Shown here: piece by piece, positions 1 to 64,000 of the stretch
Position numbering within the stretch: position 1 is the stretch's first letter
Layout: each line of letters begins with the position of its first letter
Source of the DNA: Albula goreensis
Taxonomy: Eukaryota; Chordata; Actinopteri; Albuliformes; Albulidae
Direction: 5' to 3'
Length of the DNA: 64,000 nucleotides
Assembly (NCBI GenBank): GCA_022829145.1
Contig: CM040742.1
Coordinates: forward strand, 4,463,658 to 4,527,657
Translations under genes and position numbers: made by a program
The notes under the pieces: generated by a model
Databases searched by the model: none
The model's input: only the letters and a program-made list of their open reading frames with translations
Told to the model about the DNA's origin: nothing

Positions 1-2100
1 ACCGTCTCTGATTCTTGACGATATCCATCCGTTATAATAGACTTTTCTCGGTAACTGGTTCTTTTTAACAGTTTTTAGATGTTCATGCCCAGGAAATGTG
101 CCTATCCTTGGCGTTTCAGAGTAGATACAAATAACACTTCGGTAGGTGAGTGGGTGGAGTTCCGTTTTAGGAAGCACGTGCTTTCATCATGCACCCGTGC
201 TGTTTCTCTCCCCTACTCTGCCTCTGTTAAAGTACAAATTCACCCGACTATTTCCTACTGCAGCACTCTAATGAAGTCTCAAAAATTAGAATTCATAATA
301 TTTCGTTGATGCTCCAAGTATTTCATTACAGACAATCTGATCTATTGATCTCTTGTGATGTAAACAATCTGATTCATTGTTTGGTGGCTGTGCTCAAGGA
401 ATGTACGAGAGTGTACCAGAAGGATTTTAACAAGCAGGCAGCAAGTTCCAGTTGCAAGTGCTGAAATGTAAAGTATTGCTTTAGGTTGGGGTTTATCTGC
501 TAATGAACATGATAGTGTGGATGAAAATGAACTGTATGCATGAAGTAGTGAACTGTGAAAAGTTATTTAATGGAACAAAATTCAAGATGTACAGGGGGAT
601 CAACATTCTAGGGGATGACATGCTCAGATTTGAAAAATAATTATTGTCATGGATTAGTTGCTTGTAAGCCACCCACACAATAAGCACATAATTTGTTCGT
701 ATTTTACCTCACATTTATACAGAAAGAGTTCATTGAGACGTTTTGGTTTTAAATGCCATGGCAAAGAGCAGAACAGTAATGCTTCAACCCATGAATCAGA
801 TGTGAAAAATGGAAGAGGTAAACTCAATTCCATAACCACAAAATCTCAGTACATACTTACTCCGTACATTAAAATGTAGTTATTCACATGTGCAAAACAA
901 ACACAAAAGCCCTCACTCCTGTTCACCATTGTTCATTACACAAGGCAGTTTTTCAACATAGTTGGAACAGTGAAATGTCCCTAATTTCATGACAAGCGAA
1001 AATGCAGCAAAACTACGCCCTCTAGTGTAAGCAATGGGACATTGTAGCTTGAACTCCATGATAAATTACACGGCCTCCCTACTTGAGAGACTTATAAATT
1101 TGATCAATCGTTACAGCATCCAGTCTGATAAGCGGATAAATGCGCAACTGAGGCAGATACACAGTTGAGCAAAGTTTAAGCCTGATTAAACCTAGGGGAC
1201 ACAACCAATTTAAACATGAAGGATGTTTTGGTAACCATGAAGTCGTCTAAGACAATAGGTTAATGCAGAGTCAACTCATCTTGGTAATTACTGGCATGTT
1301 GTCACTTTTTCACTCTTGCTCAGTATTTTGACTACAACACCATCAAGCTGTCATAGACTATCAGCACAAACTATCTTGTGTGCATTTACAATGCTGCATC
1401 AAAAGTCTAGCATCAAAAACAAACAAACAAACAAACAAAAAAAACAACTGGAATCAGCACATGCATAATACAGCATCTATTTCTTCACTTCTACTTTTTT
1501 ATTTTTGATATTCATAAAAGGCAGGAATAGTCTTAAAACAATTGAGCAAGCTCCAAGCTAAAGCAAGGGCTTCACCAGAAGGATCAAAGTCTTTCCATAA
1601 ATCCTGCCAATCTCTGCTCAATTTAATTATCCCAATAAGTCACTTGATGTGGGATGTTTCATCATATTATTTCTGGCAGCTAAAGACTGTGTGCATATTG
1701 TTACTGTCTGATAGAGCAGTGAACACACATTGGTGTATATATCTATTTAGCAAATGATTCACACAAAATCGGGTGGAGAAAAAAATCCTGAACACTGTGC
1801 TGTGTGCTTCTGCATATGGTAAAGGTACCCAGAAATTCACCGTTTAGACAATGAATCTTCAGGGTCACATCTTTTGTAACTCGCTTGAGAACCACGGTCC
1901 ACATGACTGTTCCAGTGTAGTTTAGAGTGTTTTAAAACGGTCGAAATACATAGAAACGGGAAAATGACTGTTTATCGTTACATTTACCCTTACATTACAC
2001 ACACATGAATTCATCACTTGGCTCAAACTTGTCACATGGTGAATTTAAGCCAACCAAAAGAGACTGCGCATTGTGGTAAAAGACAACGCTTGACAATTGA
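1..2100. other. Intergenic DNA upstream of rbm4, no gene recognised
   Basis: AT-rich sequence with only short open frames (76 codons or fewer) that do not resemble any family I know and lack splice-site context. It contains an A-rich (AAAC)n-like stretch near 1419-1447. It could hold the distal promoter of rbm4 or the 3' end of a neighbour outside the window; nothing in the sequence decides this. Confidence 0.5.
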
Positions 2101-2116
2101 TTGACAGCAGATATAA

Positions 2117-2245
2117 CCAATTATATTTCAGCGAGACTGTGTTTGGTCCAATAGCTGATCCGTTCAAGCCACACCTCCGAACGGATGATATCATTTGTGA
2201 CGCCATTTCGTAACACAGCGGGTGGAAGTTGCTACAGCGGAAAAG
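2117..2245 (+). promoter_or_regulatory. rbm4: Probable rbm4 promoter and non-coding first exon
   Basis: A CCAAT box at 2148-2152 and a second CCAAT at 2117-2121 precede a GC-richer stretch containing TGACG at about 2199. The stretch ends in a good splice donor (AAAAG then GTATGA, exon end at 2245). The next acceptor that fits is TTTGCAG at 3097-3103, just before the rbm4 ATG. RBM4 genes normally have a non-coding first exon, which supports the reading. No TATA box is visible. The start of transcription is inferred. Confidence 0.45.
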
Positions 2246-3110
2246 GTATGAAACTGCTTTGTTTGTACAAATTGTATCAATTGCATAGACTTTTAGTAAA
2301 TGTCTACTCATATGATAGAGTTAAATCCAGTATATTTTCCGTGAACTGGTACAGAAATTTCAGCATGTAACAGTAAAAGCACGTTTGACTTTTTCCTGAA
2401 CAATGAACTCAAGCCAGCACTGGGTTCCGTGTCTTCGCTAGTTCATCATAGTTGCTAGCAAGCCAAATAATTTTTTTTCATGTATTTGTTGCTGGTAAGT
2501 AATCTACATTAACTGCAATAAGTAGTTTGCACGTTGGATTGTGATTTATCTAATCGTTTTGTTAATGTTTGCATTTAATTGTGGATATTTTCCTCTGCGG
2601 CCTTCCCTTTTTTGTCTGCTGCCTGGACTGAAACGCGCGCGCGTGAGCTAGCAAGCTAACATGTTTACTTTTTAGGTGGTGGCACACAGTGTGCATAGAA
2701 TTGCATCTGTTCTCATTTTCTGACAATTTTCTTTTTAATCTCTGGTGTAGCATTTTGGCTTGCTTGATCCGTTTTGTTTTGGGTGTGAGGATCTGGAGAT
2801 AAACTCAGGCCTGGCGTTATTTTGAGTCTGAAACTTTAATGTTGCTCCATTGCTTGCGGGTTTAATTCCCATAGGGGCGTTGAATCGGCGGTTATCTCTT
2901 TATGCAGTGCTAAGGGTTGTCTCAAATCCAGTTTAACTCCAGTTCTACCAAAGTTCTACATCAAGTTGTTAATGCAGTATGATATACTCAGAAGTGACTG
3001 TTCACTTGGTATGTGGATACGTGCATCTGTTCTGTTTATTAATTGCTCAGCATGGTAGAAGTCCTAACCTGTGTCCATTGCCGTCTCCTGTCTATGTTTG
3101 CAGTAGCACC

Positions 3111-5484
3111 ATGGTGAAGATTTTCGTGGGTAACCTGTCCGAGGACACCACTGCGGAGCAGCTTCGTTCGCTGTTCTCCCAGTACGGCACCATCTCGGAG
3201 TGCGACGTGCTGAAGAAGTATGGCTTCGTGCACATGGACGACAAGGTGGAGGCAGACGAGGCCATCCGCCGGCTCCACCACCACCAGCTGAACGGCCAGA
3301 CCATCAACGTGGAGATGAGCCGCGGCAAGACCAAGAACTCCACCAAGCTACACGTGGGCAACATCAGCAGCAGCTGCACCAACCAGGAGCTGCGCGCCAA
3401 GTTCGAGGAGTACGGCCCCGTGGTGGAATGCGACATCGTCAAGGACTACGCCTTTGTGCACATGGAGCGGGTGGAGGATGCCATGGAGGCCATCAACGGG
3501 CTGGACAACACCGCCTTTCAAGGTGACCCCCCAGGCGTGGGTGGGGAGGGGTGATTCAGATGGGCCTGACAGGGACTGAGCATGTGCGTCTTAACTTTTA
3601 AGGCTGCACTGGCATATGTGACGAGCGTAGCCGTTGTTAGTTTTGGCCACAGAAAGCGGAAGGCAGTGTGGCTTAATTCCAAACAGGAGAACTGGATGTT
3701 GGGACTCACCTTTGTGCTGAGAGTGTGATGGAAAAAGGTTTATAAGGGAAGGGCAGGTCCTGTACAGGCACCTAAGTTAGTTCAGGAGTGACAAGCATAC
3801 TCGGATCCCATCACAAGTATATTTCATTCTATGGATGTTTTCATTGTACGTAGTAGCTTGGGCCCGTAGTCTGTGGTCACCTTGCATATCGGTGAAGTCA
3901 CTGTGCTGTGTTACAGCTGGTGGAAAGTTCTGGCTTTTGGATCGCGCTTGATTTTCAAGTTCCCGTTTTTGTACATTCAGAGAAATGAAAAGGTTGTGCT
4001 ACGTACATAACGAATGGCGATACACCTCTACGTTAGTTTTCAGCGCATCTTAAACATCCATTTTTAGCATGTCGTCCATTTTAATCCGTTTTGTCCCTAC
4101 TTTTGGCCCTTGAAATAACATGACCCTTTTTTCTCCCTTTACTGAGATGGCAGTGTTCATGTAAAAATTTTCAGTGAGGTGGGCAAATGTGACACGGGAT
4201 ATGGAGCAGAGAAACAGATGGTGTTTCTGGTCTTTCACACTGATGCATACCCGTGTGAAACTTGGTAAGAGAAACAGAGGTTAAAATGTAAGGCATAACA
4301 CCTTCATGCCCAAGAAGGAAAAGGTATATCTTCAAGATAATGGTAAGCTTGGTTAAGGAGGCTTTGGGTTAAATTTAAAAGTAAAAACATTTTTAACACT
4401 GCTTTCGTTTTGCAGTTGGCCTTTGTTGACGTTTCTGAAAAAGATAGGCATATGAGCTTATTGATTGATAAGATGGTGAAATAACTACATTTTGGTTTAC
4501 TAGTGGGGTTAATGGATTTTGTTTATTGACAGATTAAGGGCGTTCATGTCTGCAGAAGGGGATGTTCTGCTGTTTGAGAACGGAATCACTCAGCCGTTGT
4601 TCCTAGTGGCACAGGAGGTACCAAAATTGTCTTTGCGTCTTTCTCTCTTCCCCAAGGCAAGCTGATGAGCGTGAAGCTTTCCACTAGCCGCCTGCGTACA
4701 GCTCCGGGAATGGGCGACAGGACGGGGTGTTATCGGTGTGGGCAGGACGGGCACTGGTCCAAAGAGTGCCCCATGGACCAGAACGGCTCGTATGAAGCGG
4801 GGGCCAACGGCTACGGCCCATCCAGGTTCGGCGGCGGCGGTGGCGGCAGTCGCGGCCGCGGTTTCCCCCGGGGGCTCGGCGGAGACCCGGGCTTCGGCGG
4901 CAGCCACGGTCCTGTGCACGGTTTCGGCAGGGGGCCCGGCTTCGGCGGTGGACCCGGGTATGGCAGGGTGGCCGGTTACTGAAGGCGGTATGGCTTACAG
5001 AGCGCCGGCGGGCTACGGCGCGGGCGGTGAGAGTAGTATGGCCCGGGCATACGGCGGTGAGGCGGCTTACGGATCCGGCGGCGCGAGCTTTGCGGCAGCA
5101 CCGGCCTACCCACCGAGGCGCGCCAGCTATGAGGAGCGGGACCCGTACGGCGTCGTGGACTTCTACGAGAAGTACCGGGCGCGTCCGTATGGTGCCGGCT
5201 TCTACGAGGAGCAGCAACGCGGTGCCTTAGCTCCTCCCTCTTCTCTTGCCCCCTCTGCTGCCCTCGACCCCTACGATCGGCGGGCCATCCCCGCTCCGTC
5301 GGTGGCCGTCTCCTCGTACTACGCCCGAGACCGCAGCCCTGTCCGACGGGGCCCCTCCGGGGCACAGGGCTACGCGTTTGAACGCTCGCGCCTCTCGCCC
5401 GTTTCCTCCATGTCCAGGAGCTCGGCGTTCGACGGGATGCGAGCCAGGGACCCCTACGGCGATCGGGCGCGGTATGCGTTTTAA
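3111..5484 (+). CDS. rbm4: RNA-binding protein 4 (RRM-RRM-CCHC), apparent frameshift in last coding exon
   Basis: RBM4 is a nuclear/cytoplasmic RNA-binding protein that controls alternative splicing and translation. Coding exons are 3111-3522 and 4657-5484, joined in phase 1 (donor AAG/GTGACC, acceptor CCCCAAG). RRM1 spans about residues 2-72 (RNP2 KIFVGNL, RNP1 KYGFVHM) and RRM2 about 78-148 (KLHVGNI, DYAFVHM). The zinc knuckle is at 162-175 (C162, C165, H170, C175). A Gly/Arg-rich stretch follows, and the frame then hits TGA at 4980-4982 after 245 residues. The following frame (from 4981) resumes the typical RBM4 C-terminus with [22 protein letters not shown] and a terminal DRARYAF, stopping at 5482-5484. 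One surplus base near 4977-4980 explains the break. Intact length would be about 412 aa, against 364 in human. The start ATG follows a splice acceptor and matches the family N-terminus MVKIFVGNL. The break may be an assembly error or a real allele. Confidence 0.93.
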
Positions 5485-7650
5485 CACCGGCACCACCAGG
5501 TGAGAGCTGGCTTGGCTTGCCAGGGACAGAGTACAGACCTTATTCACTTGCTTGCCTTAAGTGTGTAAGTTAAGTGCGCATAAATTTAGTTAAGGTTTCT
5601 AGTGCCCGTGTTTACACAATAATCTATTTGTATTTAAATCTTAATATCACCATATTGGAGTGAATTTGGGAGTCCTCATTGTCCTTTTCTGGAGTAAAGA
5701 AGTTAAGTTTTCAGTAACTTCAGTCAGAATTGTGATGTGATTAGTAACTATAGCATAAGTGTATGGCCCGCTGTCCAGACATTGGTGGAAGCCGCGCATG
5801 TGCCCCCCCACCCCCGCGATGGTCGCCATGGAAACTCACGGTGGTGTAATGTCGTCTGCTCTCTCTCTGCAGGTGTCTCTGCCGCGACGCGCCTCCAGAC
5901 GCGCGTTCGGTCGCTCGTTTCGACTCGCGGCGCGTTTCCGACTGTGCCGTGATCGGGGGGATGGTGGTATAGTGGACTGTCTCTCGTTATCTACCAATTT
6001 TTAGTTTTGTCATTTTTGTTTTTACCAAATTTTTCCTCCTTTTGATGCAGAAATGTTGCATAGATTATTTTTTGTTTTTGTTTTTACGAGTGTAGCAATT
6101 CTTGCTGTCTTGAATCTTTTACTCAAACACAGCTGTTATTTTAAGCATCACTGCAGAGCTAGATGTTGGTGTGAGCTTCATTTCCAGTTTCTACTGTTTC
6201 TGTAGTCTGCTTACTTCCAACTGCTAACATGTGTTTTCTGTATCTACTTTCAGAAGAATTAGTCTTGCATACATTGAAATCTTGCTGAATTTTAGTAGTA
6301 TCTACTGTTTCCTTCTGCAATGGGAATCCTCAGCCAACATGGGTGACCCTCTATGTGTGTGAAAGTGCTTCTGGAAAGTTCCGCTGCCAAAAATAAGGTG
6401 GATGACAGGTGGTGTAATCGAACCACTGCAGTGAAAAGTCCGTATTCTTTGGAAGTGGCGCGTCTTTTTGTAATCTCAGCTCTCCACTTCTACAGCCACG
6501 CAGTTAAACTGGTATAAAAATGCTTTTATTTAAAGGAGATTGTTCTTTTGCGTTTTGGGAAATGGGGTCAAGAGGAAAGTGGGTACTGAGGAGAGGCTGC
6601 AAGACTTTCCCCTCTGAATTGTAGGTAAATAGTCCCCCTATGTGACCAGTTTTCTTTGGTGGTTGGGAAAAGAGGTCCTGTAGTTCCTGGTGAACTACAA
6701 CCAGGGTCAGGGAAAATACCTTTTCACCTCTGTTTATGATTGTTGGTAAACAGGAAGTCACTGCTGCGAACAGGAAAAGCACCACAGTGCGAATGCCCAT
6801 CGTTAAATGGGCCACCAGCACCCCGTCCTTATTCATACATGTGTATGTGGTTATGTTGGCCGCAGCATTATCGGACTTCAAATAAGCTTCCTGACCCTCC
6901 CACACTTGCGCGCACACACGCACACACTCCATTTGGGCAGAGACTAACAGGTGTTTATTAGCTGAGTGGTGAGTTTGTGGGACAGGGGCGTCGCGAGCAG
7001 CAGGATACGGAGCCTTCGTTTTCAGGCTAAATCTCCTCCCCAGCAACCGGAAGTTCAACCTGTCGCTCACCTGATCTCTGCAGAATGCTATCACCCAGTG
7101 GTGTGCTCTGTTAATATTTTAGGTAGCTATGCTTGTGCATGCTCTCTGTTGCATTGTATGCCCTCCCTTCCTCACTTGTGCGTAGAGGTCTGCAGTAGCT
7201 AAGCTGCATAGGGCGTGGTAGTTTAAGGTGCCATAATTAGAAACTGGTTCCTTTTGAAGATCAGTCGCCTTTTATCAGGTTCATGTTTGTATGATCTCGC
7301 CTTGGCTGGCTTTGCAGCTCGGGCAGAGTAGTGTGAAAGTAGTATCACAGTACAGTACAGTAAATGATCATGACTGTTTGGCAGTTCAGATACAGTTATG
7401 TTCAGTCTGGGCACCTGATGGTAGCAGCAGAATTTGGTAGTTTAGGGGAGGGCGGGGGAGGTTGCTGTTGGGTGCTTCAAGTCACCTCACGGCTGTACAC
7501 GGTCAGAGTTCGGGCCAAACGCAGTCCCAGGAACTGATGGCTTGCCGTTTTTAAAACCTTTTCTTTGGCCACAAGGACATGGAGGCTATATTTTGAGCAG
7601 TGTTTCTGTAAACATTACCCTTTCTCAATAAAACTCCTTAAAACAATGCT
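5485..7650 (+). other. rbm4: rbm4 3' untranslated region with a spliced terminal exon
   Basis: Fifteen bases after the stop codon there is a strong donor (CACCAG/GTGAGA, exon end 5499). A strong acceptor lies at 5871-5872 (CTCTCTCTGCAG). RBM4 genes commonly end in a separate 3'UTR exon. Because the stop is so close to the junction, the normal transcript should escape nonsense-mediated decay. The exon runs T-rich to an AATAAA at 7627-7632. The 3' end is inferred. Confidence 0.6.
7627..7632 (+). terminator. rbm4: Polyadenylation signal, likely rbm4
   Basis: Canonical AATAAA followed within about 40 bases by a T/GT-rich stretch (GTGTGCTCTTTTTTGC). It is the first strong signal after the rbm4 terminal exon. 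A second AATAAA at 8506-8511 could serve a longer form. Confidence 0.55.
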
Positions 7651-7659
7651 GATTATGTG

Positions 7660-10600
7660 TGCTCTTTTTTGCTATATGTAAAACTGTTTGCTTCCCTGTT
7701 GCTTGAAAGTATTTATGTATGTATGTAGGAAAATCTTAAAACAAGGTTCTCACCCCAGGGTGCCCCTTCTCACCCAATAAGGCTTCATACCATGCAGAGT
7801 CATAATCAAACCTAATGAGTCTCATGAAATGGACCCTAATACCGCGGCACATCCACCACCATATCTGGAACCTGCGTTACCTCCTGCCACGGCTTGCAAT
7901 GACTGGTTTTGTGTTTATTACATTACTTTTTCCATTGGCCTTGGTTGCAACCATTTTCTGAATAGTAACCCTACCATGAAGATTTGATTTGTAGAGCGAA
8001 TCACATACAGTTTATGTTGAGACGGTATCGTCATCATCACAGAGTCAATTCTGTGGGAATTTGAGCCTGTTGTTTTGTGGTTTGTGGTAGTAGAATCTAT
8101 TCTTACCCTTAACCTTACTTGCAGCAACGTACCTTTCCTGGTGCAGTTTTATCTTGTTTCACATATTTTGTCACGAATTTCAACACATCTGCATGACAAA
8201 TCAAATCATTTCTGCTTCTTGTGCATGATGCATTTGCAACCTGGTCACCAGCAATTTGACTTCTTTTAAAAACTTGTACCTCTTACATTTATGTAACTCA
8301 GTCACTAAACAGTTGATTTAAAACATGTAGCAAAAACAAAACCAAAAAAGCTAATTGATGATGGCATTTATATGAAACAGTTTTTGTAGTCTATCACTGT
8401 AGACAGTGGGCTAATTGAGATTCATTTATGTCAAAATACAAGTTAATTTTATGTGATGCATTATTTTTCATTCTCAATGTCTGCTTTTTAATAATTTAAG
8501 CATGTAATAAAACAAACAGTGAATTGGAATGTCTCTTTCACCTGTGGTCTTCATTGTCAGCTGTGCACATATTCTGTAGCCACAGAATTCCAGTTCCCAT
8601 TGCCGTAATGTTAGCTGAAGGCAAAATAACTCACCAACGCCTTGAACTGTATAAAATTATTAGAGGTTAAATTATTAGGGTTGTTATTAGATCTGTATAT
8701 CAAATCACCATTTAGAATGAAGGTCATTGACCTCCATGACCTAAATGATAAAGATAAACCATCATTTTTTCACTGCATTTGTTGATTCTATTGCATATCT
8801 GGGAGCAGTTTGCTCAAGGTATCTGTGACACACAATATAAATGAACTGTGAAACTTCTAGTTTTACAACACACTGTGAGACAATTTAAATGGGTCATGCG
8901 CCAGATTTTAACTGCTTTATTGCCACTTGCAGAGCTGTTGGCTTAAATGAAACTCAGTGTTCTTTGTGGTCTTGTTACTTTCTTAACGTCCTGATAGGCA
9001 TACTAATAAAACCTTTTTAAATAAGGATTTAATAAAGATGATAAGTCTCGATTCTGTTCCTCTGTAAATTTTTATTAAGTTGTTTGTTTTGTTCATGCTA
9101 CTTGGTTGAACTGCGAGGTGGTGCTTTCTAGATTTAAACCCAGAAAGAGACCCCGGAGGAACTCTGTTCTCGAGAAGATCTGGCATCTTTGAGACGCGGT
9201 GTTGAATTTAGCAGAATTGCAGTTGGCATGGGGAGGGATGGCCCTGGAGCCAGGGGTGACCTCAGAAAGCCACAGAAGAGAGATGGTTCAGGTTTGTTCA
9301 GACTGCTGCTTAATACTTTATGTGTTTGGGGACTGTGTGTTATGATCCCAGCGGAATCAAAATTTAGGGTTTTAGCCCTGTGTAGAATCCTGTATACACC
9401 TTAACCTTGCAGAGTGAGGTCAGAGAAGGCCGAGAATGCCATCTTTTTAAAGGTTTTTCAGGATATGGTTGAAGAGGACCGAATCGATCCTCTGGGCAGA
9501 CCATGGCAGAATGTTGCTTGACGTTTATGTAAAGAGTTCATTGTTTCACACTAAAATAAACGTGTAGAATCCTGTTATTTAAAAGGGTCACATGGTCATT
9601 CTTCGCAGTCGAATGGGTTCTCAGTTCCATGATACACAGGTCAGGCATTCCGCTACACTGAGTTTGATTTAGATATTTATAAGACAAAGCACTCCGTTGG
9701 TATAAATTCAGGGAAGGGCTATCTTTGCGAAATACTCTGTTGCGTTTGTTTTTTTCATAGGCTTTCATTCCAAATCATCTCGCTACCTGGCTTCTGAAGA
9801 GACTGGCATTCATTCAAAAATTTGTTGAATGTGCTTTCAAGGTACAGTTATCCGGAAGTCTGTACTTGAATTTTCAATTTGAAAGACAATTGCTGCTTGA
9901 TTCATTTACCTGCAGTATTAAACTCTCTGAACTACATCTTAATTGCTTTAGATTTTAATTCTACGTTATGCATACAGTAAAATTAATGTAAAGCCTTTTT
10001 TTTGCCATAACAATAGTGCAAACTGACTCTATGCAATGGACATTATGGCTGATTTTGCTCTTAAAATTTGCTCCGATTAGCTTTTAAAGTTCCACTAAGG
10101 TGGACTTGCGTAGACATAATTTCATAGGTTCTTTTCATTAAAAAGGTGCCGATATCAAACATTATATATTCATAGTTGATCCAAATTAAATATTTTACAT
10201 TGAAGACAAAGGGAAAAATTGAAAAGTTTGGCATACCGCCTTCAAATGTGTTGCATACGAAAAGCTACCTTCATACTTAATCATAACTACTGATGCATTA
10301 ATTTTCAAAACAATTGTGAAGCAGAATTAGAGAGTGTTTCATTAACTTCTGGAATGATTATCTTTCGTGAATGTTGTCGTGACTGCTTGAAAGATGACCA
10401 GCAGGTAACCGCGGTTTTCTGAGTTTTAAATAGAAGTGCGTTCCCCAGTGAAAAGCCAGCCTGGAAAAGCCAGAGAAAGCCCTGCTCTAGCCTTATAGGT
10501 TTTTATTACCAAAAAACACTGAGAGTGCTTGAACCAAGACATTTTAAAACGTACTAGCCTGAGCTTTTTGTAAACAATCAACAGCCACGCCTGGTGAGGC

Positions 10601-11414
10601 CTTCTGTCTCTGCTGATATGAACATTGCATCAACTTCCTGGTCTGTGCCAAAAAGGCATGACACATTGATTTTCAGCGCAATGCAGGTCTCTCCACACTA
10701 AGCTGACCTCCAATTCACACAGGGCAAATTTGCTGGGAAATGGTGCAATGGAGCGCCAGCAGTTTGCTTTGGTGTCAAGGGACTCAATAAATGAAAAGTG
10801 TGATTTAATTTAGTTAGCTTGTTCTGGTGCCCGATCATCCCTTCATTTTGCAAATGAATTTATTGAACTTTCAGACCAACGTCAAACCCTGGTTGCTATG
10901 TGCGATGCCCCACAGTCACAAGCAACGAGCGCTCTATGTATTTCGGTGGTTTTATCGTTGTGATGAAATATGTGGGTGGAGCATCAAAGCCTCAGAAAAT
11001 TTTCTTTTCGTTTTTCATTTTCAGTTCTTTGAATTGCTTCAACCGCTTCCAAAAACCCTGCTTTCGCCATTCCTCGTCATCAGCAGCGTGCCTCAAGGAT
11101 TAGAATTTGTGCCATTGCCCTCCACCAGTTTCCATGTTTGTGCCCTGTGTCGTTGCATAAATATTGAAATTATATTGAAATCAATCAGAGGGGAGAGCAT
11201 GGCTGTGGGGAAACGCGCTCGGTGCAGATGTTTAAATGTGAGCCTCATCCATTGACCAGCTCCACCTCGGGCAAACAAAATGCAAATCACATCCATGTGT
11301 CAGCAGTTGCTGTGGGTTCGATAAGCCTTTTGAGGCCAAAAGCACTGAGAAGATGAGATGTTACTGTTTAATAGGGCAAGACCGTCTTGAATTAATTTAG
11401 TTTTCTCTCAAGTT
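7660..11414. other. Intergenic DNA between rbm4 and sf1, no gene recognised
   Basis: AT-rich sequence with short unrelated open frames on both strands. The largest (about 142 codons, 10827-11255 +) has no recognisable motif and biased composition. I see no RNA gene or clear transposon termini here. Confidence 0.5.
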
Positions 11415-13200
11415 AGCTTTAATAGATCGTTAAAGGTGCAATGTGTGTGAGTTTGTGGGAAATGATATCTCCTGTGGCTACAAGGGTAATTGGAGCAGCG
11501 AGGAACAGCTCCACATTAGTCCTGACTCCTCTCATTTCTGCGCCCACATTTTTCCTCCAAGGAAAGACAGCTCCAAGAAAAAATTCTACCCCCACAAGAA
11601 TTTTTTTTGTATGTCATCTCCTAAACTGTTTAAACAGAATGTTGTTGAAGTGCCTGGTGCCCAAAAAATGCAAAGAGAGATTGACTGTACAGCTGACCAA
11701 TTGAATGACACAAATATTTGTTCTTATATCATTAATGAATGTGGATTGCGGTGTTTATGTAAAGTCTCTTAGATTGTGGTTTTGGTACCTTGCAGTAAGA
11801 GTAAATTTGTCCTTGCCGGACTAGTGTTTAAATGGTGAGTGATTAACTCTGCTGTGGTTATCAGGTGTTTGCAATGTTCTTTCTACTTGTTCAAGCTCTA
11901 TTGGCTATATTTTTATCAGCTTTAATTTCAGCGTTGAGTGTTCGTTTTTGTTTACACAGGTGCATATTCTGTCAACGATGGAGGGGGGCGAAAATGTTGG
12001 CGATGAGGACCTTGATGAGCAACACACTCGTGAGCCGATTCAGGGCACGCGGTCAGAAGCGGAAACGCACCTTCAAAGAATGCCCTTTATGTGACATCAT
12101 TTGAAGTGAGTAACCCCCCCAAGGAGAAGTCTCTTAATTGCTGATTGAGACTCAGCAACACAGAAAACTCCCTGCTGCTGGAAGTCAATGGCAGCTCAAA
12201 GAATGGCCATATCTTGAGACTGCTTTAATATTTCCTGATCACTTCGCTTGTTCTGTTAGATTCTGAAGTTTTTGCCTCTCTGCAAATGCACAGTTTCACA
12301 GCTCTGCTCACCCTCCACACCTATTCATCCACTGACCATATAAGCTCCTGGTAAAAGATATAAAGCAAACACTTGTACATGTGTGTAACATAAAATGTCT
12401 GAACTGTCATAGTACTAAATTCTTCATTTTAAAGTACAATTATTTGTTTTAGATGCAGTGTGTAAGTCATCAAATGATGACTGCAAAGACAGTGACAGTG
12501 ACAGGAATCGCTGGAGTTCTTCAAAATGCACCCAAACACCCTGGGGGCACCAACTACCACAAGGTATGTATGTTAAAAAAAAACAAGTAACTAAACAAGT
12601 TAGGCTACTATTGCACTGTATGCACATATGTAGAAATAAATATGTACAAACACAATGGTACATATCTTGATTTATTGTATCTTAAAATGTCTATTTTTAA
12701 TACTTTTTCCCAGTTGGATGGCCCCAGGATGCGAAATGTAGCAGCTGTCATACAAGAGTTGCCTATTGGTTCAGATTAATTATCTAAAATTATAAACTGT
12801 GCTGTATCAGCATTACTGTATTTATTAGCTCCTTGTTGGAGCATGCAGGATTTTGCTCCTGAACACCACTTAGAGACAATTCCTCATCTAACCACCAGGT
12901 GTCACTTATCCCTTCACATCAACCATCTAGGACGTCTTAACATTTCTCTCTGATGACTCAAATACGCACCAAAATTGTTCTGGGAAATCATATATATATA
13001 TTTTTTTTTTTTTTTTCAATTATTTTCTGCCCAACACTTGAAATATATGAAAATAAATGTGTATAACTTTAAAGAAAAAACTATGCAGCATTTTTACTCC
13101 CCCTTTGCCTACCAGGTGAATTACAGTCTTCACCTCCTTCTCCTTGCAAACATATTATGAAGCCAGTCACTGGGGTCCTGCAATGATGTGGTATTTGCAT
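11415..13200. repeat. Repeat-like block, unclassified
   Basis: The stretch begins with a TTAAAGGTGCAATGTGTG-type motif that I associate with dispersed fish repeats. It carries several short frames interrupted by stops, and low-complexity T and AT runs at 12990-13018. I could not find terminal inverted repeats, target duplications or a transposase motif, so the classification is open and the limits are approximate. Confidence 0.25.
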
Positions 13201-13216
13201 TGACTACTGCCATCTG

Positions 13217-13354
13217 CCATATGCTAACTTGCTAAATGTTACCGCATTCCTGTATTCATTCACATGGTCTTTCTTGTCGTAAGGCAAATTACAGTGACCG
13301 CTGTTCAGTCACCATATGCTAACTTGTTAAATGTTTTAGTATTTCTGTATTCAC
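13217..13354. repeat. Two-copy local duplication, 95-bp period
   Basis: About 42 bases starting CCATATGCTAACTTG at 13217 recur at 13312 with few changes (GCTAAATGTTACCGC against GTTAAATGTTTTAGT), ending in TGTATTCA in both. Confidence 0.6.
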
Positions 13355-13930
13355 TGGCTGCTACGACTACAACATCAACAAAGACAGGCAAAAAAGCACC
13401 AGACTGCCACTTCATTTTTATGATTATAATAATTATAATGATTCAGCAATGTTATTAAGTTATTATTACCTGTTATTAAATGGTATTTTCAGTGTAGATG
13501 CTGCATAGTATTACTTCAAGTGTTATATCCAGAATGTTGTTTTATTGTACAATTTGAAGTGGAAACAAAAAATACACGGTGCACGTTTGCGCAAAGACTG
13601 TGGGCAGACAAACACACAATTTCTGTGTAATACTGTCTTGTAGCACAGCCGTGATCCTTTTTTTTTTATTAAACAATGGTGATTTCAGTGTCATGTCTCC
13701 AATTTTTTGACTGTGGTGGAAATCTTGTGTAAAGGAATGTTACTGTTCATAATAATGTTTAATTTCTAAGAAAGTATTTCCCCTAAATTTCAATATTGTG
13801 CAGTTAAACAATGTATGCCACTTGGTTAATTTTGGTAATTCCACTGATACAGTTCTTTGTAGCTTGTTCATACTTGTGGCTTTCAGGATTTACTTCCCTC
13901 TTAATCTTTGTCACTCTGTCCCTGACTTTT

Positions 13931-13980
13931 AATTGTAAGTTTCTCTTGATAAAAGCTTCTGCTGAATACCTGTAATGTCA
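13931..13980 (+). repeat. Degenerate L2-type LINE/SINE 3' tail
   Basis: The order TTGTAAGTTTCTCTTGATAA, then GCTTCTGCTGAATACC, then TGTAATGTCATG follows the tail better preserved at 15061 and 57239. Base changes in the stem mark it as an old copy. Confidence 0.5.
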
Positions 13981-14164
13981 TGTTATTTGTACTTATTACA
14001 GTTACACAGGTGCAAGTTATGGGTGTAACATGAAGATCTAATAAAGTTGTTTTTACAGTTTTAATTGTGTGTTAATATTTTGTTTATAAACCAAAACTGG
14101 CCAGGAACAGTTGGTATTTGCCATTATTATTTTGGATGCTTTTGTACTCTAGGGGCTAAAGAAT

Positions 14165-14451
14165 GTTACTGTGGGAACGACTCCCTCCATAATTAAGTCA
14201 TAATTAAACTTGTTGCTATGGTTACTGTCAGTGGCAACCAGGAAGGGGGACAAATCTACAGATCTGATAGGAGGTAACACAGCATGAGTGTTGGTTTGAA
14301 TGGTGACTAAGTCTCTTGGCTGAAACTACATCATATGTGCCATTGTACTCAAAAATAATTCACACCCTCCAGCCAATCAGAAACTAGAATTCAATGCAGC
14401 TGTGTTATAAACAGCGTTATTGCAGGAACTGTTCACTCCATAATTAAGTCA
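14165..14451. repeat. Spaced direct repeat, 251-bp period
   Basis: GTTACTGTGGGAACGACTCC... at 14165-14200 and GTTATTGCAGGAACTGTTCA... at 14416-14451 both end in CTCCATAATTAAGTCA. The intervening 215 bases carry no gene. Confidence 0.5.
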
Positions 14452-14849
14452 GTGAGGAATATTTTTGCACTCACAGTAAAAAGTTCAACCCTGATATATG
14501 TGTTATGATATAAGGCTCCAGCTAAACTTAACATCGGATGTGACATTAAAGCCATTTCATTTCAATGGATGTTGTGTACAGAAGTCTTTATCTGTTATGG
14601 ATCTGCTTCTGCACCATCTGTGAATGACTGAACGGTAGACTCATCAATTCCAGCTATGCCTACTACTCTTTCCTATTTACATCTGAGTTGAACATGCATT
14701 GTCAAGGGGTGTGTTGGAAGTAAAGCTTCAGGAAAGCATGACTTCAGACTTTCAGGGTCTGAGTCACTATTTCTGAAGAAAACCTGGTATAAAGGCTCTC
14801 AATAGCTCATGCATCTCAGCGCTTGACCAGAACAGACTTCCATTGTCTT

Positions 14850-15114
14850 ACCAGACACCTTTTCTATGGTGACTTACATTCCTTAACACAATAATTTATT
14901 GTTATTCTTTGCACAAGCAGTTAAACTGAATCAATTACTTTTAAAAACAGCAGTGACCTGCCACAGCCGGGAATCAAAACTGCAACCTAATTTAGCAAAC
15001 CTAATTTCCCTCTCAAGGGTTACCTTTGCACTTTTTGTACCATTCTTATGCACTTTGCACAAGTCGCTCTGGATAAGAGGGTCTAACAAATGTCCTTAAT
15101 GTAATGTAATGTAA
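14850..15114 (+). repeat. SINE or LINE copy with L2-type tail
   Basis: The 3' end reads AAGTCGCTCTGGATAAGAGG, then GTCTAACAAATG, then three TGTAA-type repeats (about 15061-15114). This is the recognition tail shared by L2-clade LINEs and their partner SINEs in fish. Upstream, CCACAGCCGGGAATCAAAAC near 14958-14978 resembles a decayed tRNA-like B-box region, so a SINE is more likely than a LINE. The 5' limit is approximate. Confidence 0.6.
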
Positions 15115-15769
15115 TTTACCATTTATGAACTAATGAGTTCTGAATTTGGCATTTTGGAGCTGTGTTTCTGACAGGTATGTTTAAGGGCAAAAATAAATTC
15201 TTTCCAACAGCTACCAACCAATATCACTTATAATGTCACATTATGCAATCGTTTAAATTGTGAAGTCCATAGACTAACATTTGACTGTTAGGTGTTCTGA
15301 AGTCTCAAATGTATCTCCATGTGCTCGCAGTAAGGCTGACAAAACAGATGGTGTAGTAGTTGATGGTCAAGCAGCCGACAAAGTCATTTTTGGAGATGAA
15401 ATGGTGGTGACACAATGTGCATTAATATGTTGTAATATTATTTTAAAACGGAATACAGTACGGTGGTTCCCCATCCCATCATGTTCCGAAAGCTGGTCAA
15501 TGTGCTTATTTTTATCGCTAGCATGACGGCTATTTCATGGTCTACTATGACAGACCAAAAGGGACAATTTATCATTGGAAGACCTGGAATACGTCTTTGC
15601 TTCCTGTTTCTGAAATAAAGTTCCGGTCATAAAGTTTGGGCAAATAGGCAGAATTAACCAATGCCAAAACGTAGAGACTGACATCTCTGACGCCGAAATA
15701 AAATCTTCGAGACCAATCGTCATTGAGGTAGAAAGGAAAATGCGTAGTAGGGGCCCGCTTCAAAAGCAT

Positions 15770-16003
15770 CCAATCATAATGGACAAAAACAAGATTGACA
15801 ATGACGTTGACCAATAGAACACCGTGATGTAGCAGGAGGTCCTTCTTTGTGTGACTCGTTGACGCCACACTAACTTCGCAAACTGTGGGAAGAAGTGTTG
15901 CGATTCACTATCTTTTCGTTTGAAGCGTTTTAGTTCAAGGACCACAGCTAGATAAATTTTAAAACTTAAAACCTGTTTTCGAGTGAACACATTTCCTTTT
16001 CAA
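15770..16003 (+). promoter_or_regulatory. sf1: Probable sf1 promoter and 5'UTR
   Basis: Two CCAAT boxes (15770-15774 and 15811-15815) and a CRE-like TGACGTTG at about 15803 lie 190-235 bases before the sf1 ATG. No TATA box is visible, as expected for a housekeeping splicing factor. No splice site separates them from the ATG, so the 5'UTR is probably continuous with coding exon 1. Confidence 0.5.
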
Positions 16004-19000
16004 ATGGCAACGGGAGCTAATGCGACCCCTCTGGGGAAGCTGCACCCGAGTATCGGCGCCAAACGAGGTTTTGAAGCCGGGCCTGGTGCTGGGTTAATGG
16101 CTTCTCCCGGCCTTCCGGTACCTTTTCCACCGCCCAACTTCCAGCAGCCACCGCCACCCCCTGTTCCATTCGCCGCAGCTTCACACCAGTTTCCCTCCGC
16201 CGTGGCCGGGTTTGCGCAACAAACGCAGCAGCCACAACCAGCCGGGATGCAGTCACCATCAAGTGGAGGTAGGTTAAACTATTCGCTAGCTACGCAATAT
16301 GGCTAAGATAGCTAGCTAAATAACCAGATGGGCCTATTGCGAGAATTGAGCGGATGAATGCTAAACTACCGAACTCTACCTCGGCTGGCCGTTATTCACA
16401 AAACAACTACGAGTATTTATGTGCGTCTACCGTTTACTCGTTGCTTTCGATATTTCCCCAGAAACTAGTTCGCTAACTACAGCTAATGTTAGTCAAGGTA
16501 ATATACTCAAGGTAACCTGCTAAGGTTAGCCCCTCGTTTTAATTTTGTATTCACCGCGTGTGTGTGTTGTGATAATTAGCTTGCTTCACATGAAGTTCAC
16601 TTCCTAGCCATCTTATTGGAATGGCTAGCATGAAGAGTGATAGATCTAGTCAGAAAAATGTGAAGAGATTCCCATTTTTTTGCAGCATTAGCTGCCATCT
16701 CAGAACTTCAGGCTTCAGAGTTCTATGTAGTCCAAGCAATTGTAACGGTCAATAATCGTTTGTTTTTAAAACCGAGATAAAGTTTGCCAAGTCATAGTGT
16801 TCCTCTGCTGGCTAAAATGTTTGCCAAAATTGGTTAAATGTCAAACGTTGGCTGGCTTGTGTGTTTGTGCACGCACGTGTCTTCACATAATGAAATCGCG
16901 TTATGATCATTTTCGGTATTCTAAGAATGCACGAATGGGTAGAAAAATTAAAACCGCCTTCGATATTTAACAATAGTATTCGCATATCTTAAGATTCATT
17001 ACCATACATTACCTAAACAGTATAACCAATAGTTCCCAAATGAATGCAATCAGTAATGTAGCTCGGAGGAACAATTGGTCAAAGCACCATGCACTATAAA
17101 TTGGCTGCAGCATTTATTTACTGTGCGTGCATTTTGAGGTGTAGAGTTGCAACTAGCCAGAGAAGAGTTCAAGGTGAATGCATTGAAATGTTTACCTCAG
17201 TTTGGTGTTCTGTAATGTAACCAATACTGTAACCTGAATTCAAGACTAATGCGTTTGACAACCAGTATCACACTGCAGACAGCTGCCCTATCAGCAGCAA
17301 TACTAACACTAGTTTCCAATGAGTCTGCAAAATTCATAGCAGTCTGCCACATATACTTAAGCACGTATATCGTTACCCACACTTTCCGAAATACACAATC
17401 ACAGTGAAGATCTCAAATAATACCATTTTACCTGGTGTAAGATTGGCTCCTCATTTAAACGCGTCATGGATGCGGGTGGAATCCCACTTTGAATAGCATA
17501 TTTTAAAGAGGAAGGGTGGTAGTGAGGTGGTTTTAGTACTTTTTGGTTGTATACTGATGCATACCATTGTTATTGATTGAATTGTTCCCATCTGGTAGAT
17601 GCTGGGCAGAAGAAGGCTCGGAAAAGGAGTCGCTGGAGCAGCGAGACGCCCGACCAGAAGACGGTGATTCCGGGCATGCCCACCATCATCCCCCCTGGCC
17701 TGACCCGTGAACAGGAGAGGGCTTACATAGGTAACCAGCTCCTTTTCCCTTACACCTTAGACACTGCCAGGTTTAACCCATCCATTGTAGACCACTTCAT
17801 ATTTTTTTGTGTTATCGGTTTTTCTTTTGTGTGTTTGGAAGATGTTTTCTTAACCTTGACTTTCTTCCTGTGGTATCTCTCATTTGGGCTGAATTTCATC
17901 AGTCAGAGGGTGACACTGAGATCAGTTTGTGTGTGATGGGTCCCCCCCCCCCAAAAGGCCAAAATTGCATTGGTGCAAGCTGATTTAATAATCAGACAAC
18001 CAGCCTAGCTTGATTATAGTTAGCAAGTTGATGAAATCCCATGCTCTTCTGGAAATATAATTTCCTGTAATTTATAATAATATATATTTTTTTGAGAGTG
18101 GATCCATCGAGAAAACGCACACCGAGCAGCCTCTATGGCTGTAAGTAAATGCTGCGATTAAAACCCGGAACGAGCTTACTGATGAAATTCAGCTCTCTGC
18201 TCTTGTCCATGCAGAACATGAAAAATGTGAAATTGTTTCATCCTCATGGAGATTTAAATGGTCTTTGCAATGCAGTAGAACTGGTAGATGCTGTGACTGA
18301 TATCACACTTTGGATTGTGTACTTTGTGTCCCGTCCTGTAAATTTGCATGCAAGGTGTCTCTCCATAGTCCTGCCCTAGCATGCCATTAGTAACCATAAC
18401 AACAGACTATACAAATTCAGCACTGAAATGCACAGGGAAAGTGGCTGGTGTATACAAACCATCGTGTAAAAATAATGAGATCTTGACTCTAACCACTCAT
18501 TTGCAACAAAAGAAGAACTTCAATGTGATTGCAAGCCTTTAGTCCACCTCAACACTATAATCAACGGTAAATAGGAAAGGGAATTGGAGAGAATTCCCAA
18601 TGGGTTTGAACACACAGAACCCAGACTCCAGTGATGGTCTTTTCATGCTCGCTAGAGCTGAGCGCTGTCACTGCTCAGCCATATGGATGCAAAAACGCAA
18701 GTATGCCCAGTGAATAATATTTTAAAACATCTTCTAATTTTACTTTTCAATTAACTGGGAAGAGGTTTCACAAGAAGATGACTTGATGTGCATTAGTATG
18801 GACCAGTATTAAAAATTCCATTGTTTATTGCTCAGTAAGCAAAGGTAACATCTGGTCTATTTTGGCCTTAAAACATCTGTCCGAATATGATCAATTTATT
18901 CCCACGGGTGAGTAAAATGCTCATTTTTGTCCTGTGTCGATTAAAGTGCAGAGTAACTAACTCCAAGCAGGTGTAGTGAGAGACCACCTGCCCAAGGTTT

Positions 19001-22000
19001 CACTTCTGATGTAAACCTCCATGAACTCCATTATCCACAAGCCTTTGCAGCGCACTCGCATCCTCAGTACTGCAAGGATGTCACTGGCACCCTCTCCTTG
19101 GTCACTGGAGCTCCCTCAGTGGGTTTTTCAGATCTGATTGGTTGTAGATATAAGGTTGCAGTGGGTACAGCCCACGCTGTCCTTGTGTCCTATCACGCCC
19201 CATCACTGGCACATTGTCATCTGGGAAGCTCCACTGTGTGTTAATGGCTGTTGTGAATAGTGAGAGGCTTGCATGTAATGTAACAGTGGTTTCTCCCCCA
19301 TTAAAACCCTTGTCACGCTGAGAATGATTAACCATAACTGTAGACCACAATAAATACACAAGTCCCTCAAGCTGTTGGTCACGGCTGTACGGTCACCTTG
19401 AAAATGCGCTCACACAGATTTGTGGGCTGTCATTGTGGCTTTCCCATAAAAATATTATTAAAATCAAGCCAAATCAGATTTGGATATCATCAATGAGGAA
19501 ACAGGTGAAAGGGTGATGTTGAGCTTTGTGGACTGACCCCTAACAAATGGAAAATATGTGGTTTATGGATTGTAGTTATGGTTATAATTCTCAGTGTGTT
19601 TGGGCCACAGACATACAAGGAGGATTTTTAGTGTCAAGTTGATCAACAGTAGAATGACTTTTTTGTAATGTGTAGGTCAGGTATGTGTGTGGTATGACTT
19701 TGCCAAGTATCCTTTTAAAGTACAACCTTTTTCTGATGCTTTGATAGTGTATTAAAGTTTGGGGTATTGTGGGCACTATCATTTTGAACTGAAATGTTTG
19801 ACTTTGATTCAGCCCTCTGTTTTTCATGATAAATCCAATAATGTTCAAAATACTGTGTATACTGGTACTGTTCTCTATTCTGTTTTAATATTTTTGTCTT
19901 AAATTGCTTTAAAATATGCCAAATGTTGAGCTACGCATTCAGTTTTAAATGCTATGGCATTTGGTTAACCTTGACCAAGGAATTGTGTTTTTATTGTTTA
20001 TATTTATTTGGAGGGAGGGTGTTTGAATTATCCATTTGAAATTAACAAATTTTCTAGATTTTAAAACTAAGATCTAAGTGCCATACAGGTTAAACTGAGT
20101 GCCAATGTGGAAATATTCATTTTATTCATCCATTTTCATAAATTGCAACCTGTCTTGAGGGCGTTTGCCATGACTCCTGGTTCAGGGGGCTTTTATGATG
20201 TAAAAATATAATTATGACTTCATATTTACCCGCCTTCCATTTTTAACGGCTATTCATTCGTGTAACACTTCTCAGTAGATATCGGATAACAGTTTACATC
20301 CAGTGTTGAGTGCTTTTTTTTTCCTTTTCTGTTTACCGGTAACCATATCTTTTTTCCCATCCTTGTTTTCTTTCCTAACCTGGTTTCTCCCAGTCCAACT
20401 GCAGATCGAAGACCTGAGCCGTAAGCTGCGTACAGGAGACCTGGAAATCCCCGTTAACCCTGAGGAAAGGTCTGGAAAAAGCTCTTAACCCAACAACAGT
20501 AACACTTTCTTTACCTTCTCCTTGTAAGAAAACCCAAAAAAAAAGCTTATATACGCCCAAAAGAGATTTTCAGGTTCCGGGCAACAGTGTGTTAGCGCTA
20601 GATAAGAGGGCTGTGGGGGGAAAAAAAACCCCATAGTGCCCGCACAATAGTTTGACAATCCAAAAGCTTATATTTTTTAGCTTGCAGTGGACCTCAGACA
20701 TTATGCGGGTTCTACTTTTTTTCCCCCTCCTCGTCTCACCTGCTCTGTGACCTTGAATGGTCACGTGTGTGTGTGTTCACTTTTAAAATGTTAGCTATCA
20801 GCGGGGCAGTGTTTGAACAGCAGCATCTCTAGGATATCAGCTGTCTCTCTGTCTAAGAAAGTGGCTCCCCTGAAGCTCATACTCAGACAGTGACCCTCTG
20901 GTGCTGCATTTGTCAAGTGTCTCATTGTGTTACCCAACTTCATTTGGTTGGTATTTGCATTTAGCACCAATTTTCCAGTTTGCTGTCTGGTTTTGACTGT
21001 TAGGGGATTAGCTTTTTAAGAGTGTCAGCTTTGCTGTTGCCTGGCCCCTTCTGTTTTTTTTTCCCCCACCTAAGCCACTTGCTTACTCTTAGTAGTTACA
21101 GTGGACACCAACCACACCTGGGTGTGAATTGCCTCGTGTAGTTCTTATATAGGCTGCTTTCAGTGTTGCCTGGTGTTAAGTTTTAAGACAGGGGAATACC
21201 TCTTTATTTGGTGTCTGAATGTAGCTTGCTATTACTTAATAATATGAAGTATTGTTCTTACTAGTATACTACTCTTCACTTTGAGTGAATGTTTACCACA
21301 ACATTTATGTGCAGTTTGCATTTAATCTTAATTTTCTTTTATCTTTGAAGATTATTGGTGGCTTGAAGGTGCTTTGCAGCTGAAATTCTGGCTTTAGATA
21401 ATGCTTTTATCAAAGCAGTGACTGCATTTACTTACAGCCAAATGTATTTAATGTTCATGAAATGTATAATTTTAATAATTGAAACCACTGGAGTGATGCA
21501 CAGCACCTTTGATCTCACAACCAAAACCAGAAATGTTTAGTTATTTAGCATTGACCTAGTTATGGTTGTTATACTGGATTGCTTCACTTCTCATAACTTC
21601 TTGTCTGATGGTTTGTCCATTCTTACTTTTAATAGTTGTCAATAAGTATAGTTAATTGCTCATTTAAAGCATAAAGTAGATGTTTCTTAGATGTTACAGT
21701 AGATGTTTGGGGAACCTTATTCCCATAGTTTAAATGCATGTCTTCAAGAGTCTGACCCCTGTTTTTTCTTGACTTTTCTTGATCTTAATGCAAGGAGAAG
21801 CATCATTTTCCAGGAAGTTAATTTGTTTCATTGTCCCCATCCCCCAAGTCTGATTCAGAGTCTGATATTTCAGTTTGAAAATTCACTGCTTTTAAACTCC
21901 TGGATGGTTTGTTGTTTTTCATTCCCCCATCTTCTCCATAACATAAGGGTCAAAGGTATAGCCATGTGAAGGTCACAGAATTCCAGGTTTCCATGCTCGA

Positions 22001-25000
22001 AGGACTTATAGCCGCTTTTGGACTGGAGAGGAGACAAATCTTGACGCATGGAACGCGCCCCTCAAAAACTGCCGAAAAAAAAGTGCACATTTGACTAGTG
22101 TTGTGCACCCTCGCAGCCCTGCATTAGTACTGCTGGACAGGAAAATCATATTCGTTTAAGGGTCATTTGCTGTAGGTCCAATGAATCCTTACTATTTCAC
22201 CCAGTTTGTTTCTTCCCCTTTGGTGTAGTCTGAACAGTGCTGTAAGTGGATTTTACAGCTCTGCTGAAAAAGATCCCGGCGCTTCTTTCAGGAACTTTGA
22301 TTTTCTCCTGTTCCTGAATATGTAACCACAGATCAAACAAAGCAACTGGCACGTTTCAGCTTTTCACTGGTGGATTTTTCAATGCTAATTGGAGGTGGTT
22401 TCTTTCCTCTGTGCTTTATTGCTAAATGATTTTCAAGGGCCGGCAACAAAAGAGGCCTTTTTTGAGCATGATGGGCTTGGCAGATCTAACCATAATAAAA
22501 GGACTTTATCTCTAACCAAAATCCCCCTCCTCTCATACCTACTCTAATCTTTTTCAAGCTCAAAGCGTTGCACGCGGAGCAACAGGTGTGTTCAACGTCC
22601 AACGTCGTCGTCGTCGTGAGGATTAAACCAGCACTACTGACCATCCAATATGTCCAACTTCAACAGCTGACATTTTAACACTGTAGAAGTAACCTTACTG
22701 TTTTGTGTGAGATCCTGTAGACAGGATGCAAGTTGATGTGGCGCGGGGAAGGTTCGCACTGTTGGCTGGGGTCTTCTCTGTGCGCCACACAGCTCGACGT
22801 ACCCCCCTACTGCTGCTACGTGTTTAAGCACTATTCCTCCGTTTGTCTGGGAAGAGAAAGCCACAGACTCCCTTCTGACTGTGGAATGTCTGAACTCGGA
22901 CATCGCGCTTAGATACTGTTTTGACTGTAGGGCTAATGTTACCTGTTTTGGCTCAGAACAACCCCAGAGAGCTGGCTCCCAGCTCACTGTTTTCATTCTC
23001 TAGCATCCAGTAGGGGGCACTAACACCCCAGTAACAGTAAGGGGATCTTTAGTTTACAGATAGAATTTGTTCACATTCGTTTGCTTTTTTTTGTTTTGTT
23101 TTTTTTTTTTTTTTTTGACACCTTCCACAGGGCCATAATAACCGCCTTACCCCCTTAGCTGTGTTGTTACCTGGGTTTTTTTCCCCCCTCTTTGAAAAGA
23201 AAAAGAATTTGACCTTTCACATGGTATCTCACCCGTGAAATGAGAGTAAATGATCTGCTTGTGTTTACGTGTGTCGTGTTCCAGTGCTAGTCAGGTGAGG
23301 AGTGATTATTTTTCGTTTTTGGAGCCGTGTTGCAGAGTTTGACGTCAGCGCTTGTGCTGTGCTTCTCGTCCCCCGCCCCCCCCCAGGTCCCCCTCCCCGG
23401 AGCCAATCTATAACAGCGAGGGGAAGAGGCTGAATACGCGCGAGTACCGAACCCGCAAGAAGCTGGAGGAGGAGAGGCATGCCCTCATCACTGAGATGGT
23501 CCGGCTGAACCCCGAGTTCAAGCCCCCGGCTGATTACAAGTGCGCACTGTTACTACAACTCTTACTAGGTTTTGGTTACATACAGAACGATTTTTATCAT
23601 TCCATGCTGAGGAGTGCTCAAACAGCCCTTGAATTCCACACATGCTTTAAAGTGGATGCTTGGTGCTTAGAAGTTATGTGCTTAAAGCAAATGCAAAACT
23701 ATGTTTGCAGTGAAAGCTGACAGAGCATTTATGGTATTAATGCAGAGTGTTTATCAAAGTCACACTGAGACCTGGGCTCTGTCCAGTGGTTTTGCTCTAG
23801 ATTTGATGATTAATGCAGTTGTCAGCATTTGTCACACACTATCAGAATTTGCTTCTAGCTAGCATTTTGATACAGTAAGTTCAAATCTTAAGTAGCTAAA
23901 TGGTTTCCAAATTGCCCCTCCCCCCCAGTAACCATGTTTTCTATTCTGGAATGTCAAACCACAACCAGCTCCTCCACTCTATCTTCAGATCTTCATTGAA
24001 ATCATTTTCATAATGAATTAAAATGTCTTTGTTTTATATCTCAAATGTTTTCCCAGTGTAGTCACTGCAGGTTAAAGTGTGTCCATTGCGTTCGTTTCCA
24101 CAGGCCTCCAGCCACTAGAGTCAATGATAAAGTGATGATCCCTCAAGATGAGTACCCAGAGATCAACTTTGTAGGCTTGCTGATCGGACCGCGGTGAGTG
24201 AGAGAGCCGTAGCTCGGATTGAACACAGATACTGTACTCAAAATTTGAGGTGTCGTTTGAGATTTAAAGATGATCCTGGAAAAAGCAATGTTCATTCAGT
24301 GGTATTGATGTCCGTTAGTTTTATCAATAGAAGTGTGGGGAACATGACTCTTTGTCTAATGTTGTCTCTCGTGTCCTGCAGCGGTAACACCCTGAAGAAC
24401 ATTGAGAAAGAGTGCTGCGCCAAAATCATGATCCGCGGGAAGGGCTCTGTGAAGGAGGGCAAGGTGGGCCGCAAGGACGGCCAGATGCTGTCTGGAGAGG
24501 ACGAGCCGCTGCACGCGCTGGTCACCGCCAACACCATGGAGAATGTGAAGAAGGCTGTGGAGCAGGTGAGCCTCCACAACGCCCCTTCACTCTCACCGTG
24601 ACCGTTCCGTCACCCTGTCCAATCATAGCAAACTAATCGAAACGCTTTAAGTGAAAGCAAAAATCCAGTCCATAGCTAAGGTTGTAGTTTAAAGCGGTAT
24701 TTATCAATTAGGTTTGCCTGTCATCGGCTATAGTCCTAATTGTAATTTTTGATAATTTGTGATATTCTTTAGTAAAATGCTAACATGCTAAAGATCTAGC
24801 CCTTTATGCTTAATGGTTGTGCGGGGAAATAAATGCATGTATTTTGCTCATACTATAGCCAATAGAGCTGCGCATACACTGAAGAGTGCCAGGTTGAAGA
24901 TCCCATGTATATATTTTTAAGGAAGGATCAAATGCATCCTGATGGCAGCTGTTTTATCATCCATCTGGTTTGGGATTGAGAAAGCTCACCCCAGTCTCCT

Positions 25001-28000
25001 ATTGGCTTACTGATAAAAATGTCAGTAGATGGTCTGTCTGGCTGAAAGTTTGCCTCTGATCCTCTGAAGGACAGTAGAGAGCTGTTATGGATTGTCATTC
25101 GTACCTGATCCTAGACATGTTATTCTGAGTGAAATGAATGGCCAGAGGTGTGTGTTTTTTTTTTTTTTTTTGGACAGATAACAGTAAAATGGCCTTGTTA
25201 ACTCTGCTTTAATCTTTGAATGCATTCCTGGTTTGCGCAGTTCCAGGTTTTATAAGAAACATGACCGTGTACTGAGTTGAACCGGTCTACTGGTTGCCCT
25301 TAAGTATTTAACATGCTTCCAGTAAGGTCTCCATATGGTCAGTTTTATTAATGGCCTAATGTATAGAGACATTACCTTCACGGCTGTGACAAATCTACAG
25401 GTTTCCTGTAATAAGCCCTGCTTTGTGTGTCCCTTAGATTCGAAACATCCTGAAGCAGGGCATTGAAACACCAGAGGATCAGAACGACTTGCGCAAAATG
25501 CAGCTGAGAGAGCTGGCCCGGCTGAACGGCACCCTTCGTGAGGATGACAACAGGTACTGCCTCCTGGCCACACGCTGACAGGACACCACCCATCCCAACA
25601 TTTGTTTGGCATCCTTACAGTCTTGTAGTAAAATAAGAATGCATAGATGAAAGCACAACCTGAATTGGTTCCTCAAAAATTTTGGGCGATTCCGCCCAGT
25701 TGATTCAGTATCCTGAGAGCCTACTTGTCGTCGTCAATGGGCCGAGCAGGGCTCATTCAAAACAAAAATGGCTCTGCCACAAAAGCACTTTGGTGCAAAA
25801 TGTTCATTTACAGTGCACAGACCCACAAAAATCCAAACCAGGTGCAAAAGTGATGCCATAAGTGAAATATATACAGTGAAAAAATTAAGGAAAAAAAATA
25901 CAAAAATAACAAACTACCACAGCTACTCTCTGGCAAATTGGCAAAATCTCCTCTCTCCTCCTCGAGGAATGGAACTGGGGCTCTTTTATATTCTAAGCCC
26001 CTCCCCCAGAACATGCCAACCATTGCTTTAAAACAAACTACATAATACAGGCAACTTGTAATGGCCAAACACATTAATAAACATTCTACCACAATTAATA
26101 ATCATTTTAACCGGTTAATTTAAAATGCATTTACAAAATACAGGATTATTGTCGTTTTTCCAACAAAACCAAGTAACGTTGGTTTGACCCAATACCTGGC
26201 GGAACCAAACGCGTGCAACTCGAGACAGGCACTACTTAGCCAGCCCGAGTTGCCATGGTTCAGTTTGGGTCCTCACACTGGTAATTGCTGCCGGAAGCAT
26301 TCGGCATTGGCGTCCAGACAAGCAAACGGAGAACAGAAGACAGAATGGTGTAACAAATACATACAGTGCGCTAACGGGGGGAGGGGCAGAAAACAGTTAG
26401 GTTAGGATGTTTGAGTGCAGCCCGCGGCCTGGGACAGAGCCCTCTGTCACACCACTAAAATTGTCAAAGGTGGATAACACAGCAGAAAGCAATTTAGGAA
26501 CATCGTCTGCATATAATGATAATGGGGGTGATAAGAGATGAGTGATGAACTGACTTCGCTAGGAGTTCTAAGGATAGCGCAACAAGCAATGGTGACAATG
26601 GGGCATCCGTGGCGTGTCCCTCTAGAGACGAGGGTATGTTGCCTGGCAATACCATGGCTGACGGATTAGCATAGAGGATTTTAACCATATTAATAAAATC
26701 CTTACCTAAGCCCATGTAAGCCATAACAGACAACAGATATGGCCACTCTGAACGGTCACAGGCCTTCATTACATCCAGTGAGAGTACCGCAAGTGGAGAA
26801 TCAATATATTTGGCATAATCCACAATATGTGGAAGGCGATGAAGGTTATCGGATGCATAACGAGACTGGATAAAGCCTGTCTGATCATTATGTGCTAATT
26901 TAGACAATATTCAAGGCATCGACCAATGGCCTTGGCATATATTCAACAACGATAAAGCTTGTACACCGAGTAGGGTCTTTATCCTTATTCAGAAGAAGAG
27001 ATAGAATGGCTATGTTAATATCGCAGGAAAATGTGCCTTTATGTATCAAATATTGTAACATATTCAGCAGCAAGGGACCTAATAAATGCCAGAAGGCAAG
27101 AATGGAATGCCATCAAGACCAGGCGATTCCCCTCTGTTCATTACTTTCACTGCCTCCCTGCATTCAAGCAGTGGTAGGGGTGCTCCAATCAGAGAAGGAA
27201 CAGAAAATGCAAAAAGGCGCTGCAAAGCCGTAATATTGTTCACACCACCACAATCGTAGTTATGATACTGAGTGAGTCCCTGCGGAGTCCTTCTCCTGCC
27301 CATTACCCAAACCTCTTGGCCACAACAATAAACACATGAAACCCGATAACCCTTTGCAAACCCTTCCGTCTGCAGCTGTGCCAGCAGGCTTGCCACAGCC
27401 CACGCCCGTCAAACGCTAAACTCCATGACCTGCAATGGAAATGGGCAACTAATAACTAATAATCCCACCTACCCCCCCAGCCCCCTAACAATAATCACAC
27501 ACCTCTTATAAAAATGATCTGGTACTACATAGTCCTGACTCATGACCTGGTAGTTAAGGGCAGATAATTAACCAAAGGTAGCTAAATACATCTCTTTATT
27601 ACTCAAGTGAACATAGTGTCATTGTTAGACTATAAAGACCAGGCAGCACAGAATAGCAAAACTATATTTACTGGTAGGTTGTTTCCTTGATGCAGTTAAA
27701 TAACAGCATTTATTTATTTGTAAAATGGAAAGAAGCTAAAGTTTGAAGAAACTGGAATTGAGAATTGAAGCCACTGAAATAAGGAGCAGAGGGCATGGCA
27801 ATCAAAACTGAAGTAGCTGTCGTGTGTGAATAGTTCAGCGCAAAAAAAAAAAAAAAAAAGAGAGAACGACTAAACAGAGCTTGGCGGGGTTCTCAGTCAC
27901 GCGTAGACCAGACAGGTCACTTTTAATGCCCTCCATGCACTCCTGTAAGTTGCCAAATTCTTTTTGAATGGTGTTGAGCTTGTCATCTGACGCGTTGCCC

Positions 28001-31000
28001 ATCTCCGCCTGGTGTTGTAGAAAGCAGCACTGCTTTTTTCTTGTCAGGCTTCTACAATGGCGGTCAAATCGGCCTGAGAGATGTGTTTATCAGTTTTAGC
28101 TGTGGACGATATTTGGGAGGCATGTCTCTTTTTAACTGGCTCTTCATTGCTAGTTACAATAATGAGAGTTACAAAAAAGAATTGACGAGAATAAGGGATA
28201 TCAAAGACAAGGTGAAAGTAGAAATAACGGAGACGGAGGGAGCACAATTCGATTAAGTTGCCATGTCGCCCAGTCAGTCACGTGATCCTCCTGTTTAGCA
28301 TGCTTGTTTAATTTTAATTTCAAGTTCCTGTAGCTAACAGGTTAACTAGCTGTCTTTTACTACCTAACCTACTATTTTGCTACCATTTCAAGTTGTCCTG
28401 TATTTCATATGATTTCTTACATTTCCTCCAAATGTGTAAAATTCTCTTTTAAAATGGAGATCTGCAACATGGTTCAATTTACATCAACAGTAATACCCAT
28501 CAAAGGATCACAGTTTGTATGGTCGGCTGTCTTAACAGGGAGCATCAAATTCATTCTCCATATACAGGCAGTAGTTCTGCTGTAAGGTGCATATTACCAT
28601 CAGGATTTAAATAAATACGTTGAAAGCAACCACAAATCTTAACATCTGGCTAATTTATTCCTTATCGCTCTAGTCACATGCTGCACATATTTTCCTCACG
28701 ATGACTGCGATATATTTAAGCATCGCAGCCTGGGCAGGAAGTTTAAATCCACACCGCAAAGAATGAATTGGCATTCGGTCTTTCTAGCAACCTATGGAAA
28801 TTGTCCCGGTGTAACCTGACAAAAATGTGCTGCTTGAAATTTGACACTCGGACTAAGTATAGCTTGCCACTTCAGGCATGGTGTGGATTGGCTGCGATGA
28901 GGCAAAGCGACCAACAACTTAAAAAAAAAAAAAATTAATCTTGTGCGCTTGTCCAAAAGACAACTTAAACACTTTACCAAGGTTGTCGACATATTCCGTT
29001 TCAGGGATAATGGATGTGTTACTGTATGTCTAGTTGAAGTGCTAATGCAGTGTACATGTCCAGTGGAAAGGCTAATGGAATGTCAGTGCATGTGTCTGGT
29101 TGAAAAGCTAATGGATGCGAATGTGTGTCTCCATTAGGATCCTGAGGCCCTGGCAGAGTTCAGAACCCCGCAGCATCACCAACACCACTGTCTGCACCAA
29201 GTGTGGCGGTGCCGGGCACATTTCCTCTGACTGCAAGTTCACAAGGTATGATTATTTTCAAATGCTCTAACCCTGCACTTGACAAAAAGCTACTGTTTTC
29301 AAAATTGAAATCCATTTTCACCATGTTTCAGAATAATACATTTTTTGTACAGTCTGGAGAAGTGCTAAAATTAGACCGATTTGAAGAGTTGGTGAATGAA
29401 ATGTTAGTACGACTTAGGTTTGTTACATACATCGTTCATTTACGCTAGGGGACTCCTGCCATATGATTTGTGTGGCTCTTTGAATTTTGGGGAAGTGGGT
29501 TGTTGTTTGTGTGAAGTGAATTCCCCCGCTGAGTTGGGTGTGGTCTCTACGCAGTACATTTACTCCCCGGGCCGGGGAGCCGCAGTCAGCCCAGGACCGA
29601 GCACGCATGGATAAGGAGTACCTGTCCCTCATGGCCGAGCTGGGCGAGGCCCCCGTCCCTTCTTCTTCCGGAGGCCCCTCCCACAACCCTCCCAGCGGCC
29701 CCCGGGGCTCGGGCCCCAACAGCAACCAGGCCCCTCCGGTATGTCACACTCCTCCTCCTCTGATACATCCCCACACTGTGGTCAGCACTGAAGCCAAAAT
29801 GAAGTTCCAAATGATTCATTTAAGGCATCAATATGCCACATATGCAATAAGTAGTGACCACAGTTTTGTCAAAGATGTTAGCAGACATGGTTTAGTGTAT
29901 TTGTCTCTCATTCCCTGCTGTAGGGGATAAATAGCGTGGTTGTCATTCTGTCTCTGTCCTTTTCTGTTATTTGTTTATTTAATATGGACAATGCAACTAC
30001 AAATTGTTAAAAGTGAAAACGTGAAACAGATGCGTAGCATACAAGGTTTCTAGCTGATGATAATTTGCCACCCCTGTCCCTTCTGCAGAGCCGCCCACCA
30101 TGGATGTCATCTGGCCCCTCAGAGAATAGGCATTTTCCCAGCATGCACGGCGGCCCCAGCAATCATGGCGGCCATCACAGCTTCCCACCCCCCGTGCCAA
30201 GTATGGGTGGGCACCCCATGCCCCCCAGCCACAACGGCCCTCCGCCCCCGTGGATGCAGCCTCCCCCTCCTCCGATGAACCAGGGACCTGGGCCACATGG
30301 CCCCCCGCCGATGGGTGAGTGCATGTGTGAGAGAGCGCCTATGTGTCAGTCTGTTTGGATACTGAAAGGGTATGTGGGAATGTACTGATATCTAACATCT
30401 GGCTGGAGTGGTCTCTCTGTAATCCTCTCCTCCGTTTGTCTGTATTAGGTTTGCTGCCCCCTATGGGCCTGATGCCGCCACCACCTCCACCACCCAATGG
30501 TCAGCCACCTCCGCCTCCGTCCGCTCCCTTGCCTCCATGGCAGCAGCAAGCTCCACCACCGCCCCCTGCCAGCAGCATGGGCACCAGTGCGCCATTGCCC
30601 TGGCAACAAAGTAAGCGAAACAAGTCTGGGTTCTCTGGTAGTACCCTCTACCAGTTTTTCTTTTGGACTCCCTCTCTTGCGCTGTCTCTTGTCAAATTTA
30701 ATGTCCAATAAGAGAACTTCCCATCTCAACTACATGGATGATGAGACAAACCAGGTTTATCTTTACCTCCCTCTCTCCCTGCAGACACCGTCACCACCTC
30801 CACCCCTGGCTCGGGTAACCTGCCCCCATGGCAGCAGCAGCAGTCCTCAGCAGGAGGCGCGGCCCAGCCGCCCCCTCCCATGGGCACCCCCTCCATGGTG
30901 CCCCCTCCCCCAGGAGTCCAACCACCCCTGCCCCCCGGCGCGCCGCCCCCACCTCCACCCCCACCACCTGGATCAGCGGGCATGATGTACGCCCCACCAC

Positions 31001-31116
31001 CCCCTCCTCCGCCCATGGACCCCACTAACTTTGTCACCATGATGGGAATGGGAGTCCCAGGCATGCCCCCCTTCGGGATGCCCCCGGCCCCTCCCCCTCC
31101 ACCCCCACAGAATTAA
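16004..31116 (+). CDS. sf1: Splicing factor 1 (branch-point binding protein), 12 coding exons, 675 aa
   Basis: SF1 recognises the intron branch-point sequence together with U2AF during early spliceosome assembly. Coding exons: 16004-16268, 17599-17730, 20394-20469, 23387-23539, 24104-24193, 24382-24565, 25438-25553, 29138-29245, 29555-29738, 30089-30314, 30449-30610, 30785-31116; all junctions are GT/AG and phases agree. In order: [13 protein letters not shown] start with a Pro-rich exon 1 like the long mammalian isoform; U2AF ligand motif KKARKRSRW (W101); SPSP at 159-162; KH domain about 215-300 with GPRG loop 237-240; QUA2 about 301-338; CCHC knuckle C358, C361, H366, C371; then a Pro-rich tail with PPPWMQ and PLPWQQ repeats ending PPPPPQN. 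Only one knuckle is present, as in other animals. Exon 9 adds STFTPRA before the usual GEPQSAQ. The ATG was chosen because it matches the family start; an upstream in-frame GTG is not needed. Confidence 0.97.
16269..25437 (+). other. sf1 introns 1-6, no further gene seen
   Basis: Introns 1 (16269-17598), 2 (17731-20393) and 3 (20470-23386) are the long ones. They hold AT-rich DNA, short homopolymers (T run 23101-23116, C run before exon 4), a GTC triplet run at about 22604-22617 and a possible inverted old LINE/SINE tail at about 21393-21440. A 120-codon antisense frame at 22634-22996 has no recognisable motif. Confidence 0.5.
25690..26451 (-). mobile_element. Unclassified, possibly LTR-like block in sf1 intron 7
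   Basis: Read on the minus strand, the block starts TGTGACAGAGGGC exactly where the neighbouring antisense LINE frame stops. It contains a GC box and a TATA-like ATATAAAAG (about 25985-25995 on the + strand). This is how an LTR looks, but I found no second copy, no target duplication and no primer binding site, so it could be another repeat class. The lower limit is approximate. Confidence 0.3.
26452..28260 (-). mobile_element. L1-like LINE remnant, antisense within sf1 intron 7
   Basis: On the minus strand 27396-27079 encodes the segment before the L1 reverse transcriptase ([16 protein letters not shown]). Residues around LSLLNIYAK follow at about 27000. 26907-26494 encodes reverse transcriptase motifs [22 protein letters not shown] and PLSPLL. 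The catalytic YADD box is preserved at 26502-26513 but lies in a different frame from the preceding ORF, so a frameshift separates them. Stops and gaps interrupt the rest. A charged frame at 28247-28044 may be the beginning of ORF1. The element is dead and lies opposite to sf1. Limits are approximate. Confidence 0.75.
29008..29137 (+). repeat. Minisatellite forming the sf1 exon 8 splice acceptor
   Basis: Four units starting TAATG at 29008, 29043, 29073 and 29109 (35, 30, 36 and 29 bp) share a TGTCYRGTKGAARRGC-like core. The last unit ends in CTCCATTAG, which is the acceptor of sf1 exon 8 at 29138. The array replaces most of the usual polypyrimidine tract. Confidence 0.7.
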
Positions 31117-31760
31117 ATCCCATCCCCCATTCTTATAAGGCATACAGCAGCAGTGCCCATATGTCCCACATTCTGTCTGTCACACATACACATGAGCACA
31201 CACACATACACACACACACACATTCACCCACCCTGGGGACTGCCTTAGAGAAGACCATTGTTTAACGAAAGCTGTTCTGGTTCAGTTCATCTACATGATG
31301 TAACGTTTGCCAAGGTCTTCGTTTTTAAAAAAAAAAGAGAAGGAAAAAAGTATCTGTATGCTCGTTAGCTCTGTTTTCTTTGTTTTTTTATATTCTGTAT
31401 TTACTTAGCAGATGTCCTTATTTTGGGACTTCAGTAACATTTTTTTTCTCTTATAGAAAACCATGTTCATTTATGCAGCTGGGTATTTGACTAAAGCAGT
31501 TCGTATTTAGTAAACCCTTAAAGAAAACCAGGGCAATTTCCCAACTGGGATTTGAACAAATGACCTTCTGGATATCAGCAGAGTTTCCCAGTAACTGTCA
31601 TGAATTGCTGTCCACTTTGCCCCTTTCCCTCCTCTCCCCTCCCCATCCCTCCTCCCCCATTGTTGTGGCTAGATTGTCCCTCTAAACCCTTTTGTTATAG
31701 AGGTAGGAAATTAAAAGAACTGCGCTGATAAAAAAAATAAATGTGACTGAATTATACATT
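31117..31760 (+). other. sf1: sf1 3' untranslated region
   Basis: The region downstream of the TAA contains a CA-rich microsatellite (31181-31222), CT-rich stretches and an AATAAA at 31736-31741. Further AATAAA motifs at 32202-32207, 33987-33992 and 34061-34066 make longer 3'UTR forms possible. The end of the main transcript is inferred. Confidence 0.6.
31736..31741 (+). terminator. sf1: Polyadenylation signal, likely sf1
   Basis: Canonical AATAAA at the end of an A-rich run, about 620 bases after the stop codon and the first such hexamer downstream. Confidence 0.5.
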
Positions 31761-34260
31761 TGCTTAACTTATTGACTGTTTTTAAGGGTTAGGCATTTCT
31801 CTCTGGGGTAAAAGTATATATTTTTGTGATCATACAGTGCTGTTGGGTGTGAGTGCCCTGAGAATGTGGGGTGTTCAGTTTAATGCAGGGTTTCATTTGA
31901 TCAAATTTAAGTTGAAAACTCTGTGAGGTCACTCTGAATCTAGAGTGTGGTAAGACTTGGGACTGATCGGCTTAAATGGGCTGAGTTCCCTCCTTTCAAC
32001 GTTCAGCTAGCCTACACTTGATCAGCCACTCTGAGCAGTTTGTGTGTATGTGTGTGTGTTCAGAGCGTTTTGAAATGGGTGATTTTGGTGTGATCTGTAA
32101 TTGAATTTTGAGCTAAAGAATTCAAATAGAGTGTGTTGTCCCCTGTGGAAAGTAGTTTTTTTTTTTTTTTCTGCCTTTTTATTTCTGTGACAGTTAACTG
32201 TAATAAAATCAAACCAAACTGTTATCGGTTTTATGTAGGAATGGCTTTCTTTTAAATCAAAATGACTGTGTCATACACCTGAACAGATAAAAGGTTTAAC
32301 AGGAATAAGATTGTCCTGAATGAGCTCCATATTATCAGCTGAAGTTCTGATTCTCTGCAAAAGAAAAACAAATGGATGCATACTGGCCTCCCAGGCACAC
32401 CCCTGACATTAGGAGTGAGTAAATATAGGAGCAAGGAAGGAGGACATGGAGAATCTGATCTTTCTCATGAATGCATAAGATGAACTACACATGTACTTTA
32501 ATTTTTTAATGCAGCCACAGTGAATTGCCAACAAAACAACTATCAAAAATGAAAAGATTTGCTTTCTTTTACAGCCTGTGCTGTGACAGACTTTCACAGA
32601 GAGTTGTCCGGGATGCGTTGCATTGATTCAGTGCTTTTCAAGTGGTCATACCTCCAAAGAGATCTTCAGCCGAAGCAGTAACCCTGCAGTCACACTGATA
32701 GACATTAGGCCCAGCAGTTACCATGTTTGTCCACAAGAGGAACTGTGAGGGGCAAAAAAGGCCAGCAGTGTAGTCCCAGTCAGCATAAAGTTTCCAGGGG
32801 GTTTTATCTACGAACATGAAACGGGTATATTTGAATAGAGTGAATAGGTAAAGGACCCTTTAGTGTTTGGTGACTACTATGTGTATGATTTTCTCTAGAC
32901 AAAGTTTGCTCTGGACTGTGGAGTCCAGAAAAGCAATTCACTGTTGGTTATTCCACAGGGGACTGTGCAGTTGAGTTAACCTGCCATGTTATGGTGCACC
33001 CAGTTTGTCACACGATCTTACTGTGTTGATATTCTTAACAGCTGTACATTTAACTCTTGGTTGTTGAATGAAACTTGAGATTGTTTTGTAGCTCTGAAGA
33101 ACTAGATTTTTGTTTGTCCTGGTATATTGCTGCTTGTCTATAAAGGATTTTGCTGGGCTTGAATTTGTAAATGTAACTTTTTTTTGTTGTTTGTTTTTTT
33201 TTTTTTTTTTAAAGACGTTAGTTTTATAAATGGATGTGAAAGCATCACTGTATGTTAAATCTTAAAATTTCCATTGTCCTTAATTTTAACTTGATTTGAA
33301 ATTGTCCGTATTTAGTTGAACCTTTGTATATCAAATACTTTTTTCTCACTTGGAAAGCAGTCAGTCTTTTTTGTTTTTTTTATTTAATCCTGTTCTCCAT
33401 AGATCAGGGTCAGCACATATGGTATATACGTCTCAAACTGGCAGGTGGGCCGTGCGGAGTGGGTCACTTGTGTGTGACAGTTTTATTCACTTCCTCCAAA
33501 CAGTCTCCCGTTTCCTATTTGAATCACTTCTGCACCTCACTTTTGTCTCCCCTGCTTTTGTGTAAAAACTATTTCAAAATGGAAAAAAAGAGGTGATGTG
33601 TGAATTTGGTTGTCAGTTTTTTATTTTTGTTATGGGTCATCCCATTTTAAATATGTTCGTTCTTGATCATAATGCACAAAGTGAAACTATTTTTGTATTA
33701 ATCTAGCCAGCACCTCCTGTCTTGATCAGACATGGAGGTCCACTAACCAGTTGCCAGGCAAGTACCTTTTTTTTCCCCTTTATAAAGCAAAAATGGGGAA
33801 AGCATTTAAACTCGTATGTTTGAAGTCATTCCACACCTGAGGTTTTTCTGGCTACCGCCCATTCGACCCCCGTCAGACCTTACCAGCAGCACTGCTTATT
33901 CGTCAAATTTATTTGTGATATTTAACACCAGGAGTCTTGCTTGCCCTGTTTTCTGTATAACTGACGTTAAGTTGTTGCCCCATTCAAATAAAGAATCTTT
34001 ATATGTATATAGTACACTCATATGTCATGTATACATTGTTTTTTTTTTCTTGCCAGCCATAATAAAGGGGAGTATAACAAATTTGTGTGTTTTTTTTTTT
34101 TTTTTTTTTTTATAAATATATAAACTGGTTTTTATATTGAAGCTAGTTCTGGCAGCATTTAAAAATATTTAGCAGTACCACTGACAGTGAGTAGGCCAGT
34201 AAATGTAGACTTCGGTTTGTACTCCTGACATTCACACTGGCGTGCCTTTCAAATATCATG
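31761..34260. other. sf1-pygm spacer, no gene recognised
   Basis: AT-rich DNA with T homopolymers (32156-32170, about 33179-33210, 34089-34110) and three more AATAAA motifs on the + strand. It may be partly extended sf1 3'UTR. No open frame resembles a known protein. Confidence 0.45.
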
Positions 34261-34282
34261 ACCTTTGGGAGCAGGTTAGCCA

Positions 34283-34292
34283 CTAAAAATAG
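34283..34292 (+). promoter_or_regulatory. pygm: MEF2 consensus site upstream of pygm
   Basis: CTAAAAATAG is a perfect match to the MEF2 consensus YTAWWWWTAR. It lies about 500 bases before the pygm TATA box. MEF2 drives many muscle genes, and the neighbouring gene is muscle glycogen phosphorylase. Function is inferred. Confidence 0.5.
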
Positions 34293-34697
34293 CCTTTGCT
34301 GTCTTATCCTGTACTATCCTCAGCTATGTCTTCCAGTAACATAAGTGAAAATCGTCTTGTGAGTGGAACTCTGGGAATTGTAGTGCTATTAAAATTTTGC
34401 TGTGTGCCTCTTTAATGACAGTTTTTGGTTGTGTGTCTTTGAAATGTAGATCAAGTAGTAGTTGAGTAGTGAATCTGTCAGTGCCCTCATCCACTAAAAC
34501 ACATCGGATCATGCAGTGTTAAACAAAAAATAAAATTGTGTGCCTATTATGCTGCTTGATACATGTGTAGGAAGGCAGTGTGATGGATAAAAACAATGAA
34601 AAGTTATTTCCCAATACGGACTTTGTCACCTTTTTCTCGATAAAACAGTTGTAATTTATGACCACTTTTCAAGGAAACTTTTCTAGAGAAAGTGGTG

Positions 34698-34906
34698 CAG
34701 CTGTAAAATTTTGATCTGGGGTAGGGAGGCCGACCATCGATTGGTCAGGAGCTTCAGAGAGACCCCGCCCCTTTTCTCAATATAAATGATGCTTGCTTTA
34801 AAACCGTGTGGACCGGCGTATAGGCTTGAGTGGGCAAGGGTGGTGCACGTTAACTGATTTACCCATTTTTTGTGCCATCCAGCATATTTGAAAACAGGTC
34901 AGGAAG
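34698..34906 (+). promoter_or_regulatory. pygm: pygm core promoter and 5'UTR
   Basis: In order: E-box CAGCTG (34698-34703, the type bound by myogenic bHLH factors), inverted CCAAT (34740-34744), GC box CCCCGCCCC (34763-34771) and TATA box TATAAAT (34781-34787). Transcription should start near 34812, giving a 5'UTR of about 95 bases before the ATG at 34907. Confidence 0.7.
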
Positions 34907-49482
<14,576 letters not shown>

Positions 49483-51010
49483 CCACCCTGGCTCCACCAG
49501 ACAACACCCCTCTAACGCAACAAATTCAAGGAAAAATCAACTTTAAATAGAACCACAAAAATAATAATAATTAAAAAAAAAAACAAACATGCACCCCTGA
49601 TATTTAGAGTTTGCTTGTGCGAAACGTGACTGCATTTCCCTAGTCCTGGAGTAGCCGTAGTGACCCCTGTCCTAGCTGTTTGTCTGCCATGGTGGCGTGC
49701 CTTGATGAATTTTCCACCTAAAGCAACCTGTCAATGTTCAACATCCCATATTCCATCAATGGACAATCTCCTGACACATTCACCTTTCACCAATAATCAA
49801 CCTCTTTCCTGCTCCGCAAGATATTCCTCCCAGGATGTGTCAGCCTAACTGTAAGGTGAAAAAAGCCGTTATCTGTCATCTCTCTCTCCCTTCCTCCTTT
49901 ATTGGTGGATCTGAGATCAGTCAGACTTCGATGATTGCAGGAAGAAAGTCAGAGGAAACCTGGAGGAGAGCAGGGACATTTAAAAACATAAGTATGTCAA
50001 AGAGCAAATGAATCTGTATTCTGAAATGCCTAACCACCATCCTGTTACCATGTTTGGTCGAAACTGGGCCTCGACTCTACTTCACTGTGACAAAGGGCTT
50101 AACAGTGGCTGTCTGGTTCTTTCCTTCAGTTAAAAGAGTATTGTCCTACACCTGTTGTGTCCTTACCTCTTCTAAAATAGGGCTATGTTTCACTGTTTTA
50201 GCTGGAGTGTGAGCTCAAAGAATGCGTTATCAGTCAGGAAAGCGGCCACTGATTGATGTGCCTTTAGCTTTTATGTGAAGCTCACACCTCTGAAACCCAC
50301 CCTGCTGTTTGTAACACAAAATGGCTGAACAAATCTCAAGGTTTGGTTGGCCAGCACTGTGACTGAGGTTCTGGGAGTTGGGTTGACTTCTGTGGCCTCT
50401 CTCTCCTTCTCTCTCTGGGCTGTGAACCCTACCCTCCTCAAGGTGACCCATTTGCAAAACAGGTTTACAGTGTGGGTCGGTTGTGGGTGCACTTGGGTGA
50501 ACATGCATGCGACTGGATATTATTTTACACTTTTAATGGTTAAGGTAGAAATGGGAATTGTAAAGCAGCTAGCCCTTTGTTTTTTTCCTCCTGTACCTAT
50601 TACGTATGTCCAATATGAAGTCATGTTTTTATTCTAATAAGTGAAGATCATCATTGTGTCTGTTCTATGTCGCCAAAAGCAGCTAAGCGATCAACATGGA
50701 GAAAAAATTTGCCGGGGGTGGGTAGGGGTTCTGTGTGTGTGTCCATGGGTGTGTCCATGGGTGTGTGTGTGTGTATATGTGTGTGTGGATGTGAGAGAGA
50801 GAGAAAGATAGAGAGAGTGTGTGTGTTAACGTTCTCTGGCTGCCTCTAGCCAGTCCCAGGAGGGACCCATAAGGGCAAATAATGGGTTGACTCTCCTGGA
50901 AATGGGAACGGAGATTGGTAATGGGCCCTTGGCTTAGACCCAATCCAAAGTATCTTACCGACGACACTGTCATTAAACAGAACCAATAAAGTTATAACAG
51001 CCAAGAGAAT
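49483..51010 (+). other. pygm: pygm 3' untranslated region
   Basis: About 1.5 kb from the TAA to the AATAAA at 50985-50990. It contains a compound GT/GA microsatellite at 50732-50826 with a duplicated GTGTGTCCATGG motif. No coding frame with recognisable motifs is present. Confidence 0.6.
50985..50990 (+). terminator. pygm: Polyadenylation signal, likely pygm
   Basis: AATAAA followed about 30 bases later by a T/G-rich element (TTGTCTTCTGTTTTGC). It is the best-placed canonical signal in the 3' flank. Confidence 0.6.
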
Positions 51011-51639
51011 GGACTTGTCTTCTGTTTTGCATCAAAGGTCCCACTCTGTTCATTTGTTTTTTTTTTTAAATAGGGATTTCTATGACAGTTACATGCCTCC
51101 TAAAGAGGAGTAATCTGACATATACATTAACTATGTATCAAAATAACAATGTCTACAATAGTATATACAAAAATCAGTCATAAAACAATAAAACTTTATG
51201 AAAACAACACCAACTAAATATAGCTGCAAGCAGCAATTTAGTGTTCCAAGCCAGATGCAAGCACATATTAAAGCAACATCAAATTGACTAATTTTCCAAA
51301 TGAAGAATGTCATATTTTTGTGGATTGCATTTGGCATCAGCTTTAAACCTATAAGCTCTTTGTTACAAACCACACCATAACTCAGAATGACATTACTTAA
51401 TTTACAGAGCAGTGCTACATCTGAGAAAAAAATCTTGTATCTATAAGCAGTTAAAATATTATTTTATACATCATTCTTACACAGAAAACAAGACATGGTA
51501 AAGTTGATGAAACATTACAGAATTAAATAGCTGAAATCAGTCAGTGTTTTCATGATGTCACATGACCCACAGAAGCAAAGACAACTTGAGAATCACTTAA
51601 GTAGCGATTGACACAGATGTAACGGAGCTATTGTACACA

Positions 51640-52104
51640 GAACACCCCTCAAAAATGACCCCTCCCCATAAACAACCAGGTGACCTGTTGACAGCGGAGG
51701 TGAGGAACAGCCTCTCCAAAATCAATCCACACAAAACCAACACACAAAACAAGACCAACAACACACCAGGCCATGTGCTCAACGAATGCATGAGTCAGCT
51801 GGCTGACATCCTCACAGGCATCTTCAATACATCTTTTATCCTAGCTGCTATACCCAAGTGTCTCAAGACCACCACTATTATCCTGGTTCCCAGGAAGCAA
51901 ACAGTGACCTGACTAAATGACTGTTGGCCCACTGCACTCACTCTGATCATTATGAAGTGTTTTGAGAGAATAGTCAAGTCACATATCAAGGCCTTGCACC
52001 CCAGCTCAAGCGACCCACTCCAGTTTGCCTACTGCCCAAACCAGTCCACTGACGACACTATTTCTACTGTCCTCCACCTCTCCCTCTCTCACATGGACAA
52101 TAAG
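51640..52104 (+). mobile_element. LINE reverse transcriptase remnant, 5' part
   Basis: The frame encodes non-LTR reverse transcriptase blocks from KINPHKTN through [28 protein letters not shown] and [15 protein letters not shown], ending at SHMDNK. This is the layout of a jockey-superfamily LINE common in fish genomes. A stop lies near 51909 and substitutions mark it as dead. The frame is broken off at about 52104, where an unrelated retroelement fragment begins. Confidence 0.75.
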
Positions 52105-52828
52105 ACCCCCTCGCCAGAGGATACTGGCAAGTGTAAGTGGCTCCAAAGTCTCATCCAAAGACTGCCTTTGTCTCCCATAAAGGACTATATCAGTTTAATG
52201 TCATGCCCTTTGGCTTGTCAAATGCGCCAGCAACCTTTCAACAATTGATGAACTCTGTGTTGGCTGGGCTAATATACAATTCCTGTGTGGTTTATCTGGA
52301 AGACATTGTTGTCACTTCCCCCACTTTCAAACATCACATTGAAGACCTCACGAGGGTGTTGGGCCGCTGGTTTGTCCCTGAAGTTGAAGAAATGCCACTG
52401 TTGCAAGTCTTCCCTTCGCTACTTAGGCTATATGGCGACACCAGAAGGTTTGAGCCCAGATAAAAACAAAGTGAGTGTCATCAAGGACTTCCCAGAGCTA
52501 ACGTCTGTGAAGCAGGTTCAGCAGTGCCTTGGTATGACCAGCTACTATAGGCGGTTTATCTCAGAATATGCCAAGATCGCTGAGCCCATCATTTCCCTGA
52601 CCAGAGATGGAGTGCCATTCACATAGGAGGAGAGCTGTCAGGAGGCACTAAAACACCTGAAATTGCATTTGACCACAGCCCCTGTGTTGGTTCTCCCAGA
52701 CTCTGAGAAGCCGTTTGCAATCCACACAGATGCTTGTGATGTTGGTTTAAGTGCAGCTGTGGTTCAGAACAGATGATAAGGAAGTCGAAAGAGCTTTGGC
52801 ATTTGCCAGCCGCACGCATGCCGTCTTC
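52105..52828 (+). mobile_element. Ty3/gypsy pol fragment (RT and RNase H) inside the LINE
   Basis: The frame carries LTR-retrotransposon reverse transcriptase motifs ([20 protein letters not shown]) and the active-site box YLED at 52293-52304, where the family has YLDD. Downstream are YLGY, LGMTSYYRRF, an RNase H start (HTDACD) and ERALAFASR. Several stops and at least one frameshift (near 52370) disable it. No LTR, integrase or gag flanks it, so it is not a whole inserted element. Confidence 0.8.
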
Positions 52829-53060
52829 ACAATACGTATGTAAGAATGCTGTTCATTGACAGCTCAGTTTTCAACACAATCATCTCGCAGAAGCTAATCC
52901 TGAAACTCAGTGGACTAGGCTTCAGTACGTTCCTCTGTAATTGGATCCTGGACTTCCTTACAGGATGGTCCCAGTCGGTTCGCATTGGTATCAACACCTC
53001 CAGCACTGTCATACACACTGACACACATAGCTTCTTCCCCCATGCCGTTAGGCTCCTCAA
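52829..53060 (+). mobile_element. LINE reverse transcriptase remnant, 3' part
   Basis: LINE homology resumes with TYVRMLFID (52834 on), the block expected directly after the DNK at 52096-52104. It continues through [10 protein letters not shown] and QSVRIG to about 53010. It then jumps to [10 protein letters not shown], a motif near the LINE C-terminus, so an internal deletion has removed the middle, including the catalytic block. Confidence 0.7.
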
Positions 53061-56000
53061 TGCCTCCCAGACATGCATGCAGACATGTCTGAACTCTGCC
53101 TCAGAGACAAACATCTGTGTCTGGGTACTAGGGGAGTGGATGTCTGCTGTAAAGACCAAAGTGAGGACAGAAGACACGCTCTCTCAAAACAAGCTGGAGG
53201 GAACTACAAAGGGCTGACTTTCGGATTCTTCATGACATATTGTTTCAGTGTCAACTTCATGTGTCATGTATCTGACAATCTTAGTCCAGTGAATTTTGAA
53301 TCATTTACTTCACCTACATATACACATCTCTTGTGCCTATGTGGTATATCCAGTGTTTTCAACTTATTGAATTCAGGAGTCCCAAGCCTACATGTTCTTG
53401 CCATTCTAAAAGCACCATACATGATTCTGGATTGATTAGAAAAACTGGAAAAAAGCTTCAGTGGTCATATAAAGTACTTTTTACAAAGAAAAAATAATTA
53501 GGATGAATAACTTTTAGAAATTCTATGGCATTTATTTATCAGTGATACCTGTGAATTTTCAAACACATTGTACTTTATGTCTTTATTGTTGGATGAGAAA
53601 TCACTGTATGGTGTCTTTATTTATAACCAAACACCTTTGATTAAATGTAAGTTTTAACCTCAAAAATAAATGTAAAAAAACATGTTTTTTTATTATCCTA
53701 ATCACTTGGTTCTATAGAACAAAGTAATCTGAGCATGTGCGTAGTCATATCGTAAGTAACAATATCTCATTACTGGAGTAAATGTCATTTAGGAAACACT
53801 GAAAGTTAGCTGTGCTCGTAATTACATGTTAAACAAGGACAGCCTCCTTACATGTTATATAATAGTAACTGTCATTAACACTGGCAGTGATGGCAACAAA
53901 TCTATGTATGTACCATGTGAGAATGTAATTATATTTAATTCAGAAAAATGTATGCCTGAGATACAAAATAATCTGTGTGCCTTGGCAGACAGGAGCATGC
54001 TTGTGTAACAATAGTGACATTTATTTACTCTAAGATATTCAATCAATCTTACTTAAGCTTTACTTAAGCTCACCATAGTTTCTAGATTTGGCAAGTATGC
54101 TAAAGGCTAGAGTTCAGAGTAGTTTTGGAAACTAAGCAATTTCGATCATCACCTTTAGCAACATCTTTAGCCTGTATTCAGTAATCTGCCAAGGTAATAA
54201 GTAATAATGGTATAACATGATGTATGACATTTCTCACACATGAAAGTAACTGTAATAAATGACAGAATTACCTACCTTTTTGTTTGTCTGCACATCTCAT
54301 ATGTGTAACCCATTGCAAGACAAATGACTGTGATAAGTTACCTGTGTCTGGTGAATATTATCTTACAGAGACAGGTATTTATTGTTTAGATAACTGATAG
54401 CTCTCTCACTCGGCATTATGGGGAGAGTTGTTGAATGAAAGTGCAGTGCTTTGGACTGGTTTACCTGTTTAGCACAAAGAGAGTGGAGTGGCTTATGCTA
54501 AACATCCTGGGATTCCTCCCATGAGTAATCATTCTTATAAAGAAACATGTCAGTTTATTTCTTTCCGCTATACAAGACATTGCGATATCAACATTGTAAT
54601 ATGTGAGATTATAATGCAACATGACACTTCTTTTACACAAGATTTTGAGAGATGTCATACAGCTGATGTCTAAACTGCAGGTTCACTGGCCACAGAAAGA
54701 GCAGAATTATTTAAGTGCTCACTCCTGGTCATGGACACCCAGGAGACCCAGTGAGGTTAGTTAACTGTGTAATGAATTAACTTGATTTGTCAGTTCTATT
54801 CTAAGTGCCACATAACAACAAAATCACCCAAACCCCACAGCTCTCCAGGTGTTAAGGTTATAAAGGTATTAACCAAATAAAGCAAAACTGCATCATTGAG
54901 AGGAATGGTATCAAGATTCCAAGATTATTGTGATAGAGGAAAATGGACACTTGATAGTATAGAGGATAAAAACATCATAGCAATGACCTAAAAAAATTAC
55001 AACAGAACTGAATCTACACCTCACTCACCAAGTCTTAAAAAAAAACCATATTATCAGTTTCAGAAAGTGGTAGGAAGGCCATTCTGAAACTGCTTGTGCC
55101 AAAAGCACAACCAGACACAACCTGGTATAATGAGAACAAGGAGAACGAGGCCATTGTGGAGCAAAGGTTTCAAAAAAATCATTGAATCTTTATGGGAAGT
55201 TCTGAAATGTAGAGTTCAGAATAGAATTCCACTCCCCTTCATCTCTAAAAGAGTTGGAGATTTTCTTTCTTGAAGAATAAGATCATACATATACTATGCA
55301 CCAGGAAAAAAGTCACCTAAAAACAAACCCATCCCCCCATCACCTACTCAGAAAAAGACTGACCCCAGACCAGACAAAATGATGTTGATGACCCCTACTA
55401 TGGAGGTGACAGTTGACATTTTCTTGACGCTATGTTATTGATTGACAGACTATGTTTTGAAATGCCATAACTCCCTGCATGTGCCTCCCTATCTTGCACT
55501 CCTGACGGCAGTGGAGGTTGTATAAGTGATGTTTAATAACTTTCTCTGTTGATAAAATAAGTTTTACCAAAGGTGACTCCCCCTTCCTGCCTGACGCCCG
55601 TTTGGCTCGAAGCACGTTGCTAGGCATGTGAAGACGAATGCTGTACACCCGTTTGCACTCGCTTTGCTCTGTCTCAGCTGTTTTGCGTGTTTGGGAAGCT
55701 GTGATGTACCTGTGGTAAATAAATGACTATGCTTTCACCTTAACAAGACCGAAAATGTATGACGTCTAACCACATCAGCAACGTTCTGAACATTTATGTT
55801 TTTTTAAACTTGGTACACAGCAGCTGTCTGGTTTCCTGGTAATTGGGATAACCCTGTGCTGGATTCCTTGCTTACATTTTGACAGTTTGTTCATGACAGC
55901 TACAAATGTCACAGTAACCTGCACACAGCGTGTCTGGTAACTATTTTCGTGGATCCTTTTAATGAAGGGTTTTTTTGTAAAGCAACAGAGCTTTCGCTCT

Positions 56001-57238
56001 TTTCGTGGGATATAAAAGCTTTGATGTACCTTTTGACATAAACGTTTATTTCTTCTGAACAAGATTTTTCCCCCCGACTGACACCCCTTTTGGTATGTTT
56101 GATCAGTTACCAAAAATACAGAATTGGCAAGACCAAAAACAGTAGAATATTGGCTTACAGTCATTTCATCATTAAAGAAAGGATGTGAAGCACCACGGTG
56201 TACTTTCTGAAGCCATTATCTGCATATTTGAGAACTAATTTCTGGTAACATGGATTTTGACTGACACTTCCACTGAGAGTTGCTTGTCTAGTTTACTGGA
56301 ACACTTTGATGTCGGTGTGAGGCTGTGTGTGTCAGCCATTTGGACTCATTAGTTTGACAGTCTTTCTCCAGCTGTGTCTGCCTGCTTGCATCTCATCTCC
56401 TTCACCACTGGAGAAAAACTTCCAAAAACCATGTCTCTCTGTCTATGGAACTCACTTTCTCTCTCCCAACTTTTTTCAGGCCAAGACAAAGGATAACAGG
56501 TGTTTCCTTTTGCATGTAAACCATCCATACATTGACTATTAACCTCATTTAGTGGCTATGACTCACCAATTGGCCACAATTGCAATTTGATAACACATAA
56601 TCTACCCCCTTTCCCTCACTTTTTCTGTTCACTTCCCACTCCTCGTCATGCCATTGAATGATTTTCTTTTCCAGGGTATCATAAAATGTCCTAACTTGGT
56701 CTATATAGAGCCCAATGTAAACATATAGCATTAAACTATGAGAGAAGGATTCCTCTATGACAAAAATCTCTATGCAATGCTTCACTTCAATTGAGTGCTG
56801 AAGCAGCTGTTCCACAGAAGTAACAGTTTGTGGTATCACCTAGAACTCGTTGACAAATAAAAAGCTGTTTAAACAGGCAATGTAAAAACTATGCTACCCC
56901 TTATCCTGAATGATGCAGCATCTATTCATGAGAAGTTTGCTATCAATTTCTTCCTCCAATGAATCAGTTACAGCCATGATGAGTTGCCACTAGCTATATA
57001 TGTGTGACAGTAGCTGAAAAGGAAGTTAATGGAGTGACTGGGCAAATTCAGACTGAAGCTAAGATGTTGTGGGGAGGGGTGGGACTATAGTGCTCAGTTC
57101 AGCAAATCCATGGGTCACTACACTTAACCTCTTAGAAAAATAAAAGTGCATTGCTTCAGGTCATCCACAGGGTCCATGCTAACCCTTCTGGCGCTTGAGA
57201 CTTTTTAACACCCTCGTCCCCGACATAATGCACTTTGT
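53061..57238. other. Intergenic DNA, no gene recognised
   Basis: AT-rich DNA without family-like frames. A weak Tc1-transposase-like stretch (IESLWEVLKCRVQNR, 55181-55225 +) and an LTR-like stretch with AATAAA near 55719-55726 are the only suggestive spots; neither has supporting termini. Confidence 0.4.
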
Positions 57239-57292
57239 GTTGTAAGTCGCTCTGGATAAGAGTATCTGCTAAATGCCTAAAATGTAATGTAA
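57239..57292 (+). repeat. L2-type LINE/SINE 3' tail
   Basis: TTGTAAGTCGCTCTGGATAA, then GAGTATCTGCTAAATGCC, then TAAAATGTAATGTAA. It is the best-preserved copy of the tail in the window. The element body upstream is not recognised. Confidence 0.7.
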
Positions 57293-57621
57293 AAGAAATT
57301 AGATTTGCTGGACCAGGGTTGGTGTTCACCTCTGTCACCTCGGAAGTGCTTACACCAACGGAAATTTGTTGTCAGTTATGAGTAAAAGATGAAAATTCCT
57401 TACTCACTTTCTTACTGACTTGGATTTCTAAAATTCTAGAGAGTGTTATCAGCACACATTGGTTTACAAAATATAGTTTGTGCTACTCACACTTTAAGAA
57501 AATGATGCTTTAACAAAGACAAAAAAGAAAATTGTTCAGTTCATGCTGGTCATATGCAGGCTAAAAGATATTGGCTACCATTTGACATGGGGTATCAGTC
57601 AGTAATTAGTCAATAGGTCAT

Positions 57622-57833
57622 TGTGAAGGAGTGGACCTTCCCAATTGACTGAAGCATTGTTAATTGCTTGATTGTTAATTGAAACCTGGTGTTTGTTACT
57701 AGCTATAAAAGTAGCATTTCAGTTGAGTGAGGAGAAGAGAAGATGAGCCAGAAATGCCTGCTTGTGTGTTTTTAAAATAAATTATAGTTTTATGAAGTTG
57801 ATTTTACTCAGTTGTTTATAAGCCTTTTTTACA
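57622..57833 (+). repeat. 5' LTR of the miniature element
   Basis: Starts TGTGAAGGAGTGGACC and ends CCTTTTTTACA. It has a TATA box and a downstream AATAAA in the order expected for U3-R. It is preceded by GTCAT. Confidence 0.9.
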
Positions 57834-57835
57834 TT

Positions 57836-57852
57836 TGGTGTCAGAGTGGGAT
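57836..57852 (+). other. Primer binding site, tRNA-Leu type
   Basis: TGGTGTCAGAGTGGGAT starts two bases after the 5' LTR. It begins with TGG (complement of tRNA CCA) and matches the pattern seen in elements primed by tRNA-Leu. Confidence 0.8.
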
Positions 57853-58392
57853 TTTAGCCCCTGTTCCTTTGGGGTGACCCGCTTTTTAAAAAAGGCTTTT
57901 AAATTGGTTTGTGCTGAGTTTTTATTAGACTTGGAGATTTTTAATGCAAGCAACCTTCACAAGAAAGGACTGTGCATAGACCTGTCCAAGTGAAGATGTA
58001 GGTGGGGCTTAAAGGGGACCAGAGGAAGCTGACAGAGCAGTGGGGCCCATGAGTGGGAGCAGCTGGGTACCCCTTTAATTGAATGGGGAGCTGTAGCTGG
58101 CTCTGGGAGGAGTTCTGGTCCAGAGCCCAAAAGGGAGACAACTCTGTGAGCCAGTATGAGGGGCCTATAGCCAGTTGGGAGGTGGTGTCCTGTCCCTGTA
58201 GTGCAGTGAATGCCAGAAGGAGGAGTTACCTCGGTTGTCTAATTGGGGACCAAGCCTCAACAATCTGGAAGAGAAGCTTTCCAGCATGAACGTCTTGAAC
58301 AATTGTGGTTGAATGCAGACTTTGTATTAAGACTTCGGTACCTGCCATGTCTTGCAATACTGGGTATGCAAGACTGGAGAGGAGGGAGGAAA

Positions 58393-58562
58393 TGTGAAGG
58401 AGTGGACCTAAGTGTTAATTGCTTGATTGTTAATTGAATTCTGGTGTTTGTGGCTAGCTATTTAGAATAGCTAATTAAAGTAGCATTTCAGTTGAGTGAG
58501 GAGAAGAGAAGGTGAGCCTGCTTGTGTGTTGTTTTTAAGCCTTTTTTTTTTTTTTTTTTACA
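58393..58562 (+). repeat. 3' LTR of the miniature element
   Basis: Starts TGTGAAGGAGTGGACC and ends in a long T run followed by ACA. It is shorter than the 5' LTR through a deletion after GTGGACCT and loss of the segment with AATAAA, and has a small insertion where the 5' LTR has its TATA box. It is followed by GTCAT. Confidence 0.9.
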
Positions 58563-58567
58563 GTCAT

Positions 58568-61105
58568 TGTTATACATTTGTATGATATTATGTGATGTGA
58601 CACTCAATTTGACATTGTCAGATATGTGCACTTTAAGAAAAACATGAATTATATATATATTTTTTTAAAACTCTCTTTTCTACCACTGCTAAAACTACCT
58701 TGTGTAAAGGTTTGCCTGCAACGTGAGCATGCATGTGCTTCTAGGGGGAGGAGGCTGAACTTTGTAATGTCGGTAGAGGGAGGAGGTTGAGGGGGTCCTG
58801 GTTTAACAGCAGTTACTGTTCTACAGCAAGAACATAATGTTATTTTTTTTCCTCTTTCTCTGTGCATGTGTCGTGTGTGTGTGCTTACTCCAGCCAGTAT
58901 TACTTTGTCTATCCTGCAATCTTTTGTGTGCTCTATTTGCCACCAAACAAACCTGATCCCTTTGCCCCACTTCCTTCTCTCCACAGCATGTGTTTCTTAA
59001 TTACTGCCTCATTTCGTTCATTTAGCTTTTATAATCCTCTGACCCCTCCCCCACCACCCCACCCCACCCTCACTGCCTCTCACACACCGCCCCCCACCGC
59101 CCCCCTTCATTGTGAAAGTATAACCAACCTCGAATTTTACAGCAACACAAAAAGCGCAGACACCTAGTCCCTGCATTCACAAACTGGAATCCCGGCTATT
59201 TCTGCCCATCACCACTGCAGCAAGAGGAAGGATTGTGCCTAGCCAAAGGTACCGAGAATGCCAAGCGGATTTATTCCACTTTGCTATTTATAATCCAAAG
59301 TTGGGGAAAAAAAAAAAAAAAAAAAAGCTACAAAGCTGAAGAAATTCCACAGCCTGTATACAGACCTTAACCTGCAGTGTGTTGCTTTTTTCTTCATTTT
59401 TTCATTAATATTACTTGAACAGTCTGACTGCACCATGGGCGGAACAGTATCGTAAATCTTGAAAGATCACATCATTTCTTTTCATTAGTTTTTATCTTTG
59501 TTGTTTGGAGCTGAAACCTTGTATATTTATCTTTAAAATTCATGAAATTGATTCACTGATTGCCCTGGATTTGAGCTACGCAACAGCACTATGCACAGAA
59601 CGAACATTTTTCAACACTTTGTATGAATGACTATCGTTGAAACTCAGCAACTGAGTACGCTGTTCAGTTCATCGACATTTCATCCCTCGTAGCTATTTCA
59701 GCATTTTGGATTGCACATAATACTTTCGCAGTGACTCCAGGCACAATGTAAGTAGTTCCAATATATTCAATATAATCCAAAGACCCTACTCCTTAAAGAA
59801 TACCAAAGTACAAAGCTTATTATTGTATAACACTTTAGACATCTCACTCAACAATATACTGCCAAAAAATCTGGCCCATGTATTCTCTTTTTATATTTCA
59901 AAATCCTTGTAAATGTAAAAGTAATATATATTGGATCAAAATCATTGGCCAATTCAACAAGTAAAAAGTACACAAAAATAATACTTAAAATATAACCAAT
60001 ATTCATTGGATGGTTTGTATTCACAAATTCCTCATTTAACATGTACTGATTAGTTAAAGGTATATTTTGAGTCTATTTGGTATGTTTACTTTGTATATCT
60101 AGTGACATATTTTTTCTGGAAATCCTGTGCAAAATACTAGAGCTCAGAGTGTGTGCATGTATATGTGTGTGTGTGTGTGTGTATGTGTTTGTAGATGTTT
60201 AAGTGATGGTTTCAACAATAATGTGTACAAACAAAAATCAAAAGCACAATAATACTAGCACAACTAAAGTTATCAAACAGATCTGTGGCCTTCCAACCCT
60301 GCTTGGATGGTACAGCAAAAGCTATAGGCAAATGTATGATAAAGCTTAGGATAATCCACTGGTACTTAAATACGTAAATACTGGTGAGAGCCACCTCTTA
60401 GTCAGTCATGCCCATTCCAAATAAGTATTCCTTAGAAGTGCCTACAGTCCTAACAGCTACCTACAGGGCCTTAGAGGTTATGCACTGGAAATCCCAAACT
60501 TCTCAGTAGGTGAAACCTCCTCCCAAGAGTTCAGACTGGGCCTCACAAATCACAGGTCTGAACATTGGTGACATCACTGGCTGGAAGTCACCAGTGGAGG
60601 GGCAACTGGTTAACCCTGCAATGGGGGAGGGTGGGGCAGAGTTCATTTGGTTTCTTGTTCCTAACCTGTTGCTGGTAGTGAGAACTACACCTCTGTCCTG
60701 ATCACCAGCAGCTCTCCTGCATTTCTGCGTGGTACTATGTTCTTCAATGGCAGTTTTTACTTAGTTGCTCTGAGAAGATGTTTAAAGAAGCACATTAGGC
60801 ATTTCATTGTATGGAACACACTCTGTGACTGTACATTGTGATAAATTAGACAGACAGATAGATAGACAGACAGACAGAGACAGATAAATAATGGATTGAT
60901 TGATTAGATAACGTGCTTAAGTTGCGGGGCACCAAGTTGTTCTTCAACAACTAGCAACTTAAAGAACCGTTTTTTAAAACATCAGACTGATTTTTGTATT
61001 TCCCTCTTGAAGTGACAGCAGTGTTTGTAGCCACTGGTTGTGAGGTAACCTTCAGTCCTTGCCGATCCTGCCTGCACCGTCTCCTCGTCCCAGCTCTGCG
61101 CTGCC
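58568..61105. other. Spacer upstream of the slc22a gene
   Basis: Contains a C-rich tract (59041-59106), poly-A (about 59308-59327), a TG microsatellite (60149-60192) and a GACA/GATA microsatellite (60848-60890). A donor-like CACAAT/GTAAGT at about 59747 and an acceptor-like GTGACAG at about 61017 could belong to a non-coding 5' exon of the transporter gene, but nothing proves it. No coding frame is recognised. Confidence 0.4.
60848..60890. repeat. GACA/GATA microsatellite
   Basis: Interrupted (GACA)n and (GATA)n units, about 40 bases. Confidence 0.8.
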
Positions 61106-63849
61106 ATGGCCTTTGCTGATGTCCTGGAGCAGGTGGGCAGCACGGGCCGGTTCCAGGTCCTGCACGTCACCCTGCTCTGCATCCCCATCCTCATGATGGC
61201 CAGTCACAACCTCCTGCAGAACTTTGTGGCGGCCGTGCCTCCCCATTACTGCCGCGCCCCGACAAACTTCTCCTTGTCCCACCTGGACCCCCAGGTGGCC
61301 CTGCTTCTCACAGTGCCCCGGGACTCAGACGGACAGTTGTCCAAGTGCCAGCGGTACTCCAATCCTCAGTGGCACCTTCTTGCACGTAATAGCACCTCCG
61401 AGGAGACAGGGGGTGCTGCTCAGAGCACTGCAGACCCCTTCACTGCGGATCTGGAAGGCTGTAAGGAAGGATGGGAATACAACATGACCAGCATGCCTTC
61501 CACCATCATATCTGAGGTAGGGGGGACCCAATTCATTTTAAACGACAACCCCAAAACTCATCCCTTCATCTGCACTTAGGCCCATCTCCCCCAAATATGT
61601 TTCTTCCCTCCATGCTCTATATTTTACTACCCTGCTAAATTCATATTTGTAAAATATTGCTCAGAATGGAATTTTTGATCATCAATTTGTATGCTTCATG
61701 TAATCAAAGGTGCTATTTAAAAAAACCCTTATAATAAACATTGCCCATATACTCTTAGTACTAAAATGCAAAGACTATACTACAATACTTTAATTGAATA
61801 GACTTGGAAAAAGGATGCAAGACATGGCACAAAATATTTTTATTTCTATGTGTAAAATATACATAACATCATGCCAAACTCAAAAGTACTCAACCTCAGT
61901 TTAGATTTTTTAATGCCTGTGATTAGTTAACAAAAATGTGCTTTTTCACCTCTCTCTCTACCAAATGCAGTGGGATTTGGTGTGTGATCTTCGCTCCCTC
62001 AAACAGATGGGACAAAGCATTTATATGGGAGGGGTGCTTGTAGGAGCACTGATTTTTGGGGGCTTGTCTGACAGGTAATTTCACACTCAACGCTCTGTTC
62101 ATGCACTCTTCTTCTTCATTTACTAGTCCCTTTCCATTCCTGTTTGATGTGCAGATTTGGCAAGGCAGAGTTTATTTCATATCAAACATCAAGGAGAAGA
62201 GTACATACTGCAATCATGGCACTCAAACATTCAACAGTTTACCTCCAGTCATATTGTATTTCTTATGGCTCTTTACTAGCTTAACTATAATAATGACACT
62301 TACTGACCACACATAGTCTAGATTTTATGTTGAGCAGGGTAAAGTGTATTGGAATAAGAAAAAGACAACATGAGACCGAACTTCAACATAAGGGTTTGCC
62401 TCCAAAACATGACCTGACAAGCAGGTCTAAGAACATTTATGACTCCCTGCATGGTAAAACCTTCCAAATAGGGTTTATTACATGCTCTTATAATGTTTAA
62501 AAATGAACATTTTGCTGTATGCTGACTTGATTTTTCAGTAATGAGTTGAAAGTTACGTTGGGGTCTGAAGCTGAAGTTTATGTCATGCTCACTTACTTCA
62601 GTAAATGAAGTGTTACTGTAGCAAATGCTGCAAAATTAATACTTTTTCTTTTTGATAAAAATTAAGAATTTCAAGATGATTATCTCTGTCAGCTGAAACT
62701 CATGACCCGGATATAGAGATAGCCTACAGACGCCGAGGAGATAAGCACTTAAAAAGCATCGGTTAACGGGCTTTGTCCTCTCAACGGTATCAAAGCACTG
62801 CCTTATTGCATGTATGTTATCCTTTTTCTCCACCTCCTCAGATTTGGCCGTCGGATACTGCTGCTGTGCTCTCACCTAATGATGGCGGTGGGGGGCACAT
62901 GCGCTGCGTTCGCGCCCAACTTCAGCGTCTTCTGCTTATTCCGTTTCTTTTGTGGAATGGCGCTGTCAGGGCTAGTTCTCAACTCCTTCTCCCTGAGTGA
63001 GTTCCGTTTTTGTTTGGGTAACGTTGAGGCAAATACTTTTCTGTGCCGGTGTAACTGCACAGAGATGAATGTATGAATTTTTTTCCTGTACTGCGCCACC
63101 AAGAAAATATGTATGCCTTTGCCCACAATGAAAAGAATCAACTAAGCATAGCGGTCATTTATCTTAATATTCACATAGCAAATGTGAAATGAATGTGAAA
63201 CGGTCCATTATGACCCCATAAACAAATGGAGCTGCAAAAGATAACCCTGTTTTGTCAGCACTGGCAGTGTCAGAACACAATACTGCCAAAGTACTACTAC
63301 AAAGACAAAGTACTTATTCTCTAACTTCCCATGGAGATTTCAAAATGATTGAAGGGAATGAGTCGTAAGACCGTGTGGGTTGCTTAGATACAACCAAGAG
63401 GAGACAGAGAACTCAACTTTATACTTCTAAATGTATTAGTCCTGCTGTTTCTTGTAGTTGTTAGATAGAAAGCCTTGCAATTTTAGTCATCAATTACTTT
63501 TTGTATTAAAACTGGCCCCAGACTAAAGTAATCCAGAGGTTACTAAGCAATCTGCCTGTTTGTGTTTTAGACATAACCGGGGTTGATAGTGATGAATTTG
63601 AAACTTTCTGAAGCTTCAGTCCGTTTTAATGGCCTGTGATTGCTGATTGCACTTTTCCCCATCTTTCTTCTCTCCTCCAGTTGTAGAGTGGATTCCCACA
63701 CGTGTGCGGACAGTGGTTGGCACAGGAACTGGGTACTGCTACACCACGGGTCAGCTGATTCTGGCTGGGGTGGCATACTTCATTCGAGACTGGCGCTGGC
63801 TAACCCTCGCTGTCTCGTTACCCTTTTATGTATCTTTCCTCTACTCCTG
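61106..63849 (+). CDS. SLC22-family organic anion transporter, 5' part (exons 1-4)
   Basis: A major-facilitator-superfamily membrane protein expected to exchange organic anions across an epithelial plasma membrane. Coding exons 61106-61516, 61971-62074, 62842-62996 and 63681-63849 give about 280 residues in consistent phase; the last donor (CTCCTG/GTAAGA) leads into an intron that passes the window edge. The start [17 protein letters not shown] is the OAT-subgroup N-terminus, and the ATG has a strong context (GCCATGG). TM1 is about residues 16-36. A large extracellular loop follows with possible N-glycosylation at N54, N95 and N126 and cysteines at 49, 81 and 119. WDLVC begins the next block, with the MFS signature GGLSDRFGRR at 167-176 between TM2 and TM3. 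Exon 4 carries [10 protein letters not shown] and the helix around [12 protein letters not shown]. Closest in type to SLC22A6/SLC22A8; I cannot fix the orthologue. Confidence 0.93.
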
Positions 63850-64000
63850 GTAAGATTTTTTTTTTTTTGGGGGGGGGGGATGGTGGGAAGTCCATCTGTA
63901 ATATTTTGAAATATTTTTGTATTGTTCTCATATAATTCATTTTGTTGTATTGATGGATGAAGATTTCTATTTAGAGTCAATAATAAATGTCAGTTTGCAT
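63850..64000 (+). other. Start of slc22a intron 4, runs off the window
   Basis: Begins with donor GTAAGA and a T run followed by a G run (63857-63880), which may be hard to sequence. The remaining exons of the transporter lie beyond the right edge. Confidence 0.7.

What the first reader, a model, noticed from the sequence alone, without database searches (positions are those of the whole stretch)
57617..58567. Structurally complete miniature LTR retrotransposon (TRIM-like) with no coding capacity
All hallmarks are visible: matching LTRs (212 and 170 bp) with TG...CA ends, a tRNA-Leu-type primer binding site 2 bp inside the 5' LTR, a 17-base polypurine tract abutting the 3' LTR, and GTCAT duplicated on both sides. 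The internal region is only about 560 bp and has no gag or pol motif. TRIMs are best known in plants and are seldom described in fish, so this may be an undescribed family mobilised by a Ty3/gypsy partner. The indels between LTRs suggest it is not very recent.
Basis: partly seen in the sequence, partly recalled or inferred. Interest (0 to 1): 0.75.

Follow-up and report, generated by a model that had tools for sequence, protein, structure and literature searches.

The report
Miniature LTR retrotransposon family
The 941-base element is one copy of a real family of tiny, gene-less LTR retrotransposons scattered through this genome, most likely copied by the enzymes of larger Gmr1-like gypsy elements that share its primer site; it is a new example of a known kind of parasite DNA.

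Summary
In detail: LTRs of 212 and 170 bp (148 of 154 aligned bases identical), TG..CA ends, tRNA-Leu-type primer site, 17-base purine tract, GTCAT on both sides. It is not a one-off. The assembly holding the window has at least 38 loci with the ~560-bp interior, in several subfamilies; 21 interiors compared are colinear, 73-96% identical. Of 23 copies scanned, 10 have exact, mutually different 5-bp duplications; crossing flanks between copies gives 0 of 182. So it is a TRIM family. Interior: no coding found. Helper: the same primer site marks Gmr1-like Ty3/gypsy elements (SCAN-type gag, integrase before reverse transcriptase): of 71 such sites 20 are TRIM-type, 29 have a SCAN hit 607-1000 bp downstream, 3 more match Gmr1-like proteins, 19 are unresolved. 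One Gmr1-like element also shares 21 of 25 bases of the purine-tract/LTR junction and has a 5-bp duplication. Mobilisation by such elements is inferred, not shown. New family, as far as tested, of a known kind; vertebrate TRIMs are in print (Helenus, PMC10886601).

The parts
57617..57621 (.). target-site duplication, left (GTCAT)
57622..57833 (+). 5' LTR, 212 bp, TGTGAAGGAG...TTTTTTACA
   Evidence: 43 matching rows in the genome (40 of 180 candidates scored)
57704..57711 (+). TATA-box-like TATAAAAG in 5' LTR
   Evidence: sequence; TATAAA in at least one LTR of 11 of 21 copies
57776..57781 (+). AATAAA polyadenylation signal in 5' LTR
   Evidence: sequence; in at least one LTR of 20 of 21 copies
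57834..58392 (+). internal region, 559 bp, no coding capacity found
57836..57852 (+). primer-binding site, tRNA-Leu type, one base deleted relative to 14 of 19 copies
   Evidence: matching tRNA genes in the same genome
57815..57831 (+). left arm of an inverted repeat (LTR end) bracketing the PBS; possible RNA stem
   Evidence: covariation not above shuffles
57887..57903 (+). right arm of the same inverted repeat
58376..58392 (+). polypurine tract GGAGAGGAGGGAGGAAA
   Evidence: sequence; PPT+LTR-start pattern at 20 places in the genome, reversed-pattern control 0
58393..58562 (+). 3' LTR, 170 bp, decayed, poly-T near its end
58563..58567 (.). target-site duplication, right (GTCAT)

Best explanation
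57622-58562 is an old, decayed copy of a non-autonomous miniature LTR retrotransposon (TRIM) family. Inferred cycle: host RNA polymerase II transcribes it from the LTR (TATA box, AATAAA); the RNA is taken into particles made by a Gmr1-like Ty3/gypsy element; tRNA-Leu primes minus-strand synthesis at the PBS and the purine tract primes plus-strand synthesis; the helper's integrase recognises the TGTGA(A/C)GGAG...ACA ends and inserts the DNA, making a 5-bp duplication. Shown: the anatomy, the repeated family, its different 5-bp TSDs, the lack of detectable coding, matching tRNA genes, and Gmr1-like elements in the same genome with the same PBS and, in one element read, a near-identical purine-tract/LTR junction and a 5-bp TSD. 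Inferred: transcription, packaging, trans-mobilisation and which helper. My confidence is about 0.95 in 'TRIM family' and about 0.65 in 'Gmr1-like helper'.
For: Structure exact. At least 38 interior-bearing loci, after dropping two 40-46-bp pieces (40 of 56 candidates scored); 21 interiors colinear, 73-96% identical. Exact 5-bp TSDs in 10 of 23, all different; 4 more with one mismatch (one of these, L022, with a mutated LTR start); crossed flanks 0 of 182 exact, 3 of 182 with one mismatch. Flanks of 7 of the 10 exact copies matched nowhere else, so these are separate insertions. ACA plus PBS block: 71 sites, reversed-pattern control 0; 20 at TRIM-type matches, 29 with SCAN 607-1000 bp downstream, none both. 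Integrase before RT in L049, L058, L059, L060, L061. Gmr1-like LTR pair L062/L063: TGTGACGGAG start, ACA end, GGGCG on both sides; 21 of 25 junction bases as in the window, 22 of 25 as in subfamily C. tRNA ending at the PBS-complementary match in 5 of 6 loci examined, of 19 pattern matches.
Against: No autonomous element with the same whole LTR was found; LTR bodies and interiors show no significant similarity to the sampled Gmr1-like elements apart from the PBS block. No empty site was found. 8 of 23 copies gave no TSD and one only a near-match at a non-canonical end. The PBS spacer differs between the junction-matching Gmr1-like element (ACA-TG-TGG) and the TRIM (ACA-TT-TGG); Gmr1-like loci that share the TT spacer (L030, L031) match the TRIM LTR start less well, 7 and 6 of 10 bases. 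19 of the 51 non-TRIM PBS sites were not shown to be Gmr1-like. 11 of the 19 copies compared have a PBS with a deletion or substitution. No expression data.
Confidence: 0.75

Rival explanations
1. The family is a set of internal-deletion derivatives of one coding LTR element, amplified after the deletion.
For: Interior keeps PBS and PPT at its ends, as a deletion derivative would. L054 carries the PPT and a related LTR, with only about the last 26-36 bp of the TRIM interior, so LTR relatives with another interior exist or existed.
Against: Interiors show no DNA match below E 0.08 to ten Gmr1-like loci other than the PBS block, no blastp match below E 0.06 and no Pfam match above cut-off. Of 94 TRIM-type positions listed from capped searches none has a same-strand SCAN hit within 12 kb, SCAN list also capped.
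Confidence: 0.12
2. TRIM mobilised by a Ty3/gypsy (or other) clade other than Gmr1-like that also uses tRNA-Leu.
For: 19 non-TRIM PBS sites unresolved (18 not fetched, L052 without any match). Helpers may be extinct in this genome.
Against: Of 11 non-TRIM PBS loci fetched (of 51), 10 match Gmr1-like proteins and 1 nothing; a PPT/LTR junction close to the TRIM's is found in a Gmr1-like element.
Confidence: 0.2
3. Chance arrangement or a duplicated non-mobile repeat.
For: The window 3' LTR is shortened and poly-T rich, so the LTR pair alone looks imperfect.
Against: Different 5-bp TSDs at dispersed unique sites and at least 38 dispersed interior-bearing loci.
Confidence: 0.02

Closest known systems
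TRIMs (plant TRIMs; PbTRIM of the harvester ant, PMC3532108; bivalve TRIMs, PMC6934838)
   Same: About 1 kb or less, short LTRs, non-coding interior; in PbTRIM also PBS, PPT, TSDs, solo LTRs, subfamilies and no sequence-similar autonomous partner found (passages read).
   Different: TSD 5 bp here against 4 bp in PbTRIM; PBS here is an ordinary tRNA 3' end, whereas bivalve TRIMs lack a clear PBS; 10 of 21 copies here exceed 1 kb, nine of them by 13-56 bp and one by 266 bp.
Helenus / TRIMp3 (PMC10886601), incl. zebrafish LTR-11_DR, sturgeon and coelacanth families
   Same: Vertebrate TRIMs; tRNA 3'-end PBS, tRNA-Leu among them; gypsy helper inferred for animals from PBS similarity (abstract and sections 1, 3.3, 3.6 read).
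   Different: [quoted passage not shown] here no tRNA-like sequence was detected and TSDs are 5 bp.
Gmr1-like Ty3/gypsy retrotransposons (integrase upstream of RT: PMC3587641, passages; SCAN-like gag: PMC4592553, passages)
   Same: Same PBS; LTR ends TG...ACA; in one element read also a 5-bp TSD and 21 of 25 identical PPT/LTR-start bases.
   Different: Code for gag, protease, integrase and RT; LTR body (903 bp in the case read) unrelated to the TRIM LTR.

Membership tests
TRIM | Two short direct LTRs (about 100-250 bp) with TG..CA ends | tested here: met
   212/170 bp in the window; 195-259 bp in the other 20 copies measured, with approximate ends for those without a TSD
TRIM | Total length around or under 1000 bp | tested here: met
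   941 bp in the window; 877-1266 bp over 21 copies, 11 of 21 under 1000 bp; the longest, L038, has an interior insertion. Met for the window copy, only approximately for the family
TRIM | PBS next to 5' LTR and PPT next to 3' LTR | tested here: met
TRIM | No coding capacity | tested here: met
   Longest stop-to-stop frame overlapping the window interior 94 aa; 7 of 9 listed frames scanned, no Pfam match above cut-off
TRIM | Repeated dispersed family with TSDs | tested here: met
TRIM | Mobilised in trans by an autonomous LTR element | not testable with these tools
   Only inferred from shared PBS, ends and TSD length
Helenus (TRIMp3) | tRNA-derived sequence inside the LTR | tested here: not met
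   No Rfam tRNA match at E up to 5 in 57500-58700; ARAGORN found none either, but it also missed true tRNA genes, so it is a weak test; a decayed A/B box could be missed
Helenus (TRIMp3) | 4-bp TSDs in animals | tested here: not met
   5-bp TSDs
LARD (large non-autonomous LTR derivative) | Long, several-kb non-coding interior (recalled definition) | tested here: not met
   Interior 559 bp
Gmr1-like Ty3/gypsy | Coding interior with integrase upstream of RT | tested here: not met
   TRIM interior codes for nothing detectable; five candidate helper loci meet it

The most novel reading that the evidence does not exclude
A long-lived vertebrate TRIM lineage that parasitises Gmr1-like elements (the gypsy clade with integrase ahead of RT), keeping only the helper's cis signals (PBS, PPT/LTR junction, LTR tips) while its LTR bodies and interior are unrelated; the ~560-bp interior, which stays colinear across subfamilies whose U3 regions mostly no longer align, is kept by selection as the packaging/priming RNA.
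Probability: 0.4. Interest if true: 0.55.

Novelty: new member of a known kind. Interest (0 to 1): 0.4.

Why it matters
Vertebrate TRIMs are little described, and helper assignments for TRIMs often rest on a short PBS match. Here one genome holds the TRIM, candidate helpers with long open frames, the primer tRNA genes and copies of different ages, so the question of which cis signals suffice for a non-coding LTR element to be copied in trans can be put to comparative tests. A Gmr1-like helper would be of interest because that clade is hypothesised to have supplied the SCAN domain of amniote zinc-finger proteins (PMC4592553, passages).

Tried and rejected
Deletion derivative of Gmr1-like: tested by blastn of LTRs and interiors against ten Gmr1-like loci and by six-frame blastp; the best matches (E 0.007) are the PBS block, nothing else below E 0.08. 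RNA-polymerase-III TRIM (Helenus-like): no Rfam tRNA or 5S match. Retrozyme-type ribozyme: one sub-threshold RAGATH-7 match on the minus strand, 14.3 bits against a cut-off of 111.8, taken as chance. Conserved RNA stem around the PBS: 89.5% of cells pair, but shuffles average 89.1% (84 of 500 reach the observed) and the covariation score was reached in 35 of 500, so inconclusive; all 29 rows, also those without a detectable arm, were kept. Empty site: joined flanks of 7 copies matched only their own two flanks. LTR type X (L054) as the missing partner: its LTR gave 42 rows (40 of 55 candidates scored); no Gmr1-like protein match in L054 or in L057, the 5.7 kb upstream. Solo-LTR TSDs: of 5 LTR-only loci examined, of 22 LTR-only loci, L044 shows GTTCA on both sides by eye with a mutated LTR end (the script scored it 2 mismatches), L045 and L047 one mismatch (L047 at a shortened LTR), L046 is a 3' LTR still joined to a PPT remnant, L048 none. 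A pattern search for Gmr1-like LTR starts did not complete. Primer tRNA: ARAGORN found no gene in 6 loci, Rfam found a tRNA ending at the match in 5 of 6; the reading as tRNA-Leu (CAA, with intron) is mine by eye. Papers seen that led nowhere: PMC4131045 (Gmr1 copies in a frog genome, passages), PMC3701649 (passage about unrelated plant names).

Full report
Observation. The two LTRs agree at 148 of 154 aligned bases (K2P 0.040) with 74 gap columns. The 5' LTR has TATAAAAG and AATAAA; the 3' LTR has neither TATAAA nor AATAAA.

A repeated family. It gave 55 matching rows for the element (40 of 180 candidates scored, so a lower bound). A search with the interior of another subfamily gave 50 rows (40 of 56 candidates scored), which I merge by position into 38 interior-bearing loci after dropping two pieces of 40-46 bp. 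I compared 21 interiors, the window's included: the window's subfamily (11 copies) is 87-96% identical internally; the other ten are 76-82% identical to it and 73-93% to each other; interiors are colinear and 483-585 bp long, except L018, which is cut to 308 bp. The LTRs behave differently: against most copies of the other subfamilies only about the last 70 bases of the window LTR align, while the interior aligns from end to end in most. The 5' LTR alone gave 43 rows; 22 loci among them are not in the interior list, and I take these as solo LTRs or fragments (5 looked at).

Insertion evidence. I scanned 23 copies whose two ends could be placed at least roughly. Ten have exact 5-bp duplications at TG..CA ends, all different (window GTCAT; AAAAC, CACTG, CTCTG, TACAC, CATTC, GAAGT, GTCCA, GTAAC, AGGAT); 4 more differ by one base, one of them (L022) with a mutated LTR start; 1 (L015) had only a near-match at a non-canonical end, which I dropped; 8 gave none. 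Crossing 5' and 3' flanks among the 14 copies so placed gives 0 exact of 182 and 3 of 182 with one mismatch; the 14 were chosen for their duplications, so only the crossed figures are a control. Joined flanks of 7 of the 10 exact copies matched only their own flanks, so these are separate insertions in unique DNA; no empty site was found. LTR-pair divergence over 21 copies is K2P 0.024-0.181, so the family moved over a long time and this copy is among the less diverged though not the least.

No coding. Nine stop-to-stop frames of 45 aa or more overlap the window interior, the longest 94 aa; seven of them were scanned and gave no Pfam match above its cut-off (one chance-level match, E 0.033). 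Six-frame products of four interiors gave no blastp match below E 0.06 to Gmr1-like proteins.

Primer. Of 19 copies that have the site, 8 carry TGGTGTCAGAAGTGGGAT in full, 5 (the window copy among them) lack one base, and 6 have substitutions or another deletion. In the same genome 19 places match the complement ATCCCACTTCTGACA followed by a base other than C (reversed-pattern control 1); Rfam calls a tRNA ending at the match in 5 of 6 loci examined. Reading it as tRNA-Leu(CAA) with an intron is by eye.

Candidate helper. The block ACATTTGGTGTCAGAAGTGGGAT with up to 2 mismatches occurs at 71 places, 0 for the reversed pattern. By position, 20 lie at TRIM-type matches, 29 are followed 607-1000 bp downstream on the same strand by a SCAN domain (PF02023, 148 matches, 150 of 226 candidates scored), none is both, and 22 are neither; three of those 22 (L031, L049, L051) match Gmr1-like proteins and one (L052) gave nothing. 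I fetched 11 of the 51 non-TRIM sites: L029, L030, L031, L049, L050, L051, L058, L059, L060 and L061 match Gmr1-like proteins, L052 nothing. L032, among the 20, is a rearranged TRIM-type LTR. In L049, L058, L059, L060 and L061 integrase lies before RT, the order that defines Gmr1-like elements (PMC3587641, passages); the SCAN homology of their gag is in print (PMC4592553, passages). Some have long open frames. In one pair of LTRs (L062/L063) the LTR is 903 bp, starts TGTGACGGAG, ends CTCACA and is flanked by GGGCG on both sides; its purine-tract/LTR junction matches the window TRIM at 21 of 25 bases and subfamily C at 22 of 25; a simple simulation (purine-rich tract, TGT, random rest) reaches 21 in 0.008% of draws. 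This is the best of the few compared: against the TRIM's TGTGAAGGAG it has 9 of 10 bases, L030 7 and L031 (same family as L030) 6; the LTR start of L064/L065 was not resolved. LTR bodies show no significant similarity, and of 94 TRIM-type positions none has a same-strand SCAN hit within 12 kb (both lists capped).

Interpretation. The TRIM identity is about as sure as sequence can make it. The Gmr1-like helper is the best-supported candidate: same primer, same end trinucleotide ACA, same TSD length in the one case read, and a close junction in one element. It is not proved: the spacer between LTR and PBS in that element is TG, not TT, and 19 non-TRIM sites are unresolved. An RNA stem bracketing the PBS can be drawn but its covariation does not exceed shuffles.

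Relation to print. TRIMs are known from plants, hymenopterans, cestodes and bivalves (PMC10886601 section 1; PMC3532108 and PMC6934838, passages), and tRNA-bearing TRIMs (Helenus) from fishes (PMC10886601 section 3.3). Searches pairing TRIM terms with fish, teleost or vertebrate terms and Gmr1 with nonautonomous elements listed no paper whose title or abstract start ties a TRIM to Gmr1-like elements; most of the listed papers were not opened, and subscription journals and Repbase were not searched.

Noticed in passing
window 52110-52361 (+): Decayed Ty3/gypsy reverse-transcriptase fragment, 51% identical to a Gmr1-like RT from the same genome, about 5 kb upstream of the TRIM; it has a stop in frame.
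   Followed up: partly
window 26494-26910 (-): Open frame of 138 aa that by eye resembles a LINE reverse transcriptase; no Pfam match.
   Followed up: no
C5:19840996/19846485, C10:27841383/27846889, C11:511505/516988, C24:2449572/2455071: Four pairs of tRNA-Leu-type primer sites 5.48-5.51 kb apart on one strand, suggesting tandem elements sharing an LTR.
   Followed up: no
L033 (C7:41167800-41176800), reverse-strand positions 1570-6267: A TRIM copy whose 3' side runs into a stretch of long internal direct repeats, 91-95% identical.
   Followed up: no
L054 2051-2275 and 42 genome rows: LTR type X: same LTR start and PPT as the TRIM but a different U3; in L054 not joined to the TRIM interior.
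   Followed up: partly
L064/L065 (C1): By eye, the last 20 bases of a Gmr1-like 5' LTR are the reverse complement of 20 bases at its start.
   Followed up: no
C9:33.6-35.5 Mb: Cluster of TRIM matches (C9:33641231, 33810419, 34141239, 34560968, 35463014); cause not examined.
   Followed up: no
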